From: Maribellus sediminis
Lineage (GTDB): Bacteria > Bacteroidota > Bacteroidia > Bacteroidales > Prolixibacteraceae
Length of the DNA stretch: 64,000 nt
Assembly: GCF_011799805.1 (NCBI RefSeq)
Contig: NZ_WXUB01000002.1
Location: 1 to 64,000, forward strand
Direction of reading: 5' to 3'
Positions 1 to 64,000 of the stretch are shown in pieces. Both the position numbers and the translations under genes were made by a program. The notes under the pieces are model-generated. The model saw only the letters and a list, made by a program, of their open reading frames with translations. It was not told the origin of the DNA and searched no databases. How positions within the stretch are numbered: the stretch's first letter is position 1; every line of letters starts with the position of its first letter.

Positions 1-348
1 TGATGCCTGTGGCGGCAGTGTAGATGTGATGTGGATAGTAAGCAGTGACTGTGCTGATACGATACGAGCCACCCGGACCTTTACGGTAACGGATGCACCG
101 GCAATAGAGGCAACACCACCTGCAGATCTGACTTTGGGTTCATGTCTGACCCAGGATTCAGTTAATACGGCCTATGATGCATGGGTAGCCAGCGGCGTAG
201 TAACCGGCGGCTGCGGCTTGGTAGTTGACATTGTTAAGCCAGATGCACCTGATGCCTGTGGCGGCAGTGTAGATGTGATGTGGATAGTAAGCAGTGACTG
301 TGCTGATACGATACGAGCCACCCGGACCTTTACGGTAACGGATGCACC
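1..348 (+). repeat. 99-bp perfect direct repeat within adhesin gene
   Basis: Bases 1-99 are identical to bases 250-348, a period of 249 bp or 83 codons. The first copy is cut by the window edge, so the true identical stretch may be longer and the array probably continues upstream. The segment between copies (100-249) encodes the remainder of the repeat unit. Confidence 0.95.
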
Positions 349-1444
349 TTTAATTGATGTAAGTTGTCCAGCTCCTGTGAATATGAGTTGTGCATCACTT
401 GAAGCAATCCAGGAAGCATACGAAACTTGGGTAGCTGGATTTGTAATACACGAATCCGGATGTTCAGGTATCGACACAATTACCGATATACCGGAACTTC
501 CGGAGGATGTAACTTGTGCAGGCGCAGATTTAAGCTATACTTTGCACGTGGAAGATAATTGCAGTAGTGATGAATGTACCAGTACATTTGTTGTTACACC
601 GTGTAAGGAAAGCTGCGAAACAGCATTTGCAAAATTGCCTATGATTGGTGAAGAAGAAAATCCAAATACTGAATGCTTTATTGATCATGGATTCAATAGA
701 TGGGGCTGGACGAATAGTTTTGAACCAGTTGACAGCACCTATACTTTGCCACTTTATGCAGGCGCAGCACAATGTGACGTTGATAAAGGCATGCTTGTAG
801 GTATGGTAGAAATAACATATAGCGGTGGTACATTAACGGTACATTACGTGATGGATGATCCACATTATCTGAGCGAAGTTCACGTAAATGTTGGATGCGA
901 AATGTTCCCATCAATGAAGAATGGCAAGGAAACAGTTGCGCCAGGACAATTCACTTATGGTGAAAGCGGACTGGATAAAGTAACTGAATACACTGTTGAA
1001 TTTTCAGAGATATATGGTAATTTCTGGGTAATCGCACATGGTGTATCCTGTTATGTTGAATACTGTTCACCAGTCGCAAATCCTGGCGATGGCGAATATG
1101 TATTTGATGGAGGTACGCTTGAATGCGGTCCAAAATCTGCAACTATAGGATCTACGGTAACTGATGTTATTAGTATCGAACAAAACGAGTTAAAAGTTTA
1201 CCCGAATCCATTTGACGAGGTAGTAAACATCGAATTTGTTTCATCGGTAAGTGGTCATGCAGTACTCGAGATACACAATATGGTTGGTCAGAGAGTAGCA
1301 ACACTCATGGATCAATTTATTGAAGCAGGAGTAGAGAATAAGGTACAATTCCGTCCGGATTCTGAAGTTTCAGGATTCTATCTCTACAAACTGAATATAG
1401 ATGGTGATATTCAAATAGGTAAAATGATTTACCGACATGAATAA
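2..1444 (+). CDS. T9SS-secreted repeat adhesin, 3' part (5' end outside window)
   Basis: The reading frame is open from the left edge, so the gene starts upstream; the first ATG at 26 lies inside a repeat and is not a credible start. The visible part has Cys-containing HYR/Ig-like repeats of about 83 residues (one near-identical pair, then a diverged third with CAGADLSYTLHVEDNC), a Cys-rich non-repeat region at about residues 200-390, and a C-terminal module of about 80 residues starting VYPNPF and ending KMIYRHE. That module is the classic T9SS type A sorting domain, which directs export across the outer membrane and anchoring or release at the cell surface. Role inferred: surface adhesin or matrix protein. 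Followed by a strong terminator. Ligand unknown. Confidence 0.85.
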   Translation, partial: DACGGSVDVMWIVSSDCADTIRATRTFTVTDAPAIEATPPADLTLGSCLTQDSVNTAYDAWVASGVVTGGCGLVVDIVKPDAPDACGGSVDVMWIVSSDCADTIRATRTFTVTDAPLIDVSCPAPVNMSCASLEAIQEAYETWVAGFVIHESGCSGIDTITDIPELPEDVTCAGADLSYTLHVEDNCSSDECTSTFVVTPCKESCETAFAKLPMIGEEENPNTECFIDHGFNRWGWTNSFEPVDSTYTLPLYAGAAQCDVDKGMLVGMVEITYSGGTLTVHYVMDDPHYLSEVHVNVGCEMFPSMKNGKETVAPGQFTYGESGLDKVTEYTVEFSEIYGNFWVIAHGVSCYVEYCSPVANPGDGEYVFDGGTLECGPKSATIGSTVTDVISIEQNELKVYPNPFDEVVNIEFVSSVSGHAVLEIHNMVGQRVATLMDQFIEAGVENKVQFRPDSEVSGFYLYKLNIDGDIQIGKMIYRHE

Positions 1445-1541
1445 TAACGAAATACCCGAAATTAATTCAGATCAATTATTGCAAAAGACTCTTATTTATA
1501 GTAGTTGATTTCGGGAGGTTCTACTTTAAAAAGTAAGATTG

Positions 1542-1576
1542 GAGGCCGACTCAGAGGAGCGGCCTCTTTTCTTTTT
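1542..1576 (+). terminator. Rho-independent terminator after adhesin gene
   Basis: GAGGCCG (1542-1548) pairs with CGGCCTC (1560-1566), with an 11-nt loop, followed by TTTTCTTTTT. It ends transcription about 100 bp after the adhesin stop codon. Confidence 0.85.
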
Positions 1577-1686
1577 GTAGATATGGATGAAAGAAAAGAT
1601 TCTAAACTTTTCTCCAAAATTCTTGTTTGCTAATTTGTATATGAATTAGTTATATTGTTTAGAGCTATTCAATAACATAATTTACC

Positions 1687-2225
1687 ATGAAAAAAAATAT
1701 ATTCTGTTGGCGTCTTTAATTTTTGTTCATGTCATCTCTTTTAGTCAGTCAGATTTTTATGACTTTACAGTAAAAGATATCGAAGGAAAGAATTTCGAAT
1801 TTTCCAAATTAAAAGGAAAAAAGGTGTTGATTGTGAATACCGCATCAAAATGTGGTTTTACACCGCAGTACGAAGAACTACAAAACCTTTACGAAAAGTA
1901 TGGAGGAGAGGATTTTACAATTATTGGATTCCCTGCCAACAACTTTTTGAAACAGGAACCTGGCACGAATGAAGAAATCAAGTTGTTTTGCGAACAGAAT
2001 TACGGAGTAACTTTTCCAATGATGGCCAAGATCTCGGTAAAAGGAGATGATATGCATCCAGTATACAAATGGTTAACCGAGAGGAGTAAGAACGGTATTA
2101 TGGATTCAAAAGTCTCTTGGAACTTTCAAAAATACCTTATTAATGAAGAAGGGCAGCTGGTTGATATGGTCATACCGAAGATAAAACCAGATGATCTGAG
2201 TATTGTTAGTTGGATTACGCAATAA
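1687..2225 (+). CDS. Glutathione peroxidase (thioredoxin-type, Cys), signal peptide out of frame
   Basis: Thiol peroxidase of the GPx family, reducing H2O2 or lipid hydroperoxides, probably with thioredoxin. The peroxidatic Cys lies in TASKCGFTPQY, the tetrad Gln in KQEPGTNEEI, Trp-Asn in VSWNFQKYL, and the likely resolving Cys in IKLFCEQNYGVTFP. The 3' reading frame extends uninterrupted to 2225, but its only in-frame start is TTG at 1707, in the middle of a hydrophobic stretch. The ATG at 1687 is followed by eight A residues and runs into a stop after ten codons. With nine A residues it would read MKKKYILLASLIFVHVISFSQS, a normal signal peptide. The gene is therefore complete except for one missing base, and the intended product is probably periplasmic. 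Known for the family: the 2-Cys mechanism. Inferred: export. Confidence 0.8.
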
Positions 2226-2487
2226 AAGCTATATACTTCTAATTATTCGCATTTTGCTTTCTTCACATATCAATCAGTTATCCTCTATGGTAAATGATGG
2301 ATTTTTTCACTCGTTTTTGTGATAAAAGAATTATTCATTGTAATAACTGGAAGAAATTTTAATAATTCCATGCTGATATAATTTTTAAATGATTTTAAAA
2401 ATTACCAAACTTATTGGTTAAATTTAGGTAGTATTCAAAGTTCTTTTGTCATGCCCCATTGATTCGTATACTTTAAAGACCACTCTT

Positions 2488-3099
2488 ATGACCTGGATAA
2501 GCAACCTGAAGCAAATAATGACTGAGAAGCAGATCAATATTGAAGGCCTAAAAAATAAGATCTCTCAGAACGGCCATTCGTTAAGTCGAAATTCTATTGG
2601 CAATATTCTCAATGAAAGGAATAGTCCCAAATTTGACACCATGCAGATTATTGCTGATGCTTTGGAGATAGACCTTTCCGAGTTATTCTCTAGTCCTAAT
2701 AGCGCGATTAATTCAGAAGTTGCAGAAATTGTTGGATTTATTGATTTTGCAGGAGACTTATACCGAATTAAATCCAGGGAAGAATTAAAGAATCTTTACG
2801 TGAAAGTCTACGGAACTGATCTAGTTTCGAATAAAGAGGAAAATGTAGTGATAATTGAAAATCAGCAAGCTGATTCAGGAAGACCTCTGCTTGCCAGGGC
2901 AAGAAACAAAAGAACTTTAAATCGATTTCAACGTCGTGTTTTTGATCGTTATAATGTTACTGTTGGCACCAGAAAGGAATTGGAATACCCCAATAACTTA
3001 CCCAGAGATGTTAAAATATGGATTTTCAGTTCAAAACAGGATGAATTACAGGCAAGAACTACACTCCATCGATTGCTGAAATTCAGTTTTAATGCATAA
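2488..3099 (+). CDS. XRE-family HTH transcriptional regulator
   Basis: About 203 residues. Residues 10-67 form a Cro/C1-type helix-turn-helix (MTEKQINIEGLKNKIS, then SLSRNSIGNILNERNSPKFD, then the dimer-side helix MQIIADALEIDLSELF). The second half (IVGFIDFAGDLYRIKSREEL and a basic C-terminus rich in Arg/Lys) is not recognised; a short beta-hairpin like FIDFAGDLYRI is seen in other Bacteroidota XRE regulators, by recollection. I chose ATG 2488 because the HTH begins right after it; a TTG at 2446 would add 14 residues with no obvious role. It stands alone in AT-rich DNA upstream of two small paralogous genes, which it might control. Target unknown. Confidence 0.75.
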   Translation: MTWISNLKQIMTEKQINIEGLKNKISQNGHSLSRNSIGNILNERNSPKFDTMQIIADALEIDLSELFSSPNSAINSEVAEIVGFIDFAGDLYRIKSREELKNLYVKVYGTDLVSNKEENVVIIENQQADSGRPLLARARNKRTLNRFQRRVFDRYNVTVGTRKELEYPNNLPRDVKIWIFSSKQDELQARTTLHRLLKFSFNA

Positions 3100-3363
3100 T
3101 ATATTTGTTATCATTGACAACTACTTAACTTGTTTATATCCAGTCGATAATACATTGGTATTCCTTCTTGATCGATCTTATTAATTCAATTTATTCATTT
3201 TTTTTTTCTAACTGAATTGGGTAATAATTATATAGGAAGAAAACTTGTTATGAATTAAGTAATTTAGTAAGAATATTTGTATGTTCTTGTTCTTATAAAT
3301 AATTGATAAACAATAATATATTTTATAAATTTAGGTGTACGAAACAACTTAACTGATTTGGAT

Positions 3364-3558
3364 ATGGATACTGAAACCAAACTCTTGGGTTTGTTGCAAG
3401 AAGCCGCAACTATTGTTCACAAGTATTCTTACGAAACTGCAATGCCAATAAAGGATGTTTGCTCAATTGTTCAGCTATTGGCAAATAATTATGCCGAGAA
3501 TATTTACGAGATGCCCGAGGATGAGTACACCATCATGAAAGCTGAGTTAGATTATTAG
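3364..3558 (+). CDS. Small acidic protein, paralogue 1 of tandem pair
   Basis: 64 residues, predicted mostly helical, soluble and acidic, with no signal peptide. It begins MDTETKLLGLL and contains IVHKYSYETAMPIKDVC and a PEDEY motif near the end. It aligns without gaps to the product of the gene at 3747, with about 42 of 59 positions identical. ATG at 3364 is preferred over TTG at 3358 because it matches the paralogue's start MDVEKKLLGLL. The family is unknown to me; a protein-binding or adaptor role is only a guess. The conserved lone Cys and MPIK/PEDEY blocks suggest constraint on the fold. Confidence 0.7.
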   Translation: MDTETKLLGLLQEAATIVHKYSYETAMPIKDVCSIVQLLANNYAENIYEMPEDEYTIMKAELDY

Positions 3559-3746
3559 TGGTTTAATTGATTTTACGTTAATGATGTTGATGGTTACGAA
3601 AATATTACTGACTGAATTTCATTGTGAGTATAACAGGATTATATGAGTGTATGAACAATTTTAGCTATCCATTAAAAATACTTCGATCGAGAGATATATA
3701 CTAAAGTTTGTAAAATACCTATTATTAACGATTAAAAAATAAGATC

Positions 3747-3998
3747 ATGGATGTTGAAAAGAAATTACTAGGATTACTAAAAGACGCGGCTGTAATGGTT
3801 CACAAGTATTATTACGAAACAAACATGCCAATAAAGGAAGCATGTATGATAGTACAGTTACTGGCAGAAAATTATGCAAATAATATCGATGAACTGCCGG
3901 AAGATGAGTATTCTTTAATGAAAATAGAAGAAGAACCTGCACCGGTAAAGAAGAGGGTCGCTCCAAGCGTTAAAAAGGAAGAAGAAGTTGAAGAATAA
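3747..3998 (+). CDS. Small acidic protein, paralogue 2, with charged tail
   Basis: 83 residues. Residues 1-59 are the same domain as the product of 3364-3558 (KLLGLLKDAAVMVHKYYYET, MPIKEACMIVQLLAENYA, ELPEDEYSLMK). Residues 60-83 form an extra low-complexity tail of alternating Glu and Lys with Pro/Val (EEEPAPVKKRVAPSVKKEEE), probably disordered. The 188-bp spacer to the first copy is AT-rich and noncoding. Product and role are unrecognised; the pair looks like a tandem duplication followed by acquisition of the tail in one copy. Confidence 0.75.
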   Translation: MDVEKKLLGLLKDAAVMVHKYYYETNMPIKEACMIVQLLAENYANNIDELPEDEYSLMKIEEEPAPVKKRVAPSVKKEEEVEE

Positions 3999-4007
3999 CT
4001 CAATAAT

Positions 4008-4050
4008 GAATCTGGTTTTTTCAATTTTAATTGATGATTAAGCCAGATTC
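4008..4050. terminator. Hairpin between convergent small gene and mnmE
   Basis: GAATCTGG (4008-4015) pairs with CCAGATTC (4043-4050), with a nested TCAATT/AATTGA stem and T-rich flank TTATTTTTATT. It could serve both the + strand small gene and mnmE on the - strand. Confidence 0.6.
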
Positions 4051-4074
4051 TTATTTTTATTAGTTTGACTTTAA

Positions 4075-5472
4075 TTACTTCCCGATACAAAAATTCTTAA
4101 AAATATGCCCCAAAACTTCGTGGTTGGATATTTCTCCAGTGATCTCTGAAAGATAATGTAAACATTCGCGAATATCCTGTGAAAGTAAGTCTCCAGGAAT
4201 TTGCTGATCTAATCCATTTAATACACGTAGAATGGCCTCGTGTGCATTCTTTAATATTTCGTAATGTCGGGCATTGGTGACGATCACGTCCTGCTGCTCG
4301 GTAGCATCAAGGTTTATCGCGTGCTGCATGTAATCAATCAGTTCATCAAGGTTTCTTTTTTCTTTGGCCGCGATAAAAACCATTTTTTCGTTATCAGTCA
4401 GGTCAATAACTTCAAGTTGTTGAATGGTTTCCTGTAAGCCTGAATCAATTTTATTGGCAACAATTATCAGCATCTGTTGATGTGCAACACGTTCCCTGAT
4501 TTTATCGATCCTGCTTTTTACCAACTCGAATGAATTATTGGTATCAACCACAAGCAAAACCACAGTTGCCTGTTCCAGTTTGCTGTAACTTCGCTCAATT
4601 CCAAGGCTTTCGATGTGATCGCTGGTCTCGCGGATTCCGGCTGTGTCGAAAAAGCGAAATGCAGTTCCGTGTATATTCACCACATCTTCAATAACATCGC
4701 GGGTGGTGCCGTGAATATCGGATACAATAGCTTTATCTTCATTTAATAAGGCATTTAATAGGGTCGATTTTCCAACATTTGTCTCGCCAACAATGGCAAC
4801 GGGAATTCCATTTTTAATGGCATTTCCAAGTTGAAATGAATCTTTGAGTTTTCGTAACAGGACTTCAATGCGTTCAGTTAAATTCCTGAGTTCGGTTCGA
4901 TCAGCAAATTCCACATCCTCTTCACTAAAATCAAGCTCCAGCTCAACCATAGCTGTAAAATGCAAAAGTTGTTCACGGAGCGCTCCGATTTCCTTAGAGA
5001 ATCCTCCGCGCATTTGATTGATGGCCAGTTTATGTGCAGCTGCATTAGATGAAGCAATAACGTCGGCAACAGCTTCAGCCTGAGATAAATCCATTTTGCC
5101 ATTCAAAAAGGCACGCTGCGTAAATTCTCCCGGCAATGCCATTCGTGCACCGTTTTCAATCATAACTTCAAGAATCTTCTGCTGGATGAAAGTTGAACCA
5201 TGACACGAAATCTCCACAATATCTTCGCCGGTATATGAATGAGGACTTCTGAAAATGGCAACAACAACTTCATCAATCACCGTGTCGTTATTAACAAGCT
5301 GGCCGAAATGTAATGTAGTAGCAGACTGATCCGTGAGTTTTTTGCCTTTCTTAGGGCTGCGGAAAACCTGGTCGGTAATGTTTACGGCCCGTTCACCCGA
5401 CAAACGAATAACAGCAATAGCACCTGCTCCGGGCGATGTTGATATGGCACAAATGGTAGATTGATCGAGCAT
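4075..5472 (-). CDS. mnmE: tRNA modification GTPase MnmE
   Basis: 465 residues, normal length. With MnmG it installs the aminomethyl or carboxymethylaminomethyl group at U34 of certain tRNAs, using methylene-tetrahydrofolate and GTP hydrolysis in the cytosol. Order: N-terminal THF-binding dimerisation domain (DQSTICAISTSPGAGAIAVI), helical domain split around the G domain, P-loop GETNVGKS at residues 229-236, G3 DTAGIRET, G4 NKID, and the diagnostic C-terminal FCIGK with the conserved Cys. The ATG at 5472 gives MLDQSTICAIST, the usual family start. Transcribed away from the sirtuin gene, from a short divergent region. Confidence 0.97.
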   Translation of the reverse strand: MLDQSTICAISTSPGAGAIAVIRLSGERAVNITDQVFRSPKKGKKLTDQSATTLHFGQLVNNDTVIDEVVVAIFRSPHSYTGEDIVEISCHGSTFIQQKILEVMIENGARMALPGEFTQRAFLNGKMDLSQAEAVADVIASSNAAAHKLAINQMRGGFSKEIGALREQLLHFTAMVELELDFSEEDVEFADRTELRNLTERIEVLLRKLKDSFQLGNAIKNGIPVAIVGETNVGKSTLLNALLNEDKAIVSDIHGTTRDVIEDVVNIHGTAFRFFDTAGIRETSDHIESLGIERSYSKLEQATVVLLVVDTNNSFELVKSRIDKIRERVAHQQMLIIVANKIDSGLQETIQQLEVIDLTDNEKMVFIAAKEKRNLDELIDYMQHAINLDATEQQDVIVTNARHYEILKNAHEAILRVLNGLDQQIPGDLLSQDIRECLHYLSEITGEISNHEVLGHIFKNFCIGK

Positions 5473-5489
5473 GGATAAATTTGTTTTCG

Positions 5490-5497
5490 CAAAGATA
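5490..5497 (-). promoter_or_regulatory. Bacteroidota -7 box for mnmE
   Basis: On the minus strand this reads TATCTTTG, matching the TAnnTTTG consensus, 17 bases before the mnmE start codon, so the transcript leader would be very short. No clear -33 TTTG was found. Confidence 0.45.
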
Positions 5498-5533
5498 ATT
5501 CATAAATTTAATTCTTTGATTTCACTTTAACAT

Positions 5534-6271
5534 ATGGAACTTCTTATAAAGGAAACAGCCAAACTAATTAAGCAATCGAAATTTACCATTGCATTTACCG
5601 GTGCCGGTATCTCTGTTGAAAGTGGTGTTCCACCGTTCAGAGGCGAGCATGGTCTATGGAACAAATACGACCCAAAGGTGTTGGACCTTGGGTATTTTAA
5701 TGAGAACGGAGCAGAATGCTGGCATTACATCCGCGAGATTTTTTACGATTTTTTTGCCAATGCCAAACCAAACAAAGCGCACGAAGTACTTGCGGAAATG
5801 GAAAAGCATAAACTGTTGAATGCTGTAATAACTCAGAACATCGATAATCTGCATTATGAAGCAGGAAGCTTGACGGTGTATGAATTTCACGGAAACTCAA
5901 AAAAACTAAAATGTAGGAAATGTGGCCGAATACACGAAGCCGCAGAAATTGATTTTAATACCATTCCACCACGATGCATTGACGACGGAGAAATTTTAAA
6001 GCCAGATTTCATTTTCTTTGGTGAAGGTATACCTCAGGATAGCTATGCCAATTCGTTTGAAGCGGCTGAAGCGGCTGAAGTGTGCCTCATTATTGGTTCA
6101 ACCGGCGAAGTTACGCCGGCATCGTTTGTGCCGCGAACTGCCAAACAACAGGGGGCAACAATCATTGAAATAAATCCGGAAGAAACCTTGTTTACACGAC
6201 AAATAACCGATATCCATTTGAAAGGTAAAGCATCGGAAGTACTGGAGAAACTAGCTGCACATTTGTTTTGA
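5534..6271 (+). CDS. cobB: Sirtuin (NAD-dependent protein deacylase, CobB/SIR2 family)
   Basis: 245 residues. Removes acyl groups from lysine using NAD+, giving O-acyl-ADP-ribose and nicotinamide. Visible motifs: GAGISVESGVPPFRG (NAD binding, residues 23-37), TQNIDNLH (100-107), catalytic His119 in YEFHGN, and PDFIFFGEGIP. The zinc knuckle has Cys127 and Cys130 (CRKC) and Cys148, but the fourth position is Asp151 (CIDD instead of CxxC). The usual GTS segment is GSTGEVTPAS. The ATG at 5534 directly precedes MELLIKETAKLI, a normal start. Neighbours are unrelated. The substituted zinc ligand may weaken or alter metal binding; all catalytic residues I can recognise are intact, so I expect an active enzyme. 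Confidence 0.93.
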   Translation: MELLIKETAKLIKQSKFTIAFTGAGISVESGVPPFRGEHGLWNKYDPKVLDLGYFNENGAECWHYIREIFYDFFANAKPNKAHEVLAEMEKHKLLNAVITQNIDNLHYEAGSLTVYEFHGNSKKLKCRKCGRIHEAAEIDFNTIPPRCIDDGEILKPDFIFFGEGIPQDSYANSFEAAEAAEVCLIIGSTGEVTPASFVPRTAKQQGATIIEINPEETLFTRQITDIHLKGKASEVLEKLAAHLF

Positions 6272-6301
6272 ACTTTTCACTCAAAAGTTTGAACTTTAAA
6301 C
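6267..6301. repeat. Heptanucleotide array, (GTTCAAA)-type, degenerate
   Basis: Five contiguous 7-mers: TTTGAAC, TTTTCAC, TCAAAAG, TTTGAAC, TTTAAAC. On the other strand the good units read GTTCAAA. The array begins at the sirtuin stop codon. The same heptamer family recurs at 58436-58456 and 59526-59560. Confidence 0.5.
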
Positions 6302-6372
6302 AAGAAAAACGGATTCTTCGACTGATTGTATCAAAATGAAAGCGCCAAATTTTAATAGAGGTGAATATCGTT

Positions 6373-6380
6373 TATATTTG
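6373..6380 (+). promoter_or_regulatory. -7 box upstream of fabG
   Basis: TATATTTG, a full TAnnTTTG match, 42 bases upstream of the fabG ATG. The predicted transcript would have a leader of about 35 nt. Confidence 0.5.
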
Positions 6381-6421
6381 CGCATTCGACTTGAAAGCAT
6401 AATTTATTAATTATATACGAA

Positions 6422-7168
6422 ATGAAACTACTCGAAGGAAAAACAGCGATCATCACCGGAGCATCGCGTGGTATCGGAAAAGCTATTGCAGTAAAATTTG
6501 CACAGGAAGGCTGTAACGTTGCTTTTACCGATCTGTTTAACGATGAAAACATGAAAGCTACTGAAGCCGAATTAAAAGAACTTGGCGTGCAGGCAAAAGG
6601 TTATGCATCGGATGCAAGTAATTTTGCCGATACCGATAAAGTGGTGAACGAAATTGTAAATGATTTTGGCCGTATCGATGTGCTTGTAAATAATGCGGGC
6701 ATTACAAAAGATACGCTACTAATGCGTATGACCGAAGAACAGTGGGATGCTGTGATTAACGTAAACCTGAAATCAGTTTTCAACTTCACGAAAGCTGCAC
6801 AACGTACCATGCTAAAACAACGTAGCGGATCGATCGTAAACCTGAGTTCAGTTGTTGGAGTTAGTGGAAATGCAGGACAAGCCAACTATTCAGCTTCAAA
6901 AGCAGGGATTATCGGTTTTACCAAGTCTGTTGCACGCGAACTCGGATCTCGTGGGATTCGTTCAAACGCCATCGCACCCGGTTTCATCATTACCGAAATG
7001 ACTGGAAAAATACCTGAAGAAGCGCGTAAAGCATGGGAAGAGTCAATCCCGATGAAACGTGGTGGTACACCGGAAGAAGTAGCTGGAGTTGCAACTTTCC
7101 TGGCATCAGATCTTTCATCATACGTTAGCGGACAGGTAATTACCGTTTGCGGCGCCATGAATACCTAA
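6422..7168 (+). CDS. fabG: 3-oxoacyl-ACP reductase FabG (SDR family)
   Basis: 248 residues, classical short-chain dehydrogenase. Reduces 3-oxoacyl-ACP to (R)-3-hydroxyacyl-ACP with NADPH in fatty acid elongation. TGASRGIG at residues 12-19 binds the cofactor, NNAG at 88-91, and the catalytic set is Ser141, Tyr154 and Lys158 (YSASK). The end AMNT after VSGQVITVCG departs from the common DGGMxM ending, but the fold is complete. Stands alone with its own -7 box at 6373 and a downstream hairpin at 7250. SDRs are hard to assign to exact substrates from sequence; FabG is the best call from the PGFIxTEMT motif. Confidence 0.9.
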   Translation: MKLLEGKTAIITGASRGIGKAIAVKFAQEGCNVAFTDLFNDENMKATEAELKELGVQAKGYASDASNFADTDKVVNEIVNDFGRIDVLVNNAGITKDTLLMRMTEEQWDAVINVNLKSVFNFTKAAQRTMLKQRSGSIVNLSSVVGVSGNAGQANYSASKAGIIGFTKSVARELGSRGIRSNAIAPGFIITEMTGKIPEEARKAWEESIPMKRGGTPEEVAGVATFLASDLSSYVSGQVITVCGAMNT

Positions 7169-7249
7169 TCATGATAAGGCGAATACGTTAAGTTAATTTC
7201 GTGGAAATGGAATAACTTAATTGTATAACATAATATTATTTAATAAATT

Positions 7250-7277
7250 AGCTGTCAAAATACTGGCAGCTTTTTTT
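7250..7277 (+). terminator. Terminator-like hairpin abutting the PfkB start codon
   Basis: AGCTGTC (7250-7256) pairs with GGCAGCT (7265-7271) around an 8-nt loop, followed by seven T residues (7271-7277). The next base begins the ATG of the PfkB gene at 7278. It may terminate fabG transcription or act as an attenuator for the next gene. Confidence 0.6.
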
Positions 7278-8153
7278 ATGATTTTTAAAGGACTCTTTTT
7301 CGGATTAACAACTATCGATATTCAGTATTTTGTTGATTCCTTTCCCACGAGTAATCAAAAAGTAAAAACCGATACACCTGAATTTCTGGTGGGAGGTCCG
7401 GCGACAAATGCTGCAGTTGCTTTTTCTTTTCTGAATAACGGAACTTTCCTGGTTTCATCGGTAGGAGAGAACAGTTTTTCGCCATTTATTATAGAAGATT
7501 TCCTAAAAAACAATATTCAGTTCATCGATCTGGGAAATAGCGAATCAATGCCAGTGGTCGCATCCGTTGTAACCTCGTCAAACGGCGACAGAACTATTTT
7601 TACGCACCACCCGGAATTAAAAGACAATAATTTCGATGTAAACGAGGTTTTAAATTTAGTGCAGCCGGAGATAATATTACTCGATGGATTTTATCCTGAA
7701 GCGGCTGTTTTACTGGCAAAGGCAGCGTTCAGTAAGAAAATACCAATAGTGTTGGATTGCGGAAGCTGGAAACCACAATATGACGAGCTTCTGAAATATT
7801 CGGAAGTTGCAATTTGTTCAGCCGATTTTCTGCCACCGCATTGTGAAACTAACGACGATGTATTTTCATTTCTGAAAAATAAAGGAGTGAGGAATATTGC
7901 GATTACGAGGGGGGAAAAAAGTATTCTGTTTGAAACCGTTGAAAGTAAGGGCGAAGTTGAAGTAACAACAACAACCGTTGTTGATACCCTGGGAGCTGGT
8001 GATTTTATACACGGCGCATTTTGTTTTTACAGACTTAAATATAAAAGCTTCGAGCAGGCCTTGACCAAAGCATCAGAACTGGCTACATTTACCTGTTCGT
8101 TTAAAGGAACACGCCAGTGGCTTAATATGAAAAGCATGATGAGTTTTATATAA
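7278..8153 (+). CDS. PfkB/ribokinase-family sugar kinase
   Basis: 291 residues. ATP-dependent kinase of the ribokinase superfamily acting on an unknown sugar or nucleoside. Seen: N-terminal GLTTIDIQYFVDSFP, GGPATNAAVAFSFL (signature 1 region) and DTLGAGDFIHGAF (signature 2, with the catalytic base Asp in GAGD). I chose ATG 7278 since MIFKGLFFGLTTIDIQ is a normal family beginning; a TTG at 7221 would read through the hairpin at 7250-7277. No sugar operon surrounds it, so the substrate cannot be inferred. The PP2C phosphatase gene follows after 41 bp and may be cotranscribed. Confidence 0.87.
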   Translation: MIFKGLFFGLTTIDIQYFVDSFPTSNQKVKTDTPEFLVGGPATNAAVAFSFLNNGTFLVSSVGENSFSPFIIEDFLKNNIQFIDLGNSESMPVVASVVTSSNGDRTIFTHHPELKDNNFDVNEVLNLVQPEIILLDGFYPEAAVLLAKAAFSKKIPIVLDCGSWKPQYDELLKYSEVAICSADFLPPHCETNDDVFSFLKNKGVRNIAITRGEKSILFETVESKGEVEVTTTTVVDTLGAGDFIHGAFCFYRLKYKSFEQALTKASELATFTCSFKGTRQWLNMKSMMSFI

Positions 8154-8194
8154 AATTTACTTAAATTGTAATTACAAGTTGAAATCCGGGCTAC

Positions 8195-10114
8195 ATGTTA
8201 AATAAATCGATAGCTTACAGGCTAAGTATATATATATCGCTTGCAGTAATAAGTGTATTTGTGGCATTTATTATTATTAATTTTCTTTTCAACTTAAAGA
8301 TTATAAAAGAGAATATACAATTCAAGGCTGATAATACGAGCGTTGAAGTAAATTCTGTTGTTAAAAAATACGTGGTCACTACCCAGGAGGTGGCAAAGAA
8401 TATTGCCGATCAGATTATTTTTTACGAAAAAGAGGATGCTATTGGGCCATTTCTGGATAAAATACTTGAGAAATATCCGTTTATCAATAGTATTCATATC
8501 AGACTTGATTCAACTATAGAAGTTTCGCATCATTACCTGTTTACATTTAGAGAGGCTGATTCTACATATATGTATGAATCCAATAAGCCCATTGTTACTT
8601 GTGTCGATAAAAATCCGAACTACATCGAATTAGTACAGGATCCTGATGTAATTTGGTCTGAGCCAATAGTCTGTGAAAGAAATAAGCATGTTGTAGCCTC
8701 CTATTATTCGCCGGTTACACAATCAGAACCAAACAATAAAAACAAGCTTGTTGGTTCGGTCATATGTGAGCTTTCGCTATTGCACATTAACGATGCTGTA
8801 AATAAGATTAAAGTTGGAAAAAGTGGCTATTCCATTTTATTGTCAAGAAAAGGTGTTTATATTTCACATCCAAGAAAAGATTTTATCCTCGAGAGAAACG
8901 CATATGATATTCCTAAAAAGGTTATTGATCTGGATGTGTCCGAAATTAATGATATACTTTCGGGGAATAAAGGCGCCGGAATAATCGCCTATCCTGAGGT
9001 TCTTGATTATCAAAAAAGCTGGTTGTCATTTTCCAAAATTCCGGAAACGGGCTGGCTTGTTGTTATGGTTATTCCATATGCCGAGCTTTTTGAACCGCTT
9101 TATCTGCCAATTCTTAAAATGTTGTTTTTCTCTGTGCTTGGAATTCTGGTAGTATATATTTTGATCACCTATATCTCGAATAAACAGATTCAACCTTTGA
9201 GCAGTTTAACTTCTCAGTTAAAGCGCTTTAGTGATATTTCAGGAGAAGCCTATGCCGGTGAAGCCTCATTAAATGAAATTCAACAGGTTTCTGACAGTCT
9301 GAACCTGATAAAAGCGTGGTATGAAAAAAATAGACTCAAAGTATCGCAGGATGCCAAACTCGACAAAATCAGGTATGATGATATTCTCGAAGCTGCCGAA
9401 ATTCAGCAAAGCCTCATAAAATTGGAATATCCGGCATGCCCGAATGTGAAAGAGATTGATCTGTTTGCTTTGTATAAACCAGCAAGGATCGTAAGTGGCG
9501 ATCTTTTCGACTATTTTTTCAGAGACGAAAAACAAATGGTTTTTACGATGGGAGATGTTTCAGGAAAAGGTGTACCTGCTGCATTTTTTATGAGCATGTC
9601 GCAAACAATTATAAAGTCGGTTGGAGCCAATCCTGAATTAAAGCGAAGTGCCGGCATTGTTGAGGAAGTAAATGAACAGCTGTACTCTAACAATATTCAC
9701 CAGTTTTTTCTCACACTATTTCTGGGTATCATTAACATTGAAACCGGAAAACTCTCGTATTGTAATGCGGCCCATACAACATCTTATGTTTTAAAAACCA
9801 ACGGACACTTGGATGAATTAAAGGAAGCGCATGGTCTGCCTCTGGGGCTTTATCGCGACAGGGGTTATCACGAAAGTAAATACCAACTGGAAAAAGGCGA
9901 TTCAATAATTGTTTATACCGATGGAGTAACAGAACTTCAGGATGAAAATAATTTACAATATGGTGATTTTCGGCTTCAGGAGAATCTAAAAAGTTTGGCA
10001 GGATTAAAACCAAAAGAAATGGTAAAGAGGCTTGAGAAGAGCTTGAAGCAGTTTATCGGAGATACTGATCAAAGTGATGATATCAGTATTTTAGTCATCA
10101 AATATGAGGGATAA
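8195..10114 (+). CDS. Membrane Cache-HAMP-PP2C (RsbU/SpoIIE-type) phosphatase
   Basis: 639 residues. TM helix at about 12-34, a periplasmic Cache-type sensory region to about residue 300, second TM helix near 302-327, a HAMP-like linker, then a PP2C/SpoIIE serine phosphatase domain from about 400 to the end. Metal-binding Asp residues are visible in VSGDLFDYF (near 433), MGDVSGKG (near 451), YTDGVTE (near 573) and DQSDDISIL. Such proteins sense an extracellular ligand and dephosphorylate an anti-sigma-factor antagonist in partner-switching pathways. No anti-sigma or STAS gene lies next to it, so the target is elsewhere. ATG at 8195 begins the first TM helix sensibly. Confidence 0.9.
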   Translation: MLNKSIAYRLSIYISLAVISVFVAFIIINFLFNLKIIKENIQFKADNTSVEVNSVVKKYVVTTQEVAKNIADQIIFYEKEDAIGPFLDKILEKYPFINSIHIRLDSTIEVSHHYLFTFREADSTYMYESNKPIVTCVDKNPNYIELVQDPDVIWSEPIVCERNKHVVASYYSPVTQSEPNNKNKLVGSVICELSLLHINDAVNKIKVGKSGYSILLSRKGVYISHPRKDFILERNAYDIPKKVIDLDVSEINDILSGNKGAGIIAYPEVLDYQKSWLSFSKIPETGWLVVMVIPYAELFEPLYLPILKMLFFSVLGILVVYILITYISNKQIQPLSSLTSQLKRFSDISGEAYAGEASLNEIQQVSDSLNLIKAWYEKNRLKVSQDAKLDKIRYDDILEAAEIQQSLIKLEYPACPNVKEIDLFALYKPARIVSGDLFDYFFRDEKQMVFTMGDVSGKGVPAAFFMSMSQTIIKSVGANPELKRSAGIVEEVNEQLYSNNIHQFFLTLFLGIINIETGKLSYCNAAHTTSYVLKTNGHLDELKEAHGLPLGLYRDRGYHESKYQLEKGDSIIVYTDGVTELQDENNLQYGDFRLQENLKSLAGLKPKEMVKRLEKSLKQFIGDTDQSDDISILVIKYEG

Positions 10115-10117
10115 AAA

Positions 10118-10139
10118 AAGACCGGGAAAACCCGGCCTT
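10118..10139. terminator. Bidirectional terminator between phosphatase and clpC
   Basis: AAAG-A-CCGGG, loop AAAA, CCCGG-C-CTTT: a stem with one internal mismatch, A-tract on the left and T-tract on the right. It lies between the convergent stop codons at 10114 and 10145 and can serve both genes. Confidence 0.85.
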
Positions 10140-10144
10140 TCATT

Positions 10145-12670
10145 TTATTCTTTCAATGCTTTATTCTTAGATAAGATTCGCATTTGTAATTTTTCATTCT
10201 TCTTATCGAAACCAACTGAAATGGTATCTCCTTCCGTTATCGAGGCTTTTATAATTATTTCAGCCATCTCATCTTCCAGGTATTTCTGAATAGCTCTCTT
10301 TAGCGGGCGTGCACCGAATTGTGGATCGTAGCCTTTTTCAGCTATGAAATCCTTCGCTGCAGGAGAAATTTTCAGTTTGTAATTTAATGCCTCCACGCGT
10401 TTATATAAGCCCTCGATTTCGATGTCGATAATCTGGAAAATATGTTTTTTCTCCAATTGGTTAAACATGATAACATCATCGATCCTGTTTAGGAACTCAG
10501 GCGCAAAAGCTTTTTTCAAAGCCTTCTGAACGATGTATTTTGCATGTTCGTTATCCTGTTCCGGTGTTTTGGCAGAAGAAAAACCAACGCCACGCCCGAA
10601 TTCTTTTAACTGGCGTGATCCAATGTTGGATGTCATAATGACAATGGTATTTTTGAAATCCACACTTCTTCCAAGGCTATCTGTTAGGCGACCTTCATCC
10701 AGAAGCTGTAACAGCAGGTGGAAAACATCGGGGTGTGCTTTTTCAATCTCATCGAGCAGAACAACCGAATAGGGTTTTCTGCGTACTTTTTCTGTCAGCT
10801 GACCACCTTCTTCATAACCAACATATCCGGGAGGCGCTCCAACCAAACGTGATACCGCGAATTTTTCCATGTATTCGCTCATATCAACACGAATCAAAGC
10901 ATCCAGGTTATCGAATAAGTAGGTGGTCAAAACTTTTGCAAGTTGCGTTTTCCCGACACCGGTTGGGCCAAGAAATACGAAGGATCCAATTGGCCGGTTC
11001 GGATCTTTCAATCCTGCACGGTTACGTTGAATGGCCTTTACAATTTTTGCAATGGCTTCGTCCTGTCCAATAACTTTACCTTTCAGGTCTTTACCCATGT
11101 TCATCAGGCGCTTGCCTTCGGCCTGGGCGATTCGCTGAACGGGAACACCTGACATCATGGCAACAACCTCGGCAACTTTGTGTTCGTCAACGGTTTCACG
11201 ATGGTTGATCAACTCTTTTTCCCAACGTTCCTTTTCCTGTTCCAGTTGATTCAACAGGTTTTTTTCTTTATCTCTGTAATTCGCAGCGAGTTCAAAATTC
11301 TGGCTTTTTACGGCACTGATTTTTTCCTCTTTTGTTTTTTCGATCTTTTCTTCCAGTTTAACAATCTTCTCCGGAACATTAATGTTGGAGATATGAACAC
11401 GCGATCCAGCTTCGTCAAGTGCATCAATTGCTTTGTCCGGTAAATACCTGTCGGTGATGTAACGTGCCGTCAATTTTACACAGCTTTCAATGGCTTCAGG
11501 CGTGTATATCACATTGTGATGTTCTTCGTAACGTTCTTTAATGTTATTGAGAATTTCAATTGTTTCATCTACTGAAGTAGGATCTACCATTACTTTCTGA
11601 AACCGACGTTCAAGAGCACCGTCTTTTTCAATTTGCTGACGATATTCATCGAGTGTTGTGGCACCAATACATTGAATGTCGCCACGCGCCAGTGCAGGTT
11701 TTAGCATGTTTGCAGCATCGAGCGATCCGGTAGCACCTCCGGCACCAACAATGGTATGTATTTCATCGATAAACAAAATAACGTTGTTTACTTTGGCCAG
11801 TTCATTCAGAATGGCTTTCATTCGCTCCTCAAACTGACCGCGGTATTTTGTACCGGCTACAATTGAAGCGATATCAAGACTAACAACACGTTTGTCAAAT
11901 AATATGCGTGATACTTTTTTACTGACAATTCTTAAGGCAAGACCTTCAGCAATAGCCGATTTACCAACTCCGGGTTCTCCAATCAGGATCGGGTTGTTCT
12001 TTTTACGGCGGCTCAGGATTTGTGCCAGGCGTTCGATTTCTTTTTCACGACCCACAATAGGATCCAGACTGTTTTCCTCGGCAAGTTTGGTAATGTCAAT
12101 TCCAAAGTTATCGAGTACAGGGGTATCCGATTTGGCGCCGGCACCTTTTTTGCCTTGCTGCGAACCCGACGGATTTTTTGAAAAACCTTCTCCCGGTCCG
12201 TCATCTTCACTCTCCGGAAAATCTGATTTGGCTTCAGGCAGTTTGTAATCCTGAAGTTGTGATTTTACCATATAGTAATTTACCCCCATTTCAATTAGCA
12301 ATTGAGTTACCAGACAATTACTGTCTTTAAGAATAGCTAGCAAAAGGTGTGCACTGTTAGCAGTAACGCTTTTAAAAGAACGGGCTTCAAGATAAATCAG
12401 TTTTAAAGTCTTTTCGGTTGATTTTAACATCACCAAATCAGATTTCGAATTGATAGATTTATCTGTTTTTATCTTTTTTTCAACAAGCTGTTTTACCTCA
12501 GCAAGATCAATTCCAAGATTTTCGAGGATGTCGGTGGCAATACCCTCACCATCCCGAAGAATTCCCAGAAAGAGGTGTTCCTGTCCGATGTAGTCGTTTC
12601 CCAAACGAATCGCTTCCTCCCTGCTGTATCCTATTATATCCTTTATTCTTGGCGAAAATTGTGAATCCAT
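10145..12670 (-). CDS. clpC: ClpC-type AAA+ unfoldase of Clp protease
   Basis: 841 residues. ATP-driven unfoldase that feeds proteins into ClpP. Clp N repeat domain at residues 1-145, a disordered acidic/Gly-rich linker at 146-185, first AAA domain with Walker A GEPGVGKS at 231-238, UVR-type coiled segment near 440-475 (LEEKIEKTKEEK), second AAA domain with GPTGVGKT near 568, and a C-terminal D2-small domain. The middle UVR motif and lack of a long ClpB M-domain distinguish it from ClpB. Stands alone; shares a 264-bp divergent region with gyrA. Confidence 0.95.
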   Translation of the reverse strand: MDSQFSPRIKDIIGYSREEAIRLGNDYIGQEHLFLGILRDGEGIATDILENLGIDLAEVKQLVEKKIKTDKSINSKSDLVMLKSTEKTLKLIYLEARSFKSVTANSAHLLLAILKDSNCLVTQLLIEMGVNYYMVKSQLQDYKLPEAKSDFPESEDDGPGEGFSKNPSGSQQGKKGAGAKSDTPVLDNFGIDITKLAEENSLDPIVGREKEIERLAQILSRRKKNNPILIGEPGVGKSAIAEGLALRIVSKKVSRILFDKRVVSLDIASIVAGTKYRGQFEERMKAILNELAKVNNVILFIDEIHTIVGAGGATGSLDAANMLKPALARGDIQCIGATTLDEYRQQIEKDGALERRFQKVMVDPTSVDETIEILNNIKERYEEHHNVIYTPEAIESCVKLTARYITDRYLPDKAIDALDEAGSRVHISNINVPEKIVKLEEKIEKTKEEKISAVKSQNFELAANYRDKEKNLLNQLEQEKERWEKELINHRETVDEHKVAEVVAMMSGVPVQRIAQAEGKRLMNMGKDLKGKVIGQDEAIAKIVKAIQRNRAGLKDPNRPIGSFVFLGPTGVGKTQLAKVLTTYLFDNLDALIRVDMSEYMEKFAVSRLVGAPPGYVGYEEGGQLTEKVRRKPYSVVLLDEIEKAHPDVFHLLLQLLDEGRLTDSLGRSVDFKNTIVIMTSNIGSRQLKEFGRGVGFSSAKTPEQDNEHAKYIVQKALKKAFAPEFLNRIDDVIMFNQLEKKHIFQIIDIEIEGLYKRVEALNYKLKISPAAKDFIAEKGYDPQFGARPLKRAIQKYLEDEMAEIIIKASITEGDTISVGFDKKNEKLQMRILSKNKALKE

Positions 12671-12884
12671 ATATTTAATTGTTTACATCGTTTCAACAAA
12701 TACTGTTCCCAAAAGGTTGAACGACTAAATTACTTAAAATCTCAAATCCGGGGGAATCCTATTGTCATAAGTTATCAAATCATTAAACCTAAAACTGCAT
12801 TTATGGCAGTTGAATTGTTGATATCTTATCTAAATTGTAGATTCAAAAGACTTTCGAGAGCGGCTTAAAAATCAATGATTTTAC

Positions 12885-12892
12885 TATTTTTG
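12885..12892 (+). promoter_or_regulatory. -7 box upstream of gyrA
   Basis: TATTTTTG, a TAnnTTTG match, 43 bases before the gyrA ATG at 12935. No convincing -33 TTTG. The clpC/gyrA intergenic region otherwise shows no clear signal. Confidence 0.45.
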
Positions 12893-12934
12893 TGGGTCTT
12901 TTAAAAGTGATAATTTTTAGTGAAAGGAGATATA

Positions 12935-15505
12935 ATGTCAGAAGGTGAAAAGATTATTCGAATAAATATTGAAGAGCAGATGAAGTCTGCTTACATAGAT
13001 TATTCAATGTCTGTAATTGTGTCACGTGCATTACCTGATGTACGCGACGGTTTTAAACCAGTGCACCGCAGGGTTTTATTCGGTATGCACGAACTTGGAA
13101 TTCTTTCAAACAGACCCTATAAAAAGTCGGCCAGGATTGTTGGTGAGGTACTTGGTAAGTACCACCCGCACGGTGACTCTTCAGTATATTTTACCATGGT
13201 ACGTATGGCCCAGCACTGGTCGTTGCGCTACCCAATGGTAGATGGTCAGGGAAACTTTGGTTCGGTTGATGGCGACAGTCCTGCTGCCATGCGTTATACC
13301 GAGGCCAGGATGTCGAGAATTTCGGAAGAAACCCTGGCAGACCTGGATAAAAATACAGTAGATTTTAACCCAAACTTTGATGAATCGCTGAGCGAGCCTT
13401 CGGTGTTGCCAACAAAAATACCGCAATTGCTGGTTAACGGTACATCGGGTATTGCGGTTGGGATGGCTACCAATATGCCACCACATAACCTTACCGATAC
13501 CATCGATGCCATTATCGCATACATCGAAAATACCGACATCGAAATTGATGATTTGGTTGAGATCATAAAAGCACCCGATTTCCCTACAGGTGGTATTATT
13601 TATGGCTACCAGGGAGTGAAAGATGCTTATGAAACCGGCCGCGGGCGTGTTGTAATTCGTGGTAAAGCACATATTGAGAATGAAGGTGGCCGCGAAAAAA
13701 TCGTTGTTACGGAAATTCCTTATATGGTTAACCGTGCCGAAATGATTCAGAAAACGGCGGACCTGGTGAACGAAAAGAAAATTGAAGGTATTTCGAACAT
13801 CAACGACGAATCGGACCGTGAAGGTATGCGTGTGGTTTACGACCTGAAACGCGATGCCATGAGCAACGTTGTACTGAATAAGCTATACAAGTACACGGCG
13901 CTGCAAACTTCGTTCAGTGTAAATAATATTGCGTTGGTAAAAGGCCGGCCAAAATTACTGAACCTGAAAGAGCTGATTCATCACTTTGTGGATCACCGTC
14001 ATGAGGTAGTTACCCGCCGCACCCAGTACGAACTGGAACAGGCCGAAAAACGTGCACATATTCTTGAAGGGCTTATTATTGCCAGCGACAACATCGACGA
14101 AGTGATCGCAATTATCCGTGGATCTTCAACTCCCGAAGAAGCTCGTAATAGTTTGATTGAACGCTTCAATCTTTCTGATGTACAATCGCGTGCAATTGTT
14201 GAAATGCGTTTGCGTCAGTTAACCGGACTGGAACAGGACAAACTTCGAAAAGAATACGAAGAAATCATGTTACAGATTGAAGAATACAAAAAGATTCTGG
14301 CGGATGTGAATCTTCGTATGCAGATTATCAAAGATGAACTGCAGGAGATGAAGAACAAATACGGCGACGAAAGACGTACTGAAGTAGTGCCAAACGCTGA
14401 AGAGTTCAATCCTGAAGATTTCTATGCTGATGAAGATATGGTAATCACCATTTCGCACCTGGGGTATATTAAACGTACACCGCTTACCGAATTCCGTACA
14501 CAGGGAAGGGGAGGTGTTGGCTCGAAAGGAAGTACAACCCGCGATGAAGATTTCCTGGAACACATTTTTATTGCTTCGATGCACAACACGCTGTTGCTGT
14601 TCACCGAAAAAGGAAAATGTTACTGGTTGAAAGTTTACCAGATTCCTGAAGGAACGCGCTCATCGAAAGGCCGCGCCATTCAGAATGTGCTGAACATTGA
14701 ACCGGATGACAAAGTGTTGACCTTTATAAAAGTAAAAACACTTGCCGACCAGGAATTCATCAACAACAATTATATTATTCTGGCTACTAAAAAAGGTATC
14801 ATCAAAAAAACCACTTTGGAGGCTTACTCTCGTCCGCGTCAGAATGGTGTGAATGCCATTACCATTAAGGAAGGCGACCAGCTGCTTGAAGCAAGGTTGA
14901 CCAACGGCAGCAGCGAAGTAATGATCGCAGTTCGTTCGGGTAAGGCTATTCGCTTTAACGAAAGCATTGTTCGTCCGATTGGTAGAACAGCTTCGGGAGT
15001 TCGTGGTATTACACTTGGAAGTGAGCAGGATGAGGTGATTGGTATGATTTGTGTAATGAATGAGAACGAAGACATCCTGGTTGTTTCTGAAAACGGCTAC
15101 GGAAAACGTTCTAAAATTGATGATTACAGGGTAACCAACCGCGGTGGAAAAGGTGTAAAAACCATTAATGTAACCGAAAAAACCGGTGACCTGATTGCAA
15201 TCAAAAATGTCTCGGACGAAAACGATCTGATGATCATTACCGAAAAAGGATTAACTATCCGACTGGCTGTAAGCTCGATTTCAGTTTTGGGCCGTGCCAC
15301 TCAAGGGGTTCGGGTAATTAATCTTCGTGATGACGACAGTATTGCATCGGTAGCCCGTGTTACAGTGGAAGATACCAACGGAGAAGAAGAAGCTTCTGAA
15401 ACTGAAGGTCCTGAGAATGGAAGTCCTGAGGATGACGCTTCAGAAAATGTAAATCGTGAAAATGAAGGTTCTGAAAATGAAGAAAATAACTTAGAACAGG
15501 AATAA
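12935..15505 (+). CDS. gyrA: DNA gyrase subunit A
   Basis: 856 residues. Breakage-reunion subunit of DNA gyrase (with GyrB) introducing negative supercoils. WHD/tower domains: [19 protein letters not shown], catalytic Tyr121 in RYTEARM, QRDR around [20 protein letters not shown]-terminal beta-pinwheel with GyrA-box-like GRGGVGSKG. In the QRDR, Ser82 equals E. coli Ser83, and Phe86 sits where E. coli has Asp87. A Glu/Asn/Ser-rich acidic tail of about 45 residues ends the protein. ATG 12935 is chosen over GTG 12920 because AAGGAGA sits 5-6 bases ahead of it, one of the few clear Shine-Dalgarno sites in this window. Confidence 0.97.
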
Positions 15506-15528
15506 ATAACTGATATTTTTTGTTCGGG

Positions 15529-15559
15529 TTGCGATAACATTTGAAAACGTATATTTTTG
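15529..15559 (+). promoter_or_regulatory. Promoter for the TPR-protein gene
   Basis: TTG at 15529-15531 (-33 element) and TATTTTTG at 15552-15559 (-7 element) with a 20-bp spacer, as in Bacteroidota sigma-ABfr promoters. The leader to the ATG at 15667 would be about 100 nt. Confidence 0.55.
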
Positions 15560-15666
15560 CATAAATTTTTAAAAACAAAAAATTATAAAATAATATGATG
15601 AGTCGCGGCACTTCTGAACAGTAAAAAAGAAGACGTGATGGACAAAAAACTTTAAAATTTTATCAG

Positions 15667-16842
15667 ATGAAAAAATCAATTATTCTACTGGCCTTATTGT
15701 TTGCCTTTGGAGGTGCTTTTGCCCAAAAAGGTAAGGTTACAAGTGCTCAGAATTTTAAAGACACCGGTAAACTCGACAAGGCTTTGGAAGCCATTAAGGA
15801 AGCCACTGATCCTTCTAACGAGAAGGCTGAAAAATCTATTCCATGGTCAAAAACATGGGAAGTTCGTGGCGAAATTTACCAGGCAATATTTGAGAGTCAG
15901 GATGCCAATGTGAAAGCTTTAGCGGAAGATCCGTTAACAACAGCTTTGGAATCGTACAAAAAAGCTTTGGAACTCGACGACAAAGGTAAAGGCTCTAACA
16001 GCGTTAAAATTAAACTGACACTGTTGACCAACGACCTGACCAACCAGGCAGTTGAAGCTTTTAATACTAACGATTACGAAACTGCACTGAGATCTTTCGA
16101 GCAGATTCTTGATATTCAGAACATCGACATAGTAAAAGCTGATAATCCTGATGCTGTTGATACTGTAATTATTTTCAACACCGGTTTGGCTGCATACAAT
16201 GCGAAGAAGTATACCAAAGCTATTGAGTATTACGGGGAAGCTGCAAAACATGGTTATAATGCAGAAAGCTGTTACCGAATGATGTCGGATTCTTACCTGC
16301 AGATGAATGACACTACAAGTGCCTTGAAAGTGGCTCAGGAAGGATTTGAAAAATATCCGGACGATAATAATATTCTGACCAGCATGATCGACTTGTACCT
16401 TAAAACCAATCAGACTAAGGAAGCGATGAAATATTTGGACATGGCAATCAAGCAGGATCCAAATAACGTTACTTATCACTTTGCACAGGGTACTTTATAC
16501 GAGCGTTTTGGCGATGAAGAAAATGCAATTAAATGCTACGAAAAAGCCATGGAAGTTGATCCGACTTTCTTTAATGCCTACTACAACCTTGGCGCTTTGT
16601 ATTACAACAAAGGTGTGAAGCAAATAGATGTGGCCAGAGAGGTTCCTGCAAACGAAAACGAGAAATACGAAGCAGAACTGAAAAAAGCTGATCAGTGGTT
16701 CGAAAAATCATTGCCTTACATGGAAAAATGCCTTGAGCTGAATTCTGAAGATATTAATACGCTTGAGTCGTTGAAAAACCTGTACTACCGTATGAAAGAT
16801 ATGGACAAGTACAACGCCATTCTTGAAAAACTGGGGCAGTAA
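15667..16842 (+). CDS. Exported tetratricopeptide repeat protein
   Basis: 391 residues with a signal peptide (MKKSIILLALLFAFGGAFAQ, cleavage after Ala-Phe-Ala). The rest is helical repeats: TPR-like units are recognisable around GLAAYNAKKYTKAIEYYGEA, SCYRMMSDSYLQMNDTTSAL, and KCYEKAMEVDPTFFNAYYNL. Likely a periplasmic scaffold for protein contacts; no catalytic domain. Has its own promoter after gyrA and a strong terminator at 16868, so it is monocistronic. A link to gyrase is not implied. Confidence 0.85.
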   Translation: MKKSIILLALLFAFGGAFAQKGKVTSAQNFKDTGKLDKALEAIKEATDPSNEKAEKSIPWSKTWEVRGEIYQAIFESQDANVKALAEDPLTTALESYKKALELDDKGKGSNSVKIKLTLLTNDLTNQAVEAFNTNDYETALRSFEQILDIQNIDIVKADNPDAVDTVIIFNTGLAAYNAKKYTKAIEYYGEAAKHGYNAESCYRMMSDSYLQMNDTTSALKVAQEGFEKYPDDNNILTSMIDLYLKTNQTKEAMKYLDMAIKQDPNNVTYHFAQGTLYERFGDEENAIKCYEKAMEVDPTFFNAYYNLGALYYNKGVKQIDVAREVPANENEKYEAELKKADQWFEKSLPYMEKCLELNSEDINTLESLKNLYYRMKDMDKYNAILEKLGQ

Positions 16843-16867
16843 TCACACTGTTTCTTTAAGATATCGA

Positions 16868-16898
16868 AAGCCGTTCTGTTTGCAGAGCGGCTTTTTTT
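16868..16898 (+). terminator. Rho-independent terminator after TPR gene
   Basis: AAGCCGTTCTG (16868-16878), loop TTTG, CAGAGCGGCTT (16883-16893), then a run of seven T residues. One G-U pair in an 11-bp stem. Confidence 0.9.
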
Positions 16899-17143
16899 GT
16901 GCTAGCACGGATCCGATCCGAACGTGTTTCAACAGACTCGGATCCATATTTTACATTGTCTGTGGCTTGACTATCCCCGGTCTTAAAAATAGGGATTGAA
17001 TAAAAAAGGCGTGATAGACTTGAGCCAGGGTTTCATATAGAAAAGTTGAATGTTTCCTCTAAAGTTGTGTTAGCACAGTATTAAGCCACAACATTTGCCT
17101 GTTCTTTGCACGCAGCTAAAAACTAAAGATCGCATTAATGCTT
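16899..17143. other. Noncoding stretch with short palindromes
   Basis: No gene seen. It has the perfect palindrome GTGCTAGCAC (16899-16908), a close copy GTGTTAGCAC (17067-17076), and an inverted pair GGATCCGA (16909-16916) / TCGGATCC (16938-16945). Purpose unknown; it could be a degraded element or a regulatory region for the M24 peptidase. Confidence 0.35.
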
Positions 17144-17151
17144 TACTTTTG
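17144..17151 (+). promoter_or_regulatory. -7 box upstream of M24 peptidase
   Basis: TACTTTTG, matching TAnnTTTG, 18 bases before the start codon, implying a very short leader. No TTTG was found at the right -33 spacing. Confidence 0.45.
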
Positions 17152-17168
17152 CAGGCAAATATAGTAGT

Positions 17169-18362
17169 ATGAATATCAAGACTCCTGCCTCCGAGTTAAA
17201 CCAAAGAATGACGGTTTTCTGTGGAATTATGGATGAGCAACATCCGGATTGGAAAATGGCCATGATTTTCAGTAAGATCAACCTGTTTTATTTTACGGGA
17301 ACCTACTCTGAAGGTATGTTGATAATAGAACGCGACAGAAGTTCGGTTTTCTGGGTACGCAGAAGTTACGACCGGGCAATCGCTGAATCTGAATTCGCCA
17401 ACCTGAGGCCGATGAACAGCTATCGCGATGCCGCTGTGACTTATTCTTCGGTGCCGGATGAAGTGTACCTGGAGGTTGAGTTTGTACCTCTGGCAATGCT
17501 AAGCCGCGTTCAGAAACATTTTCCTTTTAAAAACTACCAATCGCTCGACTTTCAGCTAGCCATGACACGATCGGTGAAATCAAATTGGGAGTTGAAATTT
17601 ATGGAAGAGGCCGGAGAAATTCACCGCAGTATTCTCGAAGAAAAAGTGCCGGGTTTATTGCGCGAAGGAATGAGCGAAGCCGATCTGGCAGCCGAGTTGT
17701 TTGAGTTGATGGTGAAGGAAGGCCACCAGGGAACGGCACGTTTTGCCATGCACGATACCGATATTGTTGTTGCACAGCTCGGCTTTGGCGAAAGTTCACT
17801 TATGTCGACCAACTTCGATGGACCGGGTGGAAACCGTGGTTTATCAGCTGCCGTTCCAAGTCTGGGAAGTCGCGAGCGGCTTTTGAAAAAGGGCGACCTG
17901 GTATTTGTAGATATGGGATTGGGCGTAAATGGCTATCATTCCGACAAAACAATGACATACATGTTTGGTACCCCGCTTCCAGCAGAAGTTCAGGAAATTC
18001 AAAAGCAATGTGTTGAGATTCAAAATAGCGTGGTCGATTTACTCAAGCCAGGCAATTCTCCGGAGGTGATTTACGAAACGATTATGGACAGCCTAAGTCC
18101 TGATTTTCAAAGAAATTTTATGGGTTTTGGAAGCCGACAGGTGAAATTCCTGGGGCACGGTATTGGATTAACTGTTGATGAATTGCCGGTAATTGCAAAA
18201 GGTTTCAAACTGCCCTTGCAGGAAAATATGGTTTTTGCAGTTGAACCTAAAAAGGGAATTGCCGGAGTTGGAATGGTTGGAATTGAAAACACCTTTGTGG
18301 TTACACCAAACGGCGGGCGAAGCATCACCGGAAACCATCCTGGGCTTATTTTTGTGGAGTAA
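17169..18362 (+). CDS. M24-family metallopeptidase (Xaa-Pro dipeptidase/aminopeptidase-like)
   Basis: 397 residues. Creatinase-type N-terminal domain (1-160) followed by the pita-bread catalytic domain. The five metal ligands are visible: Asp in VFVDMGLG, Asp in YHSDKTM, His in LGHGIGLTVDE, Glu in FAVEPKKG, and Glu in GIENTFVV. It probably cleaves N-terminal residues next to proline in peptides, in the cytosol (no signal peptide). ATG at 17169 follows a -7 box closely. Could be Xaa-Pro aminopeptidase or dipeptidase; sequence alone does not decide. Confidence 0.88.
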   Translation: MNIKTPASELNQRMTVFCGIMDEQHPDWKMAMIFSKINLFYFTGTYSEGMLIIERDRSSVFWVRRSYDRAIAESEFANLRPMNSYRDAAVTYSSVPDEVYLEVEFVPLAMLSRVQKHFPFKNYQSLDFQLAMTRSVKSNWELKFMEEAGEIHRSILEEKVPGLLREGMSEADLAAELFELMVKEGHQGTARFAMHDTDIVVAQLGFGESSLMSTNFDGPGGNRGLSAAVPSLGSRERLLKKGDLVFVDMGLGVNGYHSDKTMTYMFGTPLPAEVQEIQKQCVEIQNSVVDLLKPGNSPEVIYETIMDSLSPDFQRNFMGFGSRQVKFLGHGIGLTVDELPVIAKGFKLPLQENMVFAVEPKKGIAGVGMVGIENTFVVTPNGGRSITGNHPGLIFVE

Positions 18363-18440
18363 ATCTCTAATGGTTATTGCTATCCGAATTAAATTTATTC
18401 TTTTGTTCGGCTGCAATGCAAATCCTTTCCCAAGCAGTTA

Positions 18441-18566
18441 AATCTTTTATGTTACGCGATACATTTGCGTAAGAGCGGCGAAGATCCAACCAAATATTTT
18501 CTTTTTGGAATGGCAGAAGGTGGAGTGTATACGTTTAACGGAAAATCGTTTGATAAAAGGTTTTGA
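18441..18566 (+). pseudogene. Gene remnant, C-terminal stub of a propeller-like protein
   Basis: The frame reads LRKSGEDPTKYFLFGMAEG then GVYTFNGKSFDKRF and stop at 18564-18566, with no start codon. The pattern LFG-x-A-x-GGVY-x-F-NGKSF resembles the repeat seen in two-component-regulator propeller or WD-like blades. The rest of the gene is missing between the M24 peptidase (ends 18362) and this stub. Family assignment is tentative. Confidence 0.4.
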
Positions 18567-18627
18567 AATGAAAGACGAACAAACAACAATTGCTTGCGTT
18601 TAAACCAAAATCCTTATTTTACATACC

Positions 18628-19107
18628 ATGAAGCTTCAATTACCTTTTACATTTTTAACCGGATTAGTGTTTTTGATTTCAAGCTGTGTTCAGCTGACAA
18701 ATAGTAAGGAAACTGATACAGCGGTGGTCATTGACCAGGTTAAAAGCCGTGTTTATGATTTTCATGCGGCTGATACAGCCATGAATGCACAGGCAATAAT
18801 CGATTTATTATGGCCCGAATTTACCATGCTGGCTGATCGAAATTATACGAACTACGAGCAGGTAAAAGCCGGCTCATTTGCATTCATGGAATCATTGGCA
18901 GCCTTTCATTCCGATTGGACAGACTTGAAAATTATTCCGCTCGGAGATCAGTATGCGGTTTCTTCTTTCATTTTTACTGACTCGATTGTTGCCAAAGACG
19001 GTACCATCACCCGTGCTACCGGCCCCAATACTTTTGTGTGGGAAAAACGTGAGGGAGAATGGAAGCTGATTTATGCCGATGCCGACCATTATCCTGTTAA
19101 AGAATGA
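18628..19107 (+). CDS. SnoaL/DUF4440-like lipoprotein
   Basis: 159 residues. Signal peptide with lipobox (FLISSC, Cys at about residue 20), so likely a lipid-anchored envelope protein. The mature part fits the NTF2-like DUF4440 pattern: helical start (YDFHAADTAMNAQAIIDLLW), FTMLADRNYTNYEQV, and an ending TGPNTFVWEKREGEWKLIYADADHYP, where the W-K-I strand is typical. Members bind small ligands or act as unknown enzymes. Function unassigned. Preceded by the remnant at 18441; ended by the terminator at 19203. Confidence 0.75.
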   Translation: MKLQLPFTFLTGLVFLISSCVQLTNSKETDTAVVIDQVKSRVYDFHAADTAMNAQAIIDLLWPEFTMLADRNYTNYEQVKAGSFAFMESLAAFHSDWTDLKIIPLGDQYAVSSFIFTDSIVAKDGTITRATGPNTFVWEKREGEWKLIYADADHYPVKE

Positions 19108-19202
19108 ATTTCAAAATAACGCGTGAGGCTTTTCGAATAAATGCAAGAATCGTTTTTAAGAAGTATTCATTGCCTAAAAAATAAACGAATTTTAATAAAA
19201 TA

Positions 19203-19231
19203 CCACTTGTTTTACGACAGGTGGCTTTTTT
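19203..19231 (+). terminator. Terminator after SnoaL-like gene
   Basis: CCACTTGT (19203-19210) pairs with ACAGGTGG (19217-19224, one G-U), followed by CTTTTTTA. Confidence 0.75.
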
Positions 19232-19303
19232 ATTGGCTGGTGTTGGTGGGAAAAGAGATTAAACTTATATTTAGTGTCAACTAACTTTAATGAATCAAAG
19301 AAG

Positions 19304-21142
19304 ATGAGCACCGCCGAAAAGAAAAAAGAGGGGACAAGCCGGGCAACTGTACGGAGTACGAAATTATTCGAGATTGCATGGGAAGTATGTAATCAGGTTG
19401 GCGGAATATATACGGTCATACGTTCGAAAGTTCCATCGGTGATCGATAAATGGGGAGTTGGTAATTATTTTCTGGTTGGGCCTTATTTCGAAGACCAGGC
19501 GGCAGCACATTTCGACCCGGCAACGGATTATTCAACACCCATCGGCAAGGCTGTTCTTGAAATGCAGTCGCGCGGTTTCGATGTGCACTACGGAAAGTGG
19601 ATCGTTTCAGGCCGGCCCAATGTTGTTTTGTTCAACCCGTATTCGGTTTACGATAAGCTCGACGAAATAAAGCACATGCTTTACCAGGATTATCACATTT
19701 CTATACCTAACGGCGATGAGTTGCTGGATAAGGTTGCTGCGTTTGGTTTCCAGGTAAAAGAATTCTTTCATTTTCTGTGTGCCAACAACTATTGCGAAAG
19801 TAATGTGATCGCACATTTCCACGAATGGATGGCCGGAATACCAATACCCGGAATCAGAAAGTCGAACCTGAATATTAAAACCGTTTTTACTACGCATGCC
19901 ACCTTGCTTGGCCGCTACCTGGCTATGAATGATCATGAGTTTTACCACCACCTGCCGTTTTACAACTGGGAACAGGAAGCTATCAAGTTTAATGTAAAAC
20001 CTATTGCCGAAATTGAACGGGCCTCGGCACACGGAGCACATGTTTTTACCACGGTAAGTGAAGTTACTGCCAAAGAATGTACGCATTTGCTTGGCCGAAC
20101 TCCCGACAGAATTCTCCCGAATGGATTGAACATTCAGCGCTTCGAGGCGATACATGAAATACAGAACCAGCACGTGCAGGTGAAGAACCAGATCCATGAA
20201 TTTGTGATGGGGCATTTCTTTCAGAGCTATCCTTTCGATCTGAATAAAACACTTTACTTTTTTACGTCGGGGCGCTACGAATACCAGAATAAAGGCTACG
20301 ACCTGACACTGGAAGCTCTGGCCCGGCTAAACTGGAAAATGCAGCAAGCCGGCACCGACATGACCGTGGTTTCGTTCTTTATTACCAAGCGGCCGTTTTA
20401 CACCTTTAATCCCGATGTGTTACAGTCGAAGGCGATGATAGAAGACGTTCACCGCGTGGTTGACGAAATAAAGGAACAGTTGGGACAAAGACTATATACA
20501 CGAATTACAACAGCCAGCGGTGCCTACGAATTTCCTGACCTGAGTGCCATGGTGGATGACTACCTGAAACTGAAACTCCGACGAAATGTTCAAAGTTGGA
20601 AATCGCACAATTTACCAAAGGTTGTTACCCACACTTTGGTGGATGATGCCAAGGACGAAATACTAAATTTCCTGCGTACCTCGAACCTGGTGAACAACCG
20701 GCACGATAAGGTTAAAATTGTATACCATCCGGATTTTATATCTACTTCGAATCCTTTGTTCAAAATGGATTACACGCAGTTTGTAAGGGGATGCCACCTG
20801 GGTATTTTTCCGAGCTTGTACGAACCTTGGGGTTACACACCGCTCGAGTGCCTTGCAAGTGGAATACCATCGGTTACCAGTAACCTGGCAGGTTTTGGCG
20901 ATTATGTGGTGAATAATGTTAAGGATCACGAAGAAAAAGGTATGTTTATTATCGACCGTACCGACGGTAATTTCCACCGTGGTGCCGAAGAACTGGCCAA
21001 TATCCTGTTCGATTTTGTTCAGAAATCGCGCCGCGACAGGATTGCCTTGCGCTACAAGTGCGAAGAAGCATCGATGCATTTCGACTGGTCGAACCTGGGT
21101 AAATTTTACGACGACGCTTACGAACTGGCAGTTCAACGTTAA
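19304..21142 (+). CDS. Glycogen synthase, eukaryote-like GT3 family
   Basis: 612 residues. Transfers glucose from UDP-glucose to growing glycogen. The N-terminal FEIAWEVCNQVGGIYTVIRS and HFHEWMAG, TVSEVTAKE, PNGLNIQRF and EPWGYTPLECLASGIPS (near residue 506, with the paired Glu residues) match yeast/animal-type glycogen synthase rather than bacterial GlgA (GT5). Known: GT3 enzymes are also found in Bacteroidota. ATG at 19304 starts MSTAEKKKEG; a GTG at 19274 would add ten residues of no clear value. Cytosolic. murI follows 74 bp later but is functionally unrelated. Confidence 0.92.
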   Translation: MSTAEKKKEGTSRATVRSTKLFEIAWEVCNQVGGIYTVIRSKVPSVIDKWGVGNYFLVGPYFEDQAAAHFDPATDYSTPIGKAVLEMQSRGFDVHYGKWIVSGRPNVVLFNPYSVYDKLDEIKHMLYQDYHISIPNGDELLDKVAAFGFQVKEFFHFLCANNYCESNVIAHFHEWMAGIPIPGIRKSNLNIKTVFTTHATLLGRYLAMNDHEFYHHLPFYNWEQEAIKFNVKPIAEIERASAHGAHVFTTVSEVTAKECTHLLGRTPDRILPNGLNIQRFEAIHEIQNQHVQVKNQIHEFVMGHFFQSYPFDLNKTLYFFTSGRYEYQNKGYDLTLEALARLNWKMQQAGTDMTVVSFFITKRPFYTFNPDVLQSKAMIEDVHRVVDEIKEQLGQRLYTRITTASGAYEFPDLSAMVDDYLKLKLRRNVQSWKSHNLPKVVTHTLVDDAKDEILNFLRTSNLVNNRHDKVKIVYHPDFISTSNPLFKMDYTQFVRGCHLGIFPSLYEPWGYTPLECLASGIPSVTSNLAGFGDYVVNNVKDHEEKGMFIIDRTDGNFHRGAEELANILFDFVQKSRRDRIALRYKCEEASMHFDWSNLGKFYDDAYELAVQR

Positions 21143-21216
21143 TAAAGTTGATTGAAGTAAGAAAAAGGATGAATTAATTAGAAGCGAACACTTTTTCAAC
21201 TTTTGATATCCTCAAT

Positions 21217-22053
21217 ATGTCAGAAAAAACTTACGCACCAATCGGTGTTTTCGATTCAGGTTATGGTGGTCTTACTATTTTAAAGGAACTCGAAAAGACC
21301 TTGCCGAAATACGACTTTCTTTATCTTGGCGACAATGCCCGGACGCCATATGGAACACGTTCGTTCGATGTGGTTTACCGTTATACTTTGCAAGCGGTTA
21401 AATACCTTTTCGAGCAGGGCTGTCCTCTGATTATTATAGCTTGTAATACCGCTTCAGCCAAAGCATTGCGAAATATCCAGATGCTCGATTTGCCAACTCT
21501 TGCGCCCCGGAACCGGGTGCTTGGAGTTATCCGGCCAAGTGTTGAAAAGGTGGCCGAAATAACTAAAAACGGCCATGTGGGGGTGTTGGGTACCGCGGGG
21601 ACTGTTGTTTCCGAATCGTATCCGATTGAGTTGGAAAAGTGGTCGGAAGGCAGTGTGAAATCTACGGTGCAGGAAGCTTGTCCGATGTGGGTGCCGATAG
21701 TTGAAAACAACGAGATTGAAAGCGAGGGCGCCGACTATTTCGTTCGTAAGAACATTGAAAATATCCTGGCAAAAGATAAAGACCTCGATACGTTGATCTT
21801 AGGTTGTACGCATTATCCATTGCTCGAACAGGTGATCAAAAAATACGTTCCCGATCATATCAGTATTTTGAAACAGGGGCACATTGTTGCCGAGAAACTG
21901 GTGGATTACCTGCAGCGTCATCCCGAAATTGAAACACGACTGTCGAAATCGGGACAGGTGGTTTTTGACACCACCGAATCAGCTGAAAACTTTAACAACA
22001 AAGCCAGCCTTTTTATGGGGCGGCCTGTTGAGGCAAAAACCGTTTCGTTTTAA
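21217..22053 (+). CDS. murI: Glutamate racemase
   Basis: 278 residues. Converts L- to D-glutamate for peptidoglycan. The two catalytic Cys are visible: Cys76 in IIACNTASA and the second in LGCTHYPLL near residue 197; Asp13 lies in FDSGYGGLT, with GDNARTPYG next. Cytosolic, cofactor-independent two-base mechanism. Typical length for the family. ATG at 21217. Confidence 0.96.
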   Translation: MSEKTYAPIGVFDSGYGGLTILKELEKTLPKYDFLYLGDNARTPYGTRSFDVVYRYTLQAVKYLFEQGCPLIIIACNTASAKALRNIQMLDLPTLAPRNRVLGVIRPSVEKVAEITKNGHVGVLGTAGTVVSESYPIELEKWSEGSVKSTVQEACPMWVPIVENNEIESEGADYFVRKNIENILAKDKDLDTLILGCTHYPLLEQVIKKYVPDHISILKQGHIVAEKLVDYLQRHPEIETRLSKSGQVVFDTTESAENFNNKASLFMGRPVEAKTVSF

Positions 22054-22116
22054 GTTGTTTTTTCAATATTCAGCCTTCAATAATGAATCAGCGGACTAAA
22101 CCGCATGAAAAATCAA

Positions 22117-22150
22117 CGGGTGACTCTTTGTTTTCACCTAAAGTCACCCG
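22117..22150. terminator. Hairpin between convergent murI and kinase gene
   Basis: CGGGTGACT (22117-22125) pairs perfectly with AGTCACCCG (22142-22150) over a 16-nt loop. There is no good T-run, so termination is uncertain. A smaller GCGG/CCGC hairpin lies at 22091-22104. Confidence 0.4.
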
Positions 22151-22175
22151 CCGAAATATGAATTGCTTCAAACTA

Positions 22176-23261
22176 TTAACTTAATTCTTTAATCGCATTT
22201 TGCATGGCTGCATACTGTTCTTCCATGCTTTGCAGCAATTTATATTGTGCGCGAGTACGAACCAAATTGTGTTCCGGCGATTTTACTTTGTAGTAATTGT
22301 CCCCGTCAATATAATCCATTAAAAAGCGAAGCACCTGCTCGTAGGTAATGTATTTTGCCGAAAATGCCAGGTAATCTTTCTCCAGCGGCGTTAAGAAATG
22401 GCTGGTTTCCTCTAAATAACCTTTTGCAAAAGCTTTGTAGATTTCAAGATCCATCGAAACATTGTCGAGGTTCTCGTCGTCTTCGAGCCCGGTGTTGGTG
22501 TAGAAACGCATGGCATCGCCAAAGTCGTTCAGAACGGTGCTGCTAAGCACGGTATCCAGGTCAATCACGCAAAGCACATCACCTTTTTGGTCGAATAGTA
22601 TATTGTTGATTTTGGTGTCGTTATGGCTGATTCGGGTTGGAATGCTTCCATCTTCCACCAACTTCCAGAAATCGAGCATTTCCTGTCTTCTTTCTTCAAT
22701 CCAGGCAATTTCTGTTGCAACACTTGCTTTGCGGCCAACAGGATCTTTTGCCAACACTTCGTCCCACTGTTTAAAACGGTAACGGATATCATGAAATCCG
22801 GGCAGGATATTTACCAGCGTTTCATCTAAATCGGCCACCAGCGACTGGAAACGACCGATACCTTTTCCACCCGAATATGCTAATTCAGGAGTTTCGGCAG
22901 CTGCATAAGCAATGGTGTCTTCAATAAACAGGCAAACCGCCCAGAATTCTTCTTCTTCATCCACAAAATACAGTTTTCCGTCGTTTGCCGGAATAATGGT
23001 CATTGCTTCACGCAGCGGATCGCCGCCTGCAGCTTCAACCTTTTCTTTAATATGGAGACACACCTTCTGGATATTATCCATCATATCCGGAATAGGAGAG
23101 AAGATGTTCTTGTTTTTACGCTGAAGAATGTATCGGGGCGAGTTGCCCGCAGTTTTAATAATGTAAGTATCGTTAATAAAACCTTCGCCGAGAGGAGCTA
23201 CTTCTGTTATTTGTCCTTCAAGCTGAAAGTTTGCTGCAATTTCTGTTAAGTGTGTCGTCAT
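22176..23261 (-). CDS. APH-fold sugar kinase (NahK-like N-acetylhexosamine kinase)
   Basis: 361 residues, aminoglycoside phosphotransferase/choline kinase fold. Gly-rich start LGEGFINDTYIIK (residues 24-36), catalytic loop ISHNDTKINNILF (211-223), and metal-binding VIDLDT (232-237). This pattern, with HNDTKxxN and DLDT, resembles N-acetylhexosamine 1-kinase of bifidobacteria, which phosphorylates GlcNAc/GalNAc at C1. The adjacent upstream nucleotidyltransferase gene, 41 bp away on the same strand, fits: sugar-1-phosphate would be its substrate. Antibiotic resistance is unlikely. Exact sugar is inferred. Confidence 0.75.
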   Translation of the reverse strand: MTTHLTEIAANFQLEGQITEVAPLGEGFINDTYIIKTAGNSPRYILQRKNKNIFSPIPDMMDNIQKVCLHIKEKVEAAGGDPLREAMTIIPANDGKLYFVDEEEEFWAVCLFIEDTIAYAAAETPELAYSGGKGIGRFQSLVADLDETLVNILPGFHDIRYRFKQWDEVLAKDPVGRKASVATEIAWIEERRQEMLDFWKLVEDGSIPTRISHNDTKINNILFDQKGDVLCVIDLDTVLSSTVLNDFGDAMRFYTNTGLEDDENLDNVSMDLEIYKAFAKGYLEETSHFLTPLEKDYLAFSAKYITYEQVLRFLMDYIDGDNYYKVKSPEHNLVRTRAQYKLLQSMEEQYAAMQNAIKELS

Positions 23262-23302
23262 AAATGTTTGTAGAATAGTTTAGTAATTAATAATAAGTGC
23301 GT

Positions 23303-24205
23303 TTAGTCCCACAGTTTTTCAGGGTATTCGCCGGCATCGATCAGTTTCCGAAGTTTTTCCACAACATAAGGTTTGTCTTCTTTGTAGGTTACCCCGAACC
23401 ACGGCGAATTCGCTTCCAGCACTTTTACTGTCGCCAGTTTTTCACCGATCATTTCGAAAACAACCGACGGGATATACATTTCCGATTTTGGTTTATCAAT
23501 ATCAGCTTTCAGAAACTCGATGAATTTTTGTTCCAGCGTTTGAAATATCGAAGGCATAAATCCCCAAAGGTTCATCGAAACACTTTCGTTTCCGGTCATC
23601 GGGTGTTCGCTTCCGTCTTCTTCGATTGAAACTACACTGTTGCCCTTTTTTACGATTTTGGTTGTTTCAACAATCTTTTCCAGGTTGTTGGCAGCGTCAA
23701 CCGAACAAACACCACGCGAAACCGAACCAAATTCGGAAAGTGTATTTTTGAGTTGATAACCTACCATCGAATATTCCGACTCGCTTTTTGTGGTACTCAG
23801 GAAATTAGCCATCACACTGTAGGCTTCGCGGCCATAAAAGTCGTCGGCATTAAGTGCACAGAAAGGTTCATGAATAACATCTTTTGCAACCAGGATAGCA
23901 TGGGCAGTTCCCCAGGGTTTTTCGCGGCCTTCGGGCAAGGTAAAACCTTCGGGCAGATTATCCAGTTCCTGGTACACGTATTCCACGTCGATTTTCCCCT
24001 TTAGTTTGGCATCGAATTTCTCGCGGAACGCATCGGCAAAACTTTCCCGAATAATAAAAACTACTTTGCCAAAGCCTGCGCGAATGGCATCAAAAATGGT
24101 ATAGTCGATTATTGCTTCGCCGTTTGGCCCAACCGGTTCAACTTGCTTTAATCCGCCGAAGCGGCTGCCCATTCCGGCTGCTAAAATTAGAAGTGTAGGT
24201 TTCAT
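23303..24205 (-). CDS. Sugar-1-phosphate nucleotidyltransferase
   Basis: 300 residues. Rossmann-like NTP transferase: LILAAGMGSRFGGLKQ at the N-terminus, PWGTAHAILVAKD, and LNADDFYGREAY (metal-binding Asp). It would join a sugar-1-phosphate to UTP or another NTP, giving an activated sugar. ATG 24205 (MKPTLLILAAG) is chosen; an upstream ATG at 24235 lies within the predicted -7 box. First gene of a two-gene operon with the NahK-like kinase. Confidence 0.88.
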   Translation of the reverse strand: MKPTLLILAAGMGSRFGGLKQVEPVGPNGEAIIDYTIFDAIRAGFGKVVFIIRESFADAFREKFDAKLKGKIDVEYVYQELDNLPEGFTLPEGREKPWGTAHAILVAKDVIHEPFCALNADDFYGREAYSVMANFLSTTKSESEYSMVGYQLKNTLSEFGSVSRGVCSVDAANNLEKIVETTKIVKKGNSVVSIEEDGSEHPMTGNESVSMNLWGFMPSIFQTLEQKFIEFLKADIDKPKSEMYIPSVVFEMIGEKLATVKVLEANSPWFGVTYKEDKPYVVEKLRKLIDAGEYPEKLWD

Positions 24206-24232
24206 TTTATTTTCACTATTTAGTATTCCCGA

Positions 24233-24240
24233 CAAAAGTA
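24233..24240 (-). promoter_or_regulatory. -7 box for nucleotidyltransferase-kinase operon
   Basis: Minus strand reads TACTTTTG, matching TAnnTTTG, about 28 bases before the start codon at 24205. It decides between the two candidate ATGs. Confidence 0.5.
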
Positions 24241-24390
24241 CATATCAATTTAAATGACAGCAGCATTTGGTGAGGAAAGTAACGTTCTTTAATTCTCTTT
24301 TAAAGCTATTGCGAAGAAATAAAAATTAATTCAGGAAAAAAAACAAAAGACTTAAAAGAAATTAAAAAAATTAAAAAGAATGGCTGGTTA

Positions 24391-24420
24391 TTTGAAAATA
24401 AATCGAAACGATTATCTTCG
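24391..24420 (+). promoter_or_regulatory. Promoter with overlapping operator for sugar transporter
   Basis: TTTG (24391-24394), 18-bp spacer, TATCTTCG (24413-24420): a near-consensus Bacteroidota promoter. An inverted repeat AATCG-AAA-CGATT (24401-24413) lies in the spacer and touches the -7 box. A repressor bound there would block polymerase; its half-sites are of the LacI-family style (inference). The leader to ATG 24529 would be about 100 nt. Confidence 0.55.
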
Positions 24421-24528
24421 CAATGGTATAATTTTTAAAGTATTAAAACGAGAAAATGACGTGGTTTTGCCAGGCTTTTTTCTATGAAAATACCGATTAA
24501 CTAATTTAATAATAATAATTTACAACGA

Positions 24529-25746
24529 ATGAAGACAAATTCATCCAACAATGCAGCGCGCTATTTATGGCCTCTGGTCATTATCGGAGTCATGTTTTTT
24601 GCCATTGGCTTTGCGCTCGGTATTAACAGTTACCTGGTGCCATTACTGAATAATGCACTTGAAATTTCTTCAGGTGAATCGTACCTGGTTCTGGCAGCAA
24701 CCTTTTCGGCATTTTTGATTTTTGGTTATCCGGCTTCACTGCTTATTTCAAAAATTGGGTACAAACGTACTATGGCTGCATCGTTTCTGTTGTTTGCTGT
24801 TGGCTTTGCGCTTTTTATCCCGTCAGCAAAGAACGAAAGCCTGATGTTGTTTCTGGTAGCCTCGTTTATTAGTGGGGCAGGAAATGCTTTTCTGCAGGCA
24901 TCAGTAAATCCATACATTACTATTATGGGGCCGATTGAGAGTGCCGCCAAGCGAATGAGTTTTATGGGTATCGCCAATAAACTGGCCTGGCCGATTGCTC
25001 CGCTGTTCCTGGCGCTTGTTATCAGCAAAAGTGTTGATGAAGTTGTACTTACCGATATTTACCTGCCATTTGCTATAATAATTGGTGTATTTCTGGTGTT
25101 GGGTGTTCTGGCACTTTTGGCGCCGCTACCTGAAGTTAAAGCAGCAGGAGAAGATGACGAAGCTGCTGAAGATTGTCCGTACGCCGTTGGAAAGACGTCA
25201 ATCTGGCAATTTCCGCACTTGCTGTTAGGCGTACTTGCCCTGTTCATTTATGTGGGGGTTGAAACCATTTCGCTTGGAACGCTGATCGATTATGCCGAAA
25301 GTATTGGCTTGCCAAATCCAGAAGCTTATGCCTGGATTGCTCCGGTAGGAATGGTGCTGGGGTACATTGGAGGTATTCTGTTTATCCCAAAATATTTGAG
25401 CCAGTCGCAGGCACTCAAAATCGTTTCAATCATTGCCATTTTTGGTTCGCTGATGGTTGTGCTCATGCCTGAAAATATTTCTATCTTCTTTATTGTATTT
25501 ATGGCATTGGGATGTTCGCTGATGTGGCCGGCACTTTGGCCACTTGCCATGACCGATTTGGGTAAATTTACAAAAACAGGATCGTCGCTAATGGTAATTG
25601 CCATTGTAGGTGGAGCAGTGTTCCCAACATTATATGGTTTTGTAAAAGATGCAGTTGGTGCGCAGGATGCTTATTGGATCGTAGTTCCGGGATTTCTTTA
25701 CATCCTCTACTACGGATTGAAAGGACATAAAATCAGAACAAAATAA
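24529..25746 (+). CDS. Sugar MFS transporter (FucP/NagP-like)
   Basis: 405 residues with about 12 TM helices and a charged central cytoplasmic loop (EVKAAGEDDEAAEDCPYAVG). FHS-type sugar:H+ symporter: LGINSYLVPLLN, SYLVLAATFSAFLIFGYPAS, GAGNAFLQASVNPYI. Relatives carry L-fucose, glucose/galactose or GlcNAc. It is divergent from the nucleotidyltransferase-kinase pair, suggesting import of a hexosamine or similar sugar, anomeric phosphorylation, and activation. Substrate inferred, not shown. Located in the inner membrane. Confidence 0.88.
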   Translation: MKTNSSNNAARYLWPLVIIGVMFFAIGFALGINSYLVPLLNNALEISSGESYLVLAATFSAFLIFGYPASLLISKIGYKRTMAASFLLFAVGFALFIPSAKNESLMLFLVASFISGAGNAFLQASVNPYITIMGPIESAAKRMSFMGIANKLAWPIAPLFLALVISKSVDEVVLTDIYLPFAIIIGVFLVLGVLALLAPLPEVKAAGEDDEAAEDCPYAVGKTSIWQFPHLLLGVLALFIYVGVETISLGTLIDYAESIGLPNPEAYAWIAPVGMVLGYIGGILFIPKYLSQSQALKIVSIIAIFGSLMVVLMPENISIFFIVFMALGCSLMWPALWPLAMTDLGKFTKTGSSLMVIAIVGGAVFPTLYGFVKDAVGAQDAYWIVVPGFLYILYYGLKGHKIRTK

Positions 25747-25755
25747 ATTTCAGAT

Positions 25756-25785
25756 AAGCCGGGATTCCTTCAGGGATTCCGGCTT
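25756..25785. terminator. Terminator between convergent transporter and carbonic anhydrase
   Basis: AAGCCGG (25756-25762) pairs with CCGGCTT (25779-25785), continued by an inner stem GATTCC/GGGATT with G-U pairs around TTCA. The right arm covers the last bases of the carbonic anhydrase gene. Confidence 0.75.
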
Positions 25786-26299
25786 ATTCTTTATACCAGC
25801 CAGCATAAATGTGGTAGGCGTTGGCAATTCGGTTGACTTCGCCATGCAGCAGTTCCGGGCTGATATCTTTTACCTTCTTAGCAGGAATTCCTGCATACAC
25901 ACTTCCCGATTCCACAATCGTACCTTTTGTAACCACCGATCCGGCAGCAACAATCGAGTTGCTTTCAACAACAGCATTGTCGAGTACCACTGCATTCATT
26001 CCAATCATTACATTGTCCTGCAAAGTACAACCGTGAATAATGGCGCCGTGTGCAATGGTTACGTTATTACCAATGTTAGTTGGCGACTTCTGATAAGTGG
26101 CATGAATGGTTGCGTTATCCTGTACATTTGTATTGTTACCAATCTTTATATAATGAACATCTCCGCGCAGCACTGCACTGTACCAGATACTACAGTTATC
26201 ACCTATTTCAACATCACCGATCAACGTAGCTGTTTCAGCCAAAAAACAGTCCTTCCCAATCTTCGGCGTTTTCCCTTTTAGTGTCCTTATTAGTGCCAT
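25784..26299 (-). CDS. Gamma-class carbonic anhydrase family protein (CamH-like)
   Basis: 171 residues, left-handed beta-helix of hexapeptide repeats (LIGDVEIGDNCSIWYSAVLRGD, IGNNTNVQDNATIH). Metal His residues at 66, 84 and 89, with H-x17-H-x4-H spacing, as in CamH-type enzymes without the acidic loop. Would hydrate CO2, though many members are annotated as acyltransferases or ferripyochelin-binding proteins. I start at ATG 26299 (MALIRTLKG), because the -7 box at 26326-26333 lies upstream; an ATG at 26344 would fall before the promoter. Confidence 0.87.
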   Translation of the reverse strand: MALIRTLKGKTPKIGKDCFLAETATLIGDVEIGDNCSIWYSAVLRGDVHYIKIGNNTNVQDNATIHATYQKSPTNIGNNVTIAHGAIIHGCTLQDNVMIGMNAVVLDNAVVESNSIVAAGSVVTKGTIVESGSVYAGIPAKKVKDISPELLHGEVNRIANAYHIYAGWYKE

Positions 26300-26325
26300 T
26301 ATCTGTATTGAATTTAAATAGGATA

Positions 26326-26333
26326 CAAAAATA
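26326..26333 (-). promoter_or_regulatory. -7 box for gamma carbonic anhydrase
   Basis: Minus strand reads TATTTTTG (TAnnTTTG), 27 bases before the start codon at 26299. Confidence 0.5.
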
Positions 26334-26386
26334 TAAAATCCCAAAAACTATCATATAAGTCATTAATATACTTATTAAATAATGCT

Positions 26387-26394
26387 TACATTTG
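26387..26394 (+). promoter_or_regulatory. Possible -7 box for korAB with long leader
   Basis: TACATTTG matches TAnnTTTG. The korA ATG is at 26658, so the leader would be about 255 nt. No -33 TTTG at the right distance. The 26395-26598 stretch holds no gene that I can see. Confidence 0.35.
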
Positions 26395-26598
26395 TCTTGT
26401 AAGTAGACATCAACCATCAGCGAAATCGGTTCTGAAATTATGAATTATTAATTTTAGAGTCGTTTTTTTTATGATTTGAATATTCTTTACGGAATAGAAA
26501 AACAGAAAGAAAGCGTACCGGGATGTTGGAATTCGAGATGAATGATCCGGTTTAATTAAACAGAAATCGGATGCTTAAAACTGATATGAACTGACAAT

Positions 26599-26640
26599 TT
26601 TTCAACAGTTGGGATGAGTTTCAGGCGATGCTGTTGAAAA
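26599..26640 (+). other. Inverted repeat in the korA leader
   Basis: TTTTCAACAG (26599-26608) is the exact reverse complement of CTGTTGAAAA (26631-26640), 22-nt loop. The right arm ends 17 bases before the korA ATG. It may be a hairpin controlling translation or an operator. Not a terminator: no T-run follows. Confidence 0.5.
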
Positions 26641-26657
26641 TAAACAATTTTAATCGT

Positions 26658-28499
26658 ATGAAAGATACTAAGGTAATAGAACTTGAGGAGGTTGCGATTC
26701 GGTTCTCCGGTGACTCGGGTGACGGAATGCAGCTGACGGGAACTTTGTTTTCAGATGCTACGGCGCTACTGGGAAACGATATCTCCACTTTTCCTGATTA
26801 TCCGTCCGAAATTCGTGCGCCCCAGGGAACAGTTGGTGGTGTTTCCGGTTTCCAGGTACAATTCGGACACAAACAGATTAACACACCGGGTGATAATGCG
26901 CATGTACTGATTGCCATGAATCCGGCCGCAATAAAAGCTAATGCCCGTTTTATGAGTCCGGGCGGTACCATTATTTACGATTCGGATTCTTTTACAGAAA
27001 AGAATCTGAGGAAGGCCAACTTTGCAACCGATGATCCTTTTGCAGAACTTAACATGCTGGATTATACTAAGATTGCAGTTCCAATCTCCAGTCTTACACA
27101 GGAAGGATTAAAGGAATTTGGGCTCGACAATAAAAGTGTACTCCGAAGTAAAAATATGTTTGCCCTCGGATTGGTTTGCTGGATGTTTAACCGTCCGCTG
27201 GAATATATCGAGGAGTTTATTCAAAACAAATTCAAAAAGAAACCGGTAGTTGTCGATTCCAACATTAAAGTGTTGCGAGATGGTTACAACTACGGAATGA
27301 ATATGCAGCACATGACACCAAGTTATCTGGTGCATCCTGCTGAAATTGAAAACGGAACCTACCGGAATATTAACGGAAATCAGGCTACTGCCTGGGGACT
27401 TTTAGCCGCAGCCGAAAAATCAGGTCTGCAGCTTTTCCTCGGATCGTATCCGATCACTCCGGCTACAGATATTCTTTCAGCACTTTCGCAACGTAAAGAT
27501 TTAGGTGTGAAAACTTTTCAGGCTGAAGACGAAATTGCCGGTATTGCTTCTGCAATTGGTGCTGCTTTCACAGGAAGTCTCGCTGTTACAACAACATCAG
27601 GCCCCGGTTTGGCATTAAAGTCAGAAGCCATTGGTTTGGCTGTTATGGCTGAACTGCCGCTGGTTATTGTCAACGTTCAGCGCGGGGGTCCATCAACCGG
27701 ATTACCGACTAAAACCGAACAATCTGATTTGATGCAGGCACTGTATGGAAGAAATGGTGAGAGCCCGGTTGTTGTGCTGGCTGCCAGTACACCTTCTGAT
27801 TGTTTCTACTATGCTTACATGGCATCGAAAATTGCGCTCGAACGCATGGTTCCGGTATTGTTGTTAACCGATGGTTTCCTCGGAAACGGCAGCGAACCAT
27901 GGAAAATTCCGTCAATGGCTGAGCTTCCTTCCATAACACCACGAATTGCAAAAGATGCCGAAGTATTCCAGGCTTATCGCCGCGATGAAGAAACTTTGGC
28001 ACGCGAATGGGCTTACCCGGGAATGAAGGGATTTGAGCATCGGATCGGTGGCCTGGAGAAGAATGTATCGGGAACCGTTAGTCACGATCCTGAAAACCAC
28101 CAGGTAAATTCCGAGATCCGCGAGAACAAAGTGCAGCGGGTAGCTGATATGATACCAGAACTTGAAATCTGCGGTGATGACGATGGTGGAGAAGTTTTAG
28201 TTGTTGGCTGGGGTGGAACCTACGGTCACCTGATCAGTTCGGTGCGCCAGCTGCGTATGGAAGGAAAAGATGTAAGCCTGGTACAATTCAATTATATCAA
28301 GCCACTTCCAAAAAATACAGCAGAGATCTTCAGCAAGTTCAAAAAGATCATAGTTTGTGAATTGAACCTTGGACAGTTTGCCGCTTATCTGCGCGATCAA
28401 TTGCCACAGTTCACCTATCATCAGGCAAACAAGGTAAAAGGATTGCCATTTACGGTTAGCGAGTTGAAAGAGAGTATCAACAAATTGCTGGAGGACTAA
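26658..28499 (+). CDS. korA: 2-oxoacid:ferredoxin oxidoreductase, alpha (fused gamma-alpha) subunit
   Basis: 613 residues. With the beta subunit it oxidatively decarboxylates a 2-oxoacid, most likely 2-oxoglutarate, to acyl-CoA and reduced ferredoxin. N-terminal gamma domain (EEVAIRFSGDSGDGMQLTG, then FPDYPSEIRAPQGT), then the pyrimidine-binding domain (GSYPITPATDILSALS, QAEDEIAGIASAIGAA, TTSGPGLALKSE), then the transketolase C-like domain (VVGWGGTYGHL). ATG 26658 (MKDTKVIELEE) is taken instead of 26628, which lies in the leader hairpin. Followed 3 bp later by korB. Confidence 0.93.
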   Translation: MKDTKVIELEEVAIRFSGDSGDGMQLTGTLFSDATALLGNDISTFPDYPSEIRAPQGTVGGVSGFQVQFGHKQINTPGDNAHVLIAMNPAAIKANARFMSPGGTIIYDSDSFTEKNLRKANFATDDPFAELNMLDYTKIAVPISSLTQEGLKEFGLDNKSVLRSKNMFALGLVCWMFNRPLEYIEEFIQNKFKKKPVVVDSNIKVLRDGYNYGMNMQHMTPSYLVHPAEIENGTYRNINGNQATAWGLLAAAEKSGLQLFLGSYPITPATDILSALSQRKDLGVKTFQAEDEIAGIASAIGAAFTGSLAVTTTSGPGLALKSEAIGLAVMAELPLVIVNVQRGGPSTGLPTKTEQSDLMQALYGRNGESPVVVLAASTPSDCFYYAYMASKIALERMVPVLLLTDGFLGNGSEPWKIPSMAELPSITPRIAKDAEVFQAYRRDEETLAREWAYPGMKGFEHRIGGLEKNVSGTVSHDPENHQVNSEIRENKVQRVADMIPELEICGDDDGGEVLVVGWGGTYGHLISSVRQLRMEGKDVSLVQFNYIKPLPKNTAEIFSKFKKIIVCELNLGQFAAYLRDQLPQFTYHQANKVKGLPFTVSELKESINKLLED

Positions 28500-28502
28500 A
28501 CA

Positions 28503-29555
28503 ATGACTGAATTAAATTACACAATAAAAGATTTTAAGAGCGACAACGAAGTACGCTGGTGTGCCGGTTGTGGCGACTTTGCCATTTTAAATGCCGTGCA
28601 ACGTACAATGGCCGAAATGGGAATTCCGAAAGAGCAATTTGCCGTTATTTCAGGTATCGGTTGTTCGTCGCGTTTTCCGTATTATATGAATACTTTTGGT
28701 TTTCATACCATCCACGGTCGTGCAGCGGCCATTGCATCGGGTGTGAAAGCTGCCAATCCCGAACTGAGTGTTTGGGTGATGAGTGGCGACGGCGATTCAA
28801 TGGCTATTGGCGGAAACCATTTTATACATGTTATTCGCCGTAACATCGATCTGAACATGATCGTGTTTAACAACCGGATTTACGGGCTTACCAAAGGACA
28901 GTATTCACCAACTTCCGACCGAGGTTTTGTAAGTAAAACATCGCCATTCGGAACAGTGGAAGATCCTTTCGTTCCCGGGCAGCTTGTAATTGGTGCACGT
29001 GGTTCGTTCTTTGCCCGTTCAATTGACGGTAACCTGAAGCTCAGCCAGTCTGTTTTAAAGGAAGCTGAAAAGCACAAAGGAACTTCGGTGGTAGAAGTAC
29101 TGCAGAACTGTGTGATCTTTAACAATGGAATACACTCAGAAATTACTGACCCGAATCACCGTGCCGATCGTCAGCTGATACTGGAACATGGAAAGCCAAT
29201 GTTGTTTGGTGCCGAAAACGAAAAAGGACTGATTTTCGATAAAGGTAAACTCAGAGTTGTGGTTATTGGCGAAAACGGCGTTACATTGGATGATATTCTT
29301 GTTCATGATGCCATGGAAGAGGATCCGACTTTGCACCTGGCACTCATCAATATGAAATTGCCGGATTTCCCTGTTGCCTTTGGTGTGATTCGTGCAGTAC
29401 CTGCTCCGGTTTACGACGTGGAAATGGAAGCCCAGATAAATGAAATTCAGAAAACCAGGAAAATTACCTGTGTTGATGATTTGCTGAAATCGGGCAATAC
29501 CTGGGAAGTTACCGGAAATGTCAATGGTAGTGGGAGTTCTAAAAAATGTTTGTAA
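28503..29555 (+). CDS. korB: 2-oxoacid:ferredoxin oxidoreductase, beta subunit
   Basis: 350 residues. TPP-binding and Fe-S subunit: Cys in VRWCAGCGDFAIL and GIGCSSRFPYY for the cluster, TPP motif GDGDSMAIGGNHFIH ending in NNRIYGLTKGQYSPTS. Only 3 bp separate it from korA, so translation is coupled. Substrate inferred as 2-oxoglutarate from the two-subunit architecture; pyruvate enzymes are normally single large proteins in this phylum. Terminated at 29585. Confidence 0.93.
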   Translation: MTELNYTIKDFKSDNEVRWCAGCGDFAILNAVQRTMAEMGIPKEQFAVISGIGCSSRFPYYMNTFGFHTIHGRAAAIASGVKAANPELSVWVMSGDGDSMAIGGNHFIHVIRRNIDLNMIVFNNRIYGLTKGQYSPTSDRGFVSKTSPFGTVEDPFVPGQLVIGARGSFFARSIDGNLKLSQSVLKEAEKHKGTSVVEVLQNCVIFNNGIHSEITDPNHRADRQLILEHGKPMLFGAENEKGLIFDKGKLRVVVIGENGVTLDDILVHDAMEEDPTLHLALINMKLPDFPVAFGVIRAVPAPVYDVEMEAQINEIQKTRKITCVDDLLKSGNTWEVTGNVNGSGSSKKCL

Positions 29556-29584
29556 AATAGCACTTGAAATATAATTAATAAAGA

Positions 29585-29609
29585 CCCTGCAGCAATGCAG
29601 GGTTTTTTT
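29585..29609 (+). terminator. Terminator after korAB
   Basis: CCCTGCA (29585-29591), loop GCAA, TGCAGGG (29596-29602), then seven T residues. Confidence 0.92.
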
Positions 29610-29692
29610 ATGACTTGATTCAAATCTCGAAGCTTGTACATTCGTCAGCTTTTGATAATTTTGAAAAAAGGGGTTTGTTAATATTTTATATC

Positions 29693-30223
29693 ATGAATAA
29701 ATTCGTAATTGCATTTATAAGTGTACTCTTTATGACATCAACAAGCTTTTCACAAAATAACTGGAGAGAGGAACTAAAGGAACAACTGCCTTTACTCGGA
29801 CATCGAAACTGGATTTTGGTAGTTGATGCCGCTTATCCGCTTCAAAGCAAACCAGCAATTAAAACACTGGTAACAGGAGAAGATCAGTTGGAGGTAGTAA
29901 AAGAAGTTTTGGACGCTGTTGAAAAGGCTTCTCACGTATTTCCTGAAATATACCTGGATAAAGAACTTGATTATGTGCCGGAGGGAGAGACAGCGGGAAT
30001 TGAAGCTTATCGCGATAATTTGTACAAGCTGATACAGGGCAGGAACACAACAAAAGTCTTGCACGAAGAGCTTATAGCTGATATTGACGGTGCTGCCAAG
30101 TTATTCAATGTTCTGGTATTGAAAACCAACCTGACAATTCCATATACATCAGTATTTATTCGTTTGGATTGTGGTTACTGGGGAGCTGAGCAGGAAGAAA
30201 AATTACGCGAACTGATGAAATAA
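29693..30223 (+). CDS. Secreted RbsD/FucU-like protein
   Basis: 176 residues. Signal peptide MNKFVIAFISVLFMTSTSFS then Q, so it is exported. The mature protein contains LGHRNWILVVDAAYPLQ, which matches the start of RbsD/FucU sugar mutarotases (normally LGHGxxIVIxDAxFP), with His and Asp kept. Family members interconvert pyranose and furanose or anomers of ribose or fucose in the cytosol, whereas this one would sit in the periplasm. ATG 29693 gives the clean signal peptide; a start at 29615 would bury it. Downstream DHFR-like gene begins 5 bp later. Enzyme activity is inferred. Confidence 0.72.
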   Translation: MNKFVIAFISVLFMTSTSFSQNNWREELKEQLPLLGHRNWILVVDAAYPLQSKPAIKTLVTGEDQLEVVKEVLDAVEKASHVFPEIYLDKELDYVPEGETAGIEAYRDNLYKLIQGRNTTKVLHEELIADIDGAAKLFNVLVLKTNLTIPYTSVFIRLDCGYWGAEQEEKLRELMK

Positions 30224-30228
30224 GAGTG

Positions 30229-30761
30229 ATGACTAACCGCGCTTTTTTAGCCTGCAGCCTCGACGGTTATATTGCCGACAGTAACGGGGAATTGATTGGT
30301 TAAATGATATTCCTATTCCAGATCAGATTGACATGGGTTATCGCACTTTTATGGAGCGCACTGATGCTTTATTAATGGGACGAAAGACTTATGAAAAAGT
30401 GCTGAGTTTTGGAATTCCCTGGCCTTATGAAAAACCCGTTTTTGTTTGGAGTAGCAAGTTAAAGACCGTACCTCAGGAGTTGGAAGGCAAAGTTGGTTTG
30501 GTAGCCGGCCCGGTCGCGAAGATTCTTTCAGAGATTCATAGCCAGGGCTATTCGCAATTGTATGTTGATGGCGGATCAACCATTCAGGTATTTTTAAAAA
30601 AAGACCTGATTGATGAAATGATCATTACCAGAATTCCCGTTTTGTTGGGTGGTGGAATTCCCTTGTTCGGAGAACTTTCCAATCGTATGAGGTTTTCTCT
30701 GGTAAAATCAGAAGTGTTTTTGGGTGAGATGGTTCAGGATACCTATCTGCGGAAGCGATAG
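30229..30761 (+). pseudogene. DHFR/RibD-like reductase, broken by a one-base frameshift
   Basis: The ATG at 30229 reads MTNRAFLACSLDGYIADSNG, the standard DHFR-family start, then meets TAA at 30301. From 30288 a different frame reads GIDWLNDIPIPDQIDMGYRT and continues through MERTDALLMGRKTYEKVLSF to the stop at 30761. Adding one G to the GGGG run at 30286-30289 joins the two into a 178-residue protein of normal family length (YyaP/RibD C-terminal type). These reduce a pterin or ribityl-like substrate with NAD(P)H; substrate unknown. The rest looks conserved, so the break is recent or an assembly error. Likely cotranscribed with the RbsD-like gene. Confidence 0.8.
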
Positions 30762-30806
30762 CTCCAAAATGGCATTTTCAGTTGTATTGTTAGCTTTTTT
30801 GTTGAC

Positions 30807-31547
30807 CTATTTAAGTACTAAAATTCCAAGGAACATTATTAAAACTACAAAAATATAAAAGCTTATAAATGACAAAAAGTTGGTTAGCAATGCCAGCGTT
30901 ATGGATTTAATTCTGCGTACTTGTTTGAAAAATTGTGCATAAATCCAGGCAATTAAAACAAAACTAATGATAACTGTGCTGTCAGTGTAAAAGTTGTATT
31001 CCAGATTTAAAATATAAAATACCGGGAAAATAAGAAATCCGACAACAATTCGCTGGGCAGCAACAAAGATATTCAGAATGAGCAGCTCGGCGTAATTATA
31101 GTTCTGACGCCTAAAGAACAGCCGGGTCCAAAAAGCATAAAATGGCAGGGAAGCTAATATAATGATCGACTGATGTTGATCCATCCACTCGCTCATAGCC
31201 TCCAGTTGAGTCGCAAATTCAGAATTCGGATCAAAAGTTGCTACCTCATTTTTAAAGCCGGTGAAATGAAAAAGCAACGCTTCGATTGTGGTAATTACTA
31301 TCAGGAACGAAACTGGTCGAAAATGAGCCACTCGTTTACCCTCGATAAATTCACGGGCGGTATGCCCCGGGCGGGAGAGTAGTTGCTTAACGGTGTAAAA
31401 GAATCCGGTATCGAAATTGAGCAATCCCTGTGTTAAATCAAACCAAAGGTATTTCAGGTTGATTTTGTGAAGACTGGCATTCTGGCCACAATTGTTACAA
31501 AATTGTCCGTCAAATTCGTTATCGCAGTTTTTACAGGTTTGTGGCAT
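30807..31547 (-). CDS. DUF3667 membrane protein with N-terminal zinc ribbon
   Basis: 246 residues. Cys5, Cys8, Cys17 and Cys20 (CKNC and CNNC) form a zinc ribbon; a helix and loop (LLSRPGHTAREFIEGKR) are followed by about four TM segments from residue 80 on (VSFLIVITTIEALLFHF, and three near the C-terminus). This is the DUF3667 arrangement, common in Bacteroidota, function unknown. Convergent with the DHFR-like gene, 45 bp apart. Confidence 0.8.
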   Translation of the reverse strand: MPQTCKNCDNEFDGQFCNNCGQNASLHKINLKYLWFDLTQGLLNFDTGFFYTVKQLLSRPGHTAREFIEGKRVAHFRPVSFLIVITTIEALLFHFTGFKNEVATFDPNSEFATQLEAMSEWMDQHQSIIILASLPFYAFWTRLFFRRQNYNYAELLILNIFVAAQRIVVGFLIFPVFYILNLEYNFYTDSTVIISFVLIAWIYAQFFKQVRRIKSITLALLTNFLSFISFYIFVVLIMFLGILVLK

Positions 31548-31594
31548 GGTAGTTCATTTGATCCAACTAATTTAAATATTTTGAAAATATCACG

Positions 31595-32881
31595 CTAGTC
31601 AGTTTCAATTATCCCTTTTTTGTAGGTCCTCAATGCACGTTCGCGGGCGTACTTGTGGTCGATCATCGGGGGAGGGTAGCTAAAGCTGTCCAATTCGGGG
31701 ATCCACTTTTTGATGTAGCTCAGATCCTTGTCGAACTTTTTTTGCTGTTCAGCCGGATTAAATACCCGGAAGTATGGAGCTGCATCGCAACCGGTTCCAG
31801 CAGCCCATTGCCAGTTCCCGTTGTTCGACGCTAATTCAAAATCGAGTAATTTCTTTGCAAAATAAGCTTCTCCCCAGCGCCAGTCGATGAGCAGGTGTTT
31901 GCAGAGAAAACTTGCGGTTATCATTCGCACACGGTTGTGCATATATCCGGTAAGGTTGAGTTGCCGCATGCCGGCATCCACCATCGGGTAACCTGTTTCG
32001 CCACGGCACCAGCGTTCGTACTCCATTTCATTGTTTCGCCACTGAATACCATTGTATTTGAGCTTAAAATTTTCGTGAACAACACGAGGATAGCGATAAA
32101 GTATCTGCATAAAGAACTCGCGCCAGATCAATTCACTTAAAAAGACAGGGTATTTCTCGTATACTTTTCTAACAATTTCGCGAATACTTACGGTACCAAA
32201 ACGCAGATGAACACTTAAATAACTGGTTTCGTCTTTTCCGGGGAGATTACGGACCTTGTTGTAATTTTCAAGATTTGAAAGATCGTAACCTCGCACTTTT
32301 ATCGAAGATGCCTTAAAGCCGAAAGATTCAAGCTCGGGAAACTGTTCATCGAGTTTAGCCAGGTGTTTCCATTGTGTTTCCTGTACAGGCGGCAAACCTG
32401 TTTCCTTGAATTTATCGAGCCATTTGTTTTTGTAAGGCGTGAAAACAGTGTAATTGCTGCCGTCGGCTTTTACTATTTCATCTTCTTCGAAAATTACCTG
32501 GTCTTTGAAATTTTGTACGGACACGTGATTTTGTTGCAGCAACTCATTTATTTTTTTCTCTCGTTTCAGGGCATACGGCTCATAATCTTTATTATAAAAT
32601 ACAGCTTGTGGTTGGAGTTCTTTTAACAGTTGGCGCCAAACATGAACAGGTTTGCCATTGCGAACTATCAAACCCGAACCTTTAGCTTTTAATTGCAGGT
32701 GAAGCGACTCCAGTTGCTGGTAGATAAATGAAACGCGAGCGTCGTCAGCCGGTAATTCATCCAGAATGTTGGTGTCGAAAATAAAGAGTGGAATAACCCG
32801 ATCGTATTGCTTAAGCGCTTGAATGAAAGCTGTGTTGTCTTCTAAACGCAAATCCCTTCGAAACCAGAAAATAGCAGTCAT
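31595..32881 (-). CDS. phrB: Deoxyribodipyrimidine photolyase
   Basis: 428 residues. Light-driven repair of cyclobutane pyrimidine dimers using FAD. N-terminal antenna domain MTAIFWFRRDLRLEDNTA, FAD-binding helical domain with ELIWREFFMQILY, WCRGETGYPMVDAGMRQL, and the C-terminal NNGNWQWAAGTGCDAAPYFR and FNP motifs. No C-terminal cryptochrome extension. Photolyase fits a surface or light-exposed habitat. Cytosolic. Separated from the DUF3667 gene by 47 bp on the same strand, possibly cotranscribed. Confidence 0.93.
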   Translation of the reverse strand: MTAIFWFRRDLRLEDNTAFIQALKQYDRVIPLFIFDTNILDELPADDARVSFIYQQLESLHLQLKAKGSGLIVRNGKPVHVWRQLLKELQPQAVFYNKDYEPYALKREKKINELLQQNHVSVQNFKDQVIFEEDEIVKADGSNYTVFTPYKNKWLDKFKETGLPPVQETQWKHLAKLDEQFPELESFGFKASSIKVRGYDLSNLENYNKVRNLPGKDETSYLSVHLRFGTVSIREIVRKVYEKYPVFLSELIWREFFMQILYRYPRVVHENFKLKYNGIQWRNNEMEYERWCRGETGYPMVDAGMRQLNLTGYMHNRVRMITASFLCKHLLIDWRWGEAYFAKKLLDFELASNNGNWQWAAGTGCDAAPYFRVFNPAEQQKKFDKDLSYIKKWIPELDSFSYPPPMIDHKYARERALRTYKKGIIETD

Positions 32882-32933
32882 GTTTGAATGTTATATATAG
32901 TGCAACACCGGGTTTAGTTAAAAGTTTTGGCGC

Positions 32934-33404
32934 TTAAAGTGCTTCCAGCGCTTCGCGGTAATCGTATTGCAGATCTTCATGCATCATGGAAATAACCTTT
33001 TCAATACGTTTTACCTGGTTAATGTACAAGTTAAAAATTACGCGGCTTGATTTATAATTTAATTTTGAATTTTTTAGCTTTTTACAGAAATACAATAAAA
33101 GTTCAATTTCTGTTTCTTTCTTCCCTGAAAAACGAATGTATTTCTTGGTAGTGCGCAGCACTTTTCGAATGGTTTTCTTGGCGAGGTAAAAACTGCTTCG
33201 GTTTAAACTCCGAAATTCCAGGTCGATTTCTTCTTTTGCTTGACGTATGTATTCATTTTCGTTCCATGCATCGAAAAGCAGGTAGCTGAGCAGCTCCTTA
33301 TTTTCTTTTTTGTACTTGGCCAGTCGAAGAATGATCTCATTGAGCTCCTCAGGTGGCAAATTTTGCAGTTCCTTTTTTATCTGACTGATCGATGCAATTT
33401 CCAT
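32934..33404 (-). CDS. Small basic helical protein of unknown function
   Basis: 156 residues, rich in Lys, Arg and Glu, predicted mostly alpha-helical, no signal peptide or TM. It begins with a helix pair (ISQIKKELQNLPPEELNEI) and ends with ISMMHEDLQYDYREALEAL. I do not recognise the family; it is 52 bp upstream of photolyase on the same strand and may share its transcript. The codon use and frame look coding. Confidence 0.6.
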   Translation of the reverse strand: MEIASISQIKKELQNLPPEELNEIILRLAKYKKENKELLSYLLFDAWNENEYIRQAKEEIDLEFRSLNRSSFYLAKKTIRKVLRTTKKYIRFSGKKETEIELLLYFCKKLKNSKLNYKSSRVIFNLYINQVKRIEKVISMMHEDLQYDYREALEAL

Positions 33405-33716
33405 GATATATACAAAGAAAACAGATAAATGCAGAACTTTGAAATGCTTTTCGCAATATTTAATGCTGGTCGGTAAAAATGGGTGTATCTACGCCAAAAT
33501 AGCCTTTCGCTCTGCAAAATGGGTATTTCGATCTTCAAAAAGCTACTAAATACTCTTTTATTAGGGTGTTTGTGGTGCAAAACCAGTGAATCAAATTCGT
33601 AGAATAAAATTACCGTTCGCAGATGTTCGTATGTTGCTTGCTGAATTAAGTGGCGCTGCATCAAAGTCTTATCTATATTTGATTACGAAAACAATAAACA
33701 ATTAAAACAGTAAATC
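33405..33716. other. Noncoding gap with a promoter at its right end
   Basis: 312 bp with no convincing gene. A minus-strand frame of about 95 codons (33377-33664) overlaps the preceding gene and shows no family. TATATTTG at 33674-33681 is a -7 box for the gene at 33717. Confidence 0.5.
33674..33681 (+). promoter_or_regulatory. -7 box for exported protein gene
   Basis: TATATTTG, full TAnnTTTG match, 36 bases before the ATG at 33717. Confidence 0.5.
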
Positions 33717-34208
33717 ATGAAAACAAGATCAGTTCTTTTAGCAATTTGTGTCATTCTTCTTAGTGTAGTTGCCAATGCAAAAATTAAAGACGGACAATCA
33801 ATGAGTGGAAATTCATTGAGTGAATTAGGACAATACACTATTACGCACTCTGAAGCACCTATCGTGTTCGACAACCAGGTTCTTGAAACTTACGATTTGA
33901 GGTATGAAAATGCAACCAACGGAGTTAAAATAGCAGTGGTGGACGAGAAAAAATGCAAAACTTTCATTGTACGCAACGACGATTTCGAAGTTCAGTACAA
34001 CTGTCAGAACGGAGTTTTTGGAGTAAAGAAAATTGAAAAACGTTTCCAGGAAATTCCTGAAGAAGAAATGAATATGAAATTAAACAGGGTAAGTTACTAT
34101 TCACAACGCGTAATCTGCCAGGGTAAAAAATCAACCGACGATTACCTGGGATTGATTGCCTGTTACTTCCCTGAACTGGTAAATGAAGAATACCAGGCAA
34201 ATTTCTAA
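33717..34208 (+). CDS. Exported protein of unknown function
   Basis: 163 residues. Signal peptide MKTRSVLLAICVILLSVVANA, then a soluble domain with four Cys. The order (TYDLRYENATNGVKIAVVDE, CKTFIVRNDDFEVQY, GVFGVKKIEKRF) suggests a beta-rich fold. I do not recognise a family. It has its own -7 box and two terminators in series downstream, which points to an abundant monocistronic transcript (inference). Confidence 0.7.
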   Translation: MKTRSVLLAICVILLSVVANAKIKDGQSMSGNSLSELGQYTITHSEAPIVFDNQVLETYDLRYENATNGVKIAVVDEKKCKTFIVRNDDFEVQYNCQNGVFGVKKIEKRFQEIPEEEMNMKLNRVSYYSQRVICQGKKSTDDYLGLIACYFPELVNEEYQANF

Positions 34209-34266
34209 CAAAGTAGAAAACATTTAAACAGCGCAATTTTTCATAGAAATGTATGAATTGAAAGGA

Positions 34267-34292
34267 CCCCGCCAGAGGGCGGGGTTTTTTTT
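34267..34292 (+). terminator. Strong terminator, first of a pair
   Basis: CCCCGCC (34267-34273), loop AGAG, GGCGGGG (34278-34284), eight T residues. Confidence 0.93.
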
Positions 34293-34345
34293 GTTGACAA
34301 CACCGAAACATTATAATAGTGAGAATTTTTGAGAGTGAGATTTAA

Positions 34346-34376
34346 AATACCTCGTGTGAAACACGGGGTATTTTTT
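34346..34376 (+). terminator. Second terminator in series
   Basis: AATACCTCGTG (34346-34356), loop TGAAA, CACGGGGTATT (34362-34372), then TTTTT. One G-U pair in an 11-bp stem. It lies 120 bp ahead of the LytS operon. Confidence 0.85.
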
Positions 34377-34494
34377 CATAATTAAACTAATAAGCTAACA
34401 TTATTAAAGAAACCGACTTCCTTTCGTAAACATGGTGATACTTGCAAGTAAATTCAATAACTTTAATCGGACAAAAAGATAATTCTAGGGATTT

Positions 34495-35538
34495 GTGTAT
34501 CAAACTTTGATTTCTGAAACAACAAAAAAGACAATAACCCGAATCAGTCTGCATGTGGCTTTTTGGGCGTTTTATGTCTTGTTTTTTGGCCTGTTTTATG
34601 GCAAATACGGTAAGAACTACAATCAGCATCTAATTGAGACAGCTGTAATGTTACCATTTGTAATGTCGGCCACTTACCTTACAATTTACGGTATTTTGCC
34701 TTCGTATCTGAAAAGCAGGAAACTTCTGAAAAACTTCGTTCTAATCGTACTTCTAATGTTTTTTACGACCATTGGCGAAGCTGTTTCTCTGATGATCATT
34801 AGCGGAGTGCCGCTTACCTTTGGTGCGATTTTCGATTTAACGTCGATATACCTGCTGCTGGAAACAAACTTTATGGTGGCCATTGCTTTTGTCATCAAGT
34901 TTTACAAATTGTGGCACGAGCAGCAGGAAGAAAAATACAAGATTGAAAAACTAAACCTCGAGAAAGAGCTCAATCTTCTAAAAGCACAATTGCATCCGCA
35001 TTTCCTTTTTAACACCATGAATAACCTCTATGCACTATCTTTGGAGAATAAGACAAAAACATCGGAAGGCATTGCAAAAATATCCGATCTTCTGCGCTCG
35101 GTTTTGTATGAATGTAACGAACGCGAAATACCGCTGGAACGCGAGATAGGAATTATTCAGAATTACATTGAACTGGAAAAAATGCGGTATGGCGATCGTC
35201 TTCGTATAGATTTTAAGGTAGATGGCGATGTTACGCGTATGAAAATAGCTCCGATGATTTTGTTCACATTCGTTGAAAACTGTTTCAAACATGGGTGTTC
35301 ACCCGATCCGGATCGTCCATATATAAATATCGGCATAAAGCTACAAAACGGACAGTTTCAATTTAGAACTAAGAACAGTCAACCCAAAATTCAGCGCGGC
35401 TCCAATTCAAAGAAAAAGGGTGGAGTTGGCCTTGCAAATGTGAGAAAACGGCTTGAAATTTTATATCCCGGAAAGTATGAGTTAAATTGCATGGGTGATG
35501 AAATATGTTACAATGTTTCGTTAACGCTGAGGCACTAA
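34495..35538 (+). CDS. LytS-type sensor histidine kinase 1
   Basis: 347 residues. About four TM helices (residues 18-138), coiled linker 140-165, then the His_kinase/LytS domain: phospho-acceptor His169 in LHPHFLFNTMNNLYALS, and N-box Asn262 in FVENCFKHG, G-box GGVGLANVRKRL. Autophosphorylates and passes the phosphate to a LytTR regulator. Starts at GTG 34495, with AGGGA about 7 bases ahead; no nearer ATG fits. First gene of an operon of three kinases and a LytTR regulator, ended at 35538, one base before the next start. Confidence 0.9.
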   Translation: MYQTLISETTKKTITRISLHVAFWAFYVLFFGLFYGKYGKNYNQHLIETAVMLPFVMSATYLTIYGILPSYLKSRKLLKNFVLIVLLMFFTTIGEAVSLMIISGVPLTFGAIFDLTSIYLLLETNFMVAIAFVIKFYKLWHEQQEEKYKIEKLNLEKELNLLKAQLHPHFLFNTMNNLYALSLENKTKTSEGIAKISDLLRSVLYECNEREIPLEREIGIIQNYIELEKMRYGDRLRIDFKVDGDVTRMKIAPMILFTFVENCFKHGCSPDPDRPYINIGIKLQNGQFQFRTKNSQPKIQRGSNSKKKGGVGLANVRKRLEILYPGKYELNCMGDEICYNVSLTLRH

Positions 35539-35539
35539 A

Positions 35540-36637
35540 ATGAGAAAGCTTTTGTATGATAACTCGTTTGCATACCGGGGAACCAGGCATCTCCTGTTTT
35601 TTTCGTTAACGGTACTGTTGTTTTCTGTCATTCTGTACAGTCAGAACAATAGTGGAAAGTACTTTCACTTTCTTCTGGTTACTTTTATAAATGCCATTTT
35701 CTTTTTCGGTTACGCCTATCTAACCATTTTTTTGCTTATCCCTGAATTTCTCATTAAAAAGAAAATCGGGATTTTTATTTTGTTGTTCGTGCTCGTAGGA
35801 TTCGGACTTTCAGCTGTAAAGTTGCTTGCTTCCGGAACCATTTTCTATGCCTCCATTTCGCCTGAAAATATGACTGGAGAAGAGTACTTCGATTTGCGGC
35901 TTATTCTGGTCAACACCAAGGACATGTCGTTTATAGTAGCCGTATTTTGTATTGCCAAATACATAAAGGATTTTATTTATGCCGAACGAATACGCAGCAA
36001 TCTGGAACAGCAACAAAAAGCCGCCCAGAAAAAACTTCTGGGCTCGCAGTTCGATCCGCATTTCATGTTCAATACCATAAATAACCTGTATGCCCTTTCT
36101 TTGCTGAATCCCGGGAAAACCAGGGAAGTTATTTTCAGAATTAAAATCGTACTGAATTATATTATCGACGAAAGTCAAAAGGAATTTGTGGACTTAGCAC
36201 AGGAAATTTCGCTGGTCGAGAATTACATTCAACTTGAAAAACTACGATATGGGAAACGCTTGAAAGTCAGTTTCGACTGGGTAGGAGAAGTTGAAAACAC
36301 ACGGATTCCTCCAATGATACTCTTCTTTTTGGTTGAAAACTGTTTTAAACACGGCAGCAGTTTAGATGCCGGAGTTCCGTGGATACAAATTAATGTGAGG
36401 GTTGAGAATGATAAAATTCGGTTGACTACCGAAAACAGCAAACCCAGATCGGTTATTGAAAAAAAAGGAAATGAGCTGGAAGGCGAAGGTTTTAAAAACC
36501 TCGTTAAACGGCTAAAAATATTATATACGTCCGAAGGTTATTCTTTGCGTATTGAAAACCACGAGGATATTTTTAAAGTTGACCTTGAGCTATTAACAAA
36601 GCATAATGTTGAGATTTTACAAACAACATATCGATAG
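35540..36637 (+). CDS. LytS-type sensor histidine kinase 2
   Basis: 365 residues. Four TM helices in residues 17-140, then His174 in FDPHFMFNTINNLYALS, Asn267 in LVENCFKHG, and a G-box-like EGEGFKNLVKRLKILY. Both catalytic positions are present, so it is likely active. It follows kinase 1 after one base and overlaps kinase 3 by 32 bp. Compared with kinase 1 the H-box flanks diverge (DPH rather than HPH), so the two are paralogues of some age. Confidence 0.9.
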   Translation: MRKLLYDNSFAYRGTRHLLFFSLTVLLFSVILYSQNNSGKYFHFLLVTFINAIFFFGYAYLTIFLLIPEFLIKKKIGIFILLFVLVGFGLSAVKLLASGTIFYASISPENMTGEEYFDLRLILVNTKDMSFIVAVFCIAKYIKDFIYAERIRSNLEQQQKAAQKKLLGSQFDPHFMFNTINNLYALSLLNPGKTREVIFRIKIVLNYIIDESQKEFVDLAQEISLVENYIQLEKLRYGKRLKVSFDWVGEVENTRIPPMILFFLVENCFKHGSSLDAGVPWIQINVRVENDKIRLTTENSKPRSVIEKKGNELEGEGFKNLVKRLKILYTSEGYSLRIENHEDIFKVDLELLTKHNVEILQTTYR

Positions 36638-37643
36638 GAATGACATTCTGATGCACATCCTTTTCTGGATGACCTGGATATTTTCGTTTGTGATTATTCA
36701 GAGTCTTGGACATGGAAGGCACGAATATTTTGTATGGCTGATGTACTACCTGATTACATTGCCCATTTTTGTTGTACATACCTATCTGATCGCGTACTGG
36801 CTGGTTCCGGCATTCTTTTTCCGACGTCACTATTTAATGCTAACAATAATTGGTTTGGCATTTCTGGTTATTTTTTCGGTGATTGAGCTGGTGGTCAGCA
36901 ACGAGTTGGTTTTTAAAGTCTTCGATCCAAAGAAAGCATTCAGTCCCGGATACCTCAATCTGAAGAATATTTTGATCAGCGGATTGGGCAATCACTACAT
37001 CATTTTTGTTTTTTTGGCCATCAAAGCCGGAAAGTCGTGGTACAGTTCAGAGCAGCGAAAAGACGAACTTTTGCTCTCGAGTGTTGAAACGGAACTGGAG
37101 ATTTATCAGTACCAGTTGCAGCCAAAACTTATTTTATCGCTGGTTGAACAGATGGAACAGCTGGCGCATCAGCATCCCGAAAAAGCGCCCCAAATGATTG
37201 TTAAGATCTCGGGCTTCCTAAACCGCTTTCTTTTCGAAGGGAAAGAGGATTTGATCTCTTTACAGCTTGATGTAAATCTTTTGCAGGAATACCTCGAAAT
37301 CCATCGTGTGGCATTGGATGATCGATTAAAACTGAATTTTGTTGTAAGCGGTAACCTGAAGCCCTATGTTGTTCCACCGCTTTTATTGCTCCCGTTTTTA
37401 TACGAATCGTTAAAAATTGTTTACGCGTGTAACAATTCATTCGAAATTTCAGTCCTTATAAAGACGGAGCGTAATTACCTGCTAATCTCTTTTTCGGTAT
37501 GGAGTGATAACGATTTCAGAATAAACGATGATAACGATTTAGAGATTACCAGAAAACGCTTGAATTACAGGTTTCGTGGTAAACATCGATTGATAGAAAA
37601 CATCGATGAGAATTTTCGTGAGATCAGCCTCGAGATTTACTAA
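36606..37643 (+). CDS. LytS-family pseudokinase (kinase 3)
   Basis: 345 residues with the same layout as the two genes before it: four TM helices (residues 13-140), linker, LytS domain. The aligned H-box reads YQLQPKLILSLVEQMEQLA: the phospho-acceptor His is Lys174. The N-box reads FLYESLKIV: Asn is Glu267 and the preceding Glu is Tyr266. The G-box is gone (DNDLEITRKRL). So it cannot work as a normal kinase, yet the fold is intact and the gene undamaged. A role as partner or sensor for kinases 1 and 2 is inferred. ATG 36606 overlaps kinase 2 by 32 bp, suggesting coupling. Confidence 0.85.
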   Translation: MLRFYKQHIDRNDILMHILFWMTWIFSFVIIQSLGHGRHEYFVWLMYYLITLPIFVVHTYLIAYWLVPAFFFRRHYLMLTIIGLAFLVIFSVIELVVSNELVFKVFDPKKAFSPGYLNLKNILISGLGNHYIIFVFLAIKAGKSWYSSEQRKDELLLSSVETELEIYQYQLQPKLILSLVEQMEQLAHQHPEKAPQMIVKISGFLNRFLFEGKEDLISLQLDVNLLQEYLEIHRVALDDRLKLNFVVSGNLKPYVVPPLLLLPFLYESLKIVYACNNSFEISVLIKTERNYLLISFSVWSDNDFRINDDNDLEITRKRLNYRFRGKHRLIENIDENFREISLEIY

Positions 37644-37719
37644 TGATGATTTGTAACATTTTTTTCCTTATATTACTAATAGAATAGCTAGAACAGAAAA
37701 CAAAACTACCGTGTTATCC

Positions 37720-38439
37720 ATGAAAACTAAGTGCCTCATTATCGATGATGAGCCTCTCGCGCGCGATTTGATGCGGAGCCACATCGAAAAACTTGAAAAT
37801 TTTGAAATTGTCGCTGAATGTGGCGATGCAATGAAAGCTCTCCAGGAATTACGAAATAATTCCATCGATCTCATGTTTATGGATATTCAGATGCCGCAGA
37901 TTACCGGTATCGAATTCCTTAAAACACTTAAAAACCCCCCAAAAGTCATCCTTACAACGGCCTATCGGCAATATGCAATCGATGGGTTTGAACTGGATGT
38001 TGTTGACTATTTGTTAAAACCCATTACTTTCGAACGTTTCCTGAAAGCCGTAAACAAATACTACGAATTAAGCACCGATGAATCGATGAGCAACGGTTCG
38101 GTGGTGATGCACAACCATAGTAATGGTGAAGAAGCCTTTATTTATGTGAAGGAAAACAAGAAAGTATTAAAAGTTCATCTGAATGATATCCTCTATCTTG
38201 AAGGATTAAGTGAGTATGTACAGATTTACACCGAAAACAAAAAGATCGTTACAAAAAACAGCATGACCAACATGGCCAGTAAATTGCCCGACACTGAATT
38301 TATGCGCATTCATAAATCGTATATTGTTTCTATGTCGAAAATACAGGCTTTTACGACAAGCAGTGTTGAAATTCCGGGGAAACAGTTGCCCATCGGACGG
38401 AGTTACAAAAACTCGGTCATTGAAGCGCTTCAGGTATAA
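37720..38439 (+). CDS. LytTR response regulator
   Basis: 239 residues. Receiver domain 1-120 with acidic pocket Asp9/Asp10, phospho-acceptor Asp55 (LMFMDIQMP) and Lys in LLKPI; LytTR DNA-binding domain about 135-239 (IYVKENKKVLKVHLNDILYL, FMRIHKSYIVSMSKI). It is the cognate regulator for the three kinases just upstream, 76 bp away. ATG 37720 (MKTKCLIIDDEPLARD) is chosen over GTG 37711. Target genes unknown; LytTR proteins bind direct repeats upstream of transport or cell-wall genes. The stop overlaps the convergent gene by 10 bp. Confidence 0.92.
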   Translation: MKTKCLIIDDEPLARDLMRSHIEKLENFEIVAECGDAMKALQELRNNSIDLMFMDIQMPQITGIEFLKTLKNPPKVILTTAYRQYAIDGFELDVVDYLLKPITFERFLKAVNKYYELSTDESMSNGSVVMHNHSNGEEAFIYVKENKKVLKVHLNDILYLEGLSEYVQIYTENKKIVTKNSMTNMASKLPDTEFMRIHKSYIVSMSKIQAFTTSSVEIPGKQLPIGRSYKNSVIEALQV

Positions 38440-39002
38440 AGTCGATTTTGGAATAACTCCCAAAGACGCAAAATTCCTGATTCGCTTTTGTGCAGCGACT
38501 TGATTGGCGAAAGGCCAAGCAGGTCCATACGCGCCGTATTCACCGCTTCCAGATTTTTTGCTGCGACAGGATGCTGTCTTACTGATAAAATTTCGAGCGC
38601 CAGTACCGTTTTTAGTGTGCTTGCACGAACGCGTATGCTGTGTTTCGAGTACTTTGCCGGATGGATGTGAATGAAGCGTTCCGGATCATCACCTTGTTTG
38701 ATTAACCATTCGGATTGATCGGACAGAACGATCTTTTTCCAGTGTGGCGGGTTTAGCCATTCCAGAAAAGCATCGTAACTCAACAGTTGCCGTTTTCTAA
38801 AATAATCGAGCGTTTCCGCTACTAATGTTTCAACCGGGAGACTGCCGGTATAAAAGTCGACAAGGTTTTTCCCGATTTTCAGTAATGATTCATTGCCTTC
38901 TGACATTGGCTGTTTCCTCCACACGTCCAGCTCGTTAAGTAAAAAACGAAAATGATGTTTGTACGGATTAAACGTTATTGGAACAGGAATTTCTATCGGC
39001 AT
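38430..39002 (-). CDS. Protein of unknown function, convergent with LytTR gene
   Basis: 190 residues, no signal peptide, about average composition. It starts MPIEIPVPITFNPYKHHF and has a central WLNPPHWKKIVLSDQSEWLIK stretch. The fold looks alpha-helical with a short beta part. I do not recognise it. Its last 10 bp overlap the LytTR regulator on the other strand, and its start is 48 bp from the aminotransferase start in a divergent arrangement. Confidence 0.65.
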   Translation of the reverse strand: MPIEIPVPITFNPYKHHFRFLLNELDVWRKQPMSEGNESLLKIGKNLVDFYTGSLPVETLVAETLDYFRKRQLLSYDAFLEWLNPPHWKKIVLSDQSEWLIKQGDDPERFIHIHPAKYSKHSIRVRASTLKTVLALEILSVRQHPVAAKNLEAVNTARMDLLGLSPIKSLHKSESGILRLWELFQNRLYT

Positions 39003-39050
39003 CTCGTGGTTTTAGAAACATTTCAATAAATTTACCATAAATCACTTACA

Positions 39051-39872
39051 ATGGCACTTTTCCCGATCCATCAATATTTTTATCGTAACGGAAAGCTAAA
39101 ACCCTGCGGCGAGTTTGTTGCATCAGAAAATGAAGGAGGAGTTTACGAAGTACTTCGTGTAGTTGATGGCATTCCTTTGTTTGTTGAAGATCATTTGGAG
39201 CGTTTTTACTGTTCTGCTGAAATTGCAGGAAAAACTTTGCATTTCAGTGCTGGCGAACTATTGAAAATGCTTTATGAGTTGATTAAAAAGAACGGTGTGA
39301 ACGAAGGCAATATTCTTATTTCCTGCAAAGTAAATTTAAAGGCTTTTTTTATTGCGCACTCCTATCCGGGGGTTAACGATTACATGAATGGTGTAAGCTG
39401 CGGACTTTTGCATGCTGAGCGCCATAATCCGAATGCCAAAGTTTTTCAAACACAGGTGCGAACGGAAGCAAACCGGTTAATTGCAGAACACGATTATTAC
39501 GAAGTGCTCCTGGTCGATCACAATGGAAATATTACAGAAGGTAGCCGAAGCAACGTTTTTGTTGTTCGCAACGAAAAAATACTTACTCCATTAGCCAGTA
39601 AAGTACTTGTGGGAATTACACGACAAAAAACCATGGAATGTGCCCGTAATTTGAATATCGGGATTGAAGAAAAGGAATTGCCGCTTTCCGGTCTTCAGGA
39701 AAATGATGCTGTATTTCTGACCGGTACTTCACCTAAAATATTGCCGGTAAATAGAATTGAGAATGTTGAGTTTGACGTGAACAGCCTGCTTTTAAGACAA
39801 TTGATGCGTGAATACGACCGGATGATCGAGGATTATGTAGCTGAAGAAAAAAAACGCCCCTTTCGTTCGTAA
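39051..39872 (+). CDS. Class IV aminotransferase
   Basis: 273 residues, PLP fold type IV (branched-chain aminotransferase, D-amino acid aminotransferase or aminodeoxychorismate lyase family). Catalytic Lys130 sits in NPNAKVFQTQVRTEA; Glu163 in ITEGSRSNVFVV contacts the cofactor; FLTGTSPKILPV near the end binds phosphate. The N-terminal domain has YRNGKLKPCGEFVASENEGG. Substrate cannot be told from sequence. Starts at ATG 39051. Its 3' end carries the terminator hairpin of the convergent alcohol dehydrogenase. Confidence 0.85.
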   Translation: MALFPIHQYFYRNGKLKPCGEFVASENEGGVYEVLRVVDGIPLFVEDHLERFYCSAEIAGKTLHFSAGELLKMLYELIKKNGVNEGNILISCKVNLKAFFIAHSYPGVNDYMNGVSCGLLHAERHNPNAKVFQTQVRTEANRLIAEHDYYEVLLVDHNGNITEGSRSNVFVVRNEKILTPLASKVLVGITRQKTMECARNLNIGIEEKELPLSGLQENDAVFLTGTSPKILPVNRIENVEFDVNSLLLRQLMREYDRMIEDYVAEEKKRPFRS

Positions 39873-39883
39873 CAAAAAGGGCG
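39855..39883. terminator. Terminator between aminotransferase and alcohol dehydrogenase
   Basis: CGCCCC-TTT (39855-39863) pairs with AAAAAGGGCG (39873-39883) around TCGTTCGTAA with one or two mismatches. The left A-run gives a T-tract on the minus strand, so it mainly serves the alcohol dehydrogenase. Confidence 0.6.
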
Positions 39884-39894
39884 CTTCGTTTATT

Positions 39895-41049
39895 TTAAAG
39901 ACGGTCTTTCAAAATGGCTTCAACTCCCTGGTAGTCAATGTCTCCTTTTTCCCCGAATTTCATGCCACTTTCTTTAAAACGCAGCGTAATTCTATCAATG
40001 GTACTTGCCGGAACATCATACTCGGGCAGGGTAGTAGGTACCCCCAACGATTCGAAGAATTCAACGGTTTTAGCAATCGTCGCATCAATGCGTTCATCTG
40101 TCGTTCTGTCGCTAATTCCCCAAATGCGTTCACCAAACTGAAGCAGTTTATCTTTTTTGTTCTCGCGTTTCAGGTTCATCATCCCCGGTAGTACGATGGC
40201 CAGTGTTCTTCCGTGGTCGATACCATGAAAAGCTGTGAGTTCGTGCCCGATAAGGTGGGTGCCCCAGTCTTGAGGAACGCCAACAGCAATCAAGCCATTC
40301 AGTGCCATGGTTGCACTCCACATAAAGTTAGCTGCTGCTACGTAGTCTTTTCTGTCCGCGAGAACTTTTGGTCCTTCTTCAACCAGTGTCAGTAAAATTC
40401 CTTCGGCCAAACGGTCCTGTAAAGGAGCATTCACATTAAAAGTGAGGTATTGTTCCATTACGTGCACAAAGGCATCAACAACACCATTGGCCACCTGTTT
40501 GTCGGGGAGGGTGAATACACATTCAGGATCAAGGATGGAAAATTTGGGCATTACAAGTGGCGAGCCAAAGGCTTTCTTTTCCTGTGTTGCGGCCTTTGTA
40601 ATTACTGAATTTCCGTTCATTTCCGAACCGGTAGCAGGTAGTGTTAGTACATCTGCCAGTGGCAGGGCTGCTTTTACTTGCGCTCCTTTGGCAAGAATAT
40701 CCCACGGATCGTCGCCTTCGTAAAGCGCTGCGGCCGCAATAAATTTGGTGGCATCGAGTACCGAACCTCCGCCAACTGCCAACAGGAAATCGATGTTTTC
40801 TGCTTTCACCACTTCAACGGCTTTCATACAGGTTTCGTAATGCGGATTTGGCTCAATGCCGCTAAATTCAACAAGTACACAATCTTTAAGCGCATTTTTT
40901 ACCTGGTCGTAAACGCCGGTGCGTTTAATACTTCCGCCTCCGTAAGTCATCAGTATTTTAGCTCCTTTCGGAACTTCGTTGGCTACCGAAGGAATAGTGC
41001 CTTTTCCAAAAATAATTTTTACCGGATTTTTGTATTCGAAATTGTACAT
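39895..41049 (-). CDS. yqhD: Iron-containing alcohol dehydrogenase, YqhD-like
   Basis: 384 residues. NADPH-dependent reduction of aldehydes to alcohols. GGGS at residues 37-40 and GGGSVLDATK at 93-102 bind the cofactor; metal ligands by comparison with YqhD are Asp192, His196, His265 and His279 (GVVDAFVHVMEQY; GTHLIGHELTAFHGIDHGRT). Spacing matches YqhD with a two-residue shift. Roles: detoxifying short aldehydes or butanal/lactaldehyde-type reduction. Promoter at 41099 lies inside the divergent gene. Exact substrate inferred. Confidence 0.92.
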   Translation of the reverse strand: MYNFEYKNPVKIIFGKGTIPSVANEVPKGAKILMTYGGGSIKRTGVYDQVKNALKDCVLVEFSGIEPNPHYETCMKAVEVVKAENIDFLLAVGGGSVLDATKFIAAAALYEGDDPWDILAKGAQVKAALPLADVLTLPATGSEMNGNSVITKAATQEKKAFGSPLVMPKFSILDPECVFTLPDKQVANGVVDAFVHVMEQYLTFNVNAPLQDRLAEGILLTLVEEGPKVLADRKDYVAAANFMWSATMALNGLIAVGVPQDWGTHLIGHELTAFHGIDHGRTLAIVLPGMMNLKRENKKDKLLQFGERIWGISDRTTDERIDATIAKTVEFFESLGVPTTLPEYDVPASTIDRITLRFKESGMKFGEKGDIDYQGVEAILKDRL

Positions 41050-41094
41050 GATGTAAAATTTGTGTATTATGATTTTATATTTAAATCGATTCCA

Positions 41095-41703
41095 TTGTCA
41101 AAATTACAGCAAATATTTAAAAGGAGGGCAAGCGAGAAGCAGAAGGATTTTCATGATCTGATTCCGGGAAGTAGCGACGAAGAACTGATCCGGATTTTGA
41201 AACAAAGAACTTATTTTATTCCCGAAGCCGCGCAACTGGCAGTTGAAGAGGCCATTAAACGGGGGATCATTCATTCTGAAGACGACCTGTTGCATGAAGA
41301 TTACCGGGTGAAGGAACTACGCTTTTCCTGGTTTCCGGAACCTGCCAACGATAAAAACCGGAAACGACTGATCAAGAGCCTGGGACGAAGCCTGGTTTTT
41401 TGCGGAATTTTTCCACTGGTTTACGGCTTAATTAAGATGAATGCCGGCCATCAGTTTGAAGGCGCATTACTTGCTCTTTTCGCCCTGATATGGATGTCGC
41501 TGGCATCGCAATTAACGCGCACGTTTCATAAACAAATTGTATTTGTTATGCTAGCTGCCAATGCAGTTGGTGCTTCTTATGTTTTTATTCGCCTGATTAG
41601 TTTTAACCAGTCTCCGTTAATGGATCTATTTGTTGCAGTGGTACTGTTTGCGCTTATCACCTATGCCCTGATTTATATGTACACTATCCGCAACCGAGTG
41701 TAA
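41095..41703 (+). CDS. Small membrane protein of unknown function, TTG start
   Basis: 202 residues. Cytosolic start MSKLQQIFKRRASEKQKDFH then LIPGSSDEELIRILKQR and a helix EAAQLAVEEAIKRGIIHSEDD, followed by four TM segments from about residue 95. No ATG is in frame, and the frame extends left inside the alcohol dehydrogenase gene without meaning. TTG 41095 gives a start that fits the expected family beginning; GTG 41062 (adding MYYDFIFKSIP) is the alternative. The unknown family recurs in Bacteroidota, by recollection. Confidence 0.62.
   Translation: MSKLQQIFKRRASEKQKDFHDLIPGSSDEELIRILKQRTYFIPEAAQLAVEEAIKRGIIHSEDDLLHEDYRVKELRFSWFPEPANDKNRKRLIKSLGRSLVFCGIFPLVYGLIKMNAGHQFEGALLALFALIWMSLASQLTRTFHKQIVFVMLAANAVGASYVFIRLISFNQSPLMDLFVAVVLFALITYALIYMYTIRNRV
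41099..41106 (-). promoter_or_regulatory. -7 box for alcohol dehydrogenase
   Basis: Minus strand reads TAATTTTG (TAnnTTTG), about 50 bases before the start codon at 41049. It lies within the first codons of the divergent gene. Confidence 0.45.
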
Positions 41704-41805
41704 AAACTGTCGGCTGGTTCCATTTATCTACTAAAATCCTCTATTCATCGAAATAAAGCGCATCTGGAGGCGTTCTTCCCTTACTTTTACATCAAATTGA
41801 AAACA

Positions 41806-42501
41806 ATGAAGACTTTTGTAACCGTTTTATTAGCCGTTTTACTTTTTGCCCCCGGAGCTTTTGCCCAGGAAGATGAAGATTGGGCAAGCCGTGATTATTC
41901 AATCGACGATTTCTCGGAACTCTATCTGTATGGTGGCTATAAAGTGTTTCTCAGCCAGGGAAAGAAGACAGCGCTCACCATAAAATCAAGTGACGAAGAT
42001 GTTCTGGATAACCTGAAAGTAAACAACCGCGGTGATGAATTGCGTATTGAAATGAAAGAAGATTATATCACTTATCGACGTATTCGGGTATACCTTACAT
42101 TCAGGAACCTGGAAGAAATTGAAGTGCAGGGTGGATTGAAACTGGAATCGGATGGCTACCTCGATCTGAAAGATCTTTTCATCAGTGTTGAAGGGGGTGC
42201 CAAAGTTGATTTGCAACTGAAAGCAGACGATGTGGAAGTGCGTGGTGAAGGCGGTGTACTGGTCGACCTTGAAGGTGTTGCCAATTCGCTGGAAGTTAGG
42301 TTGTCGGGAGCCGGTCATGTTGGCGCCGACGAACTAAAGACCAAAGACAGCCACATTGAAATTGAAGGAGTTGGCACTGCCAGTGTTTATGCTACTGAAA
42401 AACTGTTTGCCAAAATCGATGGCGTTGGAAAGGTCTCGTACAAAGGCGATCCGAAGGTTACGGAAGATATTAACGGATTAGGTTCGGTAAGTAAGAATTA
42501 A
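41806..42501 (+). CDS. DUF2807 exported protein (GIN domain, putative autotransporter adhesin head)
   Basis: 231 residues. Signal peptide MKTFVTVLLAVLLFAPGAFAQ, then a right-handed beta-helix pattern typical of DUF2807 (IDDFSELYLYGGYKVFLSQG, repeated LEGVAN, IEGVGTA and DGVGKVSYKG units). Members are exported or periplasmic with unknown role. ATG 41806 chosen over TTG 41797 for the clean signal peptide. Own terminator at 42563. Not linked to T9SS by any sorting domain. Confidence 0.82.
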   Translation: MKTFVTVLLAVLLFAPGAFAQEDEDWASRDYSIDDFSELYLYGGYKVFLSQGKKTALTIKSSDEDVLDNLKVNNRGDELRIEMKEDYITYRRIRVYLTFRNLEEIEVQGGLKLESDGYLDLKDLFISVEGGAKVDLQLKADDVEVRGEGGVLVDLEGVANSLEVRLSGAGHVGADELKTKDSHIEIEGVGTASVYATEKLFAKIDGVGKVSYKGDPKVTEDINGLGSVSKN

Positions 42502-42562
42502 CAAAATACTACAGCCGGGTACTCATACCGGCACATTTTTTAGGTTTGGTTTAGGTTTTATT

Positions 42563-42592
42563 AAAGGCTGCTATTGAGCAGCCTTTTTCTTT
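42563..42592 (+). terminator. Terminator after DUF2807 gene
   Basis: AAAGGCTGCT (42563-42572), loop ATTG, AGCAGCCTTT (42577-42586), then TTCTTTT. Confidence 0.88.
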
Positions 42593-42701
42593 TATGAGTG
42601 TGGTAAACTCCACCATTCAGAATTTTGTACGAACAACACACTTCGTCATTTTTACTCCATTGCCACATCGCCTGACAATACTTAAAAAAGTTGGCATTTC
42701 G

Positions 42702-44627
42702 TTATTCTTTTACATTAGAAATAGCTTTGAAATAAATTGCATTGCCACCTCCTGGTGCCAAATGTACAGTAAGTTCACTTTTCGAATCGACAAGTTCTTT
42801 GCGTATGTTATAAGTCTCCTTATTATTCATGAAATGGGTATCTTCAGCATCTTCATATATGGTTGCCTCGTATTTTTTCCCGTCTGACAAAAAACTTAAA
42901 TCCATTGTAATTGAACGTGAATCTCTATTGGTAAGCGAACCAACAAACCAGTTTTCACCTGATTTCCGAGCAACACATACAAATTCACCCAATTCAGCAT
43001 CAAGTACTTCAAAGCTGTCGTACTGTGTTGGCATCTTTCGTACGCATTCGAATAAGTCATCTTTCTTTGCATACTCCTCGGGACTATCGGGCAACACCAT
43101 CCAACCCGAGTAATTTGTTATCAATTTGGCTACCTCTGCCACTACCGTTCCTGGAATTTCCTGAAATACCCTTACCCGGGATTGCGCATTGTTTAATCCG
43201 AACCAACCGTTCGTTGCGTCTATCGGTCCGGCAACCATATTAATTAACACCTGATTAACCGCAGTCTCCGGGAAGTAAGAGCGCAAGCCATCGGCCTGAG
43301 CATGGCAAAACTCCTTTGTAACCAGGTTTGGATACGTCCTGCGGTCACCACTTGGTGGTATCGGATAGTCATGAAAGTCCACCATCAGCTTATATTTTGC
43401 GCATAACTCAACCACTCTCCGGGTTTGTTTTACTTTATCCTCCGGACTCCCTGTCATAAATCCGTATTTCACTCCAACTGCTCCCCAATCTGAAAATTGT
43501 TTTAACACTCTTTCCAGCCCAAACCTTTTAGCGCCAACGTCATTCAAATACAGGATGATACCAACGCCTTTTTCTGAAGAATATTCCATACATTCTTCAA
43601 TGTTGATCCCTTCCCGGGCAGATGTTGGGTCGGAGTTTTCGTTAAATTCTTCACCATACCAGTCAGCATCGATCAACAGATACTGAATGTTGTTTTCTGC
43701 GGCAAAATCGATTAGCCTTTTATGTGACTCGGTATTTAAGCCATATTCGTAACCGTCCTGTGCTTTGTATCCCCATACGCGCCAGTCCCATAGCGATTTA
43801 CCGGGCTTAATCCACGAAGGATCGTCTATTTTGCAAGGTTCGTTTAAGTTTACAAGCAAGTCTGATTCAACCAGGTCGCCAACATGATCGCCCAACATAA
43901 AGGCTCTCCATGAAGTATTAAATGTTTTGTTTCGCTCGGAGAACCTGGTGTTAAACGAGAGTGAAAGATTGTCTGAAGCGGCATTGACAGTAAATGGTGC
44001 GAATTCAACAATTTCAGCCTCATGAATAGCAATGAAGCTTTCCGGACCAAACTGCATCACAACTGGCGGAGTAATAGTTTCAACTTTCTTTTCCGATCTT
44101 ACTATTGGCCCCAGGTTATGATGTTCTCCATTGGTTGCCCAATAGGTAAAATCGCGGTTGAAATTGATGTTCGTTAATTCTTTCTTTATTAATAAAGTAT
44201 CATGAACTGCCTCTGCAGGAAAGCTGTACCGATAGGCAAAGCCATCGTTATAAAGCCTGAAGATGATGTTATAGAATTGCAGTGGATTATCAATCCGTTC
44301 AACCTTTATGGTATATTCATTATAATGGTTACGCACACTCAATTGCTTCCCGTTTATAGTTGTCCACGTTTCATCAAATTCTTTTTCAGTAAAGCCGGAA
44401 AAGGAAACGTTTTGCGTGAAATCTGTTTCCATAACCTGCAACCCCAATGCAGAAGGCTGAACCAGTGTATCGCCGTTATATGTTACCAAAAAACTACACG
44501 TAGTATTCTGGTTCGAAACATAAATGCCGAGGTCTTTATCAGGAGACAAAAGCTGAAAATTATCCTTTTTTGAACAGGATATTAAGCTTATTACTAGCAA
44601 TGTCAGTGTGTAAAGTTTAAATTTCAT
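42702..44627 (-). CDS. Glycoside hydrolase family 97 lipoprotein
   Basis: 641 residues. Lipobox LISC (Cys18), so tethered to the envelope. N-terminal beta-sandwich (DKDLGIYVSN, RLYNDGFAYRYSF), then the TIM barrel (WDWRVWGYKAQDG, EYGLNTESHKRLIDFAAENN, YLLIDADWYG), C-terminal beta domain. GH97 enzymes are alpha-glucosidases or alpha-galactosidases. The barrel segment VGVKYGFM lacks the Asp expected as nucleophile in retaining members, so it resembles the inverting group (SusB type); an Asp follows in FHDYPIPPSGDRRTYPN. Calcium-dependent in known members. No SusC/D pair is seen nearby. It ends next to a recombinase remnant, suggesting transfer. Confidence 0.87.
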   Translation of the reverse strand: MKFKLYTLTLLVISLISCSKKDNFQLLSPDKDLGIYVSNQNTTCSFLVTYNGDTLVQPSALGLQVMETDFTQNVSFSGFTEKEFDETWTTINGKQLSVRNHYNEYTIKVERIDNPLQFYNIIFRLYNDGFAYRYSFPAEAVHDTLLIKKELTNINFNRDFTYWATNGEHHNLGPIVRSEKKVETITPPVVMQFGPESFIAIHEAEIVEFAPFTVNAASDNLSLSFNTRFSERNKTFNTSWRAFMLGDHVGDLVESDLLVNLNEPCKIDDPSWIKPGKSLWDWRVWGYKAQDGYEYGLNTESHKRLIDFAAENNIQYLLIDADWYGEEFNENSDPTSAREGINIEECMEYSSEKGVGIILYLNDVGAKRFGLERVLKQFSDWGAVGVKYGFMTGSPEDKVKQTRRVVELCAKYKLMVDFHDYPIPPSGDRRTYPNLVTKEFCHAQADGLRSYFPETAVNQVLINMVAGPIDATNGWFGLNNAQSRVRVFQEIPGTVVAEVAKLITNYSGWMVLPDSPEEYAKKDDLFECVRKMPTQYDSFEVLDAELGEFVCVARKSGENWFVGSLTNRDSRSITMDLSFLSDGKKYEATIYEDAEDTHFMNNKETYNIRKELVDSKSELTVHLAPGGGNAIYFKAISNVKE

Positions 44628-44760
44628 TTTTCAATATTTTATTGGTTATTTGAGTGAACGTTGCTATAACGTATGTGTATCATTACTAGTGATGTTATAT
44701 TCATTATATTTGTGTTAAAGGTAATATTATACCTCCAAATCGGCGGGATAACAACATTTA

Positions 44761-44890
44761 TTATGTTGAATTGTCAAAAATATCATCCAGCATATTCTTA
44801 ATCCCTTCGATATAGCGTTTCGATACATGAGTATATTTTTCTGTGGTTTTAGTCGATTCATGTCCTGGTAAATTGGTGTCAATCGCACAT
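44761..44890 (-). pseudogene. C-terminal remnant of a tyrosine recombinase (integrase)
   Basis: Minus-strand frame ending at TAA (44761-44763) reads PGHESTKTTEKYTHVSKRYI then EGIKNMLDDIFDNST. The G-H-x-S-x-x-T-T-x-x-Y-T-H-V-S block is the C-terminal end of phage-type integrases, with the conserved His and catalytic Tyr. The upstream part with the two catalytic Arg residues is missing; residues before PGHES (RCAIDTNL) match poorly. It is a broken integrase, trace of a lost mobile element beside GH97. Confidence 0.8.
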
Positions 44891-45068
44891 CGAATCCAGG
44901 CAAATATGATATAGAAAGTGCAGTACAACTACTTTGTGTTGTCGGTGTGTGCCGTAATCAGGTTTTATTTGCAGGAGCGTAGGCAAGGTGCATTGTTTTT
45001 GGTGCTTCTAAAATTAAACATAAAATCAGAAACAGGCTGGCTCTAAATGCAATAAATGGCACCAATAA
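44891..45068. other. Noncoding region with nested inverted repeats
   Basis: Holds GCAAAT (44900-44905) / ATTTGC (44967-44972) outside and ACAAC (44925-44929) / GTTGT (44938-44942) inside. No coding frame is convincing. Position beside the integrase stump suggests a former attachment or recombination end; uncertain. Confidence 0.35.
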
Positions 45069-45080
45069 TTGGAATCTTTT

Positions 45081-45545
45081 TTAGCTCAGTTCCAGAATTT
45101 TGAGCTCCCGGCCCTGGAAAATCACCGATTCGCCGATGCTTTTACCGGCCAGTGCCTGGCCAATGGGAGAGGCCAGCGAAAGACAGAAAACGGGTGTTCC
45201 TTCTACCTCTATTTTGCCGTAGGGGAGTGCAAAAAAGTAAAGCCCCTGCGAAGTAAGTACGAGGCTCCCGAATGTTATCGCGCGCACTTGGGTGTTGCTG
45301 TCTATTTTTGTTAGGCTGTTTTTAAAAGCCTCTGTTTTACTCAGCTGTGCCTGGTTCTTCTCGATTTCCATTTGCACCATGGCACGGCCGGTTTCGTACT
45401 TATCGCCAACACTGCTTTTGGTTTCGTTGTCGCGCGATTCTTTGGCAGCTGCAATCGCTTCGTGCAAGAGCTGTATCTTCTTATCGATCTCAAACGTTAG
45501 CCGGTCGATAAGCTGAGTTTTAAACGATAGCTTGTTTGGTATCAT
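45081..45545 (-). CDS. GreA/GreB-family-like transcription factor
   Basis: 154 residues. Helical N-terminal half (FKTQLIDRLTFEIDKKIQLL, EAIAAAKESRDNETK) with a coiled-coil look, then an FKBP-like C-terminal domain (PVFCLSLASPIGQALAGKSI, then GESVIFQGRELKILELS) typical of GreA/GreB/Rnk. Probably binds RNA polymerase; the acidic tip residues needed for transcript cleavage are not clear, so the role may differ. ATG 45545 (MIPNKLSFKT) is chosen; 45608 lies in the terminator hairpin. Confidence 0.75.
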   Translation of the reverse strand: MIPNKLSFKTQLIDRLTFEIDKKIQLLHEAIAAAKESRDNETKSSVGDKYETGRAMVQMEIEKNQAQLSKTEAFKNSLTKIDSNTQVRAITFGSLVLTSQGLYFFALPYGKIEVEGTPVFCLSLASPIGQALAGKSIGESVIFQGRELKILELS

Positions 45546-45573
45546 ACGCTGTTCCTCACAGGCAAAGTAAACA

Positions 45574-45611
45574 AAAATGCCACTCCTGTCAAACGACGGA
45601 AGTGGCATTTT
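45574..45611 (-). terminator. Terminator after transhydrogenase operon
   Basis: A 17-bp near-perfect inverted repeat (45574-45590 / 45595-45611, loop AAAC), core TGCCACT/AGTGGCA, with A-run on the left and T-run on the right. Works on the minus strand after pntB; may act both ways. Confidence 0.88.
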
Positions 45612-45632
45612 TTAAGCCCTAGGCTCTTCGCC

Positions 45633-47054
45633 CTACATGCTCTTAATTTCGTTCACCAGCTTGGTGATACTGCTTTTGGCATCGCCAAACAACATTCGGG
45701 CCTTGTCGTTAAAGAACAGGAAGTTCTCGATTCCTGCATAACCTTTACCCATACCACGTTTCATAATGATGATGTTTTTAGCAAGGTGGGCATCGATGAT
45801 CGGCATGCCGTAAATAGGGCTGCCCGGATCGTCGTAAGCCGCCGGATTCACCACGTCGTTGGCACCCACTACAATGGCCACGTCAACGTTTGGCATATCC
45901 GGATTAATGTCGTCCATCTCAACCAGTTGTTCGTAAGGTACATCGGCTTCGGCAAGCAACACGTTCATGTGCCCCGGCATACGACCGGCAACCGGGTGAA
46001 TGGCATATTTCACTTCAACACCTTTACTTCCAAGCAGGCTGTCGAGTTCGTGTGCAATATGTTGTGCCTGAGCCACGGCCAAACCATAACCCGGGATGAT
46101 CACCACTTTTTGAGAGTAGCTCAGCAATACAGCGGCATCGCTCAAGGTAATTTCCTTGATGCTTCCCTGCACTTCGGCATTGCTTGCACCACCGCCACCA
46201 AAGGCTCCAACGATCACGTTGATCAGCGAGCGGTTCATGGCTCTGCACATTTGAATGGTAAGAATGGTTCCGGCTGCACCTACAAGGATACCGCCAAGGA
46301 TCATCGCTTCGTTCTGATAAATAAAACCGGCCATAGCGGCTGCAATACCTGTTAACGAGTTCAGCAGCGAGATAACTACCGGCATATCGGCTCCACCAAT
46401 CGGCATTACAAAGCTTACCCCGTAAACCAAACTTAAAACCAGTAATCCGTACACCAGGTAAGTTCTGGTTTGAACGTCGAATCCGCCAAAAATTACGAGC
46501 AGGATCAAGGCAACGATCATAGCCATGAACAGCAGGTTTACATAGGTCATTACCTTCGAGAAGATGTCGCCAACTTTGCCGTCGAGTTTTCCGTAGGCGA
46601 TCATACTACCGCTAAAAGCAACACTACCTACCATTAAACCCAGCAAAGTAACCAATACTGCATTGTTCGGATCTTTATTAAACTCAATTAAAGCAACGGC
46701 TGCCGAAGCGGCACCACCTGTTGCGTTGAAGAAAGATACCATTTGTGGCATGGCGGTCATTTTCACTTTACGCGCCATAATCGAGCCGACGATAGTTCCT
46801 GCACCGATAATCAATAAAATGGCAATTACATTCACCAGTCCAATTCCTTCGCCTGCGGCATTTTTATTCAGCACTAAAGTGGTGATCATAGGCAGGATCA
46901 TTCCCGAGGCCGCCCAGAAATTTCCTTTACGCGCTGTTTCGGGGTGACTTTCCAGTTTAAGACCGATCACAAACATGATCGCCGACAGCAAATAGCTGTA
47001 TTCCAGGACTACCTGTCCCGGCATCATTGTATTTAGTAAAATCATAGCGTTCAT
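45633..47054 (-). CDS. pntB: NAD(P) transhydrogenase, beta subunit
   Basis: 473 residues. About eight or nine TM helices (dII) then the NADP-binding dIII domain (VVIIPGYGLAVAQAQHIAHE, GRMPGHMNVLLAEADVPYEQL, ANDVVNPAA, IIMKRGMGKGYAGIEN). Part of the proton-translocating transhydrogenase that drives hydride transfer from NADH to NADP+ with the proton-motive force, giving NADPH. Last gene of a three-gene operon; only 2 bp from pntAB. Confidence 0.95.
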   Translation of the reverse strand: MNAMILLNTMMPGQVVLEYSYLLSAIMFVIGLKLESHPETARKGNFWAASGMILPMITTLVLNKNAAGEGIGLVNVIAILLIIGAGTIVGSIMARKVKMTAMPQMVSFFNATGGAASAAVALIEFNKDPNNAVLVTLLGLMVGSVAFSGSMIAYGKLDGKVGDIFSKVMTYVNLLFMAMIVALILLVIFGGFDVQTRTYLVYGLLVLSLVYGVSFVMPIGGADMPVVISLLNSLTGIAAAMAGFIYQNEAMILGGILVGAAGTILTIQMCRAMNRSLINVIVGAFGGGGASNAEVQGSIKEITLSDAAVLLSYSQKVVIIPGYGLAVAQAQHIAHELDSLLGSKGVEVKYAIHPVAGRMPGHMNVLLAEADVPYEQLVEMDDINPDMPNVDVAIVVGANDVVNPAAYDDPGSPIYGMPIIDAHLAKNIIIMKRGMGKGYAGIENFLFFNDKARMLFGDAKSSITKLVNEIKSM

Positions 47055-47056
47055 GG

Positions 47057-47362
47057 TTATTTTTTCTTCTTTTTAAACATTTCGAGCATACGGTCTGTCA
47101 CTACAAAACCACCGGCCACATTCAGTGTAGCCATAAAAAGTGCTACGGAGCCCAACACCCATTCAAGGGTTGTAGTGGCGTGACCAACCAATATGATCCC
47201 CCCAATGATAATAACCCCGGAAATTGCGTTGGCTCCCGACATCAGGGGAGTGTGCAACACCGAAGGCACATTTGAAATAACCTCAAAGCCAAGAAAGACG
47301 GACAACACAATAATGAATATCGCGTCCTTATTTGCGGTTAAAAAGCTTAATACGTTTTCCAT
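47057..47362 (-). CDS. pntAB: NAD(P) transhydrogenase, alpha subunit TM part
   Basis: 101 residues, three to four TM helices (IFIIVLSVFLGFEVISNVPS, MSGANAISGVIIIGGII, GSVALFMATLNVAGGFVVTD) and a Lys-rich end. It is the split-off membrane segment of the alpha subunit as in three-polypeptide transhydrogenases. Lies between pntAA (10 bp) and pntB (2 bp). Confidence 0.93.
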   Translation of the reverse strand: MENVLSFLTANKDAIFIIVLSVFLGFEVISNVPSVLHTPLMSGANAISGVIIIGGIILVGHATTTLEWVLGSVALFMATLNVAGGFVVTDRMLEMFKKKKK

Positions 47363-47372
47363 ATTTTAGATT

Positions 47373-48503
47373 TTATTTTGTTTCGATTACTGATTTTACG
47401 CGTTCGTTGTAAAGTTCCTTTGCGTGAGTGATACAAGTTCCTTTTACAATATCGTCTTCAAAATTCAGGTTCAATGCACCTTCTTCACCGATAATGAGTT
47501 TCATAAAATTCAGCACATTCTTTCCAAACATTCGGCTGGCATCCACTGGCTTTTGTGCCGGGTAATTCGATTGCCCGATGATGGAAACACCATTGTGAAC
47601 AACGGTTTCGTCGTTTTTGGTGAGTTCGCAGTTTCCACCCGATGAAGCTGCCAGGTCGATGATAATCGATCCGGGTTTCATGCGTTCAACTGCTTCTTTC
47701 GGAATCAACAGCGGAGCTTTCTTTCCGGGGATCTGTGCGGTACAGATCACCACGTTTGCTTTGGCAGCGTGATCATTGATCGCCTCCTGTTGTTTCTTTT
47801 TGTATTCTTCGGTTTGCTCAACGGCATACCCCCCCGCGGCCTTGTCTTCAGTGGCACCTTCCACTTCAACAAACTTTCCGCCCAAACTCATTACTTCTTC
47901 TTTTACGGCCGAACGCACGTCGAAAACCTGTACCTGTGCGCCCAGTTTACGCGATGTTGCAATGGCCTGTAACCCGGCAACTCCGGCTCCCAGGATCAAC
48001 ATATTTGCCGGACGGATAGTACCGGCAGCCGTCATAAACATAGGGAAGAAGGTTGGTAATTTTACTGCAGCTTCCAAAACTGCCATGTAGCCCGATACCG
48101 TGGCCATCGACGAAAGGATGTCCATTGCCTGCGCACGCGTGGTACGTGGGATCATGTCGAGGCTGAATGTCGTGATCCCCGCATCGAGGAACTTTGTAAC
48201 CAGATCAGTTTCCCATAAAGGGTTAAAGGCACTGATCCAAACCTGCGAATCTTTAATTTTCTGGATATCTTCATCAGCCGGCGGCTGAATCTGCAAAAGC
48301 ACTTCGGCCTTTGCAAACACATCGCTTCGGCTTGCAATTTTTGCACCGACAGCTTCATAATCGGCATCTGCAGCGAATGCACTAGCCCCGGCACCTTTTT
48401 CAACCAATACCTCAACTTTCAAATCGGTAAAGGCTTTAACGGTTTCCGGTAACAATGCAACACGGGTTTCTGTACCGTACTCTTTTAGTAAGCCAAGAAT
48501 CAT
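47373..48503 (-). CDS. pntAA: NAD(P) transhydrogenase, alpha subunit NAD-binding part
   Basis: 376 residues, soluble dI: alanine dehydrogenase/PNT N-domain (ETRVALLPETVKAF), then the Rossmann domain LGAGVAGLQAIATSRKLGAQ and IDLAASSGGNCELT. Accepts NADH. First gene of the operon, with its start at 48503. The intergenic region before it has a CRP-like palindrome at 48620. Confidence 0.95.
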   Translation of the reverse strand: MILGLLKEYGTETRVALLPETVKAFTDLKVEVLVEKGAGASAFAADADYEAVGAKIASRSDVFAKAEVLLQIQPPADEDIQKIKDSQVWISAFNPLWETDLVTKFLDAGITTFSLDMIPRTTRAQAMDILSSMATVSGYMAVLEAAVKLPTFFPMFMTAAGTIRPANMLILGAGVAGLQAIATSRKLGAQVQVFDVRSAVKEEVMSLGGKFVEVEGATEDKAAGGYAVEQTEEYKKKQQEAINDHAAKANVVICTAQIPGKKAPLLIPKEAVERMKPGSIIIDLAASSGGNCELTKNDETVVHNGVSIIGQSNYPAQKPVDASRMFGKNVLNFMKLIIGEEGALNLNFEDDIVKGTCITHAKELYNERVKSVIETK

Positions 48504-48619
48504 AAATTTTGATTTAGATGTTTTTTAATGGAAAGTAAAGCTAACAAATAAATATTAGCGTGTGCGTTAACGGAAAATCATTTTATTATGATTTATCTCA
48601 AATTTTTCAACATTTTTTT

Positions 48620-48635
48620 GTGACCGTAGTCACTA
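48620..48635. promoter_or_regulatory. CRP/FNR-like palindrome
   Basis: TGTGA-CCGTAG-TCACT (48620-48635), one base off the E. coli-type TGTGA-N6-TCACA. It lies about 117 bp before pntAA and 159 bp before the hybrid kinase start, between divergent genes. Bacteroidota encode Crp/Fnr-family regulators, so a role in either gene is plausible (inference). Confidence 0.45.
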
Positions 48636-48793
48636 ATCGCCTAAAAATCATCTTTAAATACCAAAATCAATAAGCAATTTGCTGAATTCGTATAGCAAAC
48701 AACAATTATTTTGAAAATGAAAAAATAATATTACATTCATGAACTTTGACGCATGTTTTACTCAATTGCTTTATAAAAAGAAATCTAAACGTT

Positions 48794-51700
48794 ATGAAAA
48801 CCAAAAAACTGACCTTCACTGATTTTTTTGATGTCATTGAGTTACAACGTTTACAAGATCTTTTTTCCGATGTACATGAAATAGCGTCAATAATTACGCT
48901 GCCGGATGGAACTCCTGTTACAAAGGGATCGAATTTTTGCCGCTTGTGTAACGAATTCGTCTGCAAATCGGCAAATGGTTTTTCGTTGTGTTATAGGGGT
49001 GATACTGAAATTGTCAGGAAGAATCCTACGGGCCCACACTTGCAGAAATGTGAGAAGGCAGGATTACTGAATGCCGGAGTTAATATCATGATTGGAGACA
49101 ATCACATTGGAAATTGGATAATTGGCGAGGTAAGAGATAATGCTATCGACCGGGAAGAAATACTAAAATATGCAAATGAAATAAAGGTAAGCCAATCCGA
49201 CTTTTTAGCAGCATATAACGAGGTGCAGTACATGCCTGCCGGGAAGCTCAAAAAGATTGCCGACTTGTTGTCTGCTTTTGTTAAAGAACTGTCAGATAGA
49301 GTGCTTATAAATGATCAGTTAAGAGCTGAAAAGGAAAGAACTGAAAAAGTAGTTTTGCAAACTATCGAAAAAGAACGGAAACTGGAAAGTGCGCTGTCGG
49401 AAATAAAAATCATTTCAGAAAATTTGCCCAATATAATTTGGAAGGCAGAAATTACATCCGAAGGAAATTTTGTAAATACATACATCTCCGACATTGCGGA
49501 TGAACTCCTTGAACTTCCCGCAAGAACGATTGGAAACAGTTTTGAAAAGTTCTTTTCATATATTGTTCCTGAGTACTTACCCAAATTGAAGGAAACTATT
49601 GCAAAAGGACTAAGCCATCCCGGCAGGTCATATGCGGCTTCTTATCAGGTAATTAAGGGAAATAAAGAATCGGCCTGGTTTGAAAGTACAGGTAAGGGGT
49701 ACATTTTTGATGGCAAAGTTCAGATATTTGGAATAACTGTTGACATAACCGAAAACAAACAAATAGAAAACGAACTTAAGGAAAGCGAATTGCTGCTCAG
49801 CCAATCTCAGAAAGTGGCGAATATCGGTTCATATTACTTTGATATTGAATCCGGACATTGGATAAGCACTGCATATTTGGATGAGATTTTTGGAATAGAT
49901 GAAACATTCCCTAAAAATGTTACGGGGTGGTTGGAAATTATTCACCCCGAGGATAGAATAATGATGCAGGAATATCTGCTTTCTGAAGTGATTGAACAAG
50001 GTAAACCTTTTAATAAAGAATACCGGATTATTAACAGAAAGGATGGTAACTTAATCTGGATTCATGGTTTGGGACGTCTTGAATTCAACCAATCGGGGCA
50101 AGCCGTTAAAATGATTGGTACCATTCAAAACATCAACGAAAGAAAGCTGGCTAACGAGTTGCTGACGGAAAGTGAAACCCGGTACCGTAGTTTGTTGGAA
50201 AATTTACCTGTTGGCGTATTCCGGTCAACATTAAAGGGCGAAGTTCTTTCGGCCAATTCAGCGATGGCCAAAATTTACGGCTACCAATCGGTTGAAGAAC
50301 TTTTAAAAGTACCTGCGGCAGATTATTATGCCAGTGAAAATCCACGCGAAGTTGTTATAAGCAAATTATTGGAAAAAGGATCCATTCTCGATTATCAAAC
50401 GCTCGAATATCGAAAAGACGGTTCTCTGATATGGGTTTCTGCAAACTACAAATTAACCATCGATCAAGTAAAAGGGGAATCGTATATCGATGGCGTTATT
50501 CAGGATATTACAGTACGTAAAAAAACTGAAGAAGCCATTTCGATTAGTGAAGAAAAATTTCGGAGCATTACTGAGCAGACCAGCGATTTTATTGGATTAA
50601 CCGATGGAAATGGACTTATAACTTATGCTTCACCTGCAGCCAATAAACTTTTTGAATGTCCTCCGGAAGAAATGATCGGTCGTAATTTTCTGGATTTTGT
50701 TGACGCACCAGATGCTTCCAATGCAATTTCGGCATTTGGTGATGTAATGAGAACCGGAAAAAAATTGAGAAACCTGGAGTTCACGCTGAAGCGAAAAGAT
50801 GGTTCAACATTTATTTGTGAGTTAAATGGATCGCAATACAATATCGCTTCAGCCAATGGCACAATTGTAAATATCAGAGACATCTCCAAACGTAAACAGG
50901 CAGAAATCGAACTTCAAAAAGCAAAAGAAGAAGCCGAAGAAAATGAAAAACGTTTTGAGGCACTTCATAATGCTTCTTTCGGTGGAATTGCAATTCATGA
51001 CAAAGGTTTAATCCTGGATTGTAATCAGGGGCTATCTGCCATGACAGGCTATAGCCATGAAGAACTAATCGGGATGAACGGGCTGCTGCTTATTGCCGAA
51101 AATTCGCGTGAACAAGTGATGGAAAATATTTTGAAGGAGTATGAATTGCCTTATGAATCCATCGCATTGCGTAAAAGTGGCGAAGAATTTCCGGTTAGGA
51201 TTGAGGGTAAAATGATTCCGTATGAAGGGAAAAGAGTACGTGTTGTTGAATTCAGAGATATTACAGAGATTAAAAAAGCGGAAGAGACACTGAGGCAGAG
51301 TGAAGAAAATTTCAGGTTATTAGTGAGTAATACATTTGACGGGATAATAATCAGCGACAAAAATGGTGATTACTTGTACGCTAATAAAAAAGCTGCCGAG
51401 ATAACAGGCTATTCTATTGAAGAGTTGTTACATATTAATACCAGGCAATTAACACCCGAAAGGTACAGAAAAGAAGTAGAACAAAGAATCGCAGATCATT
51501 TTTCAAAAAGGAGTGAGCAAGCTAAGTATGAAGCAGTACTTGTTCAGAAATCGGGTAAAGAAATTCTAATCGAAATTACAAGTTCTTTAACTTCCTGGAA
51601 AGGCGTTCAGGCCCAGATTATTTCGTTTAGGGATATTACTTTACGAAAAAAGAACGAACTGGAGTTAATAGAAGCAAAGCAAAAGGCAGAAGAAAGTGAT

Positions 51701-52807
51701 CGCCTGAAGTCGGCATTTTTGGCAAATATGAGCCACGAGATCAGAACTCCAATGAACGGAATCCTTGGTTTTACCGATCTTTTGCAAGATCCGGATCTTA
51801 GCGGCGATGAACAGCAGAATTATATCGAAATTATCAAGAAAAGCGGCAACCGCCTTTTAGATACCGTTAATGATATTATAGAAATATCAAAAATTGAAAC
51901 GGGCCAGGTAAGTTTGTCAATGAATGAAATTAATGTAAATGACCAACTGGACTATTTATATAATTTTTTCAGTCCCGAAGTGCAGGCTAAGGGAATGCAA
52001 CTGGTTATCCGTAACAATCTGTCGTCAGCTCAGTCAGCGATTGTAACCGATGAAGTAAAGCTACATTCCATACTTTCGAACCTGATTAAAAATGCGATCA
52101 AATTCACTAATTCAGGTTCAATAAGTATTTCCTGTAATCAAATCGGCAGGTACCTTCAATTCGACGTTACAGATACAGGAATTGGCATTCCGCAAAAGAG
52201 GCTCGACGCCATTTTCGATCGTTTTGTTCAGGCCGATATTAGCGACACTCGTGTTCATGAAGGTTCAGGGCTGGGTCTGGCCATTTCGAAATCTTATGCA
52301 GAAATGCTGGGGGGAAGTATTGGGGTTGAATCAGAAGTGGATAAAGGAAGTAGGTTTTATTTTACAATAGAATTTATCCCGGTTGAAACTCTTACCGGTA
52401 AAGAAAAACGAAAGGTTATTAAAAAATTGGCGGAGCCTGAGAACTACCATTCCATATTGGTTGCCGAAGATGAAGATATCAGCTATTTGCTAATAAAAAG
52501 CATTCTTTCAAACGAAAACTATAGCTTATTAAGGGCAAAAAATGGTGCAGAAGCTGTTGCTTTGGTTCAAAATAATGCTGAAATAAAAATGATACTAATG
52601 GATTTGAAAATGCCGGAAATGGATGGATATGAAGCTACGAAAAGGATAAGGGAGTTTAATCCTTCTATCCCGATTATTGCGCAAACGGCACATGCATTGT
52701 TCGGAGATATGGAGAATGCGCTTAAAGCAGGCTGTAACGATTATGTTTCCAAGCCAATTAATAAAGAAGTTTTACTGGAGAAAATTGAAAAGTTGATTAA
52801 AAAGTAA
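48794..52807 (+). CDS. Hybrid histidine kinase with PocR and six PAS domains
   Basis: 1337 residues, no TM segment, so cytosolic. PocR sensory domain (about 1-175: MKTKKLTFTDFFDVIELQRL, Cys pairs in FCRLCNEFVC and others in LCYRG and LQKCEKAGL, VNIMIGDNHIGNWIIG), coil, then six PAS units (starts near 220, 345, 470, 595, 725, 845), HisKA with NMSHEIRTPMNG (His near 980), HATPase (DVTDTGIGIPQKR, GSGLGLAISK) and a C-terminal receiver (Asp near 1269, MDLKMPEMDGYE). PocR domains bind small hydrocarbon ligands such as 1,2-propanediol in known cases. ATG 48794 chosen. Alone in its locus; output regulator unknown. Confidence 0.9.
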   Translation: MKTKKLTFTDFFDVIELQRLQDLFSDVHEIASIITLPDGTPVTKGSNFCRLCNEFVCKSANGFSLCYRGDTEIVRKNPTGPHLQKCEKAGLLNAGVNIMIGDNHIGNWIIGEVRDNAIDREEILKYANEIKVSQSDFLAAYNEVQYMPAGKLKKIADLLSAFVKELSDRVLINDQLRAEKERTEKVVLQTIEKERKLESALSEIKIISENLPNIIWKAEITSEGNFVNTYISDIADELLELPARTIGNSFEKFFSYIVPEYLPKLKETIAKGLSHPGRSYAASYQVIKGNKESAWFESTGKGYIFDGKVQIFGITVDITENKQIENELKESELLLSQSQKVANIGSYYFDIESGHWISTAYLDEIFGIDETFPKNVTGWLEIIHPEDRIMMQEYLLSEVIEQGKPFNKEYRIINRKDGNLIWIHGLGRLEFNQSGQAVKMIGTIQNINERKLANELLTESETRYRSLLENLPVGVFRSTLKGEVLSANSAMAKIYGYQSVEELLKVPAADYYASENPREVVISKLLEKGSILDYQTLEYRKDGSLIWVSANYKLTIDQVKGESYIDGVIQDITVRKKTEEAISISEEKFRSITEQTSDFIGLTDGNGLITYASPAANKLFECPPEEMIGRNFLDFVDAPDASNAISAFGDVMRTGKKLRNLEFTLKRKDGSTFICELNGSQYNIASANGTIVNIRDISKRKQAEIELQKAKEEAEENEKRFEALHNASFGGIAIHDKGLILDCNQGLSAMTGYSHEELIGMNGLLLIAENSREQVMENILKEYELPYESIALRKSGEEFPVRIEGKMIPYEGKRVRVVEFRDITEIKKAEETLRQSEENFRLLVSNTFDGIIISDKNGDYLYANKKAAEITGYSIEELLHINTRQLTPERYRKEVEQRIADHFSKRSEQAKYEAVLVQKSGKEILIEITSSLTSWKGVQAQIISFRDITLRKKNELELIEAKQKAEESDRLKSAFLANMSHEIRTPMNGILGFTDLLQDPDLSGDEQQNYIEIIKKSGNRLLDTVNDIIEISKIETGQVSLSMNEINVNDQLDYLYNFFSPEVQAKGMQLVIRNNLSSAQSAIVTDEVKLHSILSNLIKNAIKFTNSGSISISCNQIGRYLQFDVTDTGIGIPQKRLDAIFDRFVQADISDTRVHEGSGLGLAISKSYAEMLGGSIGVESEVDKGSRFYFTIEFIPVETLTGKEKRKVIKKLAEPENYHSILVAEDEDISYLLIKSILSNENYSLLRAKNGAEAVALVQNNAEIKMILMDLKMPEMDGYEATKRIREFNPSIPIIAQTAHALFGDMENALKAGCNDYVSKPINKEVLLEKIEKLIKK

Positions 52808-52941
52808 ATTTGGACCCCGATCTGAGAATGCCTTCAATTACTCGCGGGAATTTGTCTGTTTTGTTCGCTTCTGATTAATTGTCATGTTTTTCTGTTTGCC
52901 CTTATTTTGAGCACGTTTTATTTTGAATTACCTTTATTTAT

Positions 52942-53730
52942 GTGAGCACAGTGCATAAAAATAAGCCGATAGTCGATCATGCTCCACGCATCAGGAACGC
53001 CAGGTTCCGGTTTTACGAAGAGCTTAACGATCATCTTCCGGAGGCATTCAAAAAGAAAGCCTTCGCCCATAATTTTAAAGGGAATCCATCGGTAAAAGAT
53101 ACAATTCAGGCACTGGGAATACCGCACGGCGAGGTTGATCTGATTCTTGTAAATGGCGAACCTGTAGGCTTCGATTATAACTTGCAGGGTGGGGAAGAGA
53201 TCGCGGTTTACCCGGTTTTCGAATCACTGGACATTTCGCCCCTCATGCGTTTGCGAAAAGAACCTCTGCGGCAGGTGAAATTTATTGTTGATGTAAATCT
53301 TGGAAAACTGGCACTAAAACTCCGCTTGCTGGGTTTCGATACGGTATTTAGAAACGATCTCGTCGACGATGAGATCATCAGAATTGCACAAACCGAGCAT
53401 CGCATTATCCTAACCCGTGACCGGGGAATATTAAAGCAAAATGCAGTCAGTCACGGTCTTTTTGTGAGAAACGACAATCCGAAAAAGCAACTCACCGAAG
53501 TGATCAGTCGCCTGCAACTTCAAAATTTATTCCGGCCGTTTTCGCGGTGTTCAGCATGTAACGGAAAACTGGAGGCGGCAAACAGGTCGGAAATTGAAGA
53601 TGAAATAAATGCTGATACTATTAGGTTTTTCAATGAATTCTGGCGTTGTAAAAGTTGCAGTAAGATTTATTGGAAAGGTTCGCATTACGATCGTATTGAA
53701 CATTGGATAGATGAACTCCGATCGATTTAA
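52942..53730 (+). CDS. Mut7-C RNase-domain protein with ubiquitin-like N-terminus
   Basis: 262 residues. N-terminal beta-grasp domain (Mut7-C ubiquitin-like, residues 18-95), then a PIN-type Mut7-C RNase domain with acidic residues (Asp117 in KFIVDVNLGKLA, Asp160 in ILTRDRGIL) and a zinc ribbon (Cys203, Cys206, Cys236, Cys239) in CSACNGKL and CKSCSKIYW. Family members are predicted RNases. Start GTG 52942 is the only reasonable one; an ATG one base pair pattern away gives an immediate stop. Stands alone. Substrate unknown. Confidence 0.82.
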   Translation: MSTVHKNKPIVDHAPRIRNARFRFYEELNDHLPEAFKKKAFAHNFKGNPSVKDTIQALGIPHGEVDLILVNGEPVGFDYNLQGGEEIAVYPVFESLDISPLMRLRKEPLRQVKFIVDVNLGKLALKLRLLGFDTVFRNDLVDDEIIRIAQTEHRIILTRDRGILKQNAVSHGLFVRNDNPKKQLTEVISRLQLQNLFRPFSRCSACNGKLEAANRSEIEDEINADTIRFFNEFWRCKSCSKIYWKGSHYDRIEHWIDELRSI

Positions 53731-53823
53731 TGAATAGTTGATCAGGAAATTTTATCTTTTGCCGAAAACATTTTACACGCTTGTTGGTTGTATTTGCTCT
53801 GTTACAATTTTTTTATTTATCAA

Positions 53824-54315
53824 ATGACGAAAAAGTTTTTATTAGTAGTTCTTATTGCCTTGTCGTTTTTAAGTTTGGAAGCTCAGGAACACGATCAGCA
53901 CGACGATCACGAACACGAACATCATCATGTACATGAGATCGGTGTATCGGCTGCTTCGGTATATTTTACCGGAGAAGGAGAATTAAGTATGGCCACGCAT
54001 TTTCATTACACCTACAATTTTCCGCACACGAAATTCGGGCTGGGAGTTGGTTACGAACGTATTTTCGATGAGCACAAACACAATTTCGTGGGAGCCGAAC
54101 TTTCTTATCGTATCGTGCATCCACTTAGCATCAGCCTGTCGCCCGGCATTGCCTTTGAAGGCGAACATCGCGATGAAAAGGAGTTTGCGTTGCATTTCGA
54201 AACGGTGTATGAATTTGAACTGGGCGTTTTTCATTTAGGCCCGGTATTGGAGTTGGCTTATCATCCTGAAGATTTTCATGTGAGCCTTGGCATTCACATT
54301 GGGTTAGGTCTGTAA
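53824..54315 (+). CDS. His-rich exported barrel-like protein
   Basis: 163 residues. Signal peptide MTKKFLLVVLIALSFLSLEA, then a His/Asp/Glu cluster (EHDQHDDHEHEHHHVHE), then alternating strands ending in FHVSLGIHIGLGL, as in outer-membrane barrels. The His cluster probably binds divalent metal (zinc, nickel or copper); inference. It ends 11 bp from the convergent kinase gene. Family unrecognised. Confidence 0.7.
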   Translation: MTKKFLLVVLIALSFLSLEAQEHDQHDDHEHEHHHVHEIGVSAASVYFTGEGELSMATHFHYTYNFPHTKFGLGVGYERIFDEHKHNFVGAELSYRIVHPLSISLSPGIAFEGEHRDEKEFALHFETVYEFELGVFHLGPVLELAYHPEDFHVSLGIHIGLGL

Positions 54316-54325
54316 AATACATTGC

Positions 54326-56095
54326 CTATTCAGCGGGAAGAATAAAGAAGAACTCGGCTCCTTCACCTTTCTTCCCGGTACTTTTTACTCCCACCGTTCC
54401 ATCCATTTTTTCTACAACCCGTTTTGCAATAGAAAGTCCAAGGCCATAACCAAAGGCCTTATCCGGGTCGAGCCGGGTGTGTTTTTTGAATAATTCCGGT
54501 TGCTTCTCGGGTAGTATTCCGTCGCCCTTATCTCTGATCCAGAATTTCACTTTACCGTTGTCGAGTTTGTGGCTACCCACTGTTATTTTTGGTGGTGTAC
54601 CACCATATTTTATGGCATTGCTGATGAAGTTGGTCCACACTTCAATGATCCACGGACCATAGGCAACAACCGGCACCCAGTCAGTTTCTATTTCAATTTG
54701 TGCACCATACTCTTTTATCAAATTGGTTACCTGTGCTTTGGCATCATCGAAAATCAGTTGCATGTCTACCTCGTTTTTCTGAACATCGGTATAGCTGGTA
54801 GTAGCCAGCCGCATGAGTTCGTCGGTGATCTTAATGGTTTGAGAAGCCGAATTTTTTAACAGCTTCGCAATTTCCCTGATTGTTTCCTTATCACCTTCTT
54901 CCTGAAGATCAACAAGAATTTCGCTGGAAGAATAAATGCCACCAAGCAAGTTTTTTAAGTCGTGAGCAACTGTATGAGCAAAGGAATCAAGATCTTCAAT
55001 AAGCTTTTCGTTACGTTCAATTTCTTTCAGTAACTGGTGGTTTCTGTTTTTTAAGTGTACTTCCGATTTTCGAATCGAAGTTACATCTGTAATAATGATA
55101 AGTTTGCCCGATGGTTGTTTGTTATTGTCGAAAAGCGGCGACATTTTTACCATGTAATATTTTGTGCCAGCATTTCCTTTCAGGTGCAACTCTATTGTAT
55201 TCTCCTGTGCTTTTTCTATGCACGAAATCAGGCTTTTATGGTCCTTGAATACTTCCTGGAATGAATGATTTTTGAGCTTCGTTTCGTCGAGGTTGAAAAT
55301 TGAAATTGTAGCGGGATTGTATTGTTCAATTTCCCACTGTTTATTTACCACAATTACACCATCCTTCAACTCTTTAATCAGCTTTTGGGTGGCCAGCGGA
55401 ATAATATCGAACATGCGGTGCTGGTAAATACCAATGGCAATGATCAGTCCGGTTAATACAAAGCAGGCGGTTGTCCAGTCGAAACCCGGAATGGGATTTA
55501 AATTAGTAATGTAAACCAGGTTACCAATAACCGGAATGACGGATGCAATGATTAATATGGAAATTTGTGCACGATAATAGCGGCTGAAGCGGAAATACGC
55601 ACGGATGAGGTTCAGCAATCCAAGGGCGATCAATAAAAATGTATAGCCGTAGAAAATCCAAAACCAGGGTCCGTGCTCGTAAAACATGATATTGGAATTC
55701 TCGGGCAGACTAATTTTCTTCCATACCCAGTGATGTTGCTGGTTGGTTAATACCAAAGCAATGGTAACAAAGGATAGAATGCTCAGCAGTAAATAGTTTT
55801 TTGTGCTAACAAAATGGTGTTTTTGATTGTATGCCTGTGTAAAAAAGAAGAAACTTACCGGCAAAAAGGCAATTCCGAAATACGAAAGTTGCGACCAGAA
55901 GATTTTGGTTTCGAGTACCGGGGTGCTAAATTCGCAGGCGTAGGCAAAGGCCCATACTGCAACATTTATTTCAATAAGAATCAGGTAGCGGACTTCCACC
56001 AGGCTCCTGTTCTTCCATAACATCGACACCACCAGCAACGCAGCTATAGTGGTTACAAACTGAATAATTCCGTTCGTAGAGAGTATATCAAGCAT
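54326..56095 (-). CDS. 7TM-PAS sensor histidine kinase
   Basis: 589 residues. Seven to eight TM helices in residues 1-225 (7TM His-kinase sensor region), PAS domain about 235-345 (LIKELKDGVIVVNKQWEIEQ), then HisKA with His near 378 in AHTVAHDLKNLL and HATPase (VWTNFISNAIKYGG, DKGDGILPEK, GYGLGLSIAKRVVE). No receiver and no adjacent regulator. Signal unknown. Transcribed toward the His-rich protein; upstream region is shared with the DPP11 gene. Confidence 0.9.
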   Translation of the reverse strand: MLDILSTNGIIQFVTTIAALLVVSMLWKNRSLVEVRYLILIEINVAVWAFAYACEFSTPVLETKIFWSQLSYFGIAFLPVSFFFFTQAYNQKHHFVSTKNYLLLSILSFVTIALVLTNQQHHWVWKKISLPENSNIMFYEHGPWFWIFYGYTFLLIALGLLNLIRAYFRFSRYYRAQISILIIASVIPVIGNLVYITNLNPIPGFDWTTACFVLTGLIIAIGIYQHRMFDIIPLATQKLIKELKDGVIVVNKQWEIEQYNPATISIFNLDETKLKNHSFQEVFKDHKSLISCIEKAQENTIELHLKGNAGTKYYMVKMSPLFDNNKQPSGKLIIITDVTSIRKSEVHLKNRNHQLLKEIERNEKLIEDLDSFAHTVAHDLKNLLGGIYSSSEILVDLQEEGDKETIREIAKLLKNSASQTIKITDELMRLATTSYTDVQKNEVDMQLIFDDAKAQVTNLIKEYGAQIEIETDWVPVVAYGPWIIEVWTNFISNAIKYGGTPPKITVGSHKLDNGKVKFWIRDKGDGILPEKQPELFKKHTRLDPDKAFGYGLGLSIAKRVVEKMDGTVGVKSTGKKGEGAEFFFILPAE

Positions 56096-56282
56096 GTAAT
56101 CGTCAGGTCCTATTATAATCGGTAAAAATAGCTAAATAATTCAAAGACCTTCTCGTATTTTAATCGAGTAATTAACAGCTTTGATTAGCCCGAACCTTCC
56201 GGCCTTGCCGAAAATCATGTTTTATTTCTTCATTCTAAGCTTATTTGCACCTCCAATTTTTAATTTGAATTCAATAGTGAAA

Positions 56283-58427
<2,145 letters not shown>

Positions 58428-58435
58428 AGAAATCA

Positions 58436-58456
58436 GTTCAGAGTTCAGAGTTCGAA
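58436..58456 (+). repeat. Heptanucleotide array (GTTCAGA)2 + GTTCGAA
   Basis: Three contiguous 7-mers at 58436-58442, 58443-58449 and 58450-58456, just after the DPP11 stop. Same family as 59526-59560 (opposite orientation) and 6267-6301. Confidence 0.6.
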
Positions 58457-58463
58457 GAACCGA

Positions 58464-58503
58464 AAAAGGATGTCATCCCGCAGCTGAGGGATGACATCCT
58501 TTT
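58464..58503. terminator. Perfect bidirectional terminator
   Basis: AAAAGGATGTCATCCC (58464-58479) and GGGATGACATCCTTTT (58488-58503), exact 16-bp reverse complements with an 8-nt loop, between convergent genes. Confidence 0.93.
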
Positions 58504-59481
58504 CTATTTGCCAAAAACATAAATAATCGACAACTGTTGCTGCTGGTCAATTGTTTCCCAGTCAACAATGTGCATCGAAAGGTTGAATTTTCCTTTTATT
58601 TTTTCGTGATTGATAAAGTACCAGATCAGGTCGGTGCGTGAGTAGTTTTTTGCGCGGTAATACGGATCGCCCATCATAAATTTATGGCCTCCTCCGAGGC
58701 TCATTACCGATTTTATTCCAAGATTTTTATAACGCATGGCGGCTTCGGCAAAAAAGCTGTTCGAAGTCAGGTAACCATCGGTCACACTCCGTTCGCGGTA
58801 GATCGAAGTAAGAACGCCCATTTTTAGCTCTCCCTGAACGGCGACATTTTCAGGAATCCTGAAACCTCCCTGGATGGCAAATCCCATGTAATCTTCAATA
58901 TGCAGCGGTGGATCGTTGTACAACGTGTGCGCATTGTGAAACATTAACAGGTAATTCTGTAAAAACAGGTTTTTATGGAAAATCTCGCCTGAAAAACCGG
59001 CCATAAACTGTTCGCGTTGGACTTCGGTTTGGCGGCCTACCCAATCAACAAAACCCAGTTGATGTCCCCAGTCCCAGTTTATTTTTCCATAAAGTCCTTC
59101 AATATTTGGCCGGTAATACAGGAGCGTATCGGTGAGCATAGCCAGCGGAAAATCAATTTTATCGCGCCGTGGGAAAGCCCCAAAAAGGAATTCCTTTTCT
59201 TCATCGAGGTATTGATAATACAAGGTCAGTTTAGGTTTCCGGGCATCCACATCGCTTCCAAATTCAAACAAGTGACTCAGGCCACCACGTAATCGGTGAT
59301 TATCAATGGCGACACCCAGTTCAAAAGCTCCGCGTGTTCCCAATATCGTTTGGGGCATGGAATATTCGCGGGTAAACTCACGGTTATCGCCGATTCCTTC
59401 AAACAGAACCTGGTATTCAAAATCCTGAGCAGAGGTGAATAATCCAGTCAGCAAAAATATAATGATAAGCCCTTTTTTCAT
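58504..59481 (-). CDS. Exported barrel protein of unknown function
   Basis: 325 residues. Signal peptide MKKGLIIIFLLTGLFTSAQ. Rich in aromatic beta strands (LTLYYQYLDEEKEFLFGAFP, LFLQNYLLMFHNAHTLY), fits an outer-membrane beta-barrel. No recognised family. Flanked on both sides by heptanucleotide arrays in opposite orientation and followed directly by a strong terminator. Gene is intact. Confidence 0.7.
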   Translation of the reverse strand: MKKGLIIIFLLTGLFTSAQDFEYQVLFEGIGDNREFTREYSMPQTILGTRGAFELGVAIDNHRLRGGLSHLFEFGSDVDARKPKLTLYYQYLDEEKEFLFGAFPRRDKIDFPLAMLTDTLLYYRPNIEGLYGKINWDWGHQLGFVDWVGRQTEVQREQFMAGFSGEIFHKNLFLQNYLLMFHNAHTLYNDPPLHIEDYMGFAIQGGFRIPENVAVQGELKMGVLTSIYRERSVTDGYLTSNSFFAEAAMRYKNLGIKSVMSLGGGHKFMMGDPYYRAKNYSRTDLIWYFINHEKIKGKFNLSMHIVDWETIDQQQQLSIIYVFGK

Positions 59482-59525
59482 TTAAGTCGGTTGAAGTTGC
59501 TAAAGTAATAAATCATTTAGGATGT

Positions 59526-59560
59526 CTCAAACTCTGAACACTTAACTCTGAACCTTGAAC
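59526..59560 (-). repeat. Heptanucleotide array, five units
   Basis: On the minus strand five 7-mers read GTTCAAG, GTTCAGA, GTTAAGT, GTTCAGA, GTTTGAG. It lies between the USP-like gene (ends 59563) and the barrel gene (starts 59481). Confidence 0.6.
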
Positions 59561-59562
59561 TT

Positions 59563-60369
59563 TTAGTCACAAAGAATATAATTGTCACGGCGGGGATTAA
59601 TGACCATCACAGGAAGTTTTCCGGCCTTGTTTATGATTTTCCGTTCGGGCAAACCAACCAGGTAGTCAAGTGGCGTTATGCTCGAACTTCCCAGTAAAAC
59701 AAAAAGGTTGCAATCGGACGCCAAAGCATGATCAAGCACTTCAAACGCATTTCTGAAACTTGATCTGCTTCCCTTGTAAACAGTGTGCTTTATACCAAAT
59801 TTGGTATAAAGTTTCCGGCTTAGAACCACATTCTTTGCTACATTTTGTTTGCCTTCTTTCGATTTGTCGTTGGCTGCAACCATCACGATTTCTGCCTCGT
59901 TATAACGACCGAAATACGAGCACCACAAACTGCCGTCGCTGTTCTCCTTTCGCAGATCCATTGGCTGAACCAGCCGGTTGTACTCGATTATTTGCGATTC
60001 AGGATGAACAAAAATAAACGGAATCGGACTTTCGCTAAGCGAGCTTGAATACTGCTTAAACCTGTTGGCATTGGCCACGATCAGTACACCTTCATGGTTT
60101 TCGGCCAAAACATCAGGCAAAGCACTTTTTTTCTCCGAAAGAATTAAAGTAGAAAGGGCTAATGCAGGCAGCTCCTCTTTTATTTTTTGAACATATCGTG
60201 AAAGCTGTTCCCGACAGGCTTCTTTTTGCTTTTTCGCTGCAAGATTGTATACCAGGCAAAGTTCCTTTTTGAAAATAAAAGCAAGTTTAATCGCGTGTTG
60301 GATAATGACGTCATCGCCTTCTCCCAAGGTAGTAAACACAATAATTTTTTGTTCCTGGATAGTTGGCAT
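59563..60369 (-). CDS. Universal stress protein-like (tandem USP fold)
   Basis: 268 residues, cytosolic. N-terminal half begins KIIVFTTLGEGDDVIIQHAIKLA, an alpha/beta USP-like pattern, and the second half has a similar pattern with LFVLLGSSSITPLDYLVGLP (in place of GSxGxxxxxxxxLGS). The key ATP-binding Gly motif is partly changed, so nucleotide binding is uncertain. Shares a strand and a 34-bp spacing with the small membrane protein before it, so probably an operon. Confidence 0.65.
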   Translation of the reverse strand: MPTIQEQKIIVFTTLGEGDDVIIQHAIKLAFIFKKELCLVYNLAAKKQKEACREQLSRYVQKIKEELPALALSTLILSEKKSALPDVLAENHEGVLIVANANRFKQYSSSLSESPIPFIFVHPESQIIEYNRLVQPMDLRKENSDGSLWCSYFGRYNEAEIVMVAANDKSKEGKQNVAKNVVLSRKLYTKFGIKHTVYKGSRSSFRNAFEVLDHALASDCNLFVLLGSSSITPLDYLVGLPERKIINKAGKLPVMVINPRRDNYILCD

Positions 60370-60403
60370 TCCGGTTAAGGCTTTTTAGCTCGAACTTAAA
60401 CTG

Positions 60404-60649
60404 CTACTTTTTTGTCCAGGCTTTCCAAGTTTCCTTCAACATAACCGGAAAACCCTTCATCTTCAACTTTTGGCCCGACTGGGTATCAATGACTTCGAAA
60501 CGTGGAGATAATACGAGTGCGGAAATGGTTATAATCAACACAGCCATACGCGGAACTGCACCAAAAATGGCCCAATATCCCAGAAAAACAATTATTCCTA
60601 CAAGTACGACTATCAATAAACGGTAAATAAAACTTTTAAAATAAATCAT
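60404..60649 (-). CDS. Small two-TM membrane protein
   Basis: 81 residues. Two hydrophobic helices (RLLIVVLVGIIVFLGYWAIF and MAVLIITISALVLSP) then a basic tail ending KETWKAWTKK. No family recognised. First gene of the probable pair with the USP-like gene. Confidence 0.65.
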   Translation of the reverse strand: MIYFKSFIYRLLIVVLVGIIVFLGYWAIFGAVPRMAVLIITISALVLSPRFEVIDTQSGQKLKMKGFPVMLKETWKAWTKK

Positions 60650-60843
60650 CTGAATAGTTATTTGCTACAACGGTTTTGTTTCGTGTAGTATTTTGATTTA
60701 ACACCATTTCACGTTTGTGCAATTGCATAAACAATGGCTACCCAACAAAAATAAAGATTTAGTGATAGCGACCTCACTGATATTGAAAAAAATCAGGAAA
60801 GGTTAAGTGTGATTTGTCTACTTTTATAACCAAAATCAAAAGC

Positions 60844-62901
60844 ATGATCAACGAACAGTTGCTAAATCCCAAAAGTATAGTAGTTGTTGGCGCCTCGAAT
60901 AACATTCATAAGCCCGGTGGCAAAATTGTTAAGAACCTGATTGACCACGGTTTTAAAGGAAAACTGTATGCCATTAATCCAAAGGAAGACCGGATTCAGG
61001 GGATTCCGTCGTTTGCATCGGTTGATGAATTGCCTTCGGTTGAGCTGGCAGTTTTGGCAATTCCGGCAAAATCGTGTTTACCCGTTGTGAAATTGCTGAG
61101 CGAGCAAAATGATACCAAAGCTTTTATAATTATTTCTGCCGGTTTTTCGGAAACCGATGAGCAGGGGAAGCAGCTGGAAAATGAACTTGCTGAAGTTGTA
61201 AACAAACACAATGCCTGTTTAATAGGTCCGAATTGCATTGGGGTGATGACACCTTATCACGTCAGCGTATTTACGACACCGGTACCGGAATTGATCCCCG
61301 ATGGTTGCGATTTTATTTCAGGATCGGGCGCAACTGCAGTTTTTATCATCGAGTCAGGAATTCCGAAAGGCTTGCGATTTGCCAACGTTTTTTCGGTAGG
61401 TAACAGTGCCCAAACCGGGGTAGAAGATGTTCTGGCATACCTCGATGAAAATTACGTGGAAGGGAAAAGCCCGAAAGTAAAATTATTGTACATCGAAAAT
61501 ATTGACGACCCGGATAAGTTGTTGTTTCATGCTTCGTCGCTCATTCAAAAAGGATGCAAAATAGCCGCGATTAAAGCCGGAAGTTCATCGGCCGGAAGCC
61601 GTGCTGCATCGTCACATACCGGTGCACTAACCAGCTCCGATGCTGCTGTTGATGCTTTGTTTCGGAAAGCAGGGATCGTTCGGTGCTACGGACGGGAAGA
61701 ATTAACAACTGTTGCCAGCGTTTTTATGTGTAAAGAGCTGGAAGGAAAGAAAATGGCCATTATTACACATGCAGGAGGTCCGGGAGTTATGCTCACCGAT
61801 GCACTGGAAGATGGCGGATTGAAAATACCGGCTATCGAAGATTCGCCGGAAAAAACAGCGCTGCTTCAAAAATTATTTCCAGGTTCATCGGTTGAAAATC
61901 CGATCGACTTTCTGGCTACAGGAACAGCAGAGCAAATGGGCGAAATAATCGACGCTTGCGAGCATGAATTCGATGTGGATGGCATGGCCGTGATCTTTGG
62001 CAGCCCCGGACTTTTCCCGATTCGTGATGTGTACGATGTACTTTCTGAAAAAATGAAGGTTTGCAAAAAGCCCATTTACCCGATTCTTCCTTCGATTATA
62101 AATGTGAAGGAGGAAGTATCGCGGTTTATTTCACTTGGCCATGTTAATTTCCCGGATGAAGTTTTGCTGGGACGTGCACTTACGAAGGTGATTCATACTT
62201 CGAAACCAACTTTGGAGAATCAACCTGCACATAAAATAGCTGTTGATGAAATAAGGGCTGTGATAGATGCAGCCGAAAATGGTTATCAACCGCCGGCAAT
62301 CATTCACCGTTTGTTTGATTTGGCCGGAATACCGCGTGTAAAGGAAATTGTTGCCACCAGCGAATCGGAAGCAGTTCTGGCAGCTATGAATATCGGATTT
62401 CCGGTAGTGATGAAAGTAGTTGGCCCGGTGCATAAAACCGAAGTTGGGGGAGTGATCCTAAATGTCAGAAATGTGGCGCAGGTGCGAAAAGAATTTCATC
62501 ATCTTTTCGAAATTGAAGGAACTGAAGGTGTTTTGATCGCTCAAATGGCTTCTGGTACCGAGCTATTTCTGGGCGCCACATATGAGGAAAAATTTGGTCA
62601 CGTAGTTTTGTGCGGGATGGGCGGAATATATGTTGAAGTGATGAAAGACGTAGCATCCGGCCTGGCTCCTTTGTCGAATGTTGAGGCGATGGCAATGATC
62701 AAAAGCCTGAAATCGTACAAAATATTAAAAGGTTACCGCAAACAACCCAGTGTAAATATTGAGCGATATGCCGATATCATTGTACGTTTATCGTGGCTGC
62801 TGCGCTATGCAACAGAAATAAAGGAAATCGATATTAATCCACTTTTAGGAAACGAACAGGAAATTCTGGCTGTTGATGCCCGAATCAGGATTGAAAAATA
62901 A
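60844..62901 (+). CDS. ADP-forming acetate/acyl-CoA synthetase (fused alpha-beta)
   Basis: 685 residues. Converts acyl-CoA, ADP and phosphate to the acid, CoA and ATP (substrate-level phosphorylation). CoA-binding Rossmann domain (PKSIVVVGASNNIHKPGGKI, residues 9-28), succinyl-CoA-ligase-like domains with phosphohistidine region SSHTGALTSSDA near residue 257, then an ATP-grasp domain from about 470 (VVMKVVGPVHKTEVGGV, LCGMGGIYVEV). ATG 60844 (MINEQLLNPKS) chosen. Pairs functionally with KorAB products (acyl-CoA), as in peptide fermenters; inference. Confidence 0.92.
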   Translation: MINEQLLNPKSIVVVGASNNIHKPGGKIVKNLIDHGFKGKLYAINPKEDRIQGIPSFASVDELPSVELAVLAIPAKSCLPVVKLLSEQNDTKAFIIISAGFSETDEQGKQLENELAEVVNKHNACLIGPNCIGVMTPYHVSVFTTPVPELIPDGCDFISGSGATAVFIIESGIPKGLRFANVFSVGNSAQTGVEDVLAYLDENYVEGKSPKVKLLYIENIDDPDKLLFHASSLIQKGCKIAAIKAGSSSAGSRAASSHTGALTSSDAAVDALFRKAGIVRCYGREELTTVASVFMCKELEGKKMAIITHAGGPGVMLTDALEDGGLKIPAIEDSPEKTALLQKLFPGSSVENPIDFLATGTAEQMGEIIDACEHEFDVDGMAVIFGSPGLFPIRDVYDVLSEKMKVCKKPIYPILPSIINVKEEVSRFISLGHVNFPDEVLLGRALTKVIHTSKPTLENQPAHKIAVDEIRAVIDAAENGYQPPAIIHRLFDLAGIPRVKEIVATSESEAVLAAMNIGFPVVMKVVGPVHKTEVGGVILNVRNVAQVRKEFHHLFEIEGTEGVLIAQMASGTELFLGATYEEKFGHVVLCGMGGIYVEVMKDVASGLAPLSNVEAMAMIKSLKSYKILKGYRKQPSVNIERYADIIVRLSWLLRYATEIKEIDINPLLGNEQEILAVDARIRIEK

Positions 62902-62921
62902 GTGCACACGCTTTTTATGTT

Positions 62922-63350
62922 TTACAAAAACAGATTGGCGAGCTTGTACTTTTTGGTTAGCGGCTCAATGTTGTTTTTAATGAGTTTGTAATAATCGGCG
63001 GCTTTACCTTCACCCAGTAAATTCTCAATAAAATCTTTGCGTTCGCTCTGCAGCGCATTAATTTTTGTTGTTTTTTCATCTTCAGTGCCCGAACCGTTCA
63101 CAACACCTAAAATATTGCTCACATAATCTTTGTTGTTACCCAGTAATTTCAAAAGCTTGTCAGGCGATGTAAAGCTTTTTCCCGGATCGAGTGCTTTTAA
63201 AATATCTTTGCTGAAATCGCTGTTAGTTACGTCATCGATAACTGAGGTATCAACTTTTTTTACAGAAGCAGGAACCTGAATTTGAGCTGAAACGCGGTTT
63301 GAAATGAATAGAGTAAATACAAAGCTGAAAAGGAAAATGCATTTTTTCAT
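62922..63350 (-). CDS. Exported helical protein of unknown function
   Basis: 142 residues with signal peptide MKKCIFLFSFVFTLFISNRV. Mature part is helical and Lys/Asp-rich (NSDFSKDILKALDPGKSFTS, LLGEGKAADYYKLIKNNIEP). ATG 63350 chosen, with a -7 box 36 bases upstream; a second ATG at 63356 adds two residues. Convergent with the acyl-CoA synthetase. Unrecognised. Confidence 0.65.
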   Translation of the reverse strand: MKKCIFLFSFVFTLFISNRVSAQIQVPASVKKVDTSVIDDVTNSDFSKDILKALDPGKSFTSPDKLLKLLGNNKDYVSNILGVVNGSGTEDEKTTKINALQSERKDFIENLLGEGKAADYYKLIKNNIEPLTKKYKLANLFL

Positions 63351-63385
63351 GATCATGTTTTTTGAAAGTTAATACAAGAAAAACA

Positions 63386-63393
63386 CAAATATA
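63386..63393 (-). promoter_or_regulatory. -7 box for exported helical protein gene
   Basis: Minus strand reads TATATTTG (TAnnTTTG), 36 bases before the start codon at 63350. Confidence 0.5.
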
Positions 63394-63417
63394 GATGAAT
63401 TGTTGCCGGAAGCTTAT

Positions 63418-63459
63418 CAAAAAAAATCCTCTGACTTTGTTACTAAAAGTCAAAGGATT
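63418..63459 (-). terminator. Terminator for the M1 peptidase gene
   Basis: AATCCT-C-TGACTTT (63425-63438) pairs with AAAGTCA-A-AGGATT (63446-63459), one mismatch; eight A residues to the left (63418-63425) give a T-run on the minus strand. Confidence 0.85.
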
Positions 63460-63482
63460 GATCTATAATTACCTAAATCCTG

Positions 63483-64000
63483 TTATTGCTTGTCTTTTGC
63501 TTCCTGCATCGGATTCCGTCCTCCACCATAATTACCGCTTCCGTAGCGCGATTTGTACACCTGGAAACGACTTGGTTGCTGACGTTCAGGCCAGTAGTTA
63601 TTGTCCATGTCGGTATCTGCAGTCTCGTAAAAAGGATCGAGCATAATTTGTTTCACTTCTTTGTTGAACATAAACAGTTTGCTCACTTCTTCATTATTTT
63701 TTCTCCAGATCTCGGCAGGAATACGTTGCACTTCTTCTGTTCCGTCGGTAAACTCGAATTTGATGATCAATGGCATAACCAAACCTCCAACATTTTTAAA
63801 ATCCAGTTGGTAGAAATTCAGGTTGCTGCCCAGCAATTCTTTTTCATCTTCATCGAGCGATGAAAGGAAACGCTCGTATTCTTTTTTGTCCTTTTCGGTT
63901 ACTTTATATTTATCGTAAGTAGTGTAAAAGTCGGCTGCTTCCGGATTATTTGCCAGGTAAGTTTCATCGGCAAGTTTTGCGTTTCGAATATCAATCATTG
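63483..64000 (-). CDS. C-terminal part of an M1-family metallopeptidase (cut by window edge)
   Basis: The frame reaches the right edge, so only about 172 codons of the 3' end are present. The text YQLDFKNVGGLVMPLIIKFE and VKQIMLDPFYETADTDMDNN is the usual C-terminal end of Bacteroidota M1 aminopeptidases (strand region LPLIIxFxxxDG, LDPxxETADxDxxNN). The catalytic HExxH lies outside. Terminated at 63418-63459. Confidence 0.68.
   Translation of the reverse strand, partial: MIDIRNAKLADETYLANNPEAADFYTTYDKYKVTEKDKKEYERFLSSLDEDEKELLGSNLNFYQLDFKNVGGLVMPLIIKFEFTDGTEEVQRIPAEIWRKNNEEVSKLFMFNKEVKQIMLDPFYETADTDMDNNYWPERQQPSRFQVYKSRYGSGNYGGGRNPMQEAKDKQ

Follow-up and report, generated by a model that had tools for sequence, protein, structure and literature searches.

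A probable fabG terminator packed against the start codon of a PfkB-family kinase gene in Maribellus sediminis and its relatives

A hairpin followed by seven T residues lies between fabG and a PfkB-family kinase gene in Maribellus sediminis, and the last T of the run touches the kinase ATG. We asked to which gene the hairpin belongs, and how a kinase gene placed directly behind it could be transcribed and translated. The window is the whole stretch of DNA that was analysed, 64,000 nucleotides of contig NZ_WXUB01000002.1 (assembly GCF_011799805.1, positions 1 to 64,000 of the forward strand); its coordinates are used throughout, and the loci of relatives are cited by their numbers. The features needed for the argument are:

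6373 to 6380, + strand: TATATTTG, a sigma-A type -7 box located 41 nt before the fabG ATG (motif scan)
6422 to 7168, + strand: fabG, 3-oxoacyl-ACP reductase (NCBIfam TIGR01830, 337.8 bits against a cut-off of 297.75; Pfam adh_short_C2)
7184 to 7225, + strand: the second hairpin of the fabG 3' region, AU-rich and not followed by a T-run (-11.6 kcal/mol, z -4.01)
7244 to 7251, + strand: TAAATTAG, located at the stem base and agreeing with the -7 box in 5 of 6 positions, a weak candidate for a kinase promoter
7250 to 7271, + strand: the probable terminator hairpin of fabG (pattern scan, folding, comparison with relatives)
7271 to 7277, + strand: the T7 tract, with the ATG immediately after it (sequence, relatives)
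7278 to 8153, + strand: PfkB-family carbohydrate kinase, with ATG 7278 as its likely start (Pfam PF00294, 102.2 bits; N-terminus; in-frame stops)

The gene after the kinase gene, with its ATG at 8195, encodes a Cache-SpoIIE type phosphatase (the Cache match was just under its cut-off). For the substrate class of the kinase, all of the NCBIfam models listed scored far below their cut-offs.

The stem is formed by a 5' arm AGCTGTC (7250-7256) and a 3' arm GGCAGCT (7265-7271), giving 7 pairs and a loop of 8, or 8 pairs and a loop of 6 if an extra A-T pair closes the stem. T7271 serves both as the partner of A7250 and as the first T of the run, so that the run is T7 while the unpaired tail is T6; the kinase ATG (7278-7280) abuts the end of T7. 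The initial annotation had described a 7-bp stem, an 8-nt loop and T7 just before ATG 7278, and these coordinates were confirmed. Folding of 7245-7280 gave -11.5 kcal/mol compared to a shuffled mean of -3.7 (z -4.77), and none of 200 shuffles equalled it. A bare pattern scan of 20 kb returned 18 terminator-like sites where 16.8 were expected (sd 4.5), which is not above chance; the case for the hairpin therefore rests on comparison with relatives. The 101 nt of the intergenic stretch were also compared with the rest of the genome, where the best matches were 14-23 bases long with E values of 0.9 or worse, and a repeated element was rejected on this basis as the identity of the hairpin. The distance from the fabG stop to the terminator stem in the window is 81 nt. 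At the place of the second hairpin, folds of differing sequence were seen in L004-L008 and L043-L045, with z ranging from -5.7 to -0.9.

In the first set of relatives, all 28 loci where the kinase gene is next were found to have a hairpin with a T-run within 150 nt past the fabG stop. The corresponding counts were 14 of 27 for loci without a kinase gene (it is thus not universal there) and none of three for the loci (L012, L022, L023) where another gene is inserted before the kinase gene. These counts were obtained with a revised finder, positive in 24 of 2320 shuffled regions (1.0%), that was chosen after a first finder (28/28, 10/27 and 0/3; 3.3% of shuffles positive) had missed hairpins plain by eye; one more hairpin recognized by eye, in L061, was left out of the counts. 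The 27 kinase-less loci were drawn from 26 of 30 genomes, and for two of those counted as having the hairpin (L045 and L058) the contig ends 258 and 161 nt past fabG, respectively, the absence of the kinase gene there resting on a separate result. A wider family set, read with looser criteria and no shuffles, gave a hairpin and T-run in 45 of 45 adjacent fabG-kinase pairs. The 45 pairs came from 59 kinase-bearing family genomes, excluding the three loci with a gene between, nine in which no fabG was found upstream in the stretch read (L016, L028, L033, L111-L115, L117), and two truncated loci (G001, G060). In the three loci with the inserted gene, which by eye is sulfotransferase-like, that gene begins a few bases past the fabG stop.

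Because the hairpin accompanies fabG not only in all 45 pairs with the kinase gene but also in 14 of the 27 kinase-less loci, it is independent of the kinase gene. In L004-L006 it remains 56-58 nt behind fabG, yet its T-run lies 71-222 nt from the kinase ATG; in L040, L041 and L043, for instance, which have no kinase gene, the hairpin is followed by the phosphatase gene instead. Thirty-one distinct stem sequences occur among 59, with 183 of 186 core positions paired compared to a mean of 94.2 for re-dealt arms, a count that is partly circular in that the finder itself demands pairing. Counted against assigning the hairpin to fabG is its absence from 13 of the 27 loci without a kinase gene and from the three with an inserted gene; in at least three of those 13 (L039, L047, L064) a long frame begins only a few bases away from the fabG stop. 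Also counted against it is a scan of three kinase genes without an adjoining fabG, in which a terminator-like hairpin was present within 170 nt upstream in L028, where it follows an apparent tRNA gene (by eye), and in L033, and was absent from L016; these two hairpins may be terminators belonging to different genes upstream. The hairpin and T7 of the window are very probably the intrinsic (Rho-independent) terminator of fabG, the act of termination being inferred, and the suggestion that the hairpin is simply the fabG terminator is supported by its occurrence after fabG both with and without the kinase gene. Judged from these comparisons it is an ordinary intrinsic terminator, real and conserved, that stands uncommonly close to the start codon behind it.

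We examined if the hairpin could instead be fortuitous, a regulatory switch for the kinase gene, or part of the kinase coding frame. A chance hairpin without function would accord with the simple pattern scan, whose count was close to the chance expectation, but 45 of 45 loci have a hairpin, their stem sequences differ, and the shuffled rate was about 1% with the stricter finder; we regard chance as extremely improbable. Regulated attenuation, in which a terminator in the kinase leader would respond to a ligand, leader peptide or protein, draws on the position of the site just before a metabolic gene and on the 81 nt and second hairpin that the window has between the fabG stop and the terminator. 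It is opposed by the hairpins after fabG in 14 of 27 loci lacking the kinase gene and by those that stay near fabG in L004-L006; moreover, the fabG stop is 15-35 nt from the stem in 22 of 28 loci (the window itself having 81 nt), which is short for a leader peptide or an aptamer. No Rfam match at gathering scores was obtained within the window, and a riboswitch or known RNA element was rejected there for that reason. Taken together, these results make a switched leader very unlikely. Attenuation had been proposed for this site, and that proposal survives in part: the regulated leader is not upheld by the missing Rfam match, the hairpins without a kinase gene and the 15-35 nt spacing, whereas constant attenuation by a leaky terminator is likely. 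An initiation codon farther upstream, such as TTG 7221, would place the hairpin within the coding frame of the kinase, and in the window that frame is indeed open back to 7221. The conserved kinase N-terminus (a short stretch from Met, then approximately LF-x-GLTTIDIQYF) begins, however, at ATG 7278, and L002 and L007 have in-frame stops at or inside the hairpin, so that no start codon except the ATG touching the T-run is left nearby; the reading frame through the hairpin varies and is not shared between relatives, and in homologues with different neighbouring genes the protein starts at roughly this position. An upstream start codon was rejected on the N-terminus comparison and the in-frame stops, and with it the idea of a different start, which we consider scarcely credible.

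The initial annotation had noted that no room is left for a ribosome site between hairpin and ATG. As an argument this fails, in that the Bacteroidota are described in an excerpt of PMC6847099 as a phylum without Shine-Dalgarno sites, and an SD-like 4-mer precedes 27 of 302 genes of this genome, the upstream regions being A-rich. The kinase start has an unusual setting: six or more T in positions -7 to -1 were found for 2 of 302 genes only, and opening the start region in the read-through RNA would cost 14.3 kcal/mol compared to a median of 5.9 (rank 19 of 302 genes). According to the same excerpt, low translation in F. johnsoniae goes with a U at -3 and with structure immediately before the start, which leads us to predict weak translation of the read-through RNA.

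To what extent is the contact between T-run and ATG out of the ordinary? Within 464 kb of the genome a terminator was found behind at least 40 genes, at least 21 of which have a co-directional gene within 400 nt, both values being lower bounds since the first kind of finder and simple gene calls of our own (304 genes) were used. Among those 21 or more, only fabG-kinase has a zero gap, the next gaps being 8 and 9 nt. Across relatives, 9 of 45 pairs have a T-run that directly meets the ATG (L001-L003, L007-L009, L029, L098, L104); all nine have exactly seven T, compared to 3 to 8 as measured in the other 36, and the stem-to-AUG distance is fixed at 7 nt in 9/9. (In the wider set the stems of L013, L017, L021, L024 and L025 were over-extended, so that measured gaps of 10-11 are really about 14-15.) The nine zero-gap kinases show pairwise identities of 43-69%, median 58%, some of these from partial sequence (about 50 residues only for L104). 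On a kinase tree of 34 rows the zero-gap rows fall into more than one clade. A quick fabG tree of 67 rows, from which four distant loci and those whose fabG was too short (including L098) had been omitted, requires 6 changes for the zero gap, compared to 7.7 on average after shuffling. By these trees, the zero gap arose or was lost several times. The regularity of T7 and ATG in the nine loci exceeds what a terminator alone would need, and it counts against reading the site as a plain terminator.

The supply of kinase mRNA was approached through promoter boxes. The motif TAHHTTTG (sigma-A -7) was seen 28 times in 180 upstream regions, compared to 5.8 times in shuffled sequence and 3 times on the other strand, and by that measure it behaves as a promoter element in this genome. 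Such a box lies within 90 nt before fabG in 26 of 42 loci, whereas between the fabG stop and the kinase ATG (within 90 nt) it was found in 3 of 45 (L029, L030, L098); the variant TAHHTTGY occurs in that interval in 2 of 45 (L008, L030). That conserved promoters are detectable by this method is indicated by the phosphatase gene, which has a TAHHTTGY box 21-34 nt before it in 40 of 44 loci with a placeable start, although some of the 44 are weak matches of 28-38% identity. Given the rarity of kinase boxes (3/45) compared to fabG boxes (26/42), we lean modestly towards read-through from fabG past a leaky terminator as the likeliest supply of kinase mRNA in most of these species. A further -7 box is present inside fabG at 6619, and a kinase promoter may exist even where no -7 match is seen. 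Two other candidates were dismissed: TAATTTCG at 7194 as a kinase promoter, having one mismatch and no like box there in the other 27 loci compared, and a leaderless start in the 13 relatives where TTTCTTTG or TTTATTTG stands 5-6 nt ahead of the ATG, which was set aside since TTNNTTTG shows no enrichment upstream of genes (7 seen, compared to 7.5 in shuffled sequence).

Most fabG transcripts would be expected to end at about 7272-7278, and if read-through is the supply, the kinase would be made from the minority of transcripts reading through. The terminator would then set a low, constant kinase-to-fabG ratio, acting as a fixed brake; in the read-through RNA the stem would end 7 nt before the AUG and, together with the U-rich leader, would presumably lower translation too. 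Immediately behind the probable terminator lies a patchily distributed PfkB-type kinase gene, with its start codon, in the window, touching the T-tract.

A different supply would be a promoter superimposed on the terminator, whose -7 box would stand where the stem begins on its 5' side and would direct kinase RNA to start inside the 5' arm or loop. Kinase RNA lacking all or part of the 5' arm would escape the terminator and have an open start codon, while fabG RNA would still be stopped. This arrangement is best supported in three relatives (L029, L030, L098) that have a perfect TAHHTTTG at the stem base (p 0.002, 0.002 and 0.016, uncorrected over 59 loci), which would place the RNA start at or within the 5' arm; L029 and L098 have gap 0, and L030 has gap 18. 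Scores of 5-6 of 6 were obtained in 7 of 10 loci with gaps of 0-3, compared to 7 of 35 with larger gaps and 3 of 14 without the kinase gene (uncorrected for relatedness), and in L008 a TAHHTTGY box ends 24 nt before the ATG. The implied leader of about 22 nt is near 23 nt, given in an excerpt of PMC7366714 as the commonest leader length in B. thetaiotaomicron, and an RNA starting at -22 would have an opening cost of 3.2 instead of 14.3 kcal/mol. Opposed to these points, the window's own TAAATTAG, which ends 26 nt before the kinase ATG, is not significant against shuffled flank (p 0.22) and is without a T that the excerpt of PMC6847099 gives as nearly invariant in F. johnsoniae. No score above 4 of 6 was reached by the 13 close relatives whose T-rich spacer measures about 14 nt, and TAHHTTAG is only weakly enriched before genes (7, compared to 2.7 shuffled and 4 on the other strand). 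On balance we consider the superimposed promoter unlikely, and somewhat less likely still that in the zero-gap lineages about 35 nt serve jointly to terminate fabG and to start both transcription and translation of the kinase gene. Were the triple use true, read-through fabG RNA would be both terminated and locked at the start codon, and the triple use would keep the 7-nt stem-to-AUG distance fixed. A superimposed promoter would also amount to a very compact insulator, the start point of each RNA deciding whether the terminator acts.

The hairpin shares with intrinsic terminators in general a GC-containing stem, a short loop, a T-tract and a position soon after a stop codon; what sets it apart is a T-tract that runs right up to the start codon of the following gene. 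We take it as a well-supported but ordinary terminator of unusual geometry. Among the matches listed in our literature search, titles and abstract openings mention no T-tract abutting a start codon, and an excerpt of PMC10994844 contains nothing on this arrangement. An overlap between the terminator of one operon and the promoter of another is described for Salmonella tufB-secE (Brandis, Cao and Hughes 2019, as cited in an excerpt of PMC7055797). Both cases have transcription units packed so that the terminator of one overlaps start signals of the other; here, unlike there, the terminator overlaps the start codon, promoter overlap is suggested mainly for a few relatives, and the arrangement is known from sequence alone. 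Transcription past an intrinsic terminator in the same phylum is reported for Flavobacterium psychrophilum, where an excerpt of PMC9723704 describes partial-termination transcripts (class 3'-PT); those were mapped by RNA, whereas read-through from fabG into the kinase gene is deduced from sequence. The locus illustrates the degree of gene packing that is possible when a phylum has no Shine-Dalgarno sites: a terminator may reach as far as the next start codon.

The kinase gene has a patchy distribution, with 59 of 140 family genomes having it at E values up to 1e-40, and the state in which it adjoins fabG requires about 10 changes on the quick fabG tree. The phosphatase box of the window is TAAATTGT (TAHHTTGY, 8162-8169), 25 nt before the ATG at 8195. 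It fits motif SM5 of F. psychrophilum, TAnnTTGY, which the excerpt of PMC9723704 presents as distinct from the sigma-A box; throughout the family, transcription of the phosphatase gene may thus depend on a different sigma factor.

Follow-up and report, generated by a model that had tools for sequence, protein, structure and literature searches.

A LytS-type kinase and a predicted pseudokinase recur as a gene pair beside a LytTR regulator in Prolixibacteraceae

Three tandem genes for LytS-type membrane proteins (K1, K2 and K3) and one response regulator gene (RR) lie downstream of a gene for a putative secreted protein (UP) in the window, by which we mean the whole 64,000-nucleotide stretch of Maribellus sediminis DNA that was analysed. 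The features are as follows.

33596..33622, + strand: possible LytTR-type direct repeat TTCGTAG-N13-TTCGCAG, upstream of UP
33717..34208, + strand: UP, a 163-aa putative secreted protein with a signal-like N-terminal stretch seen by eye, without Pfam family or fold match
34495..35538, + strand: K1, a canonical LytS-type membrane kinase (His169, Asn262, GxG)
35540..36637, + strand: K2, a LytS-type membrane kinase and the constant neighbour of K3 (His174, Asn267, GxG)
36606..37643, + strand: K3, a LytS-type pseudokinase (Lys174, Glu267, no GxG) that has membrane helices and is predicted to fold like a kinase
37711..38439, + strand: RR, a response regulator that combines a receiver domain, its phospho-acceptor Asp intact, and a LytTR DNA-binding domain

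The frames of K1, K2, K3 and RR are all intact. The PF06580 scores of the three kinase-like proteins (85.9, 69.3 and 35.4 bits for K1, K2 and K3) exceed the cut-off of 25.2, and RR matches the Pfam families Response_reg and LytTR, which together with the coordinates confirms the order of three kinases and one regulator that an earlier note had read from the DNA. K1 and K2 thus adjoin a LytTR regulator with an intact Asp, as in a LytS/LytTR two-component system. The 1-base gap between K1 and K2 and the 32-base overlap of K2 and K3, both claimed in the same note, hold for starts at the first ATG; gene starts were generally placed at the first ATG, GTG or TTG, so spacings are approximate. K3 ends 67 bases before RR.

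The catalytic residues previously assigned to K1 (His169, Asn262) and K2 (His174, Asn267) are found in the alignments, as are Lys174 and Glu267 in their place in K3, which has no G-box and an intact frame. The further claim that K3 aligns without gaps held in larger alignments, where K174 and E267 fall in the His and Asn columns, but not when the three sequences were aligned alone, which opened a 10-column gap before the N-box. K3 therefore carries the PF06580 domain of a LytS-type histidine kinase but neither the DHp His nor the N-box Asn and GxG. The M. sediminis genome holds 19 PF06580 matches; because the 18 other than K3 all keep His, and because the loss recurs in relatives, we do not regard it as due to chance. 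The 46 K3 rows comprise the window, L036-L076 and four loci from a second family. His is absent from 45 of them, Asn from 43 and the GxG box from all, and no row has His and Asn together; the exceptions are an Asn in the N-box column of L036, L052 and L055 and a His in L145. The His site is occupied by Arg in 22 rows, Lys in 14 and other residues in 10, including the single His, and this variability argues that no other phospho-acceptor is selected there.

Among 140 genomes of the family, identified as Prolixibacteraceae by its named members, those with K2 are the same as those with K3 (one K2 is cut by a contig end), and K3 orthologues occur in 42. The gene order of the window is shared only in part: the K2-K3 pair recurs in the family, but K1 is absent at 23 of the 42 loci, and the exact layout K1-K2-K3-regulator is found at 15. 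The three-kinase cassette, which had been taken as the unit, is accordingly rejected as such, K1 being dispensable. Seventeen loci have K2, K3 and the regulator only, and eight carry a further kinase, K4, alongside K1 in two cases; of the remaining two, one is a distant locus with a degenerate K2 and K3 only, and the other is cut by a contig end. At the four loci of the second family, K2-K3 is accompanied by a soluble kinase without a membrane domain. No K1 remnant was found at 21 tested of the 23 loci without K1, and no K1 elsewhere in such genomes at E <= 1e-70. For the K1 count, L036 and L045 are both truncated where their contigs end, and the genome of L045 (G010) has K1 before K2 on another contig; the 18 K1 rows include one 35% relative from another locus (L095); and the 34-35% matches in G015, G016, G029 and G031, like the second, weaker one in G130, were assigned to K4, their better match.

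Judged by gene content, the conserved unit is therefore the pair of kinase and pseudokinase, K2-K3, while additional competent kinases (K1, K4 or a soluble one) come and go. Of 40 fetched loci, 27 show a K2-K3 overlap of 29 or 32 bases, 12 a spacing from -1 to +6 and one a spacing of 69. K2 keeps His in 43 of the 44 rows covering the site, including the second family, in which the motif reads PHV; L047, which is distant (34% identity), has Asp for this His.

Beyond Prolixibacteraceae, the order search, which covered 393 genomes, found K3 orthologues in 4, each from the same other family, and a phylum search gave a K3 match at E <= 1e-40 in 26 of 395 genomes, including the window's own (best other, 185.5 bits); both searches scored at most five candidates per genome. 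None of 30 lower-scoring matches fetched from them (L115-L144) is a more distant K3: all keep a PHFxFN-type His motif, and all adjoin a regulator. The K3 proteins of both families form one clade (SH-aLRT 100 in a quick tree of 96 chosen rows). An open K3 frame is present in 46/46 rows, with a length of 345 aa at all 29 loci of the window's genus, and every family genome with K2 has an open K3, contrary to the absence or decay in relatives that the earlier note had named as grounds for abandoning its idea.

That note had also suggested selection for a non-catalytic K3, and purifying selection supports this: pooled dN/dS is 0.116, the same as for K2 (0.116), over 7 disjoint pairs to which 41 close pairs were reduced, with the K2-K3 overlap of some 10 codons left unmasked. 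In the kinase-like region the values are 0.151 for K3 and 0.137 for K2 (7 disjoint pairs), and mean pairwise identity is 0.52 and 0.48; in the DHp, identity is 0.50 for K3 against 0.64 for K2, the region borders in all these comparisons being our own choice. Relaxation confined to the ATP-binding region of K3 was thus not seen, its lower-than-K2 identity falling in the DHp. The alignment of 29 K3 proteins has 31 invariant columns, and the membrane part (residues 17-136) contains 28 of these. The predicted K3 model has a mean pLDDT of 88.2 and a pTM of only 0.59, and its PDB fold matches are led by the kinase GanS (6swk). With catalytic residues lost, the gene under selection and the fold kept as far as prediction goes, K3 is a histidine pseudokinase of the kind represented by DivL and FasC.

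UP lies directly upstream of the cassette at 37 of 42 K3 loci, and is a persistent neighbour of the regulator and its likely target or partner; its fold has no PDB match below E 0.48, the value of the best. The repeat upstream of UP occurs in strict form at 11 of 46 loci, against a mean of 0.05 over 20 shuffles, the pattern having been written post hoc after inspection of the sequences. It is unspecific, since the genome contains 26 sites compared with 7 for the reversed control, and of 43 stretches that separate UP from the gene after it, only one has the repeat.

The loss of catalytic residues, the conservation, the purifying selection, the single clade, the co-occurrence with K2 and the loss of K1 without loss of K3 are read from the sequences themselves. 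We think it probable, if well short of certain, that the LytS/LytTR system has in K3 a dedicated, non-catalytic (pseudokinase) subunit, heteromeric with K2, that sets the phosphorylation of the regulator. K3 retains its membrane sensor, a helical bundle of DHp type and a kinase domain reduced to its shell, and we infer that K2 and K3, made at matched levels from overlapping genes, would most likely form heteromers. Within these, K3 may sense a ligand or the state of K2 and then set, in a direction that we likewise infer, how far K2 autophosphorylates and how far the single LytTR regulator is phosphorylated; the neighbouring UP gene is probably under the control of that regulator. K1 (or K4, or the soluble kinase of the second family) would add an exchangeable input or ATP-binding domain.

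Several observations sit less easily with a dedicated heteromeric subunit. Co-occurrence of K2 and K3 is also what one would expect of adjacent genes that probably form one operon, and the DHp, where dimers are expected to form, shows lower conservation in K3 than in K2. UP stands beside a kinase-less regulator at three loci (L077, L078 and L088), so the pair is not needed everywhere. The K2 of L047 is also without His, a few K3 proteins have the Asn or His noted above, and the pTM of the K3 model is low.

A more tentative idea is a split heteromeric histidine kinase, in which K3 would only sense, K2 would carry His, and the ATP-binding domain may come from K1, K4 or the second-family soluble kinase as a separate, exchangeable partner, so that K2 may lose its G-box. 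The unadjusted counts point in this direction: K2 keeps GxG at 16 of 17 loci without a competent partner and at 11 of 26 with one (0/4 for the second family within the 26), a count that left out L036, L045 and L047; L047 has neither partner nor GxG, and its inclusion gives 16/18. In a paired test on three independent switches p was 1, and the association is not established.

K3 might also work without contacting K2 and act on the regulator instead, whether as phosphatase, sink or scaffold, under the control of its own sensor. The kept sensor and predicted kinase-like fold, the phospho-acceptor Asp in 61/61 aligned regulators and the 67 bases to RR, which make contact with the regulator plausible, are consistent with this; we nevertheless consider it unlikely, since K3 travels with K2 and not with the regulator (at the thresholds used, family genomes that have the regulator but no K2 also have no K3), and the DHp, where a regulator would dock, is the region where conservation of K3 falls below that of K2. 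Less plausible still is a DivL-like reversal, in which K3 would use its degenerate kinase-like domain to read the phosphorylated regulator, or some other protein, and would act back on K2 or K1: the conservation of this region is close to that in K2 although the ATP motifs are lost, which points to some kept function, but the conservation could be structural only, and a surface or partner for the domain is purely hypothetical. The concentration of invariant columns in the membrane part would suit a membrane protein of other function, outside two-component signalling and kept through its coupling to K2; K3 still matches PF06580, has a predicted kinase fold and lies next to a LytS kinase that keeps its His in nearly every row, which makes such a role very improbable. 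Finally, a decaying pseudogene or recent local loss, to which the missing catalytic residues might be attributed, is scarcely credible and is refuted by the open frames, the constant 345 aa, a dN/dS equal to that of K2 and a single clade spanning two families.

The customary view of histidine kinases is that they work as homodimers, and a dead one is readily written off as decay; here dozens of genomes preserve a dead LytS kinase beside one live kinase. The presence or absence of further kinases in a small gene set supplies natural experiments, and the question of dedicated non-catalytic receptor subunits of bacterial kinases becomes directly testable. No description of a LytS pseudokinase was found among the matches listed in a search of open-licence PubMed Central titles and abstract openings.

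Several related systems are known. DivL is not known as a LytS-type protein, nor is its gene known to share an operon with that of its partner kinase, CckA, or a LytTR regulator to take part; FasB and FasC belong to another kinase family. DivL of Caulobacter is reported to be kinase-like, to dispense with its His and ATPase function, and to regulate another kinase (PMC4211667; cited in PMC9491836). In Corynebacterium glutamicum, a dead ChrS pseudokinase variant is reported to promote regulator activation via the paralogous active HrrS; the native ChrS and HrrS kinases heterodimerise, but the variant is a laboratory-evolved truncation for which no heterodimer was seen (PMC9491836), whereas K3 is an old, full-length protein. 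In E. coli, a single network contains two systems in which a LytS-type kinase works with a LytTR regulator, BtsS/BtsR and YpdA/YpdB (PMC5552118, PMC10653868); there each kinase has its own regulator and the portions cited name no pseudokinase, whereas K1, K2 and K3 precede a single regulator gene.

The closest known system is FasBCA of group A Streptococcus, in which, as reported, two sensor-kinase-like proteins and one regulator share an operon, FasB-FasC heterodimers are detected by two-hybrid, and FasC, the sensing partner, is a proposed pseudokinase that retains a phospho-acceptor, His246, which matters there (PMC12675982). The two systems are alike in having a kinase-like pair and one regulator; K3, in contrast to FasC as so described, has lost His, Asn and G-box while K2 keeps His, and the K2-K3 layout can add a third, exchangeable kinase.

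The reading of the cassette in the earlier note, three tandem LytS-type membrane kinase genes followed by one LytTR regulator gene, was borne out in its frames and coordinates, and all three kinases match PF06580. The genes considered here are as follows:
33717-34208, + strand, UP, the neighbour upstream of the cassette
34495-35538, + strand, K1, LytS-type kinase
35540-36637, + strand, K2, LytS-type kinase
36606-37643, + strand, K3, LytS-type kinase
37711-38439, + strand, LytTR response regulator

Alignment likewise supported the assignment of active-site residues: K1 and K2 carry the phospho-acceptor His and the N-box Asn, together with a GxG box, and K3 has Lys174 for the His, Glu267 for the Asn and no GxG. 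PF06580 has 19 matches in the window's genome, and the His is absent from K3 only, being kept in the other 18. This genome also contains two pairs of adjoining large PF06580 sensors (L149-L152; open reading frames, 962 to 1044 aa):
G000:C7 about 163500-171500, large sensor pair
G000:C7 about 329000-337500, large sensor pair

Absence or decay of K3 in relatives, which the earlier note held would refute a selected non-catalytic sensor or partner, is not what we found: orthologues occur in 42 of 140 same-family genomes (window included) and in four genomes of a second family, f8, and pooled dN/dS is 0.116. Named genera among the family kin are Maribellus and Draconibacterium, Maribellus luteus being placed in Prolixibacteraceae. 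Of the family K3 proteins, 41 score at least 247 bits and that of the distant genome G115 scores 150 bits. Outside the family, when a profile was run against 393 genomes of the order, one group stood clearly above the others, the f8 genomes at 197 to 239 bits, and the top score among 395 genomes of the phylum, the window's own aside, was 185.5 bits (at most five candidates scored per genome in both searches). Weaker hits fetched from the order (11, L115-L125, none above 170 bits) and the phylum (19) retain the His motif in 30/30 cases, and a regulator adjoins every one.

The proposition that K3 always lacks the His holds for 45 of 46 aligned K3 proteins (42 family, four f8) and fails for one, at the f8 locus L145. 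Arg (22) and Lys (14) predominate at this site, the remaining 10 proteins, among them the one with His, having other residues. The N-box Asn persists in 3/46 (L036, L052, L055) and GxG in none, and no K3 combines His with Asn. K1 has His, Asn and GxG in 18/18 rows, and K4, an extra kinase found after K3 at some loci, keeps His and Asn in all 16 of 17 rows that cover both. K2 keeps its His in 43 of 44 covering rows (the exception, L047, has Asp) and its Asn in 45/45, with GxG in just 27/45. At L047:5732-7957, in G115, a distant K2-K3 pair has Asp and Glu in place of the two His residues and is followed by a regulator and an UP-like gene; this pair is possibly two pseudokinases.

A quick tree of 96 selected kinases grouped the K3 proteins from the two families in one clade (SH-aLRT 100) and likewise those of K2 (100), with K1 (98) and K4 (100) forming separate clades. 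The K2-K3 pair is therefore either older than the family split or was transferred between families. The degeneracy of K3 is old and common to both families.

In f8, K2-K3 and the regulator gene are divergently oriented (4/4 loci). K2 keeps His and Asn and lacks GxG at all four loci, and K3 lacks Asn in 4/4 and His in 3/4. Downstream of K2-K3, each locus encodes a soluble LytS-type kinase (219 to 233 residues) that lacks a membrane domain and has His and Asn in 4/4 and GxG in 3/4:
L145:421-1122, soluble LytS-type kinase
L146:5444-6103, soluble LytS-type kinase
L147:8380-9039, soluble LytS-type kinase
L148:8402-9085, soluble LytS-type kinase
Same-strand stop-free runs between K3 and this gene never exceed 98 codons, which leaves no room for a complete membrane domain in a single frame. 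The soluble kinase adjoins an UP homologue, of which L145 has just the end (27 bits, at the contig start).

Within the 140 family genomes, those with K2 are those with K3, counting 34-35% hits in G015, G016, G029 and G031 as K4; the exception is G044, where a contig end interrupts K2. Among 40 fetched loci, K2 and K3 share 29 or 32 bases at 27, have a spacing of -1 to +6 at 12 and of 69 at the remaining one. K1 is present at 17/42 loci and missing at 23; two loci are cut, and one of these genomes has K1 before K2 on a different contig. No K1 was found elsewhere in K1-less genomes at E <= 1e-70, nor remnants of it in 21 testable stretches between UP and K2. The gene order of the window recurs only in part: exactly K1-K2-K3-regulator at 15/42 loci, other arrangements elsewhere, 17 having K2-K3-regulator alone. 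K4 follows K3 at eight of the 42 (L038-L042, L044-L046) and is itself followed, in seven (L044 is cut), by a lipoprotein-like protein and then the regulator. This protein, of ~580 aa, lies between K4 and the regulator in other genera.
L038:2547-4292, lipoprotein-like protein
L041:7642-9378, lipoprotein-like protein
L046:2552-4291, lipoprotein-like protein
L039, L040, L042 and L045, lipoprotein-like protein in the same interval
Two of three copies scanned match peptidase family M2 or M32 above cut-off, that of L046 falling just under. L080-L086 have K4, this protein and the regulator without K2-K3.

The dN/dS check proposed for K3 gave, over seven disjoint pairs drawn from 41 close pairs (all also computed), a value equal to that of K2 (0.116); the regulator stands at 0.044. 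By region, the membrane, DHp and kinase-like parts gave 0.112, 0.082 and 0.151 for K3 and 0.125, 0.061 and 0.137 for K2. Mean pairwise identity (40 loci, 780 pairs) is similar for the two kinases over the membrane region (0.577 for K2, 0.580 for K3) and over the ATP-binding region (0.481 and 0.517), and lower for K3 in the DHp (0.498 against 0.642). K3 is thus under constraint over its whole length despite the missing catalytic residues. Among 29 K3 proteins, 28 of 31 invariant columns fall within residues 17-136, the membrane part. The AlphaFold2 model (mean pLDDT 88.2; pTM 0.59, domain arrangement uncertain) has three long helices, a very long fourth continuing into the DHp, and then a kinase-like domain; its top PDB match is the GanS kinase domain (6swk, E 2.5e-7).

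UP (163 aa, putatively secreted, with neither Pfam nor fold matches) is the immediate upstream neighbour of the cassette in 37/42 loci, and is matched in 107/140 family genomes at E <= 1e-10, many of these being weaker copies elsewhere. In L077, L078 and L088, UP adjoins a LytTR regulator with no kinase gene between, and the thresholds applied returned neither K2 nor K3 from these genomes. Upstream of UP, 11/46 loci (as against 0.05 in shuffles) have a direct repeat of TTTGCAG-N14-TTTGTAG form, a pattern set after part of the UP upstream sequences had been viewed aligned, at approximately the spacing favoured by LytTR regulators. TTYGYRG-N13-14-TTYGYRG has 26 sites in the window's genome against 7 for the reversed control, so the repeat may be a broader LytTR or promoter motif. 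UP is the likeliest candidate for the regulator's target.

From sequence comparison we conclude that K3 lost catalysis before the two families split, or before it spread between them, and has since been retained under selection, alongside K2, more faithfully than K1. K3 would probably act as a receptor or allosteric subunit, working via K2; a bolder reading would divide labour among three subunits. K2 keeps GxG in 16/17 cases without a partner kinase (16/18 counting L047) versus 11/26 with one, raw counts that are suggestive for this bolder reading but reflect just three independent switches (paired test p = 1). Among the matches listed from open-licence PubMed Central titles and abstract openings, we found no description of a LytS pseudokinase. 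Kinase heteromers have been reported in other systems: FasB is described as forming them with FasC (PMC12675982), and native ChrS with HrrS, none being seen for truncated ChrS (PMC9491836). FasC, the closest known case, is described as retaining its His (PMC12675982), which K3 does not, so K3 goes one step further.
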